From positions 1-44,445 of the forward strand of contig NZ_FXTO01000028.1 of assembly GCF_900182725.1 (NCBI RefSeq): DNA of 44,445 bases, in the 5' to 3' direction. Positions 1 to 44,445 of the stretch are shown here, piece by piece. The position numbers and the translations under genes are program-made. The notes beneath the pieces are model-generated. The model did not search any database and was not told where the DNA came from. It saw only the letters and a list, made by a program, of their open reading frames with translations. This stretch comes from Thalassovita litoralis (GTDB lineage: Bacteria; Pseudomonadota; Alphaproteobacteria; Rhodobacterales; Rhodobacteraceae). Every line of letters starts with the position of its first letter. Positions within the stretch are counted from its first letter, which is position 1.

Positions 1-1
1 C

Positions 2-415
2 GGTGTGGCCCTCGGCCGGAAATCCTGGCTCTTCGCCGGATCAGAGCGCGGCGGACATCGCGCCGCCGCCATCTACACGCTGATCGGCACGGCCAAGCTC
101 AACGACATCGACCCGCAGGCATGGCTCGGCGATACGACCCCACCAAGCAAGAACTGGAATCTGCTTACAGAGGGTTCACATTGGCACCCACGACATGAGG
201 AAATCATGGATCACATTCTTTGTCGTGCTGCCCTTCGAGGAATCCAAGCTGTCAGGTATGATGAAGGTAGTTTTCTAACCTCAAATCCAGATGCACTTGC
301 AATGCACTTGGATGGTGAATTGGTAAGGCTGTCGGGTCGCTCTGGTCAGAAACCCCTGCTTACGATCACCGATACCTATGGACGACAACATAAAAGATGG
401 GGCGGAAAACTGTAG
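2..415 (+). pseudogene. IS66-family transposase C-terminal fragment fused to unrelated sequence
   Basis: The reading frame is open at the window edge. Its first ~45 residues (ALGRKSWLFAGSERGG, then IYTLIGTAKLNDIDPQAWL) match the conserved C-terminal end of IS66-family DDE transposases. Instead of the usual short tail, the frame runs on from about base 136 into ~90 residues I do not recognise and stops at 415. The transposase therefore looks truncated by a rearrangement, with the rest being sequence from another source. No inverted repeat is visible on this side. It lies upstream of a tyrosine recombinase, as expected in a mobile region. The IS66 assignment is firm; the origin of the tail is unknown. 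Confidence 0.75.
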
Positions 416-505
416 CGGGCCTAAACTTCCCAATCCAGCTTATCAACAGTGCGCTTTAACACATCGAAGCTGAACCCGATGAATTTGAGAGGATAGATTT
501 GCAAC

Positions 506-1510
506 ATGGCAAAGCGTGAACTTCCCAAGCATGTCTATCGGCAGCGCAACGGGCTGTATTTTCAGCGGCGCGGGTGGCCTTCCTTAAAATTCCAGAATGA
601 CTTTGGAACACCGGAATTCTGGGCAGAATATGCCAGCATCCTGAATGGGGAAAGCAAGCCTTCGCGGGTATCTACCCGCTCTTTCCGGGCATTGGTTGCG
701 AATTACCGCAAGTCTCCGCGTTATCGTCGGCTCAAGCCACGCACGGCGCTGGATTACGACAAATATCTTGATTTCTTCTGTGATAAGATGGGCGATACTA
801 ATCCGGCCAACATGAAGCGCAAGGATGTGATCCGCCTGCGGGATGCGAACGCCGAAAAGGCGTATTTCGCAAACTACTCTTTGCGGGTGCTGCGTGTTCT
901 GATGGAGCATTGCGTCGATCTGGGTTGGCGGGAAACCAATCCTGCCAAGGGGGTTCCCGAACTGAAAACCCAAAAGACCGAACGCGAACCGTGGCCGCGT
1001 CAATTGCTGGACACCTATCGCGCGGCTTGCCCTATAGGCACCCGTGAACGGCTTGTGATGGAACTTTGCGTTGGCACTGGTCAGCGCATTGGTGATGTTT
1101 TGGAAATGCGTTGGTCCGACATTCAAGACGGTGCCATTGTCGTGCAGCAGAACAAAACCAACAAGGTTCTCTGGGTGCCTATCTTGCCTGAATTGCAAGC
1201 GGCGCTGGATCAGGCCAGCCGCCATTCGGTGTTTATCCTGACGAATGAGAGGGGAACCAATCGTTGGTCCTATCGTGGCGCATCGCAGGCGGTGCGCAAG
1301 GTGCGCGAACAGATTGGGGCTGTGAACTATGACATTCACAGTTGGCGCTACAATGCCGCCTGTGAGTTGCTGGAAGCTGGGTGTGAGGACGATCTGATCG
1401 CCGCAGTTACGGGCCAAAGCCCCGCGATGGTGCTGCACTATACCAAGAAAGTTCGGCAGAAACTCAGGGCGATTCAGGCGCAAAATATGCGCGTTGGGCA
1501 AAACCCCTAA
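506..1510 (+). CDS. Phage-type tyrosine recombinase / integrase
   Basis: This is a 334-residue site-specific recombinase that would integrate or excise a genomic island. The N-terminal ~55 residues look like a short arm-type DNA-binding segment, followed by a SAM-like core-binding domain (about 60-160) and a catalytic domain (about 170-325). The catalytic signature is visible: Arg in GTGQRIGDVLEMRW, Lys in QQNKTNK, His and Arg in IHSWRYN, and Tyr in VLHYTKK. The box normally reading TGH reads TGQ here, a known kind of variation. It starts at ATG 506. It sits about 350 bp from the 3' end of tRNA-Cys and points towards it, the usual layout of an integrase beside its attachment site. Confidence 0.9.
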   Translation: MAKRELPKHVYRQRNGLYFQRRGWPSLKFQNDFGTPEFWAEYASILNGESKPSRVSTRSFRALVANYRKSPRYRRLKPRTALDYDKYLDFFCDKMGDTNPANMKRKDVIRLRDANAEKAYFANYSLRVLRVLMEHCVDLGWRETNPAKGVPELKTQKTEREPWPRQLLDTYRAACPIGTRERLVMELCVGTGQRIGDVLEMRWSDIQDGAIVVQQNKTNKVLWVPILPELQAALDQASRHSVFILTNERGTNRWSYRGASQAVRKVREQIGAVNYDIHSWRYNAACELLEAGCEDDLIAAVTGQSPAMVLHYTKKVRQKLRAIQAQNMRVGQNP

Positions 1511-1552
1511 AAAATCCAGCACAACACAAACCACACACAGGGCGGAAACGGC

Positions 1553-1759
1553 ATGGCTGACCTCATCGTGATATTATTCGCTCTGTGGCTTGTCCTTTGG
1601 TTCTACATCTTCTTGCCCGCCAGAATGGCAAGTAACCGAGGACGCAGCGCATTGATTTGGGTGCTGGTCTCTTTGGTTTTCAGTCCACTGTTGGCAATCT
1701 TTCTGCTGCTGGTTCTAGGCCGGGCCACTTCCGCATGGAAATCACAAGCAAAGGCCTAG
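1553..1759 (+). CDS. Small two-helix membrane protein of the integrase region
   Basis: A 68-residue protein with two hydrophobic stretches (about residues 3-23 and 33-56) joined by a short basic loop (PARMASNRGR). The N-terminus is probably outside or in the membrane and the C-terminus (SAWKSQAKA) basic. It starts 43 bp after the integrase stop, in the same orientation, and is followed by the tRNA-Cys 3' end. I do not recognise the family; short proteins of this kind are common passengers of islands and prophages. Confidence 0.5.
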   Translation: MADLIVILFALWLVLWFYIFLPARMASNRGRSALIWVLVSLVFSPLLAIFLLLVLGRATSAWKSQAKA

Positions 1760-1865
1760 CGTTTCACCATGCCTTTGCGAACAGAACAAAAACAGAATAT
1801 TTAGACATTTGTTTAGACGCAAAAGCTTGCGTCCGGCGTCATTCTTCTAAGTGATTGATTTTATT

Positions 1866-1939
1866 TGGAGGCGAGTACCGGAATCGAACCGGTGTACACG
1901 GATTTGCAATCCGCTGCGTCACCACTCCGCCAACTCGCC
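1866..1939 (-). tRNA. tRNA-Cys (GCA)
   Basis: On the minus strand the sequence folds as a class I tRNA. The acceptor stem is GGCGAGT/ACTCGCC, the T-arm loop TTCGATT, the discriminator T (typical of tRNA-Cys), and CCA is encoded at 1866-1868. The anticodon loop ATTGCAAAT contains GCA. Its 3' end faces the integrase at 506-1510, which suggests that it is the attachment site of the element to its left. Confidence 0.95.
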
Positions 1940-1957
1940 GCCATGGTGTAGTGATGG

Positions 1958-1986
1958 CAATTAGAGCATATAGAAACGGAGCGCAA
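1958..1986 (-). promoter_or_regulatory. Candidate promoter of tRNA-Cys
   Basis: Minus-strand TTGCGC (-35, 1981-1986) and TAATTG (-10, 1958-1963) are separated by 17 bp and lie 18 bp upstream of the tRNA 5' end. The -35 is weaker than TTGACA, but the spacing and position fit. This comes from pattern reading only. Confidence 0.4.
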
Positions 1987-2262
1987 GAGCGAACCTTGGT
2001 GTGAAGCCCCCCTTCTGGGGAGGCTTCCAGATATGCTTGGAAGACCTAATAGGATTTTAAGGACGGCAGAGCCAAATCATACCCGCCAAGCAAAGGCGGG
2101 ATGGTCCGAACATAGGTCAAAGCTTTCGGAATACGCACACCCACGCCCCCAAAGCACGATCCGAGCCGCGATAAATTCGGGATGTGACCCAGATCAAAGA
2201 AAAAACATTCCGAATCCCATATGCGTCTTCATAGGACACGCGTCAGATTTTATGAGGATGCT
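1987..2262. other. Non-coding gap with two hairpins
   Basis: No convincing gene is seen between the tRNA-Cys promoter and the small gene at 2263. Two strong inverted repeats are present. One is at 2003-2027: GAAGCC plus CCCC, loop TTCT, then GGGG, a bulged A, and GGCTTC. The other is CCCGCC/GGCGGG at 2082-2100. Neither is followed by a T-run on either strand, so they are not classic terminators. They could be part of a small RNA or a leader of the downstream gene. Confidence 0.4.
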
Positions 2263-2448
2263 ATGCTCAGACTGGCTTCGATTTTATATTCGTTGATTGG
2301 CACCACGATTGCCGGGACTTTGGTCATTGCGGCCCTGACGATGGGGTATGACACATTGCAGCCCATTCTGGTTGCGGCCGCCGCCGGGTTCGTGGTGGCA
2401 CTGCCGGTCGCGTGGCTGGTGGCCAAGGGCATCGTCGATAATAACTGA
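2263..2448 (+). CDS. Short conserved membrane protein (two helices)
   Basis: A 61-residue protein, MLRLASILYS onward, with two hydrophobic helices (about residues 4-27 and 33-56). I chose ATG 2263 over the in-frame ATG at 2221 because GAGG at 2254-2257 stands 5 nt before it and homologues, as I recall them, begin at this Met. The family is short and widespread in Rhodobacteraceae; related entries are sometimes labelled with enzyme names such as CTP synthetase, which nothing in this sequence supports. It faces the convergent esterase gene and is separated from it by a terminator hairpin. Its function is unknown. Confidence 0.7.
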   Translation: MLRLASILYSLIGTTIAGTLVIAALTMGYDTLQPILVAAAAGFVVALPVAWLVAKGIVDNN

Positions 2449-2479
2449 TCTTTGGTTTGTTTCGCTCCGGCGGAACATG

Positions 2480-2526
2480 GGCGATGGCGGTACGAGGGAG
2501 GGGTCCCCGTTGGGGCCGCCATCGCC
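2480..2526. terminator. Hairpin between convergent genes
   Basis: GGCGATGGCGG (2480-2490) pairs perfectly with CCGCCATCGCC (2516-2526), giving an 11-bp stem with a 25-nt loop. It lies exactly between the stops of the convergent genes at 2448 and 2534. There is no long T-run (AACTTTGTT follows on the plus strand), so it is a probable but not textbook bidirectional terminator. Confidence 0.55.
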
Positions 2527-2533
2527 AACTTTG

Positions 2534-3292
2534 TTACATATTCAGCCAGGTACGCACTGCGGCTTCGAATTCGCGCGGTTTGTCAGCGTGCAGCCAATGC
2601 CCTGCACCGGGAATCTTAGCGAATTTTGTGTTCGGGAACAGGGCTTTGATCGTGTCCCGATGGCCCGGCGTTACATAATGGGATGCGCCCCCGGTCAGGA
2701 ATAGAACGGGTTTAGCAAATTTCCCGCTGATCTGCGGAAAGCTAAGGATTTTCGGCATTTCCTGCGCCAGTACATCCAGATTTAGCCGCCACTTTTTCGC
2801 AGACACATCCAAGGATTGCGTGAAAAACACCGGCAGGATCGGATCGTCGATCATGGATCGCAACTGTGCTTCGGCATCTGATCGTTTGGTTATGGCGTTC
2901 AGGTCAATTGCTTTCATCGCCTTGATGTATTCGATCTGGGAATGCCCATAGCTGACCGGCGCAATATCGGCCACGATCAGGCGGTTCACCAAATCGGGGT
3001 ATTTCAGCGCCAGCACCATCGCCGCCTTACCGCCCATCGAATGCCCCAGCACATCCATTGGCGCCCCGTGGGCGCGGATCACGGCGGCCAGATCTTCGGC
3101 CATGTCCTCATAGGAATGGCTGTCATAGCAAGGGCTGTAACCGTGGTTGCGTTGATCTACGGCAATCACCTGCCGTTCATCTGACAGGCGTTTGGCGATC
3201 ACGCCCCAATTCCGCCCAGAGCCATACAAGCCGTGGACAATCAGCAGCGCGGGGTTGGCGGTGGGGGTGCCGTGGGCAATCTGGTTCAACAT
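2534..3292 (-). CDS. Alpha/beta-hydrolase (YbfF-like esterase)
   Basis: A 252-residue alpha/beta-fold hydrolase, probably a cytoplasmic carboxylesterase. The HG oxyanion motif (IVHGLYGSGRNWG), the nucleophile elbow GHSMGG and the catalytic His in GAGHWLHADKP are all present. The overall pattern (VDQRNHGYSP, then SMGGKAAM) resembles the YbfF esterase group. I start at the Met beginning MLNQIAHG (3292); the frame is open 14 codons further upstream, and the Met at 3313 is a possible alternative because ribosome-binding signals are weak at both. It is divergent from the small gene at 3382 with about 90 bp between. The substrate cannot be read from sequence. Confidence 0.85.
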   Translation of the reverse strand: MLNQIAHGTPTANPALLIVHGLYGSGRNWGVIAKRLSDERQVIAVDQRNHGYSPCYDSHSYEDMAEDLAAVIRAHGAPMDVLGHSMGGKAAMVLALKYPDLVNRLIVADIAPVSYGHSQIEYIKAMKAIDLNAITKRSDAEAQLRSMIDDPILPVFFTQSLDVSAKKWRLNLDVLAQEMPKILSFPQISGKFAKPVLFLTGGASHYVTPGHRDTIKALFPNTKFAKIPGAGHWLHADKPREFEAAVRTWLNM

Positions 3293-3381
3293 AACCTGTG
3301 CATAGCGCCGCATCAGATGCTTTTCCAGCGGCATTGTGCGACACCGGGGCTTGCGTTATTTTTCATGGCGGAGAGTGGTAC

Positions 3382-3756
3382 GTGATCGACGAAAAAACAA
3401 TCACCCGGATGGCAACAGAGCTGGAGGCGTTACTGGCCGAAAAATGCGGTCAAACCTCTGGCCCGTTTGCGCTGCGCCTGAAGCGCGGGGTGCGCCGCGC
3501 ACCCCGGTCCGTTCGTCATGCGGCTGATGGCTTTGCGCTGGCATTCACGCAAATGGGGCATCCAAAACTGGCGCGCCTGATGGATGCGTCGAAGGTGAAC
3601 GATCAATACGACATCCTGCGCAGCTACTTGCGCGGCATTGACGTGGCCGACCGGCGCAAGGGGCTGTTGCTCAGCGTGCTGGGCAGCGTGTCGTTTAGTC
3701 TGCTGGCGATGCTGGCGCTGTTGCTGATTTTTCTGCGGTGGCGGGGCTATCTGTAA
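3382..3756 (+). CDS. Hypothetical protein with C-terminal membrane anchor
   Basis: A 124-residue protein starting at GTG 3382, preceded by GGAGAG at 3370-3375. The N-terminal ~95 residues are soluble and basic (ALRLKRGVRRAPRSVRHAADG). A single hydrophobic helix near the C-terminus (LLLSVLGSVSFSLLAMLALLLIFL) ends with RWRGYL, so the protein is probably tail-anchored with the bulk in the cytoplasm. I do not recognise the family. Its 3' end overlaps the convergent DUF817-like gene by 62 bp. The upstream extension to 3298 looks non-coding and would run almost into the esterase start. Confidence 0.6.
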   Translation: MIDEKTITRMATELEALLAEKCGQTSGPFALRLKRGVRRAPRSVRHAADGFALAFTQMGHPKLARLMDASKVNDQYDILRSYLRGIDVADRRKGLLLSVLGSVSFSLLAMLALLLIFLRWRGYL

Positions 3757-4597
3757 CCCGTGGACTGCGCTGCAACGCGCCACGGAACACCAGCGTCACG
3801 GTGACAAAGCTGACATACAGCAGCAGATACCACGACCCCATCTTGGCGAAGCTAACCTGATCGAACGGGTTTTGTCCGGCATACAGCCATGTACCTGTCA
3901 TCGTGCCGATGTTTTCGGCCAGCCACAGAAAGAAGCTGGAAAAGAAAGCGGCCAGCGGCAGGGGCATCCAGTACCAGTTTTCCCCAATCCGAAACCAGAT
4001 GCGGGTACGCAGGTACAGCAGCACCGTCGCCGCAAAAAGGATAACGCGAATATCAGGCAGGAAATGATGCGCAAAGAAATTCACATAGATCGCCCCAGCC
4101 AGCACAAGGGATGACCAGAACGGCGGATAGGGGGCGAATTGCATGTCAAACAAACGGATGACCCGCGCCATGTAACTTCCAACGGATGCGTACATAAACC
4201 CGGAAAACAGCGGCACGCCCCATAGCTTCAACAGGCCCGGTTCGGGGTAGGACCAGCTTCCGGCCTGAACCTTGAACAGCTCCATCACGGTGCCGGTCAG
4301 ATGGAACAGCAAGATCACTTTTGCCTCGTCCCAGCTTTCCAGCTTTAGCGCCAGAAACAGGACTTGCAGGCCAATCGCGACGATAACCAGCGCATCATAT
4401 CGGTGTAGCATCCAATCGGGTTGCCAGATTGCACGGGTCAGCAGGATCGCCCCCAGCAGGCAAATACCGAACAGGCAGGCCCATCCCTGTTTCAGAACGA
4501 ACATCACAAATTCAGCCATATAATGCGGAAGATGCGCGCGCATCCGGTCGCCCAATTGGCGTTCGATCCGCAATGTCAGAGGGGCATGGTGAACCAT
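3695..4597 (-). CDS. DUF817-family integral membrane protein
   Basis: About 300 residues with seven to eight hydrophobic segments. Conserved polar pieces include KVQAGSWSYPEP, LFSGFMYASVGSYM and AENIGTMTGTWLYAGQ, which match my recollection of the DUF817 family of bacterial inner-membrane proteins. The function is unknown. The C-terminal tail is rich in Ala, Pro and Ser. ATG 4597 is preferred to the TTG four codons upstream; no clear Shine-Dalgarno site is seen, and Met codons at 4543 and 4519 are alternatives. The gene converges on and overlaps the gene at 3382-3756. Confidence 0.75.
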   Translation of the reverse strand: MVHHAPLTLRIERQLGDRMRAHLPHYMAEFVMFVLKQGWACLFGICLLGAILLTRAIWQPDWMLHRYDALVIVAIGLQVLFLALKLESWDEAKVILLFHLTGTVMELFKVQAGSWSYPEPGLLKLWGVPLFSGFMYASVGSYMARVIRLFDMQFAPYPPFWSSLVLAGAIYVNFFAHHFLPDIRVILFAATVLLYLRTRIWFRIGENWYWMPLPLAAFFSSFFLWLAENIGTMTGTWLYAGQNPFDQVSFAKMGSWYLLLYVSFVTVTLVFRGALQRSPRVTDSPATAEKSATAPASPAD

Positions 4598-4637
4598 ATA
4601 AATCGTCAATCAATATCGCAAAAGGAATGGCCGATAT

Positions 4638-4673
4638 AAAAACACCGCCGCAGGGATGTCCAGCGGCGGTGTT
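4638..4673 (-). terminator. Rho-independent terminator of glyA
   Basis: AACACCGCCGC (4641-4651) pairs perfectly with GCGGCGGTGTT (4663-4673) around an 11-nt loop. Read on the minus strand it is followed by TTTTATAT. It stands 28 bp after the glyA stop. Confidence 0.9.
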
Positions 4674-4701
4674 CATTCAGGTGATTAGCCCGGTTATCCG
4701 A

Positions 4702-5985
4702 TTACAGGTTCGGATACAGCGGGAACTGCTGGCACAGGGCTTCGACCTTGGCTTTTACCTCGGCTTCGACTTCGGCGTTGCCGTCTTCGCCATTGGCGGC
4801 CAGACCGTCGACCACTTCGACAATCCAATCAGCAATCTGACGGAACTCTGCCTCGCCAAAGCCGCGGGTCGTGCCTGCGGGGGTGCCCAGACGGATGCCC
4901 GAAGTAACCATCGGTTTTTCCGGGTCGAACGGAATGCCGTTCTTGTTACAGGTGATGTGCGCGCGGCCCAGTGCCTTTTCGGTGGCGTTGCCCTTTACCC
5001 CTTTGGGGCGCAGGTCGACCAGCATCACATGGGTGTCGGTGCCGCCGGTCACGATGTCCAGCCCGCCCTTCATCAACTGATCGGCCAGTGCGGCGGCATT
5101 GGCGCGAACCTGTTTCTGGTAGGTCTTGAATTCGGGACGCAGCGCTTCGCCAAAGGCGACGGCCTTCGCGGCGATCACATGCATCAGCGGGCCGCCCTGA
5201 ATGCCGGGGAAGATGGCCGAGTTGACCTTTTTCGCGATCTCTTCGTTGTTGGTCAGGATCATGCCGCCGCGCGGGCCGCGCAGGGTTTTGTGGGTCGTGG
5301 TCGTGGCCACATCGGCATAGGGGAAGGGGCTGGGATGTTCACCCGCCGCAACCAGCCCGGCAAAGTGGGCCATGTCCACCATCAGGAACGCACCAACGCT
5401 ATCCGCGATTTCGCGCATCTTGGCAAAGTCGATCTGGCGCGGGATGGCCGAACCACCGGCGATGATCATTTTGGGTTTGTGTTCGTCTGCCAGCGCCTGA
5501 ACCTGATCGTAATCCAGCAGGCTGTCCTGTTTGCGCACACCGTATTGGATGGCGTTGAACCATTTGCCCGACTGGTTCGGCTTTGCGCCGTGGGTCAGGT
5601 GGCCGCCTGCGTCCAGCGACATGCCCAGAATGGTGTCGCCCGGTTGCAGCAGCGCGTTGAACACGCCTTGGTTGGCCTGGCTGCCCGAGTTGGGCTGCAC
5701 GTTGGCAAATTCACAACCAAACAGTTCCTTGGCGCGGTCGATGGCCAGATTTTCGGCCACGTCTACGTATTGGCAACCGCCATAGTAGCGGCGCCCCGGA
5801 TAACCTTCGGCGTATTTGTTGGTCATGACAGAGCCCTGGGCTTCCATCACAGCGGCGGAAACGATGTTTTCGGACGCGATCAGTTCGATCTCGTGGCGCT
5901 GGCGGCCCAGTTCGTCGGTGATCGACTTGTACAGCTCGGGGTCGCGCGATGCGAGCGCCTCGGTGAAGAAACCGGTATCGGACAT
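4702..5985 (-). CDS. glyA: Serine hydroxymethyltransferase
   Basis: A PLP enzyme of the cytoplasm that interconverts serine plus tetrahydrofolate with glycine plus 5,10-methylene-tetrahydrofolate, the main source of one-carbon units. It has 427 residues, the normal length. The PLP-binding lysine is Lys233 in [14 protein letters not shown]. Also visible are the N-terminal SENIVS motif, [23 protein letters not shown], the VDMAHFAGL aspartate/histidine region and SGIRLGTPA near the C-terminus. The C-terminal part has an acidic, Glu- and Lys-rich stretch ([13 protein letters not shown]). It is divergent from nadK (174 bp between) and ends at its own terminator, so it is monocistronic. Confidence 0.98.
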
Positions 5986-6159
5986 TCAATTGCTCCGTCA
6001 TGGCAGTTGGGATGGCGCGTAAGTAAAGGAAACCGATGCCAGAAGAAAGCCCGGAATGCGACCATGCGGCACCATATGGCGGCAGGGCTGGTGCCTTGCG
6101 TGAACTTGTGGTTCGATTAGGAACGGTTTGGCCCGCTTCGGAAACAGGGATAGGCATAA

Positions 6160-6921
6160 ATGACCCTTCGCATTGCGTTTACTGCCAGTGACGCGCACTC
6201 GGCCCAGACGGCCCGCGCCGCCCTGATTGGTCGCTATGGCAACACGCCCGAAGAACAGGCCCATATCATCGTGGCCTTGGGCGGGGATGGGTTCATGTTG
6301 CAGACCTTGCACCGCACACAACATCTGGATTTGCCGGTTTATGGGATGAACCGGGGAACCGTCGGGTTCCTGATGAATGAATATAGCGAAACCGATCTGA
6401 TGGACCGGCTGTCAGATGCCGAAGAAGCGGTGATTAACCCGCTGTCGATGAAAGCAACCTGCGCAGACGGCCATGTGCATCATGCGCTGGCGATCAACGA
6501 AGTGTCCGTTCTGCGCGCCGGACCACAGGCGGCGAAGCTGCGGATTACCATTGATGGGCGGCTGCGGATGGAAGAATTGGTTTGCGACGGGGCGCTGATT
6601 GCCACGCCTGCCGGGTCCACGGCCTATAACTATTCGGCGCATGGGCCGATTCTGCCGATTGGGTCCGATGTACTGGCGCTGACCGCGATTGCCCCATTCC
6701 GGCCCCGCCGCTGGCGCGGGGCGCTGTTGCCGAAAACCGCCCATGTGCGGTTCGATGTGCGCGACCCGGAAAAACGCCCCGTCATGGCCGAGGCTGACAG
6801 CTATTCGGTGGAAAAAGTAATCAGTGTTGAAATCAAATCTGAACCCGACATCAAGCACCGCATCCTGTTTGACCCCGGTCACGGGCTGGAAGAACGGCTG
6901 ATCCGCGAGCAATTTGTCTGA
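6160..6921 (+). CDS. nadK: NAD kinase
   Basis: Phosphorylates NAD+ to NADP+ using ATP or polyphosphate in the cytoplasm. It has 253 residues, the short alphaproteobacterial form. The GGDG motif is at 41-44, YGMNRGTVGFL at about 61-71, the NE/D motif in ALAINEVSVLR at about 109-119 and TPAGSTAYNYSAHGP at about 149-163. It is divergent from glyA and converges on the CIA30-like gene with only 27 bp between stops. It begins at ATG 6160 with a purine-rich AGGGATAGG upstream. Confidence 0.96.
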   Translation: MTLRIAFTASDAHSAQTARAALIGRYGNTPEEQAHIIVALGGDGFMLQTLHRTQHLDLPVYGMNRGTVGFLMNEYSETDLMDRLSDAEEAVINPLSMKATCADGHVHHALAINEVSVLRAGPQAAKLRITIDGRLRMEELVCDGALIATPAGSTAYNYSAHGPILPIGSDVLALTAIAPFRPRRWRGALLPKTAHVRFDVRDPEKRPVMAEADSYSVEKVISVEIKSEPDIKHRILFDPGHGLEERLIREQFV

Positions 6922-6948
6922 CGGGACGGCCCAATTGGTGCCGCTGGG

Positions 6949-7350
6949 TCAGTAGAATTGCAGGCGGGCAATATTCAAATCCTGTACCGTGGCATCCGGG
7001 TCTACGATCACGCCATAGCTGTGGATTGCTTCGGGGCGGGGTAGTCGGCGCAACACGCCACCAACGGGCCGGAACTGAAAAAACGGCAGGTTCAGCGTGA
7101 CCCAATCAGCCGGGGCGATGAAACCCGCCTGATAGCTTTGGCCTGGGCGCATAGATTGCGTGCGCAGCGCCATAACGCAGCTTTGCCCTGCCCCGCGCAC
7201 CGTGATCAGCAGCCCCCGCGCTTTGGCAGTCAGCGGATAGGTCAGCTGATGCAGCGCCCCAGCCACCAGCGGATGCGCTTGCAACGGGGCAGGCCGCAGA
7301 ACCGGGCGGGGGGCTTTAGGTTCGGTGACGAAATCATCGAACAGCATCAT
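6949..7350 (-). CDS. CIA30-like protein lacking the usual N-terminal half
   Basis: 133 residues. From about residue 35 on, the sequence resembles the C-terminal half of the CIA30 (complex I intermediate-associated protein 30) beta-sandwich: ARGLLITVRGAG, SYQAGFIAPADWVTLNLPFFQF, then SYGVIVDPDATVQDLNIARLQFY. The familiar N-terminal VSDQVMGG and LENNGGF motifs are absent and are replaced by a Pro-rich stretch (EPKAPRPVLRPAP), so this is a short variant or a remnant. It starts with a double ATG at 7350. A perfect GTTC-N7-GTTC LexA box lies 24 bp upstream, and the IS1595 transposon is inserted 71 bp upstream. The family call is moderate; the function is unknown. Confidence 0.55.
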   Translation of the reverse strand: MMLFDDFVTEPKAPRPVLRPAPLQAHPLVAGALHQLTYPLTAKARGLLITVRGAGQSCVMALRTQSMRPGQSYQAGFIAPADWVTLNLPFFQFRPVGGVLRRLPRPEAIHSYGVIVDPDATVQDLNIARLQFY

Positions 7351-7373
7351 GATGGGCGACTCCGCAAAGCTAT

Positions 7374-7388
7374 GTTCTTATTTTGTTC
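7374..7388 (-). promoter_or_regulatory. LexA (SOS) box of the alphaproteobacterial type
   Basis: GTTC (7374-7377), seven bases, then GTTC (7385-7388); on the minus strand GAAC-N7-GAAC. This is the exact direct-repeat consensus bound by alphaproteobacterial LexA. On the minus strand a -35-like TTGCGT (complement of 7403-7408) and a CAAAAT -10 that starts in the box, 17 bp apart, complete a plausible promoter for the CIA30-like gene. Confidence 0.7.
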
Positions 7389-7412
7389 TCAATAGCATCC
7401 GAACGCAATCCC

Positions 7413-7420
7413 AAAAGAAA
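7413..7420. repeat. Left copy of 8-bp target-site duplication
   Basis: AAAAGAAA directly abuts the left inverted repeat. The identical octamer at 9716-9723 abuts the right one. An 8-bp duplication is the length reported for IS1595-family transposition. Confidence 0.93.
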
Positions 7421-7444
7421 GGCGATTGTATATTTGACAAACCA
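7421..7444 (+). repeat. Left terminal inverted repeat (IRL)
   Basis: Starts GGCGATTGTATATTTGACAA and continues ACCA. All 24 bases are identical to the inverted right end at 9692-9715; the two ends diverge at the 25th base. Confidence 0.95.
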
Positions 7445-7483
7445 GTTTTCCCGAGCGATCACGCAACAGCGTGACAGGCCGGA

Positions 7484-7627
7484 TCAGTCGCTGGACGCTT
7501 TGTCGTCCTTCGGCTTCTGTTTCACCAGCTTCCTAAGCTTCTCGTTGAACCGTGCTTCGTCGTCATCCGTCCCGAGTTCGCGGGCGGCTTCCTTGAAGCG
7601 GTCAAGTTGGGTTTTGTCTTTTTCCAT
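7484..7627 (-). CDS. Small charged passenger protein
   Basis: 47 residues, MEKDKTQLDRFKEAARELGTD onward, highly charged and predicted helical (FKEAARELGTDDDEARFNEKLRKLVKQKP). It resembles short proteins of unknown function common in alphaproteobacterial genomes and phages, with an Asp/Glu-rich turn between two amphipathic helices. I start at ATG 7627; the frame stays open upstream to 7675 but that stretch looks untranslated. It lies 40 bp inside the left inverted repeat, divergent from the tRNA gene. A small CACGC/GCGTG hairpin follows at 7460-7473. Function unknown. Confidence 0.6.
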   Translation of the reverse strand: MEKDKTQLDRFKEAARELGTDDDEARFNEKLRKLVKQKPKDDKASSD

Positions 7628-7823
7628 AACCACATCATAGTGATTCGGCCCGGCGGGAACCACACGGCACAACACTCTTTGCGTGTTAATCTAACGCAAT
7701 TTGCAAAATCTAGTATAATCAAATAGTTACAATGATCCATTGGGATAAACGCAGTTTGACGTTGACTCCCAGCCCCTTGATGCCACACGATATTGCGCAA
7801 GCGGGGCTTCCTCGCACAACATA

Positions 7824-7909
7824 GGCCCCGTGGCGGAATGGTAGACGCAACCGTCTTTTAAACGGACACCGTGCAAGGTTTGTGGGTTCGAATCCCACCG
7901 GGGCCACCA
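7824..7909 (+). tRNA. Transposon-borne class II tRNA, Leu-like body, anticodon reads UUU
   Basis: 86 nt including an encoded CCA (7907-7909). The acceptor stem GGCCCCG/CGGGGCC has seven perfect pairs, the D-arm is GCG-GAATGGTAGA-CGC, the T-arm GTGGG-TTCGAAT-CCCAC is perfect, and the 15-nt variable arm CACCGTGCAAGGTTT makes it class II. Discriminator A73 and the D-loop fit Leu rather than Ser. The anticodon arm is ACCGT-CTTTTAA-ACGGA (A27-A43 unpaired, four good pairs). By standard numbering positions 34-36 are TTT, a Lys anticodon. Sliding the loop by two bases gives TAA (Leu) but with a poorer stem. It may be a tRNA-Leu(UAA) derivative altered in the loop. No U-rich terminator follows; a protein gene starts 16 nt downstream. 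Confidence 0.85.
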
Positions 7910-7925
7910 CATCACGGAGGCCGCT

Positions 7926-8321
7926 ATGTCGAAAGCGCCAAAAATGAAAGATATGCGGGAACGCTTGGATAGCATCAGGCGAGAGATAGAGAAGCTGCAA
8001 GCCCAAGAGTCGCTTTTGCTTGATATGATGGGTGAAGAACCCACGAAAACCACCCCCAAGAGAGCGCCCAAGGGTTCTGTAAAAGTGCGAGTCCTTGAGA
8101 TGCTAGAGTCAGAAGGCCGAAGCGGGCTGAACGCTGCAAAGGCAGTTGAATTAAGCGGAGCCGAAGGTGACGCACTGGACAGGGGTTCGGTGTCCAGCCT
8201 CCTATCGCGCCTCAAACAAGACGACGTGGTTGTCTATGATGGGAGCAACTACCGTCTCAAAAAATACGCGGGGATGCCTAGCGTTACCCCCCTGAGAACC
8301 TCGGGTGATCGTCAATTCTGA
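7926..8321 (+). CDS. Passenger protein: coiled coil plus winged-helix-like domain
   Basis: 131 residues. Residues 1-40 form a charged coiled-coil-like helix (MRERLDSIRREIEKLQAQES), 41-57 a Lys/Pro/Thr linker (EEPTKTTPKRAPKG), and about 58-120 a small all-alpha domain ending in a probable wing (GSVSSLLSRLKQDDVVVYDGSNYRLKKY), as in winged helix-turn-helix DNA-binding proteins. GGAGG at 7916-7920 precedes ATG 7926 by 5 nt and lies only 7 nt behind the tRNA CCA, so the two are very likely co-transcribed. Similar proteins are known to me only as hypothetical. It could regulate the element or act with the tRNA; neither is shown. Confidence 0.75.
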   Translation: MSKAPKMKDMRERLDSIRREIEKLQAQESLLLDMMGEEPTKTTPKRAPKGSVKVRVLEMLESEGRSGLNAAKAVELSGAEGDALDRGSVSSLLSRLKQDDVVVYDGSNYRLKKYAGMPSVTPLRTSGDRQF

Positions 8322-8409
8322 CGTTTGCTCAGAAGGCCCGCCCCCCCAGAGTTATGCCGTAGGAAGCATTCTAGGGGAGCGGCTCACGTCCTACAGGAAA
8401 GGACTTCCC

Positions 8410-8526
8410 ATGGACAATCGTAATGACGACAAGAAGGTCGTCTATCGGCCCTATATCACGACCAAAGACGGTCGTCGCATATGGGCCAAATGGTATGGCA
8501 AGAGAGCGTTCCGTATCGAACTTTGA
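8410..8526 (+). CDS. 38-residue basic passenger protein
   Basis: The protein begins MDNRNDDKKVVYRPYITTKD and ends in YGKRAFRIEL, a basic and aromatic-rich composition. It starts at ATG 8410 with a strong AGGAAAGGA at 8396-8404. It is too short for confident family assignment, but short proteins with a YRPYITTKDG core followed by a lysine-rich YGK motif occur in alphaproteobacterial prophages and islands, as I recall. It lies 88 bp after the helix-turn-helix gene, same strand, and ends just before an intrinsic terminator, so it is probably the last gene of the tRNA-led transcript. Confidence 0.6.
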   Translation: MDNRNDDKKVVYRPYITTKDGRRIWAKWYGKRAFRIEL

Positions 8527-8541
8527 CTCGCCTTAATCTCT

Positions 8542-8569
8542 GAGGGAGCAGGAAACTGCTCCCTCTTTT
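8542..8569 (+). terminator. Rho-independent terminator of the passenger operon
   Basis: GAGGGAGCAG (8542-8551), loop GAAA, CTGCTCCCTC (8556-8565), then TTTT. A perfect 10-bp stem with a GNRA tetraloop, 15 bp after the stop of the 38-codon gene. Confidence 0.93.
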
Positions 8570-8573
8570 CGTT

Positions 8574-8622
8574 GGTGACGCAACCGGCGAACCGGCACCG
8601 TGCAAGGTTTTTTGCCACCACA
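8574..8622 (+). pseudogene. Decayed second copy of the transposon tRNA
   Basis: Same orientation as the tRNA at 7824. GGTGACGCAACCG matches the tRNA from its D-loop into the anticodon stem with one base missing. Next, GCGA replaces the anticodon loop, and CACCGTGCAAGGTTT reproduces the whole variable arm exactly. The T-arm is deleted, and GCCACCACA restores the tRNA 3' end and flank. It cannot fold as a tRNA. It indicates a past duplication or a recombination scar. Confidence 0.75.
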
Positions 8623-8697
8623 CTTCTAATATGGTCACTTTTCAGGTGCGGTGAAGCTTTTGCTGACGCACCCGCAATGCTTTGAATCGTTTTCGAT

Positions 8698-9648
8698 CTA
8701 TTGCGCGTAGGTCAACCGCTTCCCGGCAGCACCTTTCAAAGCAATCTCGCCACGTTCTGTGTCGTTAACCCCGTTTGCGGTGCGGTTGTTATAACGGAAG
8801 TCAAACTCCGCCGCATAGCGATGCAGATGCTGCTTGCCGCAGTGCTGATAGACACCCTTCATGCCGCGCTTGAAGATACTGTAGAAGCCTTCGACGGTAT
8901 TTGTGTGGACCTCGCCGCGCACGTATTCGCCTTGACCGTGACGGGTGAAGTCATGACCCGCAAACTCGTCGCCAAGGCGCTTATACTGGCCTGCCTCGTC
9001 GGTGTAGACTACGGCTTCCTTGGCGATGTTTTCGCGCAGGATCGGCACCAGCGTAGCGGCTTTCAGATCATCAACGATGATGCTCTTGGCGCGGCCCGTG
9101 GTGCGATCCACCAGCGTCAGCATTTTGTGCTTGTGGGCGAAGCCACGGCCCTTCTTCTCGCCATGCGGCTTGATGGTGCGGTCATTGCCGATGAAGGTTT
9201 CATCGACCTCTACAGCGCCGCCGTTGCCGCCCATGGGTGCGAACTCGCCGGAACGCATGCACTCGCGGATGCGATGGGTCAGGAACCATGCGGATTTATA
9301 GGTGATGCCCAGAACGCGGTGCAGCTGGTGGCTGGAAATGCCCTTCTTGCTGGATACCATCAGGTGAATGGCTTGAAGCCACAGGGTAAGCGGCAGATGG
9401 CTTTCCTCGAAGATGGTGCCCTTGCGAACGGTGAACTGCTTGCGGCACTCACGGCACTTCCACAGGCCGTGGCGCTCCTTTCCTTCCGGGTTCTTCGCGC
9501 TCGGCTTGGTGCGAACGCCAGTCAGGCGATAGGCGCTATCCACAACGCCGCAATGCGGGCATACCGGACCATCCGCCCAGAGCATGCCTTCGACGTGCGC
9601 GAACGCTGCGGCTTCGTCGTGGAAGTAGGGGGCGGAAAGAACGGACAT
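8698..9648 (-). CDS. IS1595-family transposase (zinc ribbon plus ISXO2-like DDE domain)
   Basis: 316 residues. The N-terminal zinc ribbon has two CxxC pairs: CPHC at about residues 29-32 and CREC at about 65-68. A helical linker (LTLWLQAIHLMVSSKKGISSHQLHRVLGITYKSAWF) follows, then the ISXO2-type catalytic domain. Visible acidic and motif residues are VEVDETFIG (first Asp), VVYTDEAGQY (second Asp), and HTNTVEGFYSIFKRGMKGVYQHC with the third acidic residue, then the terminal RYNNR. Length and order are normal and the gene has no frameshift, so it should be active. It starts at ATG 9648 with TAGGAG 6 nt upstream. Its promoter begins inside the right inverted repeat. Confidence 0.95.
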   Translation of the reverse strand: MSVLSAPYFHDEAAAFAHVEGMLWADGPVCPHCGVVDSAYRLTGVRTKPSAKNPEGKERHGLWKCRECRKQFTVRKGTIFEESHLPLTLWLQAIHLMVSSKKGISSHQLHRVLGITYKSAWFLTHRIRECMRSGEFAPMGGNGGAVEVDETFIGNDRTIKPHGEKKGRGFAHKHKMLTLVDRTTGRAKSIIVDDLKAATLVPILRENIAKEAVVYTDEAGQYKRLGDEFAGHDFTRHGQGEYVRGEVHTNTVEGFYSIFKRGMKGVYQHCGKQHLHRYAAEFDFRYNNRTANGVNDTERGEIALKGAAGKRLTYAQ

Positions 9649-9673
9649 TCGAAACTCCTATCGTCTTGATAAG

Positions 9674-9702
9674 AATATAGGGTTTCAGGCTTGGTTTGTC
9701 AA
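9674..9702 (-). promoter_or_regulatory. Transposase promoter with -35 inside the inverted repeat
   Basis: On the minus strand, TTGACA (complement of 9697-9702) lies within the right inverted repeat and TATATT (complement of 9674-9679) lies 17 bp away. Both hexamers are close to or at consensus. The left repeat carries the same TTGACA but has no matching -10. Confidence 0.75.
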
Positions 9703-9715
9703 ATATACAATCGCC
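9692..9715 (-). repeat. Right terminal inverted repeat (IRR)
   Basis: Exact reverse complement of 7421-7444 over 24 bases. It also supplies the -35 hexamer of the transposase promoter. Confidence 0.95.
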
Positions 9716-9723
9716 AAAAGAAA
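9716..9723. repeat. Right copy of 8-bp target-site duplication
   Basis: AAAAGAAA, identical to 7413-7420. Joining 7420 to 9724 recreates an uninterrupted intergenic sequence running into a CCCCACATGTGGG hairpin. Confidence 0.93.
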
Positions 9724-10025
9724 AGCCCCACATGTGGGTTTACCCAAAGCCATCCAGAATTGGCAGAAACGCAGCATGACCAAACTCCACTCATCCGAAA
9801 ACAAATCGTGGACTTTTCTCGTTTCAGGTTCATCGCGGTCAGGAACAAAGACCACTAGGCCAATGTGACAAACCACGCCTTGCTTTGAGGCGTCGCAAAT
9901 CTGCGGGGCGATCCGGTCCTGCCGCCCCCGCAAACAGGACCGTTTCATACCTATTGCAAAATGCTACGTCAGTTATTTTCGCAAACGCATGAGGGGGCAA
10001 AACAACACGCTTGCCCCCAGCAGGC
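9724..10025. other. Non-coding gap after the transposon
   Basis: No credible gene seen. A short palindrome CCCACATGTGGG follows the target duplication. GGGGGCAA (9993-10000) pairs with TTGCCCCC (10011-10018) immediately behind the stop of the SPOR-domain gene and is probably its terminator, although no T-run follows the stem. Confidence 0.45.
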
Positions 10026-11246
10026 TTAGCGGGCGAAGGCATCCCGAAACCCGGCGCGGCGGGCGGTGGACAGGGCTGCATTCACCTGTTGCGGCGATGC
10101 GAATGGCCCGGCCATCACGATCTGATAGGATTTACCGCCCTTGGAATACTGCGCCATCCGCACCGGCAAACCGGCTTGTTGCAGCCGCGCGGCAGAGCGT
10201 TGGGCATTGGCTGGCACCCCGAAGGTTCCCACCTGAACATAAGATTTCCCGGCGGTTTTCGCGGCCTGCACGGGTTGCACCTGCCCTTTGGTGGAAATCT
10301 TCCCGGTCTTCGCGTATTTAAACGCCTTGTCCCGCTGCTGCGTTGCCAGATCCGTATAGGGATAGGTCACATTCGGATAAAACCGCGTCACGTCCTGCCC
10401 GGTGCGGCGGTCGATCAAACGGCGCGGGACTGTCTGTGTCCAGACCAGATCCATCTGCGCCTTTCCGGAGAATGTCTGCTGGGCGCGACGGGGGTTCAGG
10501 CGGTCATCCTTCCAAACCGGGCGATAGCCATCAGGGACACGCACGCCGGTCGTTGCATTCGCCTGCAACTGCGCCACATGCTTCGGCACCACCCGCGTTC
10601 CCGGTGCAACCGTTCCCTGCCGCACCACCGGCGCAGCCGCCACACGCCCCGCACCAGAGCCATAGGAAACTGGCGGTTCAACCTGTGGGCCACAACGCAG
10701 CCCGGCCCCCTGCATATAGCGCCCACTTGCCCCCAGACCTGTACAACCGGACGCAGCAGGTGCCGCCAATTGCACAGGGGCGGCGCGTTTGGGTGCAGGT
10801 GGCGCAGCCAGAACGCGCGGCGGCGTGGTCACGGATGCCACCGTGCGGATCGGTGCCGTCCGCGCGGTTTTTACAACCGGCGCAGGTTTGGCCGCTACAA
10901 CCACGGGCTTTTGCACGGGCGCAGGTTTCGGGGCGGGCTTCGGCGCAGGGGCCTGCGCAACCTTGGGCGCTGGGGCTTCGGCCTTGGGTGCAGCCTTGGC
11001 AAAGGTCGGTTGCGCCCCGCAAATCGGCTGACGCGCCCGCGTCACACGCGGCACCCACGTCACATTGCCATCGACACCGGCGCGAATGAACACGCAGCCC
11101 TTGCTATCCACATATTGCTTGCCCTTGTAGGACGTGGGCGGAAATTCGGCTGGCAAATTAGCCCCGTTAAAGGCTTGGGCAAAGGCTGCCCCACCCCCAA
11201 GCACCAAGGCGAAAATTGCAGAAGAAATGATTTTTGAAACTGGCAT
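10026..11246 (-). CDS. Exported SPOR-domain protein
   Basis: 406 residues from ATG 11246. The signal peptide is MPVSKIISSAIFALVLGGGAAFAQA, with cleavage expected after AFA. An N-terminal Cys-containing domain follows (SKGCVFIRAGVDGNVTWVPRVTRARQPICG). Then comes a long Ala/Pro/Lys/Val-rich linker (about 85-200), which spans the periplasm and is low in complexity. The C-terminal SPOR repeat (about 330-406: SYVQVGTFGVPANAQRSAARLQ through SYQIVMAGPF) binds denuded peptidoglycan glycans at the septum. It is probably involved in cell division or envelope maintenance. The frame extends four codons further to a TTG at 11258. A GC-rich hairpin sits right at the ribosome-binding region. It follows upp by 65 bp on the same strand. 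Confidence 0.85.
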   Translation of the reverse strand: MPVSKIISSAIFALVLGGGAAFAQAFNGANLPAEFPPTSYKGKQYVDSKGCVFIRAGVDGNVTWVPRVTRARQPICGAQPTFAKAAPKAEAPAPKVAQAPAPKPAPKPAPVQKPVVVAAKPAPVVKTARTAPIRTVASVTTPPRVLAAPPAPKRAAPVQLAAPAASGCTGLGASGRYMQGAGLRCGPQVEPPVSYGSGAGRVAAAPVVRQGTVAPGTRVVPKHVAQLQANATTGVRVPDGYRPVWKDDRLNPRRAQQTFSGKAQMDLVWTQTVPRRLIDRRTGQDVTRFYPNVTYPYTDLATQQRDKAFKYAKTGKISTKGQVQPVQAAKTAGKSYVQVGTFGVPANAQRSAARLQQAGLPVRMAQYSKGGKSYQIVMAGPFASPQQVNAALSTARRAGFRDAFAR

Positions 11247-11248
11247 AT

Positions 11249-11275
11249 TGCCCCCCAAGCAGGCTTTGGGGGGCA
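11249..11275 (-). promoter_or_regulatory. Hairpin covering the SPOR-gene ribosome-binding site
   Basis: TGCCCCCCAA (11249-11258) pairs with TTGGGGGGCA (11266-11275) around a 7-nt loop. In the minus-strand mRNA the 3' arm is the G-run that would act as Shine-Dalgarno sequence 2-8 nt before ATG 11246. It could terminate upp transcripts or restrict translation of the SPOR gene. It lacks a U-run. Confidence 0.5.
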
Positions 11276-11311
11276 GGTTGCACGATTCAGCATTATTAGT
11301 AAAGGGTGCGC

Positions 11312-11944
11312 TTATTTTGTGCCGAACATCCGATCACCCGCATCACCTAGTCCGGGCAGGATATATCCCTTGTCGTTCAGACAACGGTCCAAGGACGCCG
11401 TGACAATCGGCACATCGGGATGCGCTTCTTTCATCCGGGCCACGCCTTCGGGTGCGGCCAGCAGGCACATGAAACGGATGTTTTTCGCGCCCGCTTGTTT
11501 CAGCAGATCAATCGCCGCAGCCGAGGAATTGCCGGTCGCCAACATCGGGTCCACGGCGATCACCAGACGATCCTCGAGGTTTTCGGGCACCTTGAAATAA
11601 TACTGCACCGGCTCCAGCGTTTCTTCGTCGCGATACAGGCCAACAAAGCCCACGCGCGCTGCCGGGATCAGTTCCAGCACCCCGTCTAACAGGCCATTGC
11701 CCGCCCGCAGGATCGAAATCAGCGCCAGTTTCTTGCCCTCCAGAATGGGGGCGTCCATCGTTTCCATCGGGGTTTCGATGGTTTTGGTGGTCATGTCCAG
11801 TTCGCGCGTGATCTCATAGGCCAAAAGCTGGCTGATCTCGTGCAGCAACCGGCGGAAACTGGCGGTCGAGGTGTTTTTATCACGCATAATCGACAGTTTA
11901 TGTTGCACCAGCGGATGCGTGACGATGGTCAGATGCTCGGTCAT
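11312..11944 (-). CDS. upp: Uracil phosphoribosyltransferase
   Basis: Converts uracil plus PRPP to UMP in pyrimidine salvage. 210 residues starting [17 protein letters not shown], the normal length. Visible are [12 protein letters not shown], the PRPP-binding loop [17 protein letters not shown] and the C-terminal uracil-binding [11 protein letters not shown]. It is the last gene of cdd-deoA-deoB-add-upp, and its ATG overlaps the add stop as ATGA (11941-11944). Uracil released by phosphorolysis of uridine or deoxyuridine can be re-used by this enzyme. Confidence 0.97.
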
Positions 11945-12930
11945 GCGTATGTCTCCAATCGTTTTTTCAGGCTCTCGCGCGTGGCCGGATCGCAGAAGGC
12001 AGCGCCAAGCGCCGTATCGTTCAGCGCAGCGAAATCTTCGGCTCCCCAACCAAAGGCACGTTCCAGTTCTTCGTATTCCCGGCCCATCGTCGTGTGGAAA
12101 AAGGGCGGGTCATCGGTGGATACCGTGACCTTTACCCCTGCATCGCGCAAGCGTGCAATAGGATGGGCCGCGAAATTGCGATACAGGCCCAGCGCCACGT
12201 TCGACCCCGGACAAATTTCCAGCACGATTTCCCGTTCAGCCAGAATATCAACCAATCGCGGGTCTTCGATGGCGCGGACGCCGTGGCCGATCCGATCCAC
12301 CCGCAGATCATCAATCGCCTGCCGGATCGCATCCGGCCCGCCCCATTCCCCGGCGTGGGTGGTCAGGCGCAACCCTGCCTCGCGTGCGCAGTCAAAAGCC
12401 CAAGCATAATCGCCTTGCCGCAGGATGGTTTCATCGCCGCCCATACCAAAGCCGACGATCCAATCCCCCGCCGTTTCTGCCGCGCAAATCGCGGTTTCCT
12501 TGGCCTTCTCCGGGCCGAAATGCCGGATGCAGGTCACGATCCCACGCAGGATAATGCCCAGCTCCGCCTCGACCTCGGCCGCGATTTCCTGAATCGCGTG
12601 CAGATATTCGCGCCACGCCCCCAAATCACGGCCACCGCAAAAATCAGGACTGATAAAGGTTTCCGCGTAAATCACCCCGTTTTCGGCACAGTTTTCCAAC
12701 ACTGCGCGGGTCAACCGCTGATAATCGCGCGGCGTTTTCAACACCTGCGTAGCGGCCTCGTACACCTTCAGGAACTCGGGGAAGTCACGATAGGCATAGG
12801 CCCCGCGCTCGTCAAAGACCCGATCCAGATTGATGGATTTTTCCTGTGCCAGCCCACGGATGAATTTCGGCGGTGCCGCCCCTTCGATATGCAGGTGCAG
12901 CTCCAGCTTGGGAAAGGTTTTCCAACTCAT
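11941..12930 (-). CDS. add: Adenosine deaminase
   Basis: Hydrolyses adenosine or deoxyadenosine to inosine or deoxyinosine plus ammonia. 329 residues from ATG 12930. Zinc and catalytic motifs of the metal-dependent TIM-barrel family are present: HLHIEGA near the N-terminus, [22 protein letters not shown], and [10 protein letters not shown] with the zinc-binding Asp. Several motifs also occur in adenine deaminases, so adenine is a possible alternative substrate; the deo context favours the nucleoside. Both boundaries are ATGA overlaps, with deoB upstream and upp downstream, implying translational coupling. Confidence 0.9.
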
Positions 12931-14141
12931 AAAAACGATACCCCCGGTCCTTGTGCGGGAATGCCCAGATGCGCGGCAATGCTGGCCGCGACATCCGCAA
13001 ACATCACGTTTCCAATGGCTTTCTCCCCTACCCCATAACCCAGAACCGGGGTGCGTTCGCGGGTGTGGTCCGTCCCGATCCACGTCGGATCGTTGCCATG
13101 ATCGGCGGTGACGATCAGCAAATCATCGGATCGCAAGCGCGGCAGCAGCTTGCCCAGTTCTGTATCGAACCACTCCAAGGCGCGGGCATAGCCCGACACA
13201 TCCCGCCGATGCCCATACAGGCTGTCGAATTCCACGAAATTGGCAAAGGTCAGGCTGCCATCTTCGGCATCATTCACCAGATCGGACAGATGGGTCATCA
13301 GCACATCATCCGGGCCTTTGCGGACCTCATCAATGCCGTGCATTGAAAAAACATCCCCGATCTTACCCACGGCATACACATGGCGTCCCGCCCCTTGCAC
13401 CCAATCGCACAGCGTTGGGCTAGGCGGGGCAATGGCATAATCGTGACGGTTCTGGGTGCGGGTGAACCCGGTTTCGGGTGTCCCCACAAAAGGCCGCGCA
13501 ATCACACGGCCCACTTTCATCGCATGAACCATCGGAGCAATTCCCTGACACAGGTCCAGCAGACGTTGCAGGCCAAAGCTGTCTTCATGCGCGGCGATCT
13601 GCAACACACTGTCAGCCGAGGTATAAAAGATCGGCTGCCCGGTCCGCATATGTTCAGCCCCATATCGGGCAATGATTTCCGTACCCGACGCATGGCAATT
13701 GCCCAACACCCCGGCCACCCCGATCAGACGTTCCGATTCCGCGACAATCTGGGGCGGCAACGCGGGCAGAGTATCGGGGAAATAGTGCCAGTCCCACGGC
13801 ACTGGCACCCCCGCCAGTTCCCAATGCCCCGATGGTGTGTCCTTGCCGGGGCTGATTTCCGTCGCGCCCCCCCACAGCCCGGTGGGGTCCGCCCCCAGCC
13901 CCGGCGCATCGCGGCCCGAAGCAACGCGGATCGCAGCCCCCAGCCCCAGCCGATCCATCACCGGCAGGGATAAAGAACCGCTGCGCCCCTGCTCTGCCCG
14001 GCCCTCGGCGCAGGCATCGGCAATATGCGCCAGCGTATTCGCCCCGGTATCGGGACGGGTGCCATTGAAAAAACGCTCAGCATCCGGCGCACCGCCAATG
14101 CCAACGCTGTCGATCACAATCAGGAAAGCGCGCGGCATCAT
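12927..14141 (-). CDS. deoB: Phosphopentomutase
   Basis: Interconverts (deoxy)ribose 1-phosphate and 5-phosphate after nucleoside phosphorolysis. 404 residues of the alkaline-phosphatase superfamily with two Mn ions. Visible are the N-terminal metal site [32 protein letters not shown] with the phospho-acceptor Thr, and the C-terminal [19 protein letters not shown] metal ligands. It starts with a double ATG whose first codon overlaps the deoA stop (14138-14141), and its stop overlaps the add start. Confidence 0.96.
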
Positions 14142-15442
14142 CCGATCCTTTCATGAATTAGCGGCGGCAAGTCCGGTGCCGCGCCCGTCAGGCGCAACGC
14201 CGCCAGCACCTCGGCCCCGGCCTGATCTGCGGCGGCTTCGCGGGCGGCATGGACACGCGCCAGCGGTTGCCCCCGCTCTACCCACGCGCCCAACGGCACC
14301 ACATCGGACAGGCCCACCGCCGGGTCCACCGTATCGGTTTCCACCTGACGCCCACCGCCCAGCTCGACCACGGTCAGCCCCAAGGCATACCCGTTCCAGC
14401 CCGCCACATATCCCGCCTGTGGCGACAGGATTTCCCGGATCACCGGCGCTTCGGGCAGGAACCGCTGCCAATTGTCCACGAACTGCACCGGCCCGCCCTG
14501 TTCGGCCACCATCCGGCCAAAAACCTGCGCCGCATCACCGCTGGCGATGGCTGATAAAATGCGCTGCTCCCCCACGGTCGCGTTGTCTGCCAGCCCCGCA
14601 TTGGCCAGCAATACGCCCCCCAAGGCGGCAGCAATATCCAGCAACCGGCCCTTGGCCTGCCCCGTCAGCACCCGCATGGAACTGGCCACCTCCAGCGCAT
14701 TGCCCAAGTCCGGGGCCAATGGCTGATTCATATCCGTGATCAGCGCCGTTGTCGGGCAACCCGCCGCGTTTGCCGTTTCCACCAAGGCCAAGGCCAAGGC
14801 GCGGGCGTCATCCGCGGATTTCATAAATGCCCCGGTGCCGATTTTCACGTCTAGCACCAGACCTTCCAGCCCTGCTGCCAGTTTTTTCGACAGGATCGAA
14901 GCGGTGATCAAATCCAGGCTTTCCACCGTCCCCGTCACATCGCGGATCGCGTAAAGCCGCTTATCCGCCGGAGCAATATCCGCGCTGGCGCTGACGATGG
15001 CACAGCCCGCCCGCTGCACGACCTGACGCAGGCGCGTCTCCTCTAGCCCGGTCTGGAAACCGGGGATCGCCTCTAGCTTGTCCAGCGTGCCGCCAGTGTG
15101 GCCCAGCCCCCGACCCGAAATCATCGGCACATAGGCCCCGCAAGCCGCCAGTGCAGGCGCAAGGATCAGCGACACGCAATCCCCCACCCCGCCTGTGGAA
15201 TGCTTGTCCAGCACCGGACGATCCAGATCCCAGCGCAGCACATGGCCGGAATCGCGCATGGCCAATGTCAACGCAGTGCGCCCCTGATCGCCCAGCCCGT
15301 TCAGCAGCGCCGCCATAGCAAAAGCCCCCGCCTGCGCATCGCTGACCGTATGATCGGCCAGACCGGCGGCGAACCAGCGGTATTCCTGATCGGTCACGGG
15401 CTGGCGGTCGCGCAGCCGGGCAATGATCGCACGGGCATCCAT
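14138..15442 (-). CDS. deoA: Thymidine phosphorylase
   Basis: Phosphorolysis of thymidine or deoxyuridine to the base and deoxyribose 1-phosphate. 434 residues starting [14 protein letters not shown]. The helical N-terminal domain precedes the phosphate-binding [14 protein letters not shown]. The family signature [21 protein letters not shown] and the [13 protein letters not shown] lysine loop are present. The start is 5 bp after the cdd stop; the frame is open further upstream but that part overlaps cdd. Second gene of the salvage operon. Confidence 0.96.
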
Positions 15443-15447
15443 CGGGA

Positions 15448-15840
15448 TCAGGCGCGTTCCATATGGGATTGGTCGAACGCCCCCGGCAGCAATTCGGAAA
15501 TCGTCATCACCGTTTCTGGCCCGTCCACCGTAGCCAGCCGCACCGTGACCTCGCCCCGGCCAAATTCCGCCAGTTTCTGACGGCACCCGCCGCAGGGCGT
15601 CACCGGATGGGGGCTGTCGGCAATCACGCAAACCTCGATCAGTTCGGTTTCCCCTGCGGCGACCATTGCGGCAATCGCCCCCGCTTCGGCGCAGGTGCCT
15701 TCGGGGTAGGCCACGTTTTCTACGTTGCAGCCCACATAAACCATACCGGATTTACCACGAATGGCCGCGCCGACCTTGAAATTGGAATAAGGCACATAGG
15801 CATTTTCGCGCACCGCGCGGGCAGCATCCAGCAGGGACAT
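15448..15840 (-). CDS. cdd: Cytidine deaminase
   Basis: Zinc enzyme that deaminates cytidine and deoxycytidine. 130 residues, the homotetrameric short form. The zinc ligands are the Cys of TCAEAGAI (with catalytic Glu) and the two Cys of TPCGGCRQ. YVPYSNFKVGAAI is the substrate-binding N-terminal strand. I start at MSLLDAARA (15840); the 13 codons upstream are not conserved in the family. First gene of the operon, divergent from maeB with 162 bp between. Confidence 0.95.
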   Translation of the reverse strand: MSLLDAARAVRENAYVPYSNFKVGAAIRGKSGMVYVGCNVENVAYPEGTCAEAGAIAAMVAAGETELIEVCVIADSPHPVTPCGGCRQKLAEFGRGEVTVRLATVDGPETVMTISELLPGAFDQSHMERA

Positions 15841-15963
15841 ATCCAACACTCCGTTCCGGCACGGGCCGATCCCGCGCACATGCGGAAAACTGTGAGGCTC
15901 GGCGGATAAATTTGCAAGCCCATGACCACGTTGGAAAACTGGCGCTTCCCCTTGGTCAGGATT

Positions 15964-15981
15964 TAGTTTAACACTAAACTA
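15964..15981. promoter_or_regulatory. Palindrome upstream of maeB, candidate operator
   Basis: TAGTTTA (15964-15970), ACAC, TAAACTA (15975-15981): a perfect 7-bp inverted repeat about 22 bp before the maeB ATG. A weak TTGGTC at 15953-15958 would place a -10 over the right arm. A regulator binding here would block or tune maeB; the regulator is unknown. Confidence 0.45.
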
Positions 15982-16002
15982 CCCAAATCAGGGAGACCCC
16001 AC

Positions 16003-18282
16003 ATGTCTGATAGCCCCAAAGACTCGCTGCGTCAGGCGGCGTTGTTTTATCACGAATACCCCAAACCCGGTAAGCTGGAAATCCGCGCCACCAAGCCATT
16101 GGCGAATGGCCGCGATCTAAGCCGCGCCTATTCCCCCGGCGTGGCCGAGGCCTGTCTGGAAATCAAGGACGACGCCAGCAACGCCAGCCGCTATACCGCG
16201 CGGGGCAATCTGGTGGCGGTTGTCAGCAACGGCACCGCAGTTCTGGGGCTGGGCAATATCGGCGCGTTGGCCAGCAAGCCGGTGATGGAAGGCAAAGCCG
16301 TCCTGTTCAAAAAATTCGCCAACATTGATTGCTTTGATATCGAGGTAAACGAAACCGACCCGCATAAGCTGGCCGATATCGTGTGTTCGCTGGAACCGAC
16401 CTTTGGCGCGATCAATCTGGAAGACATCAAAGCCCCCGATTGCTTTATCGTTGAAAAACTGTGCCGCGAACGGATGAATATCCCGGTGTTTCACGACGAT
16501 CAGCACGGCACCGCGATCGTGGTGGGGGCCGCCGCGAAAAACGCGCTGCATGTGGCAGGCAAGAATTTCGAGGATATTAAGATCGTCAGCACTGGCGGCG
16601 GAGCCGCCGGGATTGCCTGCCTGAACATGCTGCTGAAACTGGGCGTGAAGCGTGAAAATGTCTGGCTGTGCGACATTCACGGGCTGGTCTACGAAGGCCG
16701 AACCGAAGACATGAACCCGCAAAAGGCGGCCTATGCGCAAAAATCCGACCTGCGCACACTGGATCAGGTGATCGACGGCGCGGACATGTTCCTTGGCCTG
16801 TCCGGGCCGCGTGTTCTGACGCCCGACATGGTGGCAAAGATGGCGAAACGCCCGATCATCTTTGCGCTGGCGAACCCCACCCCCGAAATCCTGCCCGAAG
16901 ATGCGCGCGCGGTCGCACCCGATGCGATCATCGCCACCGGGCGCAGCGATTACCCCAATCAGGTCAACAACGTACTGTGTTTCCCGTTTATCTTCCGGGG
17001 GGCGCTGGATGTCGGCGCAACTGAAATCAACGACGATATGCAACTGGCCTGCATTGACGGCATCGCCGCGCTGGCCCGCGCCACCACCAGCGCCGAAGCC
17101 GCCGCCGCCTATCAGGGCGAACGGCTTAGCTTTGGGGCTGATTACCTGATCCCCAAACCCTTTGATCCGCGCCTGTCCGGTGTGGTGTCCACCGCTGTCG
17201 CCAAGGCCGCGATGGCCAGCGGCGTTGCCACCCGCCCGCTGGAGGATCTGGACGCCTACAAGGCCCGCCTGAACCAAAGCGTTTTCAAATCCGCGATGCT
17301 GATGCGCCCGGTGTTCGAGGCCGCCCGCACCGCCAGCCGCCGCATCGTCTTTGCCGAGGGCGAGGACGAACGCGTATTGCGCACCGCACAGGCCGTTCTG
17401 GAGGAAACCACCGAACAACCCATCCTGATCGGCCGCCCCGAAGTGATGGAAGCCCGCTGCGAACGCGCGGGCCTAAGCCTGCGGCCTTTCGTGGATTTTC
17501 AGGTGGTGAACCCGGAAAACGACCCGCGTTATCGCGATTACTGGGGCACCTATCATCAGATCATGGCCCGGCGCGGCGTCACCCCCGATCTGGCTAAGGC
17601 GATCATGCGCACCAACACCACGGCCATCGGCGCGATCATGGTCTATCGTGGCGAAGCCGACAGCCTGATTTGCGGCACCTTCGGGGAATATCGCTGGCAC
17701 CTGAACTATGTCACACAGGTTTTGGCCGACGATTCCCTGCAACCGCATGGCGCGCTGTCCCTGATGATTCTGGAAGATGGCCCGCTGTTCATCGCCGATA
17801 CGCAGGTCACGATTGATCCCACCCCTGCCGAAATTGCCAAAACCGTTATCGGTGCCGCGCGGCATGTGCGGCGGTTCGGACTGGAACCCAAGGTGGCGCT
17901 GTGCGCACAATCGCAGTTTGGCAACCTGAACAGCGATACTGGCCTGCGCCAGCGTGAAGCCTTGAAAATTCTGGATTCCCAGCCCCGCGATTTCACCTAC
18001 GAAGGCGAAATGAACGTGGATGCGGCGCTGGACCCGGAATTGCGCGAACGCGTCTTCCCGATGAGCCGCATGAAAGGCCCGGCCAACGTGCTGGTCTTTG
18101 CCAACGCCGATGCGGCCAGCGGTGTGCGCAACATCCTGAAGGTCAAAGGCGACGGGCTAGAGGTCGGCCCGATCTTGATGGGCATGGGCAACCGGGCGCA
18201 TATCGTCAGCCCGTCGATCACCACGCGCGGGCTGCTGAACATGGCGGCCATCGCGGGCACACCCGTGGCGCATTACGGCTAA
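16003..18282 (+). CDS. maeB: NADP-dependent malic enzyme with phosphotransacetylase-like domain
   Basis: Oxidative decarboxylation of malate to pyruvate with NADPH formation. 759 residues in two parts. The malic enzyme part (about 1-420) contains [64 protein letters not shown] and [26 protein letters not shown]. The second part (about 430-759) resembles phosphate acetyltransferase ([14 protein letters not shown], then [28 protein letters not shown]). This fused layout is typical of the MaeB type, where the second domain is thought to bind acetyl-CoA as a regulatory ligand rather than to catalyse. A palindrome precedes it and a shared terminator follows. Confidence 0.97.
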
Positions 18283-18294
18283 GACACCAAGAGT

Positions 18295-18329
18295 TTCCGC
18301 CAAAAGCCAATCAACAGCTTTTGGCGGAA
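18295..18329. terminator. Strong hairpin between maeB and the convergent Hint gene
   Basis: TTCCGCCAAAAGC (18295-18307) pairs perfectly with GCTTTTGGCGGAA (18317-18329), a 13-bp stem with a 9-nt loop. It lies between convergent stops and can serve both directions. Confidence 0.8.
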
Positions 18330-18333
18330 CATT

Positions 18334-19314
18334 TCAGGCGCAGTTCCGCTGCAAAAGCGACCCTATCACGGCCGCCTCGCTTCCTCGGGCTTCTGCGGTG
18401 CAAAGCTCCATCCCATCCGCCAAAAATGGAAACAGACCAACGATTTCCTGCTTCAGGTCCAGATTTTCGGGAACGTCATCATCCTGCGGCAAAAACAGGC
18501 TTTCAGCAGGCATTCCGTTGGCCACCAAAACCACATGCCGGGCGCACAGAAGATGGTGATAGGATATTTCCGTCACCGTCCGGTCCAACGAAATCGTCGC
18601 GTCATTTAGCAGTGATTTAGCGGATGCAAGGCAATCCTCTTCCCCTGTAATCAACCGCGCCTCCAGCCCGGACAGATACAGCCGGTGCTGCTGGGACAGC
18701 CACGTATCGCGATGCGGCACCCCCGGCTTCAACGCGTTTTTACGGATACGAACCGGGAACCATTTGTCAAAGTCCATATTCTGCGGCAGGCGCAGCTTGC
18801 GCGCCCCGGACCACAGCACACCATGCGCCTGCCCGAACCAGTCCACAACCACGTCACCCGCGCGAATATCTTCGATTGGCCGCTCCCCCGCATCCGTCAG
18901 AATGCGGGTTCCCGCAGCAAAGCAGATCGGCGTGAACACTTCATAGCCAACCGGCTCGATATCCACCACAAGCGCCACTGCACCTAACAGGTTCGGCTCA
19001 CCTTCGGGGTAATGGAAATAAATCTGCCCGCCCACTTCGAACACGACAACAGGCACCGAAGCCCCCAACGGAACCGTCAGCCCCAGCACATCGACACCCG
19101 GCGTCACCGTGCCGCTGCCGATGTAATTCACAGGTTGCCCGTTAAACGTGGAAAGCCCGTCATCGAAATCTGACAGGGTACCGTCATTATCCTGAAGCGT
19201 GCCGGTCTGTTCGCTGCCAAACCCATTCAGAACCAGTGTTTGCTGCGAAGATAACAAATTCGCAGCCAATAAAGACCCATTATAGGGAACTACCGTAATG
19301 TCTTGGGAATACAT
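18334..19314 (-). CDS. Hint-domain (hedgehog/intein-like) protein
   Basis: 326 residues. The N-terminal ~125 residues are Gly, Thr and Asp rich and beta-sheet like. A Hint module follows, beginning CFAAGTRILTDAGERPIEDI at about residue 133 with the nucleophilic Cys. It continues through VVDWFGQAHGVLWSGARKL, a WLSQQHRLYL block B/F-like His motif and LLCARHVVLVANGMPAESL. Proteins of this design (Hint_2 type) are abundant in Rhodobacteraceae, often with hemolysin-like or extracellular partners. The C-terminus after the Hint module is long, so it is not a plain intein. Release of the N-terminal part by self-cleavage is possible but unproven. There is no classical signal peptide. Confidence 0.8.
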   Translation of the reverse strand: MYSQDITVVPYNGSLLAANLLSSQQTLVLNGFGSEQTGTLQDNDGTLSDFDDGLSTFNGQPVNYIGSGTVTPGVDVLGLTVPLGASVPVVVFEVGGQIYFHYPEGEPNLLGAVALVVDIEPVGYEVFTPICFAAGTRILTDAGERPIEDIRAGDVVVDWFGQAHGVLWSGARKLRLPQNMDFDKWFPVRIRKNALKPGVPHRDTWLSQQHRLYLSGLEARLITGEEDCLASAKSLLNDATISLDRTVTEISYHHLLCARHVVLVANGMPAESLFLPQDDDVPENLDLKQEIVGLFPFLADGMELCTAEARGSEAAVIGSLLQRNCA

Positions 19315-19756
19315 CGCGTTTCCCCTTATTATCTGCCCAAGATGCCCTTCTAACTAATGGAAATCACGCGCAAACAGACAGCGGAAACGACATCGAATAT
19401 CTTTTGGACTCGTGGCCCCGATACGTTCCCCCTCTTACCGATAAGCAATCATACGCTGCATTGATTGATACATTTTCCCCGCATCATTTCAAGCAGCCAA
19501 ATACACTCAATTGTATAGGTATGCACGAAAGAACTACCTCTTGGCGGGAATGTTTGCAGATTCGCATAATTAATTTGCAAACCGCGCAAAACTTTGCGGA
19601 AGCGCCCCTGAAATCCACAGCCTTTGCAACATGGTTTTGGTGGAAAACCTCCGAAAGCCTCGCAAACTTGCGTAAATCTGTCGCTGGTTTCGGTAACATA
19701 CTTGCGTGAATTTGCGACGCTACGTAACAAGAAATCAACCACACAGGAGGCATACC
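19315..19756. other. Long intergenic region upstream of prpE
   Basis: 442 bp without a credible gene between the divergent Hint and prpE genes. It is AT-richer than its surroundings. The half nearer prpE contains the repeated TTTGC motifs described separately; the half nearer the Hint gene shows nothing I can interpret. Confidence 0.5.
19553..19718 (+). promoter_or_regulatory. Cluster of TTTGC(A/G) half-sites, candidate propionate-regulator operator
   Basis: TTTGCAGA 19553-19560, TTTGCAAA 19574-19581, TTTGCGGA 19593-19600, TTTGCAAC 19623-19630, inverted TCGCAAAC 19660-19667, TTGCGTAA 19668-19675, TTGCGTGA 19702-19709 and TTTGCGAC 19711-19718. In Rhodobacter sphaeroides the ScfR-family regulator PccR is reported to bind paired TTTGCAAA motifs at propionyl-CoA genes, and related RamB/PrpR regulators bind similar cores. 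Here the downstream gene is prpE, which fits. Confidence 0.5.
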
Positions 19757-21646
19757 ATGGCATACAAAGATATTTACGCTGCATGGAAATCAGACCCCGA
19801 AGCGTTCTGGATGAACGCAGCACAGGCGATTGATTGGGATACCCCCCCTACCAAAGCCTTGTTTGATGATAACGCCCCCCTGTATGAATGGTACAAGGAC
19901 GGCATGGTAAACACCTGCTGGAACGCGGTGGACCGCCATGTGGAAAACGGGCGCGGCGAACAGACCGCCATCATCTATGACAGCCCTGTCACGCATACCA
20001 AACGCACCATTTCCTATGTCGAACTGCGCAACCGCGTGGCCAGTCTGGCCGGGGCGTTGCGCGCAAAGGGCATCGAAAAAGGCGACCGCGTTATCATCTA
20101 CATGCCGATGATCCCCGAAGCGTTAGAGGCCATGCTGGCCTGCGCCCGTTTGGGGGCAGTGCATTCGGTGGTGTTCGGTGGCTTCGCCAGCAACGAACTG
20201 GCCGTGCGGATCGACGATGCAAAACCCAAAGCGATCATCGCCGCCTCGTGCGGGATCGAACCGGGCCGCGTAGTGCATTACAAACCGCTGCTGGATGGGG
20301 CCATCGACATGGCCACCCACAAGCCCGATTTCACGGTGATTTTCCAGCGCGAGCAAGAGGTCGCCCATCTGGAAGAAGGCCGGGATTATAACTGGCATGG
20401 CTTCCAGTACGGCGTTGAACCGGCGGAATGTGTCCCGGTCGAAGGCGACCACCCTGCCTATATCCTGTATACCAGCGGCACCACCGGCCAACCCAAGGGC
20501 GTTGTACGCCCCACCGGCGGACATCTGGTGGCGCTGAACTGGACCATGAAAAACCTGTATAACGTCGATCCGGGCGACGTTTTCTGGGCCGCGTCAGACG
20601 TGGGTTGGGTCGTGGGGCATTCCTATATCTGCTATGCGCCGCTGATCCACGGCAACACCACCATCGTGTTCGAGGGCAAACCCGTCGGCACCCCCGATGC
20701 GGGGACGTTCTGGCGCGTTATCAGCGAACACAAGGTCTCGTCCTTCTTTACCGCGCCCACCGCATTCCGCGCCGTGAAACGCGAAGACCCCAAAGGCGAG
20801 TTTGTCAAAAAATACGACCTGTCGAACCTGAAACAGGTCTATCTGGCCGGTGAACGCGCCGACCCTGACACGATTGTCTGGGCGCAGGATCAACTGGGCG
20901 TGCCGGTGATTGACCACTGGTGGCAAACTGAAACCGGCTGGGCCATCGCGGGCAACCCGCTGGGCATTGAATCGCTGCCGGTGAAGCTGGGCAGCCCCTC
21001 GGTTCCGATGCCGGGTTATGACGTGCAAATTCTGGACGAAGGCGGCCACCCGATGAAAGCCGGGGAACTGGGCGCCATCGCGGTGAAACTGCCGCTGCCC
21101 CCCGGCACCCTGCCGACCCTGTGGAACGCCGAAGCCCGGTTCAAGAAATCCTATCTGGAACATTTCCCCGGCTATTACGAAACCGGCGATGCGGGCATGA
21201 TCGACGAAGACGGCTATCTGTACATCATGGCGCGCACCGATGACGTGATCAACGTCGCAGGCCACCGCCTGTCCACCGGCGGCATGGAAGAAGTGCTGGC
21301 CAGCCATCCCGACGTGGCCGAATGCGCGGTGATCGGCGTGACGGATGATCTGAAAGGGCAACTGCCCGTGGGCTTCCTGTGCCTGAACGCCGGATGCGAC
21401 CGCGACAATGCCGATGTCGTCAAAGAAGTTGTAAAACTGGTTCGTGACAAAATCGGCCCTGTGGCGGCGTTTAAACTGGCCGTGGTGGTGGATCGCCTGC
21501 CCAAGACCCGTTCGGGCAAAATCCTGCGCGGCACGATGGTGTCGATTGCGGATGGCAAAACCTACAAACTGCCCGCCACCATCGACGATCCGGCCATTCT
21601 GGACGAAATCAAAGTCGCCCTGCAAAGCATCGGCTACGCCCAGTAA
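19757..21646 (+). CDS. prpE: Propionyl-CoA synthetase
   Basis: Activates propionate (and probably acetate or acrylate less well) to the CoA thioester with ATP to AMP. 629 residues of the ANL superfamily; length and the opening AYKDIYAAWKSDPEAFWM fit PrpE rather than Acs. The AMP-binding motif YTSGTTGQPKG is at 238-248, then DHWWQTETGW, GYYETGDAGMIDEDGYLYIMARTDDVIN and the C-terminal PKTRSGKILRGT with the catalytic, acetylatable Lys near residue 590. ATG 19757 has a perfect AGGAGG at 19745-19750; the frame is open upstream but unlikely to be translated. Monocistronic, with its own terminator. Confidence 0.93.
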   Translation: MAYKDIYAAWKSDPEAFWMNAAQAIDWDTPPTKALFDDNAPLYEWYKDGMVNTCWNAVDRHVENGRGEQTAIIYDSPVTHTKRTISYVELRNRVASLAGALRAKGIEKGDRVIIYMPMIPEALEAMLACARLGAVHSVVFGGFASNELAVRIDDAKPKAIIAASCGIEPGRVVHYKPLLDGAIDMATHKPDFTVIFQREQEVAHLEEGRDYNWHGFQYGVEPAECVPVEGDHPAYILYTSGTTGQPKGVVRPTGGHLVALNWTMKNLYNVDPGDVFWAASDVGWVVGHSYICYAPLIHGNTTIVFEGKPVGTPDAGTFWRVISEHKVSSFFTAPTAFRAVKREDPKGEFVKKYDLSNLKQVYLAGERADPDTIVWAQDQLGVPVIDHWWQTETGWAIAGNPLGIESLPVKLGSPSVPMPGYDVQILDEGGHPMKAGELGAIAVKLPLPPGTLPTLWNAEARFKKSYLEHFPGYYETGDAGMIDEDGYLYIMARTDDVINVAGHRLSTGGMEEVLASHPDVAECAVIGVTDDLKGQLPVGFLCLNAGCDRDNADVVKEVVKLVRDKIGPVAAFKLAVVVDRLPKTRSGKILRGTMVSIADGKTYKLPATIDDPAILDEIKVALQSIGYAQ

Positions 21647-21668
21647 CCCAACAGATTAACCCCCACTG

Positions 21669-21697
21669 GCCCCGCCTTTGTGCGGGGCTTTTCTTTT
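21669..21697 (+). terminator. Rho-independent terminator of prpE
   Basis: GCCCCGC (21669-21675), loop CTTTGT, GCGGGGC (21682-21688), then TTTTCTTTT. It begins 23 bp after the prpE stop. Confidence 0.95.
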
Positions 21698-21791
21698 GCA
21701 CGGCTGGCAAATCCATATCTTGTGTAACAAGCGCATTCTACCGACATCAAAGCCGCTATTGATCGCCCAACAGATCAGACAGGTTCCCTCG

Positions 21792-22724
21792 TCAATCAGC
21801 CGCACCAATGGCAGCTTCATTGACCGCTTTCACCGCCATCTTCAGAACCGCCTCGCGCGTGGCAGCCACCGCGATGAACCGCGCGTTATGGCAGAACTTG
21901 GCACCGCTCACGCCGCAAGCCGCTTCCAGATCGGCATCGGTCAACCCAGCCCAGGCCTCGGGCAGATCTGCGCGACTTTCAAAGGTATCACCACCTTTGC
22001 GGATGGTTGTCAGCGCCCAATCGCTTTCGCGCGGGTGAACGACAAACAGCAAATGATCAGCCCCCGCTTTCTCTATTGCTGACCTGAACGGCATACCCAT
22101 CGGAAGTTCCAGTATCTTCGACGCCCCGGCAGCAACAATCGCCTTGGAAACCATAGCCTCGGCCCGGCATTTTGCCGCTTTATTCCGAACCACCGCCTCT
22201 ACAAAAACGCGCGCCACGTCCAGCGCCGAAAAGAACGCCTGATCATCGCTCTCGGCGCTTCGATCATCAAAGGCTGGCTTCAAGGTTTCCAACAATGTCG
22301 GCAGGGACAGCCCCGCCAGAGGACCAGCCACCGAAGGTTCCATCGCTCCGTTGTCAAGCAGATCAACCGGCAGAACAAAGCTCTGATCAAAGCTGCGGTG
22401 AACAGCCTCAACGTCAGCCTCAGGCGTCCGCAACGCGCGCAAATATGCGTGGCCGAAATGATGCCATATCAGCCCGAACGAACTGTAAGGCTGCCCATCC
22501 CCCCGCAGCGGATTGGGCCGCTGGTGGTGATCAAAGATCATCGCATCAGCATCATAGGCCCGCCCGACATCAAAAATAATCCTGCTGCTGTCCGCAGTGA
22601 TCCAGATCGGATCACGGCTGCGCACCAGTGTTGCATCAGGAAAGAGCCGCGTTAAAATTACCGATGACAGCAATTCATCGGCATGGAAACCGCCGGAGTG
22701 CGTAACAAGATGGGTGATAGTCAT
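21792..22724 (-). CDS. MYG1 / UPF0160 family protein (predicted metal-dependent hydrolase)
   Basis: 310 residues. The N-terminus THSGGFHADELLSSVILTRLFP and the DHHQRPNPLRGDGQPYSSFGLIW block are hallmarks of the MYG1 family, which is related to DHH phosphoesterases. GALAG-like segments, DLLDNGA and the C-terminal ARFIAVAATREAVLKMA also fit. The eukaryotic homologue has been linked to 3'-5' RNA exonuclease activity; the bacterial role is not established. The conserved His and Asp residues of the metal site (HADE, DHH, DNG) are all present. Monocistronic, 98 bp from the ETC subunit gene with a terminator between. Confidence 0.88.
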   Translation of the reverse strand: MTITHLVTHSGGFHADELLSSVILTRLFPDATLVRSRDPIWITADSSRIIFDVGRAYDADAMIFDHHQRPNPLRGDGQPYSSFGLIWHHFGHAYLRALRTPEADVEAVHRSFDQSFVLPVDLLDNGAMEPSVAGPLAGLSLPTLLETLKPAFDDRSAESDDQAFFSALDVARVFVEAVVRNKAAKCRAEAMVSKAIVAAGASKILELPMGMPFRSAIEKAGADHLLFVVHPRESDWALTTIRKGGDTFESRADLPEAWAGLTDADLEAACGVSGAKFCHNARFIAVAATREAVLKMAVKAVNEAAIGAAD

Positions 22725-22743
22725 CTGGGTGATGTTCGTGCTG

Positions 22744-22778
22744 GGAAAAACAATTTGGGCGACCTGATTGGCCGCCCA
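22744..22778 (-). terminator. Rho-independent terminator of the ETC complex I gene
   Basis: TGGGCG (22756-22761) pairs with CGCCCA (22773-22778), extended by CC/GG inside a one-base mismatch. Read on the minus strand it is followed by AATTGTTTTT. Confidence 0.75.
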
Positions 22779-22822
22779 TCAAGACCTGCTTCGCGAATGA
22801 AGCAGCCCTTTCCAAATCAACG

Positions 22823-23134
22823 TCAGTGCGTCCAGGGGCTGCGGCGGTTGGTGGCAAAGTTTTCGCCATATCCACCCGCGCGGATATTAGGTTTGCGCCC
22901 ATGCGGTTCGGTCACAGTGGCGTCGATACCATGTTCCTTGGCGTAATCCAGTGCCGCCTCTTTGCTGGCAAACCGCATCTTGACCTGTGCCTGCGTATCC
23001 GTGCTGGAGGTCCACCCCATCAACGGATCAACCTCGCGGGCGGACGCGGGGGCATATTCCAGAACCCAAGATTTCGTTTTCGCCGTCCCCGAGGACATAG
23101 CGGTTTTGGCAGGTTTGTAGATACGCGCACGCAT
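22823..23134 (-). CDS. ETC complex I subunit (NDUFS4 / 18-kDa family)
   Basis: 103 residues: [20 protein letters not shown], then [26 protein letters not shown] and a C-terminal [15 protein letters not shown]. This is the accessory NADH:ubiquinone oxidoreductase subunit found in alphaproteobacteria and mitochondria, which sits at the peripheral arm near the Fe-S and FMN modules. The start is the first Met. It is unlinked to any nuo operon here, as is usual for this gene in alphaproteobacteria. Confidence 0.92.
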
Positions 23135-23558
23135 AACATGACTCCTCTGTTCCGGCGATTTATCGGGGAAAATGAGAATAACAGCAAGAGCAGACCGCCC
23201 TTTTTCCCCGCCAAAAGCAAAGGAAAATGGGCGTTGACCGCCGTCTGACCCGCAGGGAGCGAGGGGTGGGTGAACGCGGACCCTACGGCGGCCAAGCCTG
23301 CTGCTTGCTACAAAGAATCATACGCAGGGGTCGCCGCTCTTCGCAAGAGATTCCGTTTACGAAATTTCAAAAATATACATATTTTCTTTTCATTTGTTTC
23401 AATACGGACAGAAATATTGACCAATTCAGATACGCATAATTCGCCCAAGAACGAATTGAGGCGTTGATTATCCACGACAATTCCCTGCTTGGCGGAAACA
23501 GGGGTTGAAGTAGAACAAAAACAGATCAAATTGGGACTGCCAAACCCGGAGAAGCCCG
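23135..23558. other. Intergenic region upstream of uvrB
   Basis: 424 bp with no credible gene. A long imperfect hairpin, CGCCC-T-TTTTCC with GGAAAA-T-GGGCG, spans 23196-23233. An AT-rich block covers about 23355-23405. A DnaA-box-like TTATCCACG lies at 23468-23476 and a LexA-like site at 23513-23527. A small RNA cannot be excluded. Confidence 0.45.
23513..23527 (+). promoter_or_regulatory. LexA-box-like site upstream of uvrB
   Basis: GAAC-N7-GATC, one mismatch from the alphaproteobacterial GAAC-N7-GAAC box, 31 bp before the uvrB ATG. uvrB is an SOS gene in several bacteria, so the position makes sense, but one imperfect site is weak evidence. Confidence 0.35.
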
Positions 23559-25757
23559 ATGCCCTATGCCCATAACGATCAATCGGCCCCGATTTTGCAC
23601 GCCCCGGCCCCCGATGTAAAAACCCGCCCCAAGCTGGAAGGCGGCAAACGCTTTACAATGAAATCGGAATTTTCACCCGCCGGAGACCAGCCCACAGCGA
23701 TTGCCGAACTGTCCCAAGGCGTGCTGGCAGGCGAACACGATCAGGTATTGCTGGGCGCAACCGGCACCGGCAAGACCTTTACCATGGCCAAGGTGATCGA
23801 AGAAACCCAGCGCCCCGCGATCATCCTTGCCCCGAACAAGACACTGGCCGCGCAATTATATGGGGAATTCAAGGGCTTCTTCCCCGACAACGCGGTGGAA
23901 TATTTCGTCAGCTATTACGACTATTACCAGCCCGAGGCCTATGTCCCGCGGTCCGACACCTATATCGAGAAAGAAAGCCAGATCAACGAACAGATCGACC
24001 GGATGCGCCACTCGGCCACGCGGGCGCTGCTGGAACGCGATGACGTGATCATCGTGGCCTCTGTGTCCTGCATCTACGGCATCGGGTCGGTGGAAACCTA
24101 TGGCGCGATGACACAGGATCTGAGCGCCGGCAGCGATTACGATCAGCGCGCCGTAATTGCCGATCTGGTCGCCCAGCAATACCGGCGCAACGATCAGGGG
24201 TTTCAGCGTGGTAGCTTCCGGGTGCGCGGTGACGTGCTGGAAATCTGGCCCGCCCACTTGGAAGACCGCGCTTGGCGGCTGTCGTTCTTTGGCGAGGAGT
24301 TGGAGGCGATCACCGAATTCGATCCCCTGACCGGGGAAAGAACCGATACGTTTGAACAAATCCGCATCTACGCGAATTCGCACTATGTCACGCCGAAACC
24401 AACGATGCAGCAGGCGATTCAAGAGATCAAAAAAGAACTGCGGCAGCAGTTGGACCTGATGACGAATTCCGGCAAATTGTTAGAGGCGCAGCGGCTGGAG
24501 CAGCGCACGAATTTCGATTTGGAGATGTTAGAGGCCACCGGCGTCTGCAACGGGATCGAGAATTACTCGCGCTATCTGACGGGGCGCGCACCGGGCGAGC
24601 CGCCCCCCACCCTGTTTGAATTCATCCCCGATCATGCCATTGTTTTCGCGGATGAATCCCACGTTTCCGTTCCGCAGATCGGCGGCATGTACAAGGGCGA
24701 CTTCCGCCGCAAATCCACGCTGGCGGAACATGGGTTCCGCCTGCCAAGCTGCATGGACAACCGCCCCCTGAAATTCGAGGAATGGGACGCCATGCGCCCG
24801 CAATCGGTGTTCGTGTCAGCCACCCCCGCAGCATGGGAAATGGAACAGACCGGCGGTGTTTTCACCGAACAGGTGATCCGCCCCACCGGATTGCTGGACC
24901 CGCTGGTAGAAATCCGCCCGGTGGACATGCAGGTGGACGACCTGCTGGACGAGGTGCGCCGCGTATCCGCCGCCGGGTTCCGCACATTGGTCACGACCCT
25001 GACGAAACGCATGGCCGAAGACCTGACCGAATACATGCACGAACAGGGCATTCGTGTGCGCTATATGCACAGCGACATTGATACGATCGAACGGATCGAG
25101 ATTTTGCGCGACCTGCGGCTGGGGGCGTTCGATGTGCTGATCGGGATCAACCTGCTGCGCGAGGGGCTGGATATTCCCGAATGCGGACTGGTGGCCATTC
25201 TGGACGCGGATAAAGAAGGGTTCCTGCGCTCTGAAACCTCCTTGATCCAGACCATCGGGCGGGCCGCGCGAAACGCCGAGGGGCGGGTCATCATGTATGC
25301 CGACCGGATCACCGGCTCTATGCAGCGGGCTTTGGATGAAACAGACCGCCGCCGCGCCAAGCAGATCGCCTATAACGAAGAACACGGCATCACCCCCGCC
25401 ACGGTGAAGAAGAATGTCGAGGACATTTTGGCCGGGCTGTATCAGGGCGATACGGATCAGTCCCGCGTTACAGCCAAGATCGACAAACCGCTGCATGGCG
25501 CCAACCTAGAGGCCCATCTGGACGGGCTGCGCAACGACATGCGCAAAGCCGCTGAAAATCTGGAATTCGAGGAAGCCGCCCGCGTGCGGGATGAAATCAA
25601 ACGGCTAGAGGCGGTCGATCTGGCGATTTCAGATGATCCTTTGGCACGGCAATCGGCGGTCGATAATGCCGTCGAAGCCGCCGCCGCCGGGCGGGGCCGC
25701 TCCACCGCCGGACGTCCGGGGCAACGCGGCGGCGTGAAACGACGCAAAGGGCGTTAA
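23559..25757 (+). CDS. uvrB: Excinuclease ABC subunit B
   Basis: Damage-verifying helicase-like subunit of nucleotide excision repair, loaded by UvrA and then recruiting UvrC. 732 residues. An N-terminal extension of about 30 residues precedes [19 protein letters not shown]. The Walker A is GATGTGKT (66-73), the damage-binding beta-hairpin [10 protein letters not shown] (119-128), the Walker B-type motif ADESH near 360, helicase motifs V and VI are [12 protein letters not shown] and QTIGRAARN, and the UVR motif for UvrC contact is [21 protein letters not shown] near 670-690. The C-terminus is basic and Gly/Arg-rich. Confidence 0.98.
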
Positions 25758-25800
25758 GACGGGCTTACCCCACAGCCGTCAGGTTGAGGTCATGCGCAAC

Positions 25801-26106
25801 ATGAACTCTCCGCTATCGCCTGAAATCTGGCTGAACGATCTGTTCACGTCAAAAGCCGTGACGCAAGGCAGGGTCATCCGGCGCAAACGTCGGGATATTG
25901 AACGGTTTGTCGGAATGGAACCGTTCCTGAACGAAATCAACCGGCGCGGCTATCGCGCCATCGAAAACGCGGGGCAGATTGTGATTTTCTGCAACCAAGG
26001 CCCGATCCGTTGGCTTACACCGAACCGCCCGCCCCGCGTGGCGCCGCTTTCTTTCAAAGAAAGCGGACCGAAATCTTTTCAAGATTTCGGCATCACTCCC
26101 CGGTGA
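25801..26106 (+). CDS. Short conserved protein with palindrome-encoded tail
   Basis: About 101 residues. The first ~75 (MNSPLSPEIWLNDLFTSKAV, RVIRRKRRDIERFVG, FLNEINRRGYRAIENAGQIVIFCNQGPIRWL) match a small family common in Rhodobacteraceae that is sometimes labelled phosphoribosylanthranilate isomerase; it is far too short for that enzyme. The tail APLSFKESGPKSFQDFGI is encoded by two palindromes and so looks acquired by run-on into a repeat. ATG 25801 is preferred (GAGGT 10 nt upstream); ATG 25792 is also possible. It overlaps the convergent rhodanese gene by 14 bp. Confidence 0.6.
   Translation: MNSPLSPEIWLNDLFTSKAVTQGRVIRRKRRDIERFVGMEPFLNEINRRGYRAIENAGQIVIFCNQGPIRWLTPNRPPRVAPLSFKESGPKSFQDFGITPR
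26044..26090. repeat. Pair of perfect 23-bp palindromes
   Basis: First palindrome 26044-26066: CCGCTTTCTTT, one C, AAAGAAAGCGG. Second 26068-26090: CCGAAATCTT, TTC, AAGATTTCGG. They are separated by one base and lie at the meeting point of two convergent genes, where they can act as bidirectional terminators or as a dispersed REP-like element. Similar paired AAAG/CTTT palindromes are, as I recall, frequent in roseobacter genomes. Confidence 0.75.
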
Positions 26107-26698
26107 CGGTCAGGCCTAACATGCGCCAAGCGTGCATCCCACCCCGGTAATAATAAATCCGATCCGCCGGGTATCCCACCTCGATCATATTCCGAATGGC
26201 CGTGGGAGATTGCCCACACCAGTTGCCGTTACAAAACAGCGCCACCCGTTTCGGATTTTCACATTCCCATCCGTCGAAATCAGGCTCGCACCCCAGTTCC
26301 CCCAGATGATCAATCACCTGCGTATAGGGGACATTCACTGCACCGGGAATCGACCCTCCCTCGAACCAGCTTGGCGTGCGCGAATCCATCACCACAACCT
26401 CTGGGTCTTTCAGCATGTCCATCAGCTCCAACTCGCCGATTGTCGTCACCCCTTCGGCGGGGGTCATCGGTTGAATACAAAAGGGCGGACACTCGCGCGA
26501 GGTCTTGGCCCATTCCCCCGTGACCTGATGCTCGGTATCCTGAATCCGTTCAATCACCACTTCTCCATCCACGGTTGGCACGGTAACAACAGGCAGATCA
26601 GGCCGGATTTTCACCTTTAACGCATCATTCTGCGCCACGCCTTCGGCAGCCAGCGGTGACGCCATCATCAATGCAGCAATCAGGGCAATAAATCTCAT
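26093..26698 (-). CDS. Periplasmic rhodanese-like sulfurtransferase
   Basis: 201 residues with a signal peptide (MRFIALIAALMMASPLAAEG). The single rhodanese domain (about 85-200) carries the active Cys in ALFCNGNWCGQSPTA (loop Cys-Asn-Gly-Asn-Trp-Cys). Typical motifs are VVVMDSRTPSWFEGGSIPGAVNVPY and YYYRGGMHAWRMLGL. Three further Cys occur in the N-terminal CPPFCIQP and in GCEPDFDGWECENP, which may form disulfides outside the cytoplasm. Substrate unknown. It is divergent from the exported protein gene at 26870. Confidence 0.85.
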   Translation of the reverse strand: MRFIALIAALMMASPLAAEGVAQNDALKVKIRPDLPVVTVPTVDGEVVIERIQDTEHQVTGEWAKTSRECPPFCIQPMTPAEGVTTIGELELMDMLKDPEVVVMDSRTPSWFEGGSIPGAVNVPYTQVIDHLGELGCEPDFDGWECENPKRVALFCNGNWCGQSPTAIRNMIEVGYPADRIYYYRGGMHAWRMLGLTVTGE

Positions 26699-26869
26699 TG
26701 GATCTCCTCCTCACAAACTATTCTGACAAACACGCCTTTCCCTGCGCCATTCGGCCCGATTGAAACAACACGACGGTTCCGGCATACTGCGGCACAGGGT
26801 AACAAATCCGCGCGCAGGATACAGGTGAAATCGCCGGGCTGCGCCATTCGGGGCCAGAGGCAGTACAAT

Positions 26870-27181
26870 ATGAAACACGTTCTTCGCAGCCTTTTGATAG
26901 CTTGCGTTTTTTTTCCGGCGACAGCCCAGACCGTTGCGGCAGGCCCAATTGAGCGGGCTTGTCTGTCATCCCCGCGCCAAGGGGCCAACTGGCGCCTGTG
27001 CGGCTGCATCCAACGCGTTGCGGACCAAACCCTGACACATGCCGATCAACGTATGGCGGCGAAATTCTTCTCGGATCCGCACCGCGCACAGGAAGTCCGG
27101 CAATCCAGCAATATCCGGCACGAAGAATTCTGGACGCGCTACAAGGAATTTGGCGCAACCGCTGCTGCGGCCTGTAGCTGA
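26870..27181 (+). CDS. Small exported Cys-containing protein
   Basis: 103 residues from ATG 26870 (AGAGG at 26856-26860). The signal peptide is KHVLRSLLIACVFFPATAQTVAAG, followed by IERACLSSPRQGANWRLCGCIQRVADQTLTHADQRMAAKFFSDPHRAQ and a C-terminal YKEFGATAAAACS. Four Cys in the mature part suggest two disulfides. The family is widespread in Rhodobacteraceae and is sometimes labelled arginine transporter, for which the sequence gives no support. Function unknown. It is divergent from the periplasmic rhodanese. Confidence 0.7.
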   Translation: MKHVLRSLLIACVFFPATAQTVAAGPIERACLSSPRQGANWRLCGCIQRVADQTLTHADQRMAAKFFSDPHRAQEVRQSSNIRHEEFWTRYKEFGATAAAACS

Positions 27182-27298
27182 CCTGTCTGCAAACACAGTT
27201 TCCCGAACGCCATAAGTCCCCCGCAAATCTGGCCCAATCGGCCTGTATTGCCACCGTCGCATCCTTGCGCCATGATCCGGGGCAAGGAGAAAACAATT

Positions 27299-27754
27299 AT
27301 GCGTAAATTTCTGGTGATCCTTGACGATAGCCGCGAATGCCTGAACGCGATGCGGTTCGCGGCCATGCGGGCAGCAAAAACCGGAGGTGCCGTGCAAATC
27401 CTTTCGGTCATTCCCCCAGAGGAGTTCAACCACTGGATCGGCGTGTCCGACATCATGCGCGAAGAAGCGCGGGAACGGATTACCGTTCATTACGAGGTCT
27501 TTGCCAAATGGATGCGGGACCGCCAGAATATCGACCCCGAGCTGATCATCCGCGAAGGCGAAGCCGTCACCGAAATTCTGGCCCAGATCAAGGACGATCC
27601 CGAAGTCGGCGTTCTGGTGCTGGGCGCTGGCGTGGATCGCAAAGGCCCCGGTCCGCTGGTCACACAGCTTAGCCGCAGCGCGGGAACCCTGCCCGTTCCC
27701 ATCACCATCGTTCCCGGTGACATGTCCAAGGAACGACTGGAGGCAATTACCTGA
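27299..27754 (+). CDS. Universal stress protein, single domain
   Basis: 151 residues starting MRKFLVILDDSRECLNAMRFA at ATG 27299, with AAGGAGA about 8 nt upstream. UspA fold: an N-terminal strand with the Asp-Asp-Ser loop, and the C-terminal nucleotide-binding region VLVLGAGVDRKGPGPLVTQLSRSAGTLPVPITIVPG, a variant of the G-2x-G-9x-G(S/T) motif. It probably binds ATP or another nucleotide. Followed by the exported protein gene at 27789 after 34 bp, possibly co-transcribed. Confidence 0.85.
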   Translation: MRKFLVILDDSRECLNAMRFAAMRAAKTGGAVQILSVIPPEEFNHWIGVSDIMREEARERITVHYEVFAKWMRDRQNIDPELIIREGEAVTEILAQIKDDPEVGVLVLGAGVDRKGPGPLVTQLSRSAGTLPVPITIVPGDMSKERLEAIT

Positions 27755-27788
27755 TCCGAACGCCCCGTTCCTGCAAAGGAGAATCAAC

Positions 27789-28871
27789 ATGACCGCCCTG
27801 CGCCTTTTTTTGCTTTGGCTTTTGTGCCTGCCCCTTGTTTTGATCCTGCCACAGGCAGGCACAGCACAGCAGCGCAGCATTGCGCAGGACGTATTCAAGC
27901 CAGATTGGCTTGGGCGGCAGGAAGCCCGCTATTTGCAGGCCGGGCTGACGCTGGAGGGGCTATATCTCGGGCTGCTGGATGGCGAATGGGGAAAAGGCAG
28001 CCAATCGGCCTTGGACCGCTATCTAAGCGCCCGTGGGCAGGGGACACGGGCCATTGTCTATGGCGATCTGCTGCCACTGGTCACAGCCACGCAAGCCACC
28101 ATTCAAATCGAATTCTGGCAGGGTGTGAACGATTTCCCCAAGAAAGCAACCTTTCTGGCTCCGATGGCTTTGATGCAGCCAGACACGACAGCCGAGCATT
28201 TCACCCTGAAATCAGGGGATGGAAGCCTGCTGGTGCGCCTGATCGAAAACGACAAGGATCAGACCATCTCTATGCACCAATGGCTGATCGACAATCACGC
28301 CGGTTCCACCAAAGAGCTATACCGAAATTATTCTGATCAACGGCTGATCACCTCGGGCCTGCTGAAAAGCGGCAAAACCGTATATTTACGCTCGGAATAT
28401 GCAAAATCGAACAGCATCGTCACCGTGTTGGTACAATATGAACCCTTTCAAAAGATGCGGGGACAGATGATTGCCGCCTCGATCTCTTACGAAGGGTATG
28501 GAACTGCAATAGGGCTACCCCAAGGAAGCGCCATAGGCGACTTGTTGAACCTGAACCGCGAAACCGCACGCCCGTCTGAACCTGTCAGACCCGTCTTTGG
28601 GTCAGGGGGATCAGGGGGTGATGGCGCGGGCGGCGGCGGGGGCATTTCCCGCCCGGCCCCCATCATGCGGCCTGAACAACCACCCCAAGGCAACCAACCC
28701 GCCCCGCCAACAGGCGGCGGGATTGGCATCGCACGCCCGGCCCCCGGCACAGGGCCATCACAACCCGGCATCGGCGCAGGCGGATCCGGCGGCGGAATCG
28801 CCCGTCCGGCGGCCCCTATTGCCGCCAACAGTCTGAGTTTTGCCATCCCCTCCCTTCCCCCGGCCGAGTGA
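27789..28871 (+). CDS. Exported protein with peptidoglycan-binding-like motif and Gly/Pro-rich tail
   Basis: 360 residues from ATG 27789 (AAAGGAG upstream). The signal peptide is MTALRLFLLWLLCLPLVLIL followed by PQAGTAQ. The segment ARYLQAGLTLEGLYLGLLDGEWGKGSQSALDRYL resembles a peptidoglycan-binding type 1 repeat. The middle part (about 100-255) is a globular domain I do not recognise (VNDFPKKATFLAPMALMQPDT, then GKTVYLRSEYAKSN). The last ~100 residues are low-complexity Gly/Pro/Ala with repeated GGGI-RPAP units. Probably periplasmic or cell-wall associated. It follows the stress-protein gene by 34 bp. Confidence 0.65.
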   Translation: MTALRLFLLWLLCLPLVLILPQAGTAQQRSIAQDVFKPDWLGRQEARYLQAGLTLEGLYLGLLDGEWGKGSQSALDRYLSARGQGTRAIVYGDLLPLVTATQATIQIEFWQGVNDFPKKATFLAPMALMQPDTTAEHFTLKSGDGSLLVRLIENDKDQTISMHQWLIDNHAGSTKELYRNYSDQRLITSGLLKSGKTVYLRSEYAKSNSIVTVLVQYEPFQKMRGQMIAASISYEGYGTAIGLPQGSAIGDLLNLNRETARPSEPVRPVFGSGGSGGDGAGGGGGISRPAPIMRPEQPPQGNQPAPPTGGGIGIARPAPGTGPSQPGIGAGGSGGGIARPAAPIAANSLSFAIPSLPPAE

Positions 28872-28899
28872 CGCAATTACTTTAGAATCATTCCAAACC

Positions 28900-28928
28900 T
28901 TGACTCCACGCCTGTCGGGGCGCATATC
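28900..28928 (+). promoter_or_regulatory. Promoter of the NifU-like gene
   Basis: TTGACT (28900-28905), 17 bp, CATATC (28923-28928), 29 bp before the ATG. Good match to alphaproteobacterial housekeeping promoters. Confidence 0.6.
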
Positions 28929-28957
28929 CTTGGCAAGACACAAAAGGTACGCAGAAG

Positions 28958-29521
28958 ATGTTTATTCAAACCGAGTCGACACCGAACCCCGCAACGTTGA
29001 AATTCCTGCCCGGTCAGTCCGTTCTGGATGCTGGAACTGCGGATTTCCCCTCGGCTGACGGGGCGGAAAAATCGCCGCTGGCGCAGCGTATTTTCTCGGT
29101 AAACGGCGTGGCTGGCGTGTTCTTTGGCACTGATTTCGTGACTGTGACCAAATCGGACACGGTGGAATGGGATCACATAAAGCCCTCGATCCTTGGCGCA
29201 ATCATGGAACATTTCCAATCCGGCCAGCCCGTAATGGCAGGCGAGGCCAGCGCATCGGGCGGACATGCGGACCATGATGGCCCGGATGCGGAAATCGTGG
29301 GTCAGATCAAGGAATTGCTGGACACCCGCGTGCGCCCCGCCGTGGCGCAGGATGGCGGCGACATCACGTTCCACGGGTTCGATCGTGGCGTGGTCTATCT
29401 GCATATGCAGGGGGCTTGCGCCGGTTGCCCGTCTTCGACGCTGACGCTGAAAATGGGGATCGAAAACCTGCTACGTCACTACATCCCCGAAGTGACCGAG
29501 GTACGCCCCGTTGCCGTCTGA
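28958..29521 (+). CDS. NifU-family Fe-S scaffold/carrier (Nfu type)
   Basis: 187 residues. An N-terminal Nfu_N domain (MFIQTESTPNPATLKFLPG through VEWDHIKPSILGAIMEHF, about 1-90) is followed by a short acidic/His linker (GGHADHDGPD). The NifU C-terminal domain (about 105-185) has the Fe-S ligands in MQGACAGCPSSTLTLKMGIENLL. Such proteins carry 4Fe-4S clusters from the assembly machinery to apo-enzymes. Same design as mitochondrial NFU1. Own promoter; a hairpin follows. Confidence 0.93.
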   Translation: MFIQTESTPNPATLKFLPGQSVLDAGTADFPSADGAEKSPLAQRIFSVNGVAGVFFGTDFVTVTKSDTVEWDHIKPSILGAIMEHFQSGQPVMAGEASASGGHADHDGPDAEIVGQIKELLDTRVRPAVAQDGGDITFHGFDRGVVYLHMQGACAGCPSSTLTLKMGIENLLRHYIPEVTEVRPVAV

Positions 29522-29546
29522 GGACCGGACATCCAGAACAGTGCCA

Positions 29547-29569
29547 GCGGAGTTTGTCAGAAACTCCGC
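29547..29569 (+). terminator. Hairpin after the NifU-like gene
   Basis: GCGGAGTTT (29547-29555), loop GTCAG, AAACTCCGC (29561-29569). A perfect 9-bp stem 25 bp after the stop; no T-run follows, so termination is only probable. Confidence 0.5.
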
Positions 29570-29634
29570 CCCGGACCTCCTGAGGAAATCCTCCCCCGCT
29601 TGCCGAAGCCTTTCGCAATGGCCATAAGGCACTT

Positions 29635-30222
29635 ATGACTGATGCGCCCCTGATCCTTGCGTTCGACACCTCCGGCCCGCATGTGACAGCGGCTTTGCTG
29701 GCGGGCGAGGATATTCTGACCCAGCGGTCCGAGGAGATGCCGCGCGGCCAGGCCGAACGCCTTCTGCCGCTACTGGAGGAGGTTCTAGCCGAGGCGGGCA
29801 AAACCTTTACCGACCTCACCCGCATCGCCGTCGGCACCGGCCCAGGCAATTTCACCGGCATCCGCATTTCCGTGGCTGCGGCACGGGGGCTGGCGATGGC
29901 ACTGGACATCCCCGCCATCGGCGTCTCGCTACTTGATACCACCCAATTCCTGTCGCACTGGTCCCCGGTCGCCATGCCCGCCCCGCGCGGGCAATTCTAC
30001 CTGATGGATTTCGACAAGATGCGGGAGCCTGTGCTGATCGAACGCCTGCCCAATTTTGCCGTGGCCCTTTCGACAGAACACACCCCTGCCCAACATGTCG
30101 CAATGATGGCCCGCCTCGCCGCCATACGCACGCCCGGCACCGCCCCGGCCCCGCTTTATGTCAAACCGGCTGATGCGGCCCCTTCAAAAGACGCCCCGCC
30201 GGTGATCCTTGACGATGCCTGA
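29635..30222 (+). CDS. tsaB: tRNA threonylcarbamoyladenosine biosynthesis protein TsaB
   Basis: 195 residues; partner of TsaD in making t6A37 on ANN-decoding tRNAs. ASKHA-fold motifs: ILAFDTSGPHVTAALL at the N-terminus and IAVGTGPGNFTGIRISVAAARGLAMAL, which is diagnostic. The C-terminus APAPLYVKPADAAPS matches the family. It overlaps rimI by 8 bp, the classical tsaB-rimI arrangement. Confidence 0.93.
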   Translation: MTDAPLILAFDTSGPHVTAALLAGEDILTQRSEEMPRGQAERLLPLLEEVLAEAGKTFTDLTRIAVGTGPGNFTGIRISVAAARGLAMALDIPAIGVSLLDTTQFLSHWSPVAMPAPRGQFYLMDFDKMREPVLIERLPNFAVALSTEHTPAQHVAMMARLAAIRTPGTAPAPLYVKPADAAPSKDAPPVILDDA

Positions 30223-30643
30223 ACTGACGCCCGAACATCTGGCCGATCTGCATAAACGGGCCTTTACCAGCCAACGCCCGTGGACCGCGAAAGAATTCGC
30301 CGGGTTGCTGGAATCCCCGCTGGTCTTCTGTGTCGGGGACGCCCGCGCCTTTGCGCTTGGCCGCGTCATCGCAGACGAGGCAGAACTGCTGACGCTTGCC
30401 ACCGCCCCGGCATATCAGCGTCAGGGGATCGGGCGCCATATGTTGACAGCCTATGAAAACACGGCGCAATCCCGTGGTGCGGCCCGCAGCTTTCTGGAAG
30501 TGGCGGCGGATAACGCCCCGGCCATCGCGCTGTATCAAACCGCAGGTTACGCGCAGGACGGGTTGCGCCCGAACTACTATCGCACCATGACCGGCGACAC
30601 GGTAGACGCTGTGCTAATGTCGCGCTTATTGCCCCGGCGTTAA
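30215..30643 (+). CDS. rimI: GNAT acetyltransferase, RimI type
   Basis: 142 residues from ATG 30215. GNAT fold with the acetyl-CoA loop LATAPAYQRQGIGRHML (Q/RxxGxG/A) and the C-terminal FLEVAADNAPAIALYQTAGYAQDGLRPNYY. RimI acetylates the N-terminal Ala of ribosomal protein S18; coupling with tsaB supports the call, though GNAT substrates cannot be proven from sequence. Confidence 0.85.
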   Translation: MPELTPEHLADLHKRAFTSQRPWTAKEFAGLLESPLVFCVGDARAFALGRVIADEAELLTLATAPAYQRQGIGRHMLTAYENTAQSRGAARSFLEVAADNAPAIALYQTAGYAQDGLRPNYYRTMTGDTVDAVLMSRLLPRR

Positions 30644-30688
30644 CTGTCCAAATGGTCAAAAACACGGCATCGAAACCCTAGTTTCCTG

Positions 30689-30718
30689 TTGACCCCTGCG
30701 CCCGCCTGCGGCCTAAAT
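30689..30718 (+). promoter_or_regulatory. Candidate promoter of the BMP transporter operon
   Basis: TTGACC (30689-30694) and CTAAAT (30713-30718) with an 18-bp spacer containing CGC elements often seen in alphaproteobacterial promoters. It lies about 90 bp before the ATG at 30810, leaving a 5' leader. Confidence 0.5.
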
Positions 30719-30809
30719 TCAAACAGAACAGATGCAATCTGCTCGTGCGACAAGATTCAAAGGCGCCCGTTTTCAGATGGTGCCATTTCAACACTGCGGG
30801 AGACTATAA

Positions 30810-31811
30810 ATGACCCTGATGACCAAATTCTTGGGCGCTGCGGCTGCTTTGGCGCTAAGCGCGGGCACGCTGGCTGCCGACCCGGCCCTGATCTTTGATC
30901 TGGGCGGCAAGTTTGACAAATCCTTCAACGAAGCCGCCTTTACTGGCGCAAGCCGCTGGGCCACAGAAACCGGCGGAACCTTCCGTGAAATAGAACTGCA
31001 ATCCGAAGCCCAGCGCGAACAAGCGCTGCGCCGTTTTGCCGAAGCCGGGGCAAACCCGATCATCACTATGGGCTTTGGCATGGCTGATCCGCTCAGCAGC
31101 GTAGCCCCCGATTACCCCGATACCAAATTCGTCGTGATCGACGTGACCTGGATTGAAGGCGCGAATATCCGTCAGATTGGTTTCGCGGAACACGAAGGGT
31201 CATATCTGGTCGGGATGCTGGCCGCGATGGCATCGAAATCCGGCGCTGTCGGTTTTGTCGGCGGTATGGATGTTCCGCTGATCCGGCATTTTGGCTGCGG
31301 CTATGCCCAGGGCGTGAAGGCCGTAAACCCCGATGCAAAGGTGATCGCCAACATGACCGGCACCACCCCCGCCGCGTGGAATGACCCGGTCAAAGGGTCT
31401 GAATTGACCAAGGCCCAAATCAGCCAAGGCGCGGACGTGGTGTATGCTGCGGCTGGCGGCACCGGCGTGGGCGTGTTGCAAACTGCTGCCGACGAAAACA
31501 TCCTGTCTATCGGCGTGGACAGCAACCAAAACTACCTGCACCCCGGTAAGGTTCTGACCTCGATGCTGAAACGGGTGGACGTGGCCGTTTATGACGCCAT
31601 GAAAGCGGGCGACGCGGTGGAAACCGGCGGTGTCACCATTCTGGGCCTTGCCGACGATGGCGTAGGCTACGCGCTGGACGAACATAATGCGGCGCTGATC
31701 ACCCCGGAAATGAAAGCTGCCGTGGATGCCGCCCGCGAAAAAATCATCGCAGGCGATCTGAAAGTGGTCAGCTATTACGAAAACGATAGCTGCCCGGTTC
31801 TGGATTTCTGA
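30810..31811 (+). CDS. BMP-family ABC transporter substrate-binding protein (nucleoside type)
   Basis: 333 residues. The signal peptide (MTLMTKFLGAAAALALSAGTLAA) has no lipobox Cys, so the protein is periplasmic and soluble. BMP/PnrA fold motifs: FDLGGKFDKSFNEAAFTGA, IITMGFGMADPLSSVA, FVVIDVTWI, IRQIGFAEHEGSYLVGMLAA, VGFVGGMDVPLIRHFGCGYAQGV and SIGVDSNQNYLHPGKVLTSMLKRVDVAVYDAM. The family binds purine nucleosides such as inosine and guanosine, and the ABC partners downstream are of the matching type. A stem-loop with a T-run after the stop may keep expression of the transporter subunits lower than that of the binding protein. Confidence 0.9.
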   Translation: MTLMTKFLGAAAALALSAGTLAADPALIFDLGGKFDKSFNEAAFTGASRWATETGGTFREIELQSEAQREQALRRFAEAGANPIITMGFGMADPLSSVAPDYPDTKFVVIDVTWIEGANIRQIGFAEHEGSYLVGMLAAMASKSGAVGFVGGMDVPLIRHFGCGYAQGVKAVNPDAKVIANMTGTTPAAWNDPVKGSELTKAQISQGADVVYAAAGGTGVGVLQTAADENILSIGVDSNQNYLHPGKVLTSMLKRVDVAVYDAMKAGDAVETGGVTILGLADDGVGYALDEHNAALITPEMKAAVDAAREKIIAGDLKVVSYYENDSCPVLDF

Positions 31812-31835
31812 TCCACATCCCGAAACAGACCTATC

Positions 31836-31867
31836 GGGCCGTGCTGAACCCTTGGCGCGGCCCTTTT
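31836..31867 (+). terminator. Attenuator-like terminator inside the transporter operon
   Basis: GGGCCGTGC (31836-31844) pairs with GCGCGGCCC (31855-31863), one G-T wobble, loop 10 nt, then TTTT (31864-31867). It lies between the binding-protein gene and the ATPase gene. Confidence 0.7.
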
Positions 31868-31883
31868 CCTAAGCGGGGTCCAG

Positions 31884-33479
31884 ATGACAGGTACAGCGCC
31901 AGCGATTGAATTGCGCGGCATCTCCAAGGCTTTTGGCCCGGTGCAGGCGAACAAGGATATTTCCATCCGGGTCATGCCCGGCACGATCCACGGTATTATT
32001 GGGGAAAACGGCGCGGGCAAATCCACGCTAATGTCCATTCTGTATGGGTTTTACAAAGCCGACAAAGGGGAAATATTCATCCACGGCCAAAAGACCGTCA
32101 TCCCCGACAGTCAGGCCGCCATCGCCGCCGGGATCGGCATGGTGTTTCAACATTTCAAGCTGGTGGAAAACTTCACCGTTCTGGAAAACGTCATTCTGGG
32201 GGCCGAAGACGGGCGGCTGTTGCGGCCATCCCTAGCGCGGGCGCGCAAGGAACTGAAACGGCTGGCCGAAGAATACGAACTGAACGTCGACCCCGATGCC
32301 GTGATCGAAGATATTGGCGTGGGGATGCAACAGCGCGTTGAAATCCTGAAGGCGCTGTACCGGCAAGCCGACATTTTGATCTTGGATGAACCCACCGGCG
32401 TTCTGACCCCGGCCGAAGCGGACCATTTGTTCCGCATTCTGGATAACCTGCGCAACGGAGGCAAAACCATTATCCTGATCACCCACAAGCTGCGCGAGAT
32501 CATGGAAATCACCGATACTGTCAGCGTGATGCGGCGCGGCCAGATGACGGCCACGGTAACAACCGCCGAAACCAGCCCCGAGGAACTGGCCGAACTGATG
32601 GTGGGCCGCAAGGTGCTGCTGCGGGTGGACAAGGCCCCGGCACAGCCCGGTGATGTGGTGCTTGCGGTGGAAAATCTAAACGTCACCGATGAAAAGGGCG
32701 TTCAAAAACTGCGCGATGTCTCGCTGTCCATCCGGGCGGGTGAAATTTTGGGCATCGCGGGCGTGGCCGGAAACGGCCAGTCCGAACTGCTAGAGGTGCT
32801 GGGCGGAATGTGCACCGCCACAGGGCGGATCACCCTGAACGGTGACGACATCGACCTGAGCGGGCGGCAATCAGACGGCCAGTCGCGCCGGGCGCGGGGC
32901 ATTGCCCACGTCCCCGAGGACCGCCAGCGCGAAGGTCTGATCATGGACTTTCATGCTTGGGAAAACGTGGCCTTCGGCTATCATACAGACCCCGCTTGGC
33001 GGCGTGGTCCGCTGATGGATAATGCCGCGCTACAAGCAGACACCGCCCGGAAAATGGAAAAATTCGACGTGCGCCCGCCCGATCCGTGGCTGGCGGCCAA
33101 GAACTTCAGTGGCGGCAATCAGCAAAAAATCGTGGTCGCCCGCGAAATCGAACGCAACCCGACCCTGTTGCTGGTGGGGCAACCAACGCGCGGCGTCGAC
33201 ATTGGTGCGATCGAATTTATTCACAATCAGATTGTGGCCCTGCGCGATCAGGGCGCGGCGGTGCTGTTGGTGTCGGTCGAACTGGATGAAATCCTGTCGT
33301 TGTCGGACCGCGTTGTGGTGATGTTCGACGGGCAGATTATGGGCGATGGTCCCGCCAGCACCGCCAACCAGATCGGGCTGGGATGCCTGATGGCAGGCAT
33401 GGGTGGCGCAGACACAACCGCGATGGCAGGCTGGACGATTTCCGACGCCGCCGCCCCCGAATTGATGCAAGAGGGCTAA
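31884..33479 (+). CDS. ABC transporter ATPase with two nucleotide-binding domains
   Basis: 531 residues. Domain 1 (about 8-240) has Walker A GENGAGKST (40-48), a signature-like VGMQQRVEILKAL and Walker B ILILDEPT. Domain 2 (about 258-515) has a degenerate Walker A (GVAGNGQSE), signature SGGNQQKIVVARE and LLVGQPTRGVD. This duplicated layout, with only the first site fully canonical, is typical of sugar- and nucleoside-type importers (YufO/NupA-like). It starts 72 bp after the binding-protein stop, past the stem-loop, and is followed by the first permease after 4 bp. Confidence 0.92.
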   Translation: MTGTAPAIELRGISKAFGPVQANKDISIRVMPGTIHGIIGENGAGKSTLMSILYGFYKADKGEIFIHGQKTVIPDSQAAIAAGIGMVFQHFKLVENFTVLENVILGAEDGRLLRPSLARARKELKRLAEEYELNVDPDAVIEDIGVGMQQRVEILKALYRQADILILDEPTGVLTPAEADHLFRILDNLRNGGKTIILITHKLREIMEITDTVSVMRRGQMTATVTTAETSPEELAELMVGRKVLLRVDKAPAQPGDVVLAVENLNVTDEKGVQKLRDVSLSIRAGEILGIAGVAGNGQSELLEVLGGMCTATGRITLNGDDIDLSGRQSDGQSRRARGIAHVPEDRQREGLIMDFHAWENVAFGYHTDPAWRRGPLMDNAALQADTARKMEKFDVRPPDPWLAAKNFSGGNQQKIVVAREIERNPTLLLVGQPTRGVDIGAIEFIHNQIVALRDQGAAVLLVSVELDEILSLSDRVVVMFDGQIMGDGPASTANQIGLGCLMAGMGGADTTAMAGWTISDAAAPELMQEG

Positions 33480-33483
33480 GCGC

Positions 33484-34578
33484 ATGGATAAAATGCCGAA
33501 ATGGGCCGATGTAATCCTGATCCCGCTGATTTCCCTGCTGTTGGCGGCAATCCTGTCCGCGCTGGTCATTCTGGCCATTGGCGAAGACCCGTGGGCCGCG
33601 CTGAAAATGATGGTGCAGGGGGCGCTGGGGTCCACCTATGGCTGGGGGTATACGCTGTATTACGCCACCAACTTCATTTTTACCGGGCTGGCTGTAGCGG
33701 TGGCCTTTCATGCCCGTATGTTCAACATCGGCGGCGAGGGTCAGGCGATGCTGGGCGGGCTGGGTGTGGCGCTGGTGTGCCTGTTCATCCCGTGGCCGCA
33801 TTGGACGCTGGCAGTCATTGCCGCCACGATCAGCGCCGGGGTGTTCGGGGCACTGTGGGCGGCAGTCCCTGCATATCTACAGGCCAAACGCGGCAGCCAT
33901 ATCGTGATCACCACCATCATGTTCAACTTCATCGCCTCGGCGGTGCTGAACTATATGCTGGTCAATGTGCTACGCCCCCAAGGCGCGATGGACCCGGCCA
34001 CCGCGAAATTCCCCGCAGCCACGCATCTGCCCACGCTGCACGAACTACTGTTGCCGCTGGGGATCAAGTTTTCCAAAGCCGCGCCTGCGAATGTCAGCCT
34101 GCTGATTGCGCTGGCAGCCTGTGTGCTGGTCTGGCTGCTGATCTGGCGCACCCGTCTGGGGTATGAAATCCGCGCGTTCGGATTTTCCGAATCCGGCGCG
34201 AAATATGCCGGGATCAGTCCGGTGAAAATCACCATCGTGGCCATGCTGATTTCCGGCGCATTGGCCGGGCTGATGGCGATCAACACCACAATGGGCGAGG
34301 CAGAGCGGCTGGTTCTGAACGCGACCGAGGGCGCGGGCTTTATCGGCATTGCCGTGGCGCTGATGGGGCGCAGCCACCCGTTCGGCGTCTTGCTGGCGGC
34401 AATCCTGTTCGGCTTCCTGTATCAGGGCGGGGCTGAACTGGCGCTGTGGACCAATATCCCGCGCGAAATGATCGTGGTCATTCAGGCGCTGGTGATCCTG
34501 TTCACCGGGGCGCTGGACAATATGGTGCGGATACCGCTGGAAAAACTGTTCCTGTCGCTGCGCCGGAAAGAGGGCTGA
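33484..34578 (+). CDS. ABC transporter permease, nucleoside type (YufP/NupB-like)
   Basis: 364 residues with about nine to ten hydrophobic helices. The segment VAFHARMFNIGGEGQAMLGGLG is the conserved cytoplasmic coupling region of BPD_transp_2 permeases, and GYEIRAFGFSESGAKYAGISPVKITIVAMLISGALAGL is the second conserved loop. An extended periplasmic segment (about 155-185) distinguishes it from the second permease. Start ATG 33484, 4 bp after the ATPase stop. Confidence 0.9.
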   Translation: MDKMPKWADVILIPLISLLLAAILSALVILAIGEDPWAALKMMVQGALGSTYGWGYTLYYATNFIFTGLAVAVAFHARMFNIGGEGQAMLGGLGVALVCLFIPWPHWTLAVIAATISAGVFGALWAAVPAYLQAKRGSHIVITTIMFNFIASAVLNYMLVNVLRPQGAMDPATAKFPAATHLPTLHELLLPLGIKFSKAAPANVSLLIALAACVLVWLLIWRTRLGYEIRAFGFSESGAKYAGISPVKITIVAMLISGALAGLMAINTTMGEAERLVLNATEGAGFIGIAVALMGRSHPFGVLLAAILFGFLYQGGAELALWTNIPREMIVVIQALVILFTGALDNMVRIPLEKLFLSLRRKEG

Positions 34579-34581
34579 GCC

Positions 34582-35547
34582 ATGGATTATATGACCCTTT
34601 TGCTAATTCTGGATTCAACCGTGCGGCTGGGAACACCGCTGCTGCTGGCCTGTCTGGCCGGGCTGTTTTCCGAACGCGCCGGAATTTTCGACATCGGGCT
34701 AGAGGGCAAGATGCTGGCCGCCGCGTTCTTTTCCGGTGCGGTTGCGGCAGTGTCCGGTTCTGTCTGGCTGGGCCTGCTGGCAGGGATCGGTGCATCCTTG
34801 GTTTTGTCTGCGCTGCATGGTTTGGCCTCGATCACCTTTCGCGGGAACCAACTGATTTCCGGTGTCGCGGTGAACTTTCTGGCCGCGGGAATGACCGTCG
34901 TTATTGCACAGGACTGGTTCCATCAGGGCGGGCGCACGCCATCATTGATGGGGGGCGGACGGTTTACACCGATCACCCTGCCCTTTGCCGAAACGCTGCA
35001 AGACGTACCCGTGATCGGCCCATTATATTACCATCTGATTTCCGGCCACACGGCGCTGGTATATCTGGCCTTTGCCTGTGTTCCCGCGACATGGTGGCTG
35101 CTGTATCGCACGCGCTTTGGGTTGCGACTGCGGGCCGTTGGGGAAAACCCCGCTGCGGTCGATACTGCGGGGGTATCGGTGGTTGGCCTGCGCTATGCGG
35201 CGGTGGCGATCTGCGGCATTCTGTGTGGTATCGCCGGGGCCTATCTGGCGACGGCGCTTCAGGCCGGGTTCGTCAAGGATATGACAGCGGGCCGGGGGTA
35301 TATCGCGCTGGCGGCACTGATCTTCGCCAAATGGCGCCCGTGGTACGCGCTGTCTGCCACCATGTTGTTCGGCCTGCTGCAAGCGGTGGCCCTGCGCTAT
35401 CAGAACATCGACCTTGGCAGTTTCACGATCCCGGTACAGGTCATGGATGCCCTGCCCTATATTTTGACCGTCGTGATTCTGGCCGGGTTCGTCGGCAAGG
35501 CGATTCCCCCCCGCGCCGGAGGAGAGCCGTATATCAAGGAACGCTAA
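34582..35547 (+). CDS. ABC transporter permease, nucleoside type (YufQ/NupC-like)
   Basis: 321 residues with about eight to nine helices. The SERAGIFDIGLEGKMLAAAFFSG coupling motif and RFGLRLRAVGENPAAVDTAGVSVVGLRYAAV loop are those of BPD_transp_2 permeases; it pairs with the upstream permease as the heterodimeric channel. Start ATG 34582, 3 bp after the previous stop. Last gene of the operon. Confidence 0.9.
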   Translation: MDYMTLLLILDSTVRLGTPLLLACLAGLFSERAGIFDIGLEGKMLAAAFFSGAVAAVSGSVWLGLLAGIGASLVLSALHGLASITFRGNQLISGVAVNFLAAGMTVVIAQDWFHQGGRTPSLMGGGRFTPITLPFAETLQDVPVIGPLYYHLISGHTALVYLAFACVPATWWLLYRTRFGLRLRAVGENPAAVDTAGVSVVGLRYAAVAICGILCGIAGAYLATALQAGFVKDMTAGRGYIALAALIFAKWRPWYALSATMLFGLLQAVALRYQNIDLGSFTIPVQVMDALPYILTVVILAGFVGKAIPPRAGGEPYIKER

Positions 35548-35743
35548 GCCCCCTGTCAGTCCGTTATCCGAACCGAAAGCAGGCCAATTCACCGTCTGCC
35601 AGAACCAATCTGATATGCCGCGATATACCTTTGTTATAGCGTGATAACTCTCGCTTACGGGTGGCCTGTATTTTTCGCTGCATTGCTGCACTTTGCCCGA
35701 ACCGCCGCTTGCCAAGTGACAATCCGTCACGCTAGGTAAGCTC

Positions 35744-36667
35744 ATGCAAATCTACCTGCCCATTGCCGAAATCTCTGTCAATGCGTTCCTGTTGTTGGGA
35801 CTGGGCGGGATCGTGGGCGTTTTGTCTGGCATTTTTGGCGTGGGCGGCGGGTTCCTGATTACCCCCTTGCTGTTCTTCGTTGGCGTTCCGCCATCTGTTG
35901 CCGTTGCCACCTCGGCCAATCAGATCGTGGCCTCGTCCTTCTCGGGCCTGCTGGCGCATATGAAGCGCAAGAACGTGGATCTGCGCATGGGGTGGGTTCT
36001 GCTGGGCGGTGGTCTGGTTGGATCAGCCATTGGGGTTGTGGTTTTCAACTATCTTAAATCGTTGGGGCAGGTCGATCTGCTGGTACGGCTGTGTTACGTG
36101 CTGTTTCTGGGGGTCATCGGCAGCCTGATGCTAGTCGAAAGCCTGAACGCCATTCGCCGCGCCAAAAAAGCAGGCGCCCCGGTTATAAAGCGCCGCAATC
36201 GCAACTGGGTTCATACCGCACCGCTAAAGGTACGGTTTCGGACCTCTGGCCTGTATATTTCGATCATCCCCCCCTTGCTGGTGGGCTTTGCCGTTGGGAT
36301 GCTGGCCGCCGTGATGGGCGTAGGGGGTGGGTTTATTCTGGTTCCCGCCATGATCTACATTCTGGGAATGCCAACACGGGTCGTTATTGGAACCTCGCTG
36401 TTCCAGATCATCTTTGTCGCGGCCTTTACCACGATGCTGCACGCTATCACGAACCATACGGTTGATCTGCCGCTGGCGCTGTTTCTGCTGGTTGGCGGTG
36501 TAGTTGGGGCGCAGATTGGCACCCGTATCGGCGTCAAACTGAAGGCTGAACAATTGCGCGTCTTGCTGGCCCTGTTGGTGGTCGCGGTCTGCGCCAAAAT
36601 CGCGCTGGAACTTCTGCTGGAACCGTCCGAGCTGTATTCCATCGCCTCGACGGTGGACCTGTCATGA
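35744..36667 (+). CDS. TauE/SafE (TSUP) family permease
   Basis: 307 residues with about eight helices in two related halves. Each half carries the family motif: GIFGVGGGFLITPLLFFVGVPPSVAVATSANQI and AVMGVGGGFILVPAMIYILGMPTRVVIGTSLFQI. Members export or import sulfite, sulfoacetate or other organosulfur anions. AGGTAAG precedes ATG 35744. Its stop overlaps the next gene as ATGA, and this pairing with a TIGR02186-type protein is common in alphaproteobacteria, suggesting a complex. Confidence 0.9.
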   Translation: MQIYLPIAEISVNAFLLLGLGGIVGVLSGIFGVGGGFLITPLLFFVGVPPSVAVATSANQIVASSFSGLLAHMKRKNVDLRMGWVLLGGGLVGSAIGVVVFNYLKSLGQVDLLVRLCYVLFLGVIGSLMLVESLNAIRRAKKAGAPVIKRRNRNWVHTAPLKVRFRTSGLYISIIPPLLVGFAVGMLAAVMGVGGGFILVPAMIYILGMPTRVVIGTSLFQIIFVAAFTTMLHAITNHTVDLPLALFLLVGGVVGAQIGTRIGVKLKAEQLRVLLALLVVAVCAKIALELLLEPSELYSIASTVDLS

Positions 36668-37443
36668 TCCGGGTCTTGTTCTGCCTCTGCCTTGGCCTGA
36701 TCGCCCTGCTGCCGCTGCCGCAGGTGGCCCGCGCGAATGAACAGGTGGTTTTGGGCCTTAGTCAGGACCGCGTGGCAATCACAGCCCGTTTCGATGGTTC
36801 AGAAATCCTGATCTTCGGCGCAGTCAAACGCGAAACCCCGATCCCAGATGAACCGCTGGACGTCATCATTACGATTGCTGGCCCCTCTGGCCCGGTCACA
36901 TTGCGCCGGAAGGACCAGAAATTCGGTATTTGGATCAATACCGCTTCTTTGAAAATCTCTCAGGCGCCCAGTTTCTATGCCGTCGCAACCAGCCGACCGC
37001 TGGATGTCGTTCTGGATCAAAACGAAGACCTGCGCCACGGCATCTCTTTGGATCAAAGGATTTACGCCTATACCTTGGCCGCGATGACGAACGAGGCCAA
37101 AGACTTCAGCGCCGCCTTGGTTCGGATACGCGAACAGGACGGCAGCTATCAGATGTTAGAAGGGGCAGTGGATGTGGACCAGCAAACGCTGTTTCGCAGC
37201 TCGATCGCGCTTCCCTCGAATCTGACCGAAGGCGCATATGAAACCCGCATTTTCCTGACCCGCAGCGGCAAGGTCATATCCAGTTTTGACACGGTTATTG
37301 ACGTGCGTAAGGTTGGGCTGGAAAGGTTCCTGTTTAATCTGGCGCAGGAACAGGCCGCGCTATATGGACTGTTGTCCTTGGCCTTGGCAATTTTCTTTGG
37401 CTGGGCGGCCTCTGCATTCTTCCGGTTGCTGCGTCAGGGCTAA
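36664..37443 (+). CDS. TIGR02186-type membrane-anchored protein
   Basis: 259 residues: signal peptide (MIRVLFCLCLGLIALLPLPQVARA), a periplasmic beta-rich body (VVLGLSQDRVAITARFDGSEILIFGAVKRE, then YAVATSRPLDVVLDQ), and a C-terminal transmembrane helix (ALYGLLSLALAIFFGWAASAFF). I recognise it as the conserved alphaproteobacterial partner of TSUP permeases. Translationally coupled to the permease gene by ATGA at 36664-36667. Function probably accessory to the transport. Confidence 0.82.
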   Translation: MIRVLFCLCLGLIALLPLPQVARANEQVVLGLSQDRVAITARFDGSEILIFGAVKRETPIPDEPLDVIITIAGPSGPVTLRRKDQKFGIWINTASLKISQAPSFYAVATSRPLDVVLDQNEDLRHGISLDQRIYAYTLAAMTNEAKDFSAALVRIREQDGSYQMLEGAVDVDQQTLFRSSIALPSNLTEGAYETRIFLTRSGKVISSFDTVIDVRKVGLERFLFNLAQEQAALYGLLSLALAIFFGWAASAFFRLLRQG

Positions 37444-37661
37444 ATCAGGGCTAAACCCGTTTCCACCTTGTCCGGCGTGATTTCATCCCGTGTCAGCCGA
37501 CATTCATTGGCGGTGCATCCGCCAATATCCCGTCCACATTCCCCGACCTAAACCGTCACGCTCTGGCCCCAGCGCTTTGACCATGCCCCCCTGCCCGTGC
37601 CATAGTTTCACCGGGAGCAGGAGACATCAGCGCCACCCGGCGCGCAAAATGGGGGGAATAC

Positions 37662-38360
37662 GTGGCCCAATCCGCGCCAAACCCGTCGCAGCCGAATTGC
37701 GACAACCGTACCGATCTAACATCTTCGGAAATCACCGCTATTGCACATCTTTACAGGGGCGAAGTTTATCGTTCGACCATATGGCGGACGCGACTGGACA
37801 CCACGACCAATTGGGCCGTGGTAACATTGGGGGTCGCACTGTCGATCTCTTTTGCCTCTCCGGACGCATCGCCGCTGCCGCTGGTTCTGGTCGGCGTCTT
37901 GATCATCTTTTTCCTGATGCAAGAAGCCCGGCGCTATCGCTATTTCAACGTCTGGCGCGCCCGCGCCCGGTGGATGGAAACGCATTTCTATGCACCGATG
38001 CTGAACGACGGCGACCTGCACATGGAAGAAAACTGGCAAAAAACGCTGGCCAATGACTACATGCGCCCGAAATACCACGTTTCTATGATGACAGCCGTCG
38101 GGCGACGCATCCGGCGCAACTACTTGTGGATATTGCTCATCCAATCACTGGCTTTTGCCGGGAAATTGGCCGTTCATCCCACACCTGTTGAATCACTGGA
38201 ACAGGCGATCCGCCGCGCCGATGTTGGTCCGTTGCGTGGTGAAATTATCGTCGCCTTGGGGGCAGTTTACGTCATTTCATGGGTCGCTATCGCAATCTGG
38301 AGCGATAAAAACGACAAAATCCGCGCACGCGGGCGCGGAACAGACAGTTCTATGGGTTGA
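37662..38360 (+). CDS. DUF2270-family membrane protein
   Basis: 232 residues starting at GTG 37662 behind GGGGGGAA. Motifs: EITAIAHLYRGEVYRSTIWRTRLDTTTNWAVV, EARRYRYFNVWRARARWMETHFYAPML and RPKYHVSMMTAVGRRIRRNYLWILLIQ fit DUF2270. Two helices near residues 50-90 and two in the C-terminal half (about 148-165 and 195-215). Function unknown. It converges on ccoP across a double hairpin. Confidence 0.82.
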   Translation: MAQSAPNPSQPNCDNRTDLTSSEITAIAHLYRGEVYRSTIWRTRLDTTTNWAVVTLGVALSISFASPDASPLPLVLVGVLIIFFLMQEARRYRYFNVWRARARWMETHFYAPMLNDGDLHMEENWQKTLANDYMRPKYHVSMMTAVGRRIRRNYLWILLIQSLAFAGKLAVHPTPVESLEQAIRRADVGPLRGEIIVALGAVYVISWVAIAIWSDKNDKIRARGRGTDSSMG

Positions 38361-38384
38361 AATTCCCTGAACTTGTAAAATAAT

Positions 38385-38471
38385 GGCACCGGCCTTCCAG
38401 GAAACGCGCGAACAGGACGGAAGGGCCGGTGCCGACCCATGGGCGCGGGAAACGCCCATGGGTATTCTTTT
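38385..38471. terminator. Double hairpin terminating both the DUF2270 gene and ccoNOQP
   Basis: Stem 1: 38385-38398 (GGCACCGGCCTTCC) with 38419-38433 (one bulged G); read on the minus strand it precedes ATTATTTT and so terminates ccoP. Stem 2: ACCCATGGGCG (38435-38445) with CGCCCATGGGT (38453-38463), followed on the plus strand by ATTCTTTT, terminating the DUF2270 gene. Confidence 0.85.
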
Positions 38472-38479
38472 ATGCGGTG

Positions 38480-39346
38480 TTACTCACCACCACCCAGTTG
38501 GTGCACATAGGTGGCAACCGCACGGATCTGAGCTTCGGACAGACGGGCATTCCAGTTCGGCATCACGCCTTTGCGGGAATTCGTCACCGTTTCCTTGATC
38601 GAGGCAAAATCACCGCCAAACAGCCAGATTGCGTCAGTCAGGTTCGGGGCGCCTTGTGCGCGATCACCAGTGCCGTCTTCCATGTGGCAAGCGGCGCAGT
38701 TTTCCTCGAACACAACAGCCCCGTCAGCCACCATAGCGGCATCCTGCGGCGTGCCAGACAACGACATGACATAATTCGCAACCTGGTCGATCTGCTCTTT
38801 TTCCAGCAACTCATCACGGCCAAAGGCAGGCATTTCAGAAAAACGCGTGTCTTCGTCGTCGGGGCTGCGGATACCATAGGTGATCGTGGTGTGGATTTCT
38901 TCGATGTTACCCCCCCACAGCCAATCGTCATCCAGCAGGTTCGGATAGCCTTTGGCACCAGCCGCACCCGACCCGTGGCACTGTGCGCACCACGTTTTGA
39001 ACACGGCAGCCCCAGCCGACACAGCATAACCTTGCAGTTCGGGATTTCCCGAAATCTCGGTCAGTTCAGCCGCGGCCAGCTTTTCGTTGATCGGCCCCAG
39101 TGTTGCAGCGTTGGCGTCAATTTCGGCCTGCACATCGGCACGCGTCGACCAGCCCAGAAAGCCAGCCGTCGCCCCGCTGATCCCCGGCCACGCCGGGAAA
39201 GCAACCGAATAGATCACAGCCCAGACGATACAGGCATAGAAGGTCCACAACCACCAACGCGGAAGCGGGTTGTTCAGCTCTTCAATACCGTCCCACTCGT
39301 GGCCGGTCGTGCTGACCTGTGGTTTTTTGTTTGGTTTGTTAGCCAT
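38480..39346 (-). CDS. ccoP: cbb3-type cytochrome c oxidase subunit III (CcoP, dihaem)
   Basis: 288 residues from ATG 39346 (AGGAGG about 10 nt upstream; the GTG at 39355 is too close to it). N-terminal cytoplasmic stretch, one transmembrane helix ([20 protein letters not shown]), then two c-type haem domains with CAQCH (120-124) and CAACH (217-221) and their distal Met. It passes electrons from cytochrome c to CcoO and CcoN at the periplasmic face. Starts 5 bp after ccoQ. The assembly genes ccoGHIS are not downstream; a convergent gene follows instead. Confidence 0.97.
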
Positions 39347-39351
39347 CTCTC

Positions 39352-39543
39352 TCACGCCTCCTTGGCGTCACCACCGCGAGCGGCGGGTTTGTCTTCATGC
39401 CGGAAGGGGATGTCAGCCACGTCCTTGTAAACCTTGCTGGAGCCGGGGCGGAAGGCGAAGACCACCACCCCAACAAAGAAGGCAAACAAAGCGATCAACA
39501 TCCAGCTATCCGCGAACTGTCTCAGGATCGAGTAGGTGTCCAT
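39352..39543 (-). CDS. ccoQ: cbb3-type oxidase subunit CcoQ
   Basis: 63 residues with one transmembrane helix ([21 protein letters not shown]) and a charged C-terminal tail ([15 protein letters not shown]). Typical CcoQ/FixQ, a small subunit that stabilises the complex in microaerobic conditions. Located between ccoO (15 bp) and ccoP (5 bp). Confidence 0.95.
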
Positions 39544-39558
39544 AATGGTCCCCTCCCC

Positions 39559-40287
39559 TTACCGGCTCGCGTCCGGGGTGAAGGTCGAGAAATCAACCAG
39601 CGTTCCCAGCATTTGCAGATAGGCCACCAAGGCGTCAGCTTCGGAAATTCCGGGCTGGCCGTCAAAGTTACGCACCTGCACCTTGTCGCCATAACGTTCC
39701 ACCAGACCGTCATAATCGCTGTCCGGGTCCGCCTGTGCGGTGAAATCCGCACGGGCATTCGCCAGCATGTCTTCGGTATAGGGAACCCCCACCAAGGAAT
39801 GCACTTTCATGCTGTCCTCGATATATTCACCGTCGATCATGCGGTTTTCCAGAAAGCCATATTTCGGCATCACGGATTCCGGCACCACCGATTGCGGATT
39901 GCGCAGGTGGTCCACATGCCATTCATCCGAATAGCGGCCACCGACACGCGCCAGATCCGGCCCGGTCCGCTTGGACCCCCACTGGAACGGGTGGTCGTAC
40001 TGCGATTCAGCCGCCAGCGAATAGTGGCCGTAACGCTCGACCTCGTCGCGCATCGGGCGGATCATCTGGCTGTGACAGACATAGCAGCCTTCGCGCACAT
40101 AAATGTCACGCCCTGCCAGCTCCAGCGGGGTGTAGGGGCGCATGCCCTCTACATCCTCGATGGTGTTTTCCAGCCAGAACAGCGGTGCAATCTGCACGAT
40201 GCCGCCGATGGTCACGACAAGGAAGGCAAAGATCGTCAGAAGCGTGATGTTCTTCTCAAGGATCGTGTGTTTATCAAGAATTGCCAT
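39559..40287 (-). CDS. ccoO: cbb3-type cytochrome c oxidase subunit II (CcoO, monohaem)
   Basis: 242 residues: an N-terminal membrane anchor ([21 protein letters not shown]), then the haem c site [15 protein letters not shown] (CYVCH at 68-72) and conserved [40 protein letters not shown]. The periplasmic monohaem cytochrome hands electrons to CcoN. Starts 15 bp after ccoN. Confidence 0.97.
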
Positions 40288-40302
40288 TGTTCCGATCTCC
40301 TC

Positions 40303-41904
40303 TTACTCGGCCGGAACCAGATGGTTCTTGGCTTCCACAGCCGGCGACTTCTTCACGGTCATGAACAGGTTGTAGCACATGATCACGCCACCCAGCAGGA
40401 ACAGAACCCCACCCGTACCGCGCACCACATACATCGGCAGTTTCGCAGCAACGGTGTCAGCGAACGAGTTCACAAGGAAACCGTTGGCATCCACTTCACG
40501 CCACATCAGGCCTTCCATGATACCAGTCACCCACATGGCAGCGGCGTACAGGATGATACCGATTGTCGCCAACCAGAAGTGCCAGCTTACCAGCGACAGC
40601 GAATACAGCCGTTCACGGTTCCACAGCTTCGGCACCAGGAAATACAGCGCGCCAAAGGTGATCATGCCGTTCCAGCCCAATGCGCCAGAATGCACGTGGC
40701 CGATGGTCCAGTCCGTGTAGTGCGACAGCGAGTTGACGGCGCGGATCGACATCATCGGTCCCTCGAACGTCGACATGCCGTAGAAACCGACCGAGATAAC
40801 CATCATACGAATGATCGGGTCAGTCCGCAGCTTATCCCATGCACCCGACAGGGTCATCAGACCGTTGATCATACCACCCCAAGACGGCATCCACAGCACG
40901 ACCGAGAACACCATCCCCAGCGTCGACGCCCAGTCAGGCAGCGCGGTATAGTGCAGGTGGTGCGGACCAGCCCAGATGTAGATGAAGATCAGCGCCCAGA
41001 AGTGAATGATCGACAGCTTGTAGGAATACACCGGACGTTCGGCTTGTTTCGGCACGAAATAGTACATCATGCCCAGGAACCCAGCAGTCAGGAAGAAGCC
41101 CACAGCATTGTGGCCATACCACCACTGCGTCATGGCATCCTGAACACCCGAGAAAACCTGAACCGATTTGGAACCGAAAATCGAAACCGGAATCGACAGG
41201 TTGTTCACGATATGCAGCATGGCCACGGTGATGATGAAGGACAGGTAGAACCAGTTGGCCACATAAATGTGGGGTTCTTTCCGCTTCACGATGGTTCCGA
41301 CGAAGACAGCAAAATAAGCGACCCAAACGATGGTCAGCCACCAGTCCACATACCATTCCGGCTCGGCGTATTCTTTCGACTGGGTTGCACCCAAGATATA
41401 GCCGGTTGCGGCCAGAACGATCATCAACTGATAGCCCCAGAACACGAACCACGCCAGATTGCCGCCCCACAGGCGCGACGCCGAAGTCCGCTGCACCACG
41501 TAGAACGAGGTCGCGATCAACGCGTTACCACCAAAGGCGAAAATCACCGCGCTGGTGTGCAGCGGGCGCAGCTTGCCGAAATTCATGTAGCCCTGCGCCC
41601 AATCAAAGTTAAGCACCGGAAAGGCCAGCTGAAATGCGATAAAAGTCCCTGCCAGGAAGCCAACGACCCCCCACAAGGCAGTTGCGATCACGCCAGCGCG
41701 CACAACGCCGTCGAGATATTCATTTTGCGGTGCAGGCGCCGCCGGTTCCCCGGTGCGGCGCAGCACGTACAGGAACGTAATCGCAGCGGCCAAAGCCACC
41801 GTAATCGCGTTCACCATATATGCCAGATCACGCGCATAGTTGGCCGCGATCAACGCCAGAAGCGTGACCAGACCAAGCGCGATCAGCTTGATGTAATTTA
41901 CCAT
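40303..41904 (-). CDS. ccoN: cbb3-type cytochrome c oxidase catalytic subunit I (CcoN)
   Basis: 533 residues, about twelve to fourteen helices. Haem b and haem b3/CuB ligands are visible: [19 protein letters not shown] with the low-spin haem His, [22 protein letters not shown] with the CuB His and the cross-linked Tyr region, [18 protein letters not shown] with the two CuB His, and [19 protein letters not shown] with the haem His pair. It reduces O2 with high affinity and pumps protons. First gene of ccoNOQP; two FNR boxes lie in the intergenic region upstream, so induction at low oxygen is expected. Confidence 0.98.
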
Positions 41905-41997
41905 TTTGCGTCCCTTCGTCTTTTACCCGCACGATTCGTATGCCGCACAGGCGGTTCCAGACTGGCCGTTTAATGCGTTCGGCAGCCTGACACTGCA

Positions 41998-42011
41998 TTG
42001 ATCTGTATCAA
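41998..42011. promoter_or_regulatory. FNR box (perfect)
   Basis: TTGAT-CTGT-ATCAA, the exact consensus for FNR/FnrL. It lies 94 bp from the ccoN start and 97 bp from the uspA start, in the divergent region. Confidence 0.85.
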
Positions 42012-42029
42012 AACCCGGTTTCCCATTTC

Positions 42030-42043
42030 TTGACACGGGTCAA
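42030..42043. promoter_or_regulatory. Second FNR/Dnr-type box
   Basis: TTGAC-ACGG-GTCAA, a perfect palindrome differing from the FNR consensus at the inner positions, as is common for secondary FNR/CRP-family sites. Centred 32 bp from the first box, about three helical turns, and nearer to uspA. Confidence 0.6.
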
Positions 42044-42107
42044 AGTGGCTCAGAAATCTGCGGTTTACTGTATCACGTAGAAGGTCATGTGCGGATAGGA
42101 GAAACCA

Positions 42108-42947
42108 ATGGCTTACAGAAGCTTATTTACGGTGCTGACAGACACCAAATTCGTGGCCCCTGTACTGGAACAGGGTATTGCGCTCGCAACCTCGCAGGAT
42201 GCGCATCTTGATGTGCTGTGTATGGGCGTGGATCGGACCCAAACCGGCTATTATTACGCAGGTGCGAACGCGATGGTGCTACAGGAAACCATCACCCGCG
42301 CTCAGGAAGAGGCGAAAGCGGTCGATTCAGCCGTGCGCGCGCGGTTGGGGAATGCGGACATTCGCTGGGGAACCGATATGGGGGTGGCGCAACTGGCCGA
42401 TCTGGGCCGCCACGTTGCCGCCCATGCCCGGTTTTCCGATCTGGTGATTCTGCCGCAACCCTATGGGGAAAAACACGGGGCCGAATTGGAACCGGCGATG
42501 GAATCGGCGCTGTTCGAGGGCAAAGTTCCCGTACTGGTGCTACCCGATGGCAAGCCAGCCCTGACCGCGCCGAAAAATATCTCGATCGCGTGGAACGAAA
42601 GCAACGAGGCAATGGCCGCCGTTCGTGCCGCCCTGCCGTTCTTGCAGGCGGCGGAAAATGTGCGCGTCGTGGTGATTGATCCCCCGACCCACGGCCCGAA
42701 CCGCTCGGACCCCGGCGGGTTGCTCTCGCAATATCTGGCGCGTCAGGGCGTGAAGGCGGAAATCGACGTGCTGTCCAAAACCATGCCCCGCGTGTCGGAC
42801 GTGCTGCTGCGCCACGCGGATGACACCAACGCCGATCTGATCGTGATGGGCGCCTACGGCCATTCCCGCTTCCGCGAGGCCATTCTGGGCGGCGCCACCC
42901 GCTATATGCTGGAACAAACCGACCTGCCGGTTCTGATGGCGCATTGA
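42108..42947 (+). CDS. Universal stress protein, tandem UspA domains
   Basis: 279 residues in two Usp domains (about 1-148 and 155-279). The second keeps the ATP-binding signature LIVMGAYGHSRFREAILGGATRYML (G-2x-G-9x-G-S/T type); the first is degenerate. RBS AGGAG precedes ATG 42108. It is divergent from ccoNOQP with FNR boxes between, an arrangement known in Rhodobacter and relatives that points to expression at low oxygen. Confidence 0.9.
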   Translation: MAYRSLFTVLTDTKFVAPVLEQGIALATSQDAHLDVLCMGVDRTQTGYYYAGANAMVLQETITRAQEEAKAVDSAVRARLGNADIRWGTDMGVAQLADLGRHVAAHARFSDLVILPQPYGEKHGAELEPAMESALFEGKVPVLVLPDGKPALTAPKNISIAWNESNEAMAAVRAALPFLQAAENVRVVVIDPPTHGPNRSDPGGLLSQYLARQGVKAEIDVLSKTMPRVSDVLLRHADDTNADLIVMGAYGHSRFREAILGGATRYMLEQTDLPVLMAH

Positions 42948-42961
42948 TCCAGAACTTAAAA

Positions 42962-42985
42962 GACCCGCCCCCGGCGGGTCTTTTT
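42962..42985 (+). terminator. Rho-independent terminator of the uspA gene
   Basis: GACCCGCC (42962-42969), loop CCC, GGCGGGTC (42973-42980), then TTTTT. Confidence 0.95.
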
Positions 42986-43121
42986 GCATTGGTGAGTTTG
43001 GTGCAAACGGCAGTATGCGGGCGGAAGCAGACCTTGCGGCCAGACGCAGCGAAGGACTGCGAAGAGCCCAAACTTACCGGATGCTGCGGATAAGGCGAAT
43101 GGCTGCTATGACAGAAAAGCT

Positions 43122-43928
43122 TTAGCCCGCTCGGCCTGAAAAAACGACACTCGGCATCGGAATCTTATAAACCCCATGCTCGAGATAGGGTGCAGTCAAT
43201 TCATCGATCTCATTTCGAATTGTATTCTGAACACTCTGTTCTTGGCGTTCCAAAATGAGCGGCACGCGAACGCCGAATTTCATGAAGAACTCAAAAAAGC
43301 TGGGACCGGGCGCATGTAAAACATTCTCGACCACCTCAGATTTGATGTCGGTGAAACCGGCGAGACGCATCATGCCAGAGACATTAGCTTCATCAGACAA
43401 AACGTATGCGTTTGGCGCAGGGTCGGCACGCGACATGTCAGCGTGCCGACCCAAGACATCGAACAAAAGCCGATAGCACTCCGAGCGATCAGGCCCAAGC
43501 CACTGGCTAAACACAAATCTTCCATTCGGCTTGAGAACACGGCGGGCCTCTGACATCGCCTTTTCCGGGTCGGTGACATGAAACAGAACGATATTGCTAA
43601 GTACCGCATCAAAGGTTTCGTCTTGTGCTGGCAAATTCTCAACGTCAGCGACAGAGAAATCTATATCTGGAAACTGGTTTTTCGCCTGCTGGATCATCCC
43701 CTCCGAGAAGTCGATGCCTTCGACTGCCGCGCCGAGAAGTTTTGCACTCGCTGCGACAAAGCCGGGACCACAACCCGCATCCAACACCTTCGCACCTGGG
43801 AAAAGTCTGGCATGGTCCAGAAGTTTCGGAATTGACTGGAGTGTTGCGCGCGCGGTGGTGTCTCCGTACAAATCGGCCCGTTTTGACCATCCGTCACGTT
43901 CGCCATCTCTAAACGCTGAGTAGTCCAT
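43122..43928 (-). CDS. Class I SAM-dependent methyltransferase
   Basis: 268 residues. SAM-binding motif I is KVLDAGCGPGFVAASA, motif II GIDFSEGMI with the ribose-binding acidic residue, then DIDFSVADVENLPAQDETFDAVLSNIVLFHVTDPEKAMSEARRVLKPNGRFVFSQWL. This is the Methyltransf_11 pattern of small-molecule methyltransferases such as UbiE relatives; the substrate is not evident. The C-terminal ~80 residues (SFFEFFMKFGVRVPLILERQEQS) are less common and may bind substrate. Codon use and the AT-richer flanks differ somewhat from the neighbours, so it may be a later acquisition. Confidence 0.85.
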   Translation of the reverse strand: MDYSAFRDGERDGWSKRADLYGDTTARATLQSIPKLLDHARLFPGAKVLDAGCGPGFVAASAKLLGAAVEGIDFSEGMIQQAKNQFPDIDFSVADVENLPAQDETFDAVLSNIVLFHVTDPEKAMSEARRVLKPNGRFVFSQWLGPDRSECYRLLFDVLGRHADMSRADPAPNAYVLSDEANVSGMMRLAGFTDIKSEVVENVLHAPGPSFFEFFMKFGVRVPLILERQEQSVQNTIRNEIDELTAPYLEHGVYKIPMPSVVFSGRAG

Positions 43929-44182
43929 GAAATCCCTCCCAATTCAGTGGAGAAGAACACAATCCTCTGCCGGCTGGCAATCCGAAAGGGAAGTTTGGGC
44001 ACGTAGGCATAAAAGTCTGCTTTAGTCCGCATAGCCGACCTCGGGCGTATCAGATTGCTGCGCTCCTTCGCCAATGTCGGCTTTCGGGAAGCTGCATCGC
44101 AGCGTCGATAGCAACGGCCAATGTCCGCAAAGGGCCGTTGTCCCCCTTCACCACTCCCCCCCAAAAAACTGAGGATCTTCTC
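43929..44182. other. Non-coding stretch downstream of mobile-looking edge
   Basis: No credible gene. It contains segments such as AATGTCGGCTTTCGGGAAGC and AATGTCCGCAAAGGGCC, of a kind I associate with non-coding remnants in roseobacter genomes. Nothing functional can be supported. Confidence 0.3.
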
Positions 44183-44207
44183 GTATCTATAATGGAACCA
44201 TAGATAC
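44183..44207. promoter_or_regulatory. Palindrome upstream of the last gene pair, candidate operator
   Basis: GTATCTAT (44183-44190), nine bases, ATAGATAC (44200-44207): perfect 8-bp arms directly before the AGGAGG ribosome-binding site at 44208. It would lie at or just after the transcription start and could bind a dimeric repressor. Confidence 0.5.
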
Positions 44208-44221
44208 AGGAGGATGTTTCC

Positions 44222-44389
44222 ATGAAGACGTTATCTGCCCTCGGCGTGCTGGCCGGGGGCTTTTTGATTCAGCCAATACCACGGGCCGTGGTGACCACGC
44301 TGCTGTGGGTCGCGTCGCGGTCGCATCCGGCTGTGGCGGCACTGGTGCTGGTGCTGGTCGTGGCAACATGGGGGAACGATGATGCTTGA
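44222..44389 (+). CDS. Small membrane protein
   Basis: 55 residues (MKTLSALGVLAGGFLIQPIP, then ending VVATWGNDDA) with two hydrophobic segments. AGGAGG at 44208-44213, 8 nt before ATG 44222. Behind a palindromic operator-like site. It overlaps the next ORF by 11 bp, so the two are translationally coupled. I do not recognise the family. Confidence 0.55.
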   Translation: MKTLSALGVLAGGFLIQPIPRAVVTTLLWVASRSHPAVAALVLVLVVATWGNDDA

Positions 44390-44445
44390 GCTGTTCGTTC
44401 TGATCGTGGTCGCCAGCATCAGCCCTGCTTGGGCAGTCGCGGTGT
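44379..44445 (+). CDS. Membrane or exported protein, 5' part only
   Basis: Open to the window edge. It starts with double ATG at 44379 overlapping the preceding gene; MMLELFVLIVVASISPAWAVAV reads as a signal peptide or first transmembrane helix. The frame continues beyond the window, so no family can be given. Confidence 0.4.
   Translation, partial: MMLELFVLIVVASISPAWAVAV

What the first reader, a model, noticed from the sequence alone, without database searches (positions are those of the whole stretch)
7421..9715. IS1595-family transposon that carries a tRNA gene as cargo
The sequence shows perfect 24-bp inverted repeats, an exact 8-bp target duplication (AAAAGAAA) and an intact transposase, so the borders are certain. 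Between them are an intact class II tRNA, three small protein genes, a terminator and a tRNA remnant. IS1595 elements with protein passengers are known; I know of no described IS1595 transposon that mobilises a tRNA. A mobile tRNA could change decoding capacity or exploit tRNA loci.
Basis: partly seen in the sequence, partly recalled or inferred. Interest (0 to 1): 0.85.

Follow-up and report, generated by a model that had tools for sequence, protein, structure and literature searches.

The report
Mobile mistranslating tRNA with antisense RNA
A small jumping gene carries a leucine-type transfer RNA whose anticodon reads codons of another amino acid, next to a gene for an unknown protein and a stretch that looks like a matching antisense RNA; relatives in other bacteria carry the same set with stop-codon or other wrong anticodons, which suggests a mobile, switchable mistranslation device.

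Summary
In detail: 7421-9715 is an IS1595-family transposon (perfect 24-bp repeats, AAAAGAAA duplication, intact transposase) carrying an intact class II tRNA. The tRNA is recurrent cargo: 11 of 26 loci tested, window included, show IS1595-type ends with 8-bp duplications, 10 of them different. The 'tRNA remnant' is a conserved copy of pieces of the same locus's own tRNA; the variable-arm piece recurs in 26 of 26 loci compared (one, L063, with a mismatch). Hairpin stability favours the opposite strand in 13 of 13 loci that have the hairpin, so it is a candidate antisense RNA. The tRNA body has leucine identity nucleotides, but the anticodon is UUU here and UUA (reads UAA stop), UGG, UCC, ACC or UGC elsewhere; none of 13 tRNA-bearing loci found through the neighbouring protein has a leucine anticodon. 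The protein, about 130 residues, fits no family searched. Best reading: a mobile mistranslator tRNA restrained by antisense RNA, working like a toxin-antitoxin or defence module. Architecture is supported by comparison; expression, charging and toxicity are inferred. Promoter evidence is weak, and the structure prediction did not finish.

The parts
7413..7420 (.). left target-site duplication AAAAGAAA
   Evidence: sequence
7421..7444 (+). left terminal inverted repeat, 24 bp
7484..7627 (-). 47-aa backbone ORF of this IS1595 clade
   Evidence: tblastn relatives in 20 of 26 loci searched, including L004 and L005, which have no tRNA
7824..7909 (+). class II, leucine-type tRNA with anticodon UUU (7857-7859), CCA encoded
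7926..8321 (+). 131-aa protein, 16 nt after the tRNA; coiled coil + winged helix by my reading
   Evidence: directly after the tRNA in 25 of 35 loci; best Pfam E 0.085 and no PADLOC, NCBIfam or PHROGs hit for the window protein, best PDB profile E 0.13; fold not computed
8411..8526 (+). 38-aa ORF (YRPYITTKDGRRIWAKWYGKRAFRIEL)
   Evidence: homologues in 9 of 26 loci searched
8542..8565 (+). intrinsic terminator of the tRNA operon; its hairpin also lies at the expected 3' end of the minus-strand RNA
8543..8622 (-). candidate antisense RNA: complements of D-arm piece (8577-8585), variable arm (8597-8611) and 3' end + CCA (8614-8622), with a UUCG hairpin (8584-8595) in place of the anticodon arm
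   Evidence: RNA ends are inferred
8628..8655 (-). weak promoter-like boxes for the antisense RNA (TTCACC-16-CATATT)
   Evidence: by eye; 8 of 12 matches, not above shuffles (p 0.41)
8698..9648 (-). IS1595-family DDE transposase, intact
9692..9715 (-). right terminal inverted repeat, 24 bp
9716..9723 (.). right target-site duplication AAAAGAAA
   Evidence: sequence

Best explanation
The transposon mobilises a regulated mistranslator-tRNA module. Shown by sequence comparison: (1) a tRNA with leucine identity nucleotides but a non-leucine anticodon; (2) a conserved ORF directly behind it; (3) a conserved, self-matching copy of tRNA pieces beyond the operon terminator, whose minus strand could pair with the tRNA's D arm, variable arm and 3'-CCA end while leaving the anticodon and T arms as hairpins; (4) several independent transpositions of the set. 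Inferred: leucyl-tRNA synthetase charges the tRNA with leucine, because in E. coli leucine identity rests on A73 and the D/T-loop core and not on the anticodon. The window's copy would then put leucine at lysine codons; the UUA relatives would read through UAA stops. The antisense RNA pairs with the nascent or mature tRNA and blocks folding, 3' processing or charging; the protein probably regulates transcription. When the labile antisense RNA falls (loss of the element, or shut-off of host transcription, for example by a phage), the stable tRNA is released and mistranslation stops growth. It would work like a type I toxin-antitoxin or abortive-infection module with a tRNA in the toxin's place.
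For: Non-leucine anticodon in 13 of 13 tRNA-bearing loci among 18 distinct loci found by the protein alone. Leucine identity nucleotides invariant in 24 of 24 aligned tRNAs, and 17 of 22 pairs with compensatory changes, against the published identity set (PMC9976931 passages); 14 of the 24 came from a pattern that already demands the D-loop letters, so for those only A73 and U48 are free evidence. The own variable arm recurs in the 3' region in 26 of 26 loci, exact runs of 8-15 nt (10 or more in 25) against mostly 5-7 in shuffles, and in L125 about 1.5 kb away behind an extra gene. D-arm piece of 6 nt or more in 22 of 26, 3' piece of 7 nt or more in 22 of 26. Minus-strand hairpin more stable in 13 of the 13 loci that have it. 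Calculated dimer gain with the own tRNA -27.8 kcal/mol against -10.1 for the best of 40 host tRNAs (the own target included 21 nt of trailer). Host already has its own tRNA-Lys(UUU) and five leucine tRNAs. 11 of 26 loci with IS1595 ends and 8-bp duplications.
Against: No expression, charging or toxicity data. A sigma-70 scan upstream of the antisense copies is not above shuffles (mean 7.92 against 7.51 of 12), and a scan of the whole element found no promoter-like site for the tRNA operon. A TTGACG box picked by eye is on the minus strand in 7 of 9 sphingomonad-type loci (7 of the 8 counted; L101, left out there, lacks it). L063's copy differs from its own variable arm by one base. Free duplex energies favour the own tRNA over the mean non-cognate in 26 of 26, but the best non-cognate is stronger in many loci. 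Nematode tRNAs of the same kind gave no detectable mistranslation in vivo (PMC4300185 abstract). 9 of 35 Leu-type UUA/UUU tRNAs have no neighbour of this protein family; 5 of 18 protein hits, all weak (E 1e-8 to 1e-14), have no tRNA in the stretch. The window tRNA's closest host tRNA by overall identity is tRNA-Arg(CCU), 73%, ahead of tRNA-Leu(CAG), 70%.
Confidence: 0.5

Rival explanations
1. Regulatory leader: the tRNA is only a 5' processing or stabilising element of the operon, and the antisense RNA controls the protein's mRNA; the anticodon is irrelevant.
For: The tRNA ends 15-30 nt before the ATG in 22 of 22 loci read, and the 3' piece of the copy lies in the trailer near the ribosome-binding site in sphingomonad-type loci.
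Against: If the anticodon were irrelevant, leucine anticodons should persist: 0 of 13 tRNA-bearing loci found by the protein have one. The copy also holds D-arm and variable-arm pieces from inside the tRNA.
Confidence: 0.2
2. Adaptive decoding tool: the tRNA is a low-level suppressor or missense tRNA that benefits the host or the element (read-through of some gene, or adaptive mistranslation), tuned by the antisense RNA and protein.
For: UUA is found across several orders (that scan admitted only UUA and UUU); 3 of 22 downstream ORFs end in TAA.
Against: 20 of 21 aligned transposases (some only fragments) have no in-frame stop; the exception is a TAA in the decayed L053. The anticodons decode unrelated codons (UAA, Lys, Pro, Gly, Ala), so one shared target gene is unlikely.
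Confidence: 0.2
3. DNA-site reading: the copy is a binding site for the downstream protein, not an RNA gene.
For: A few members of the protein family have weak helix-turn-helix profile hits (DUF5817_CT in 5 of 17, MarR_2 and HTH_Crp_2 in 1 each).
Against: The copied letters include loops of the variable arm that differ between loci and follow the own tRNA; hairpin energies, and G-U pairs in L066 and L121, point to a minus-strand RNA.
Confidence: 0.07
4. Decay: the tRNA is a passive passenger and the copy a relic.
For: In the window the anticodon is UUU where its nearest relatives have UUA, and the D loop is one base shorter than in L037.
Against: Compensatory changes in 17 of 22 pairs; the copy follows its own tRNA in 26 of 26 loci; D loops of the same length occur in UUA members.
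Confidence: 0.03

Closest known systems
IS1595-family transposons with passenger genes
   Same: DDE transposase with zinc ribbon, 8-bp duplication, terminal repeats, accessory genes between the ends
   Different: carries a tRNA operon with an antisense-type copy; no such cargo appeared in the titles and abstract starts listed
Nematode V-arm tRNAs (nev-tRNAs; PMC4300185, abstract read)
   Same: leucine-type class II tRNAs with foreign anticodons, charged with leucine in vitro
   Different: nematode genes, not mobile; no antisense partner or companion protein in the abstract
Mistranslating tRNASer with a proline anticodon in yeast (PMC6827378, start of abstract in listing)
   Same: body whose synthetase ignores the anticodon, with a foreign anticodon; stated to be toxic so that its level must be modulated
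   Different: laboratory construct
Type I toxin-antitoxin modules (PMC6563280, start of abstract in listing)
   Same: toxic product restrained by an antisense RNA (inferred here)
   Different: the effector would be a tRNA, not a small hydrophobic protein
CreTA modules (recalled, no call)
   Same: RNA-only toxin acting on tRNA function
   Different: CreT sequesters a tRNA and is silenced by CRISPR effectors; no CRISPR search was made here

Membership tests
IS1595 transposon family | DDE transposase of the ISXO2/IS1595 type with N-terminal zinc ribbon | tested here: met
   PF12762 4.7e-35, PF12760 1e-13
IS1595 transposon family | terminal inverted repeats and 8-bp target duplication | tested here: met
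IS1595 transposon family | assignment to a named ISfinder group | not testable with these tools
   ISfinder is not on hand
tRNA-Leu (bacterial) | leucine identity nucleotides A73, A15-U48, G18G19, A20a (E. coli) and U8-A14 (A. aeolicus) | tested here: met
   present in the window tRNA and invariant in alignment A2, 24 tRNAs; identity set from PMC9976931 passages
tRNA-Leu (bacterial) | leucine anticodon | tested here: not met
   UUU in the window; 0 of 13 tRNA-bearing loci found by the protein have one
tRNA-Lys | class I body of tRNA-Lys as in the host | tested here: not met
   long variable arm; 69% identity to the host tRNA-Lys
nonsense suppressor tRNA | stop anticodon | tested here: not met
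   window UUU; met in UUA relatives
type I toxin-antitoxin | antisense RNA complementary to the toxin transcript | tested here: inconclusive
   sequence evidence, no transcript evidence
type I toxin-antitoxin | small toxic, usually hydrophobic, protein | tested here: inconclusive
   the three small ORFs named are charged by reading; ORFs under 40 aa were not listed systematically
type I toxin-antitoxin | toxicity relieved by the antisense RNA | not testable with these tools
   needs experiment

The most novel reading that the evidence does not exclude
A new kind of mobile toxin-antitoxin or anti-phage module in which the toxin is itself a tRNA: a leucine-accepting tRNA with a foreign sense or stop anticodon poisons translation, and is neutralised by a self-specific antisense RNA that spares host tRNAs by reading the variable arm.
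Probability: 0.42. Interest if true: 0.95.

Novelty: categorically new. Interest (0 to 1): 0.88.

Why it matters
If right, bacteria carry mobile devices that change codon meaning on demand. It would give natural, transposon-borne counterparts of engineered mistranslating and suppressor tRNAs, add an effector that acts as a tRNA to the known toxin kinds, and show how an antisense RNA can tell one tRNA from some forty host tRNAs through the variable arm. It is directly testable by tRNA sequencing, proteomics and a growth assay in a laboratory strain. It also warns that automatic labels (here ARAGORN's 'tRNA-Lys') can hide chimeric tRNAs.

Tried and rejected
Transposase read-through by the ochre suppressor: no in-frame stop in 20 of 21 aligned transposases, some of them fragments. 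tRNA as integration target: rejected, since the ends are IS1595 repeats with an 8-bp duplication. Host decoding need: the host has 40 other distinct tRNAs, including tRNA-Lys(UUU). Empty site: not found in 20 relatives with the right flank; the left flank was not tried. Plasmid and phage collections: no tblastn hit to the window protein or to the L102 protein. Pattern hits set aside: of 66 genome stretches, 27 were tRNA-Stop(tta) by ARAGORN and the other 39, by reading, mostly tRNA-Leu with a group I intron, or chance; of 15 viral stretches, 6 were tRNA-Stop. In one search, 6 of 295 family genomes matched a pattern for non-leucine anticodons (window, three UUA loci already known, and L137 and L140, which read as intron-bearing). 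Repeat searches with a second alignment gave no new loci. A weak end pair for L123 (14 of 22) was treated as chance. L053 (protein upstream) and L054 (no relative of the protein in its genome) were not pursued. Protein fold: the AlphaFold job had not finished after 17 polls, so 'winged helix' rests on weak profile hits and my reading. I kept the odds.
Full report
Element. The window holds a 2295-bp IS1595-family element at 7421-9715: 24-bp perfect terminal repeats, duplication AAAAGAAA, intact transposase. It is single-copy in its 4.1-Mb genome. Elements of the same clade without a tRNA exist (L004, L005). The 47-aa left-end ORF was found in 20 of 26 loci searched, those two included, so it belongs to the backbone and the tRNA module is cargo.

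tRNA. ARAGORN calls tRNA-Lys(ttt), but the body is class II with a leucine-type D arm. The 131-aa ORF after it served as bait: in 394 family genomes it hit 4, the window included, and the other 3 carry the same kind of tRNA with anticodon UUA, which reads the UAA stop. The module is thus rare. A pattern scan limited to UUA and UUU returned 66 genome and 15 viral stretches; ARAGORN gives tRNA-Stop(tta) in 27 of 66 and 6 of 15, the others being mostly intron-bearing tRNA-Leu genes or chance (by reading). Of 35 loci (27 + 6 + L039 + window; L066 and L113 look like one place), 25 have the ORF directly downstream, 1 upstream and 9 not; 19 of the 25 also show an IS1595 transposase or fragment in the stretch.

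Anticodons. Loci found through the protein alone: 4, 7 viral and 7 further places, 18 in all. Thirteen have a Leu-type tRNA in the stretch, and 5, all weak protein hits, have none. Anticodons of the 13: UUA 6, UGG 2, UCC 2, UUU 1, ACC 1, UGC 1 (two tandem copies behind the ORF); none is a leucine anticodon. In 24 of the 26 module tRNAs that were aligned, A73, U8, A14, A15, U48, G18, G19 and A20a are invariant; these are the leucine identity positions of E. coli, with U8-A14 from A. aeolicus (PMC9976931, passages). Caution: 14 of the 24 were found only by a pattern that demands the D-loop letters, and several of these letters are common to most tRNAs; A73, U48 and the ten protein-found sequences are the free evidence. 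17 of 22 predicted pairs show compensatory change. The host has 40 other distinct tRNAs, including tRNA-Lys(UUU) and five leucine tRNAs; by overall identity the window tRNA is nearest to the host tRNA-Arg(CCU), 73%, then tRNA-Leu(CAG), 70%.

The 'remnant'. Between the operon terminator and the transposase lies a copy of tRNA pieces in order: D-arm piece, variable arm, 3' end or trailer. The own variable arm recurs over exact runs of 8-15 nt in 26 of 26 loci, 10 nt or more in 25; L063 has 8, because its copy differs by one base. Non-cognate pairs mostly share 5-7 nt (569 of 638), the longer runs presumably from similar arms; shuffles mostly give 5-7 and reach 10. A D-arm piece of 6 nt or more is present in 22 of 26, a 3' piece of 7 nt or more in 22 of 26. 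In L125 an extra ORF separates the protein from the terminator, yet the copy still follows the terminator, about 1.5 kb from the tRNA. Some of the 26 are close relatives (window, L049 and L061 share a variable arm; so do L076, L091 and L093), so they are fewer than 26 independent events.

Strand. In the 13 loci where a short hairpin replaces the anticodon arm, it is more stable on the minus strand in 13 of 13, by only 0.3 kcal/mol in the window. Its minus-strand loop is UUCG or UGCG in 9 of 13 and GAAA in L069; in L066 and L121 pairs mismatched on the plus strand are G-U on the minus strand. Promoter evidence is weak: a sigma-70 scan is not above shuffles, a scan of the element shows no promoter-like site for either RNA, and a TTGACG box chosen by eye occurs on the minus strand in 7 of the 8 sphingomonad-type loci counted (0.24 expected) but not in a ninth, L101. 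The calculated pairing gain with the own tRNA is -27.8 kcal/mol, against -10.1 for the best of 40 host tRNAs, the own target being 21 nt longer. The simpler duplex measure beats the mean non-cognate in 26 of 26 but often not the best non-cognate.

Transposition. 11 of 26 loci tested, window included, show IS1595-type ends (17-22 of 22 matches) with 8-bp duplications of 10 different sequences; several other stretches were too short to hold both ends. The set therefore moved as a unit several times, in Rhodobacterales and sphingomonads. It also occurs without a detected IS1595 transposase (7 of 11 stretches checked; L069, L123, L124 and L125 hold 4 kb or more downstream) and beside more distant IS1595 transposases (L043, L074).

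Protein. By reading, the first third is a coiled coil and the rest a winged helix with the motif SSLLSRLKxDG. The window protein has no significant hit in Pfam, PADLOC, NCBIfam or PHROGs; the profile's best PDB hit is E 0.13. The fold was not computed (unfinished).

Mechanism and limits. Shown by comparison: leucine-type tRNA, foreign anticodon, self-matching copy, conserved ORF, repeated transposition. Inferred: leucylation, mistranslation or read-through, antisense silencing, release when the antisense RNA decays, and any benefit to element or host. Synthetases that do not read the anticodon let such tRNAs mistranslate (PMC11415595 passages; PMC6827378 abstract start in listing), but nematode analogues caused no detectable mistranslation (PMC4300185 abstract). 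The searches for earlier descriptions cover an open-access library only. I saw titles and abstract starts, and several lists were capped (for example 25 of 3,042 and 10 of 164). Within what was listed, nothing describes an IS1595 element with a tRNA, or a tRNA with an antisense partner of this kind.

Noticed in passing
   Followed up: partly
L043, L074, L076, L091, L093, L102, L112, L126, L128: A class I tRNA-like with intact acceptor and T stems but, in most, a disrupted anticodon arm lies between the operon terminator and the tRNA copy; the two wobble pairs seen fit the plus strand.
   Followed up: partly
L125, between the protein ORF and the terminator: An extra ORF that by eye reads like a RhuM-type protein.
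   Followed up: no
L064, L070, L077, L082, L086, L090: Acinetobacter and Kluyvera contigs, some of them plasmids, carry a tRNA-Leu interrupted by a group I intron, nearly identical by eye to alphaproteobacterial ones in the same list, which may mean recent transfer.
   Followed up: no
L051, L067, L109: Leu-type UUA tRNAs without a full encoded CCA and without the protein downstream, with other neighbours.
   Followed up: no
window 9863-9880: An 18-nt stretch 89% complementary to 9687-9704, which overlaps the right terminal repeat, lies about 150 bp outside the element.
   Followed up: no
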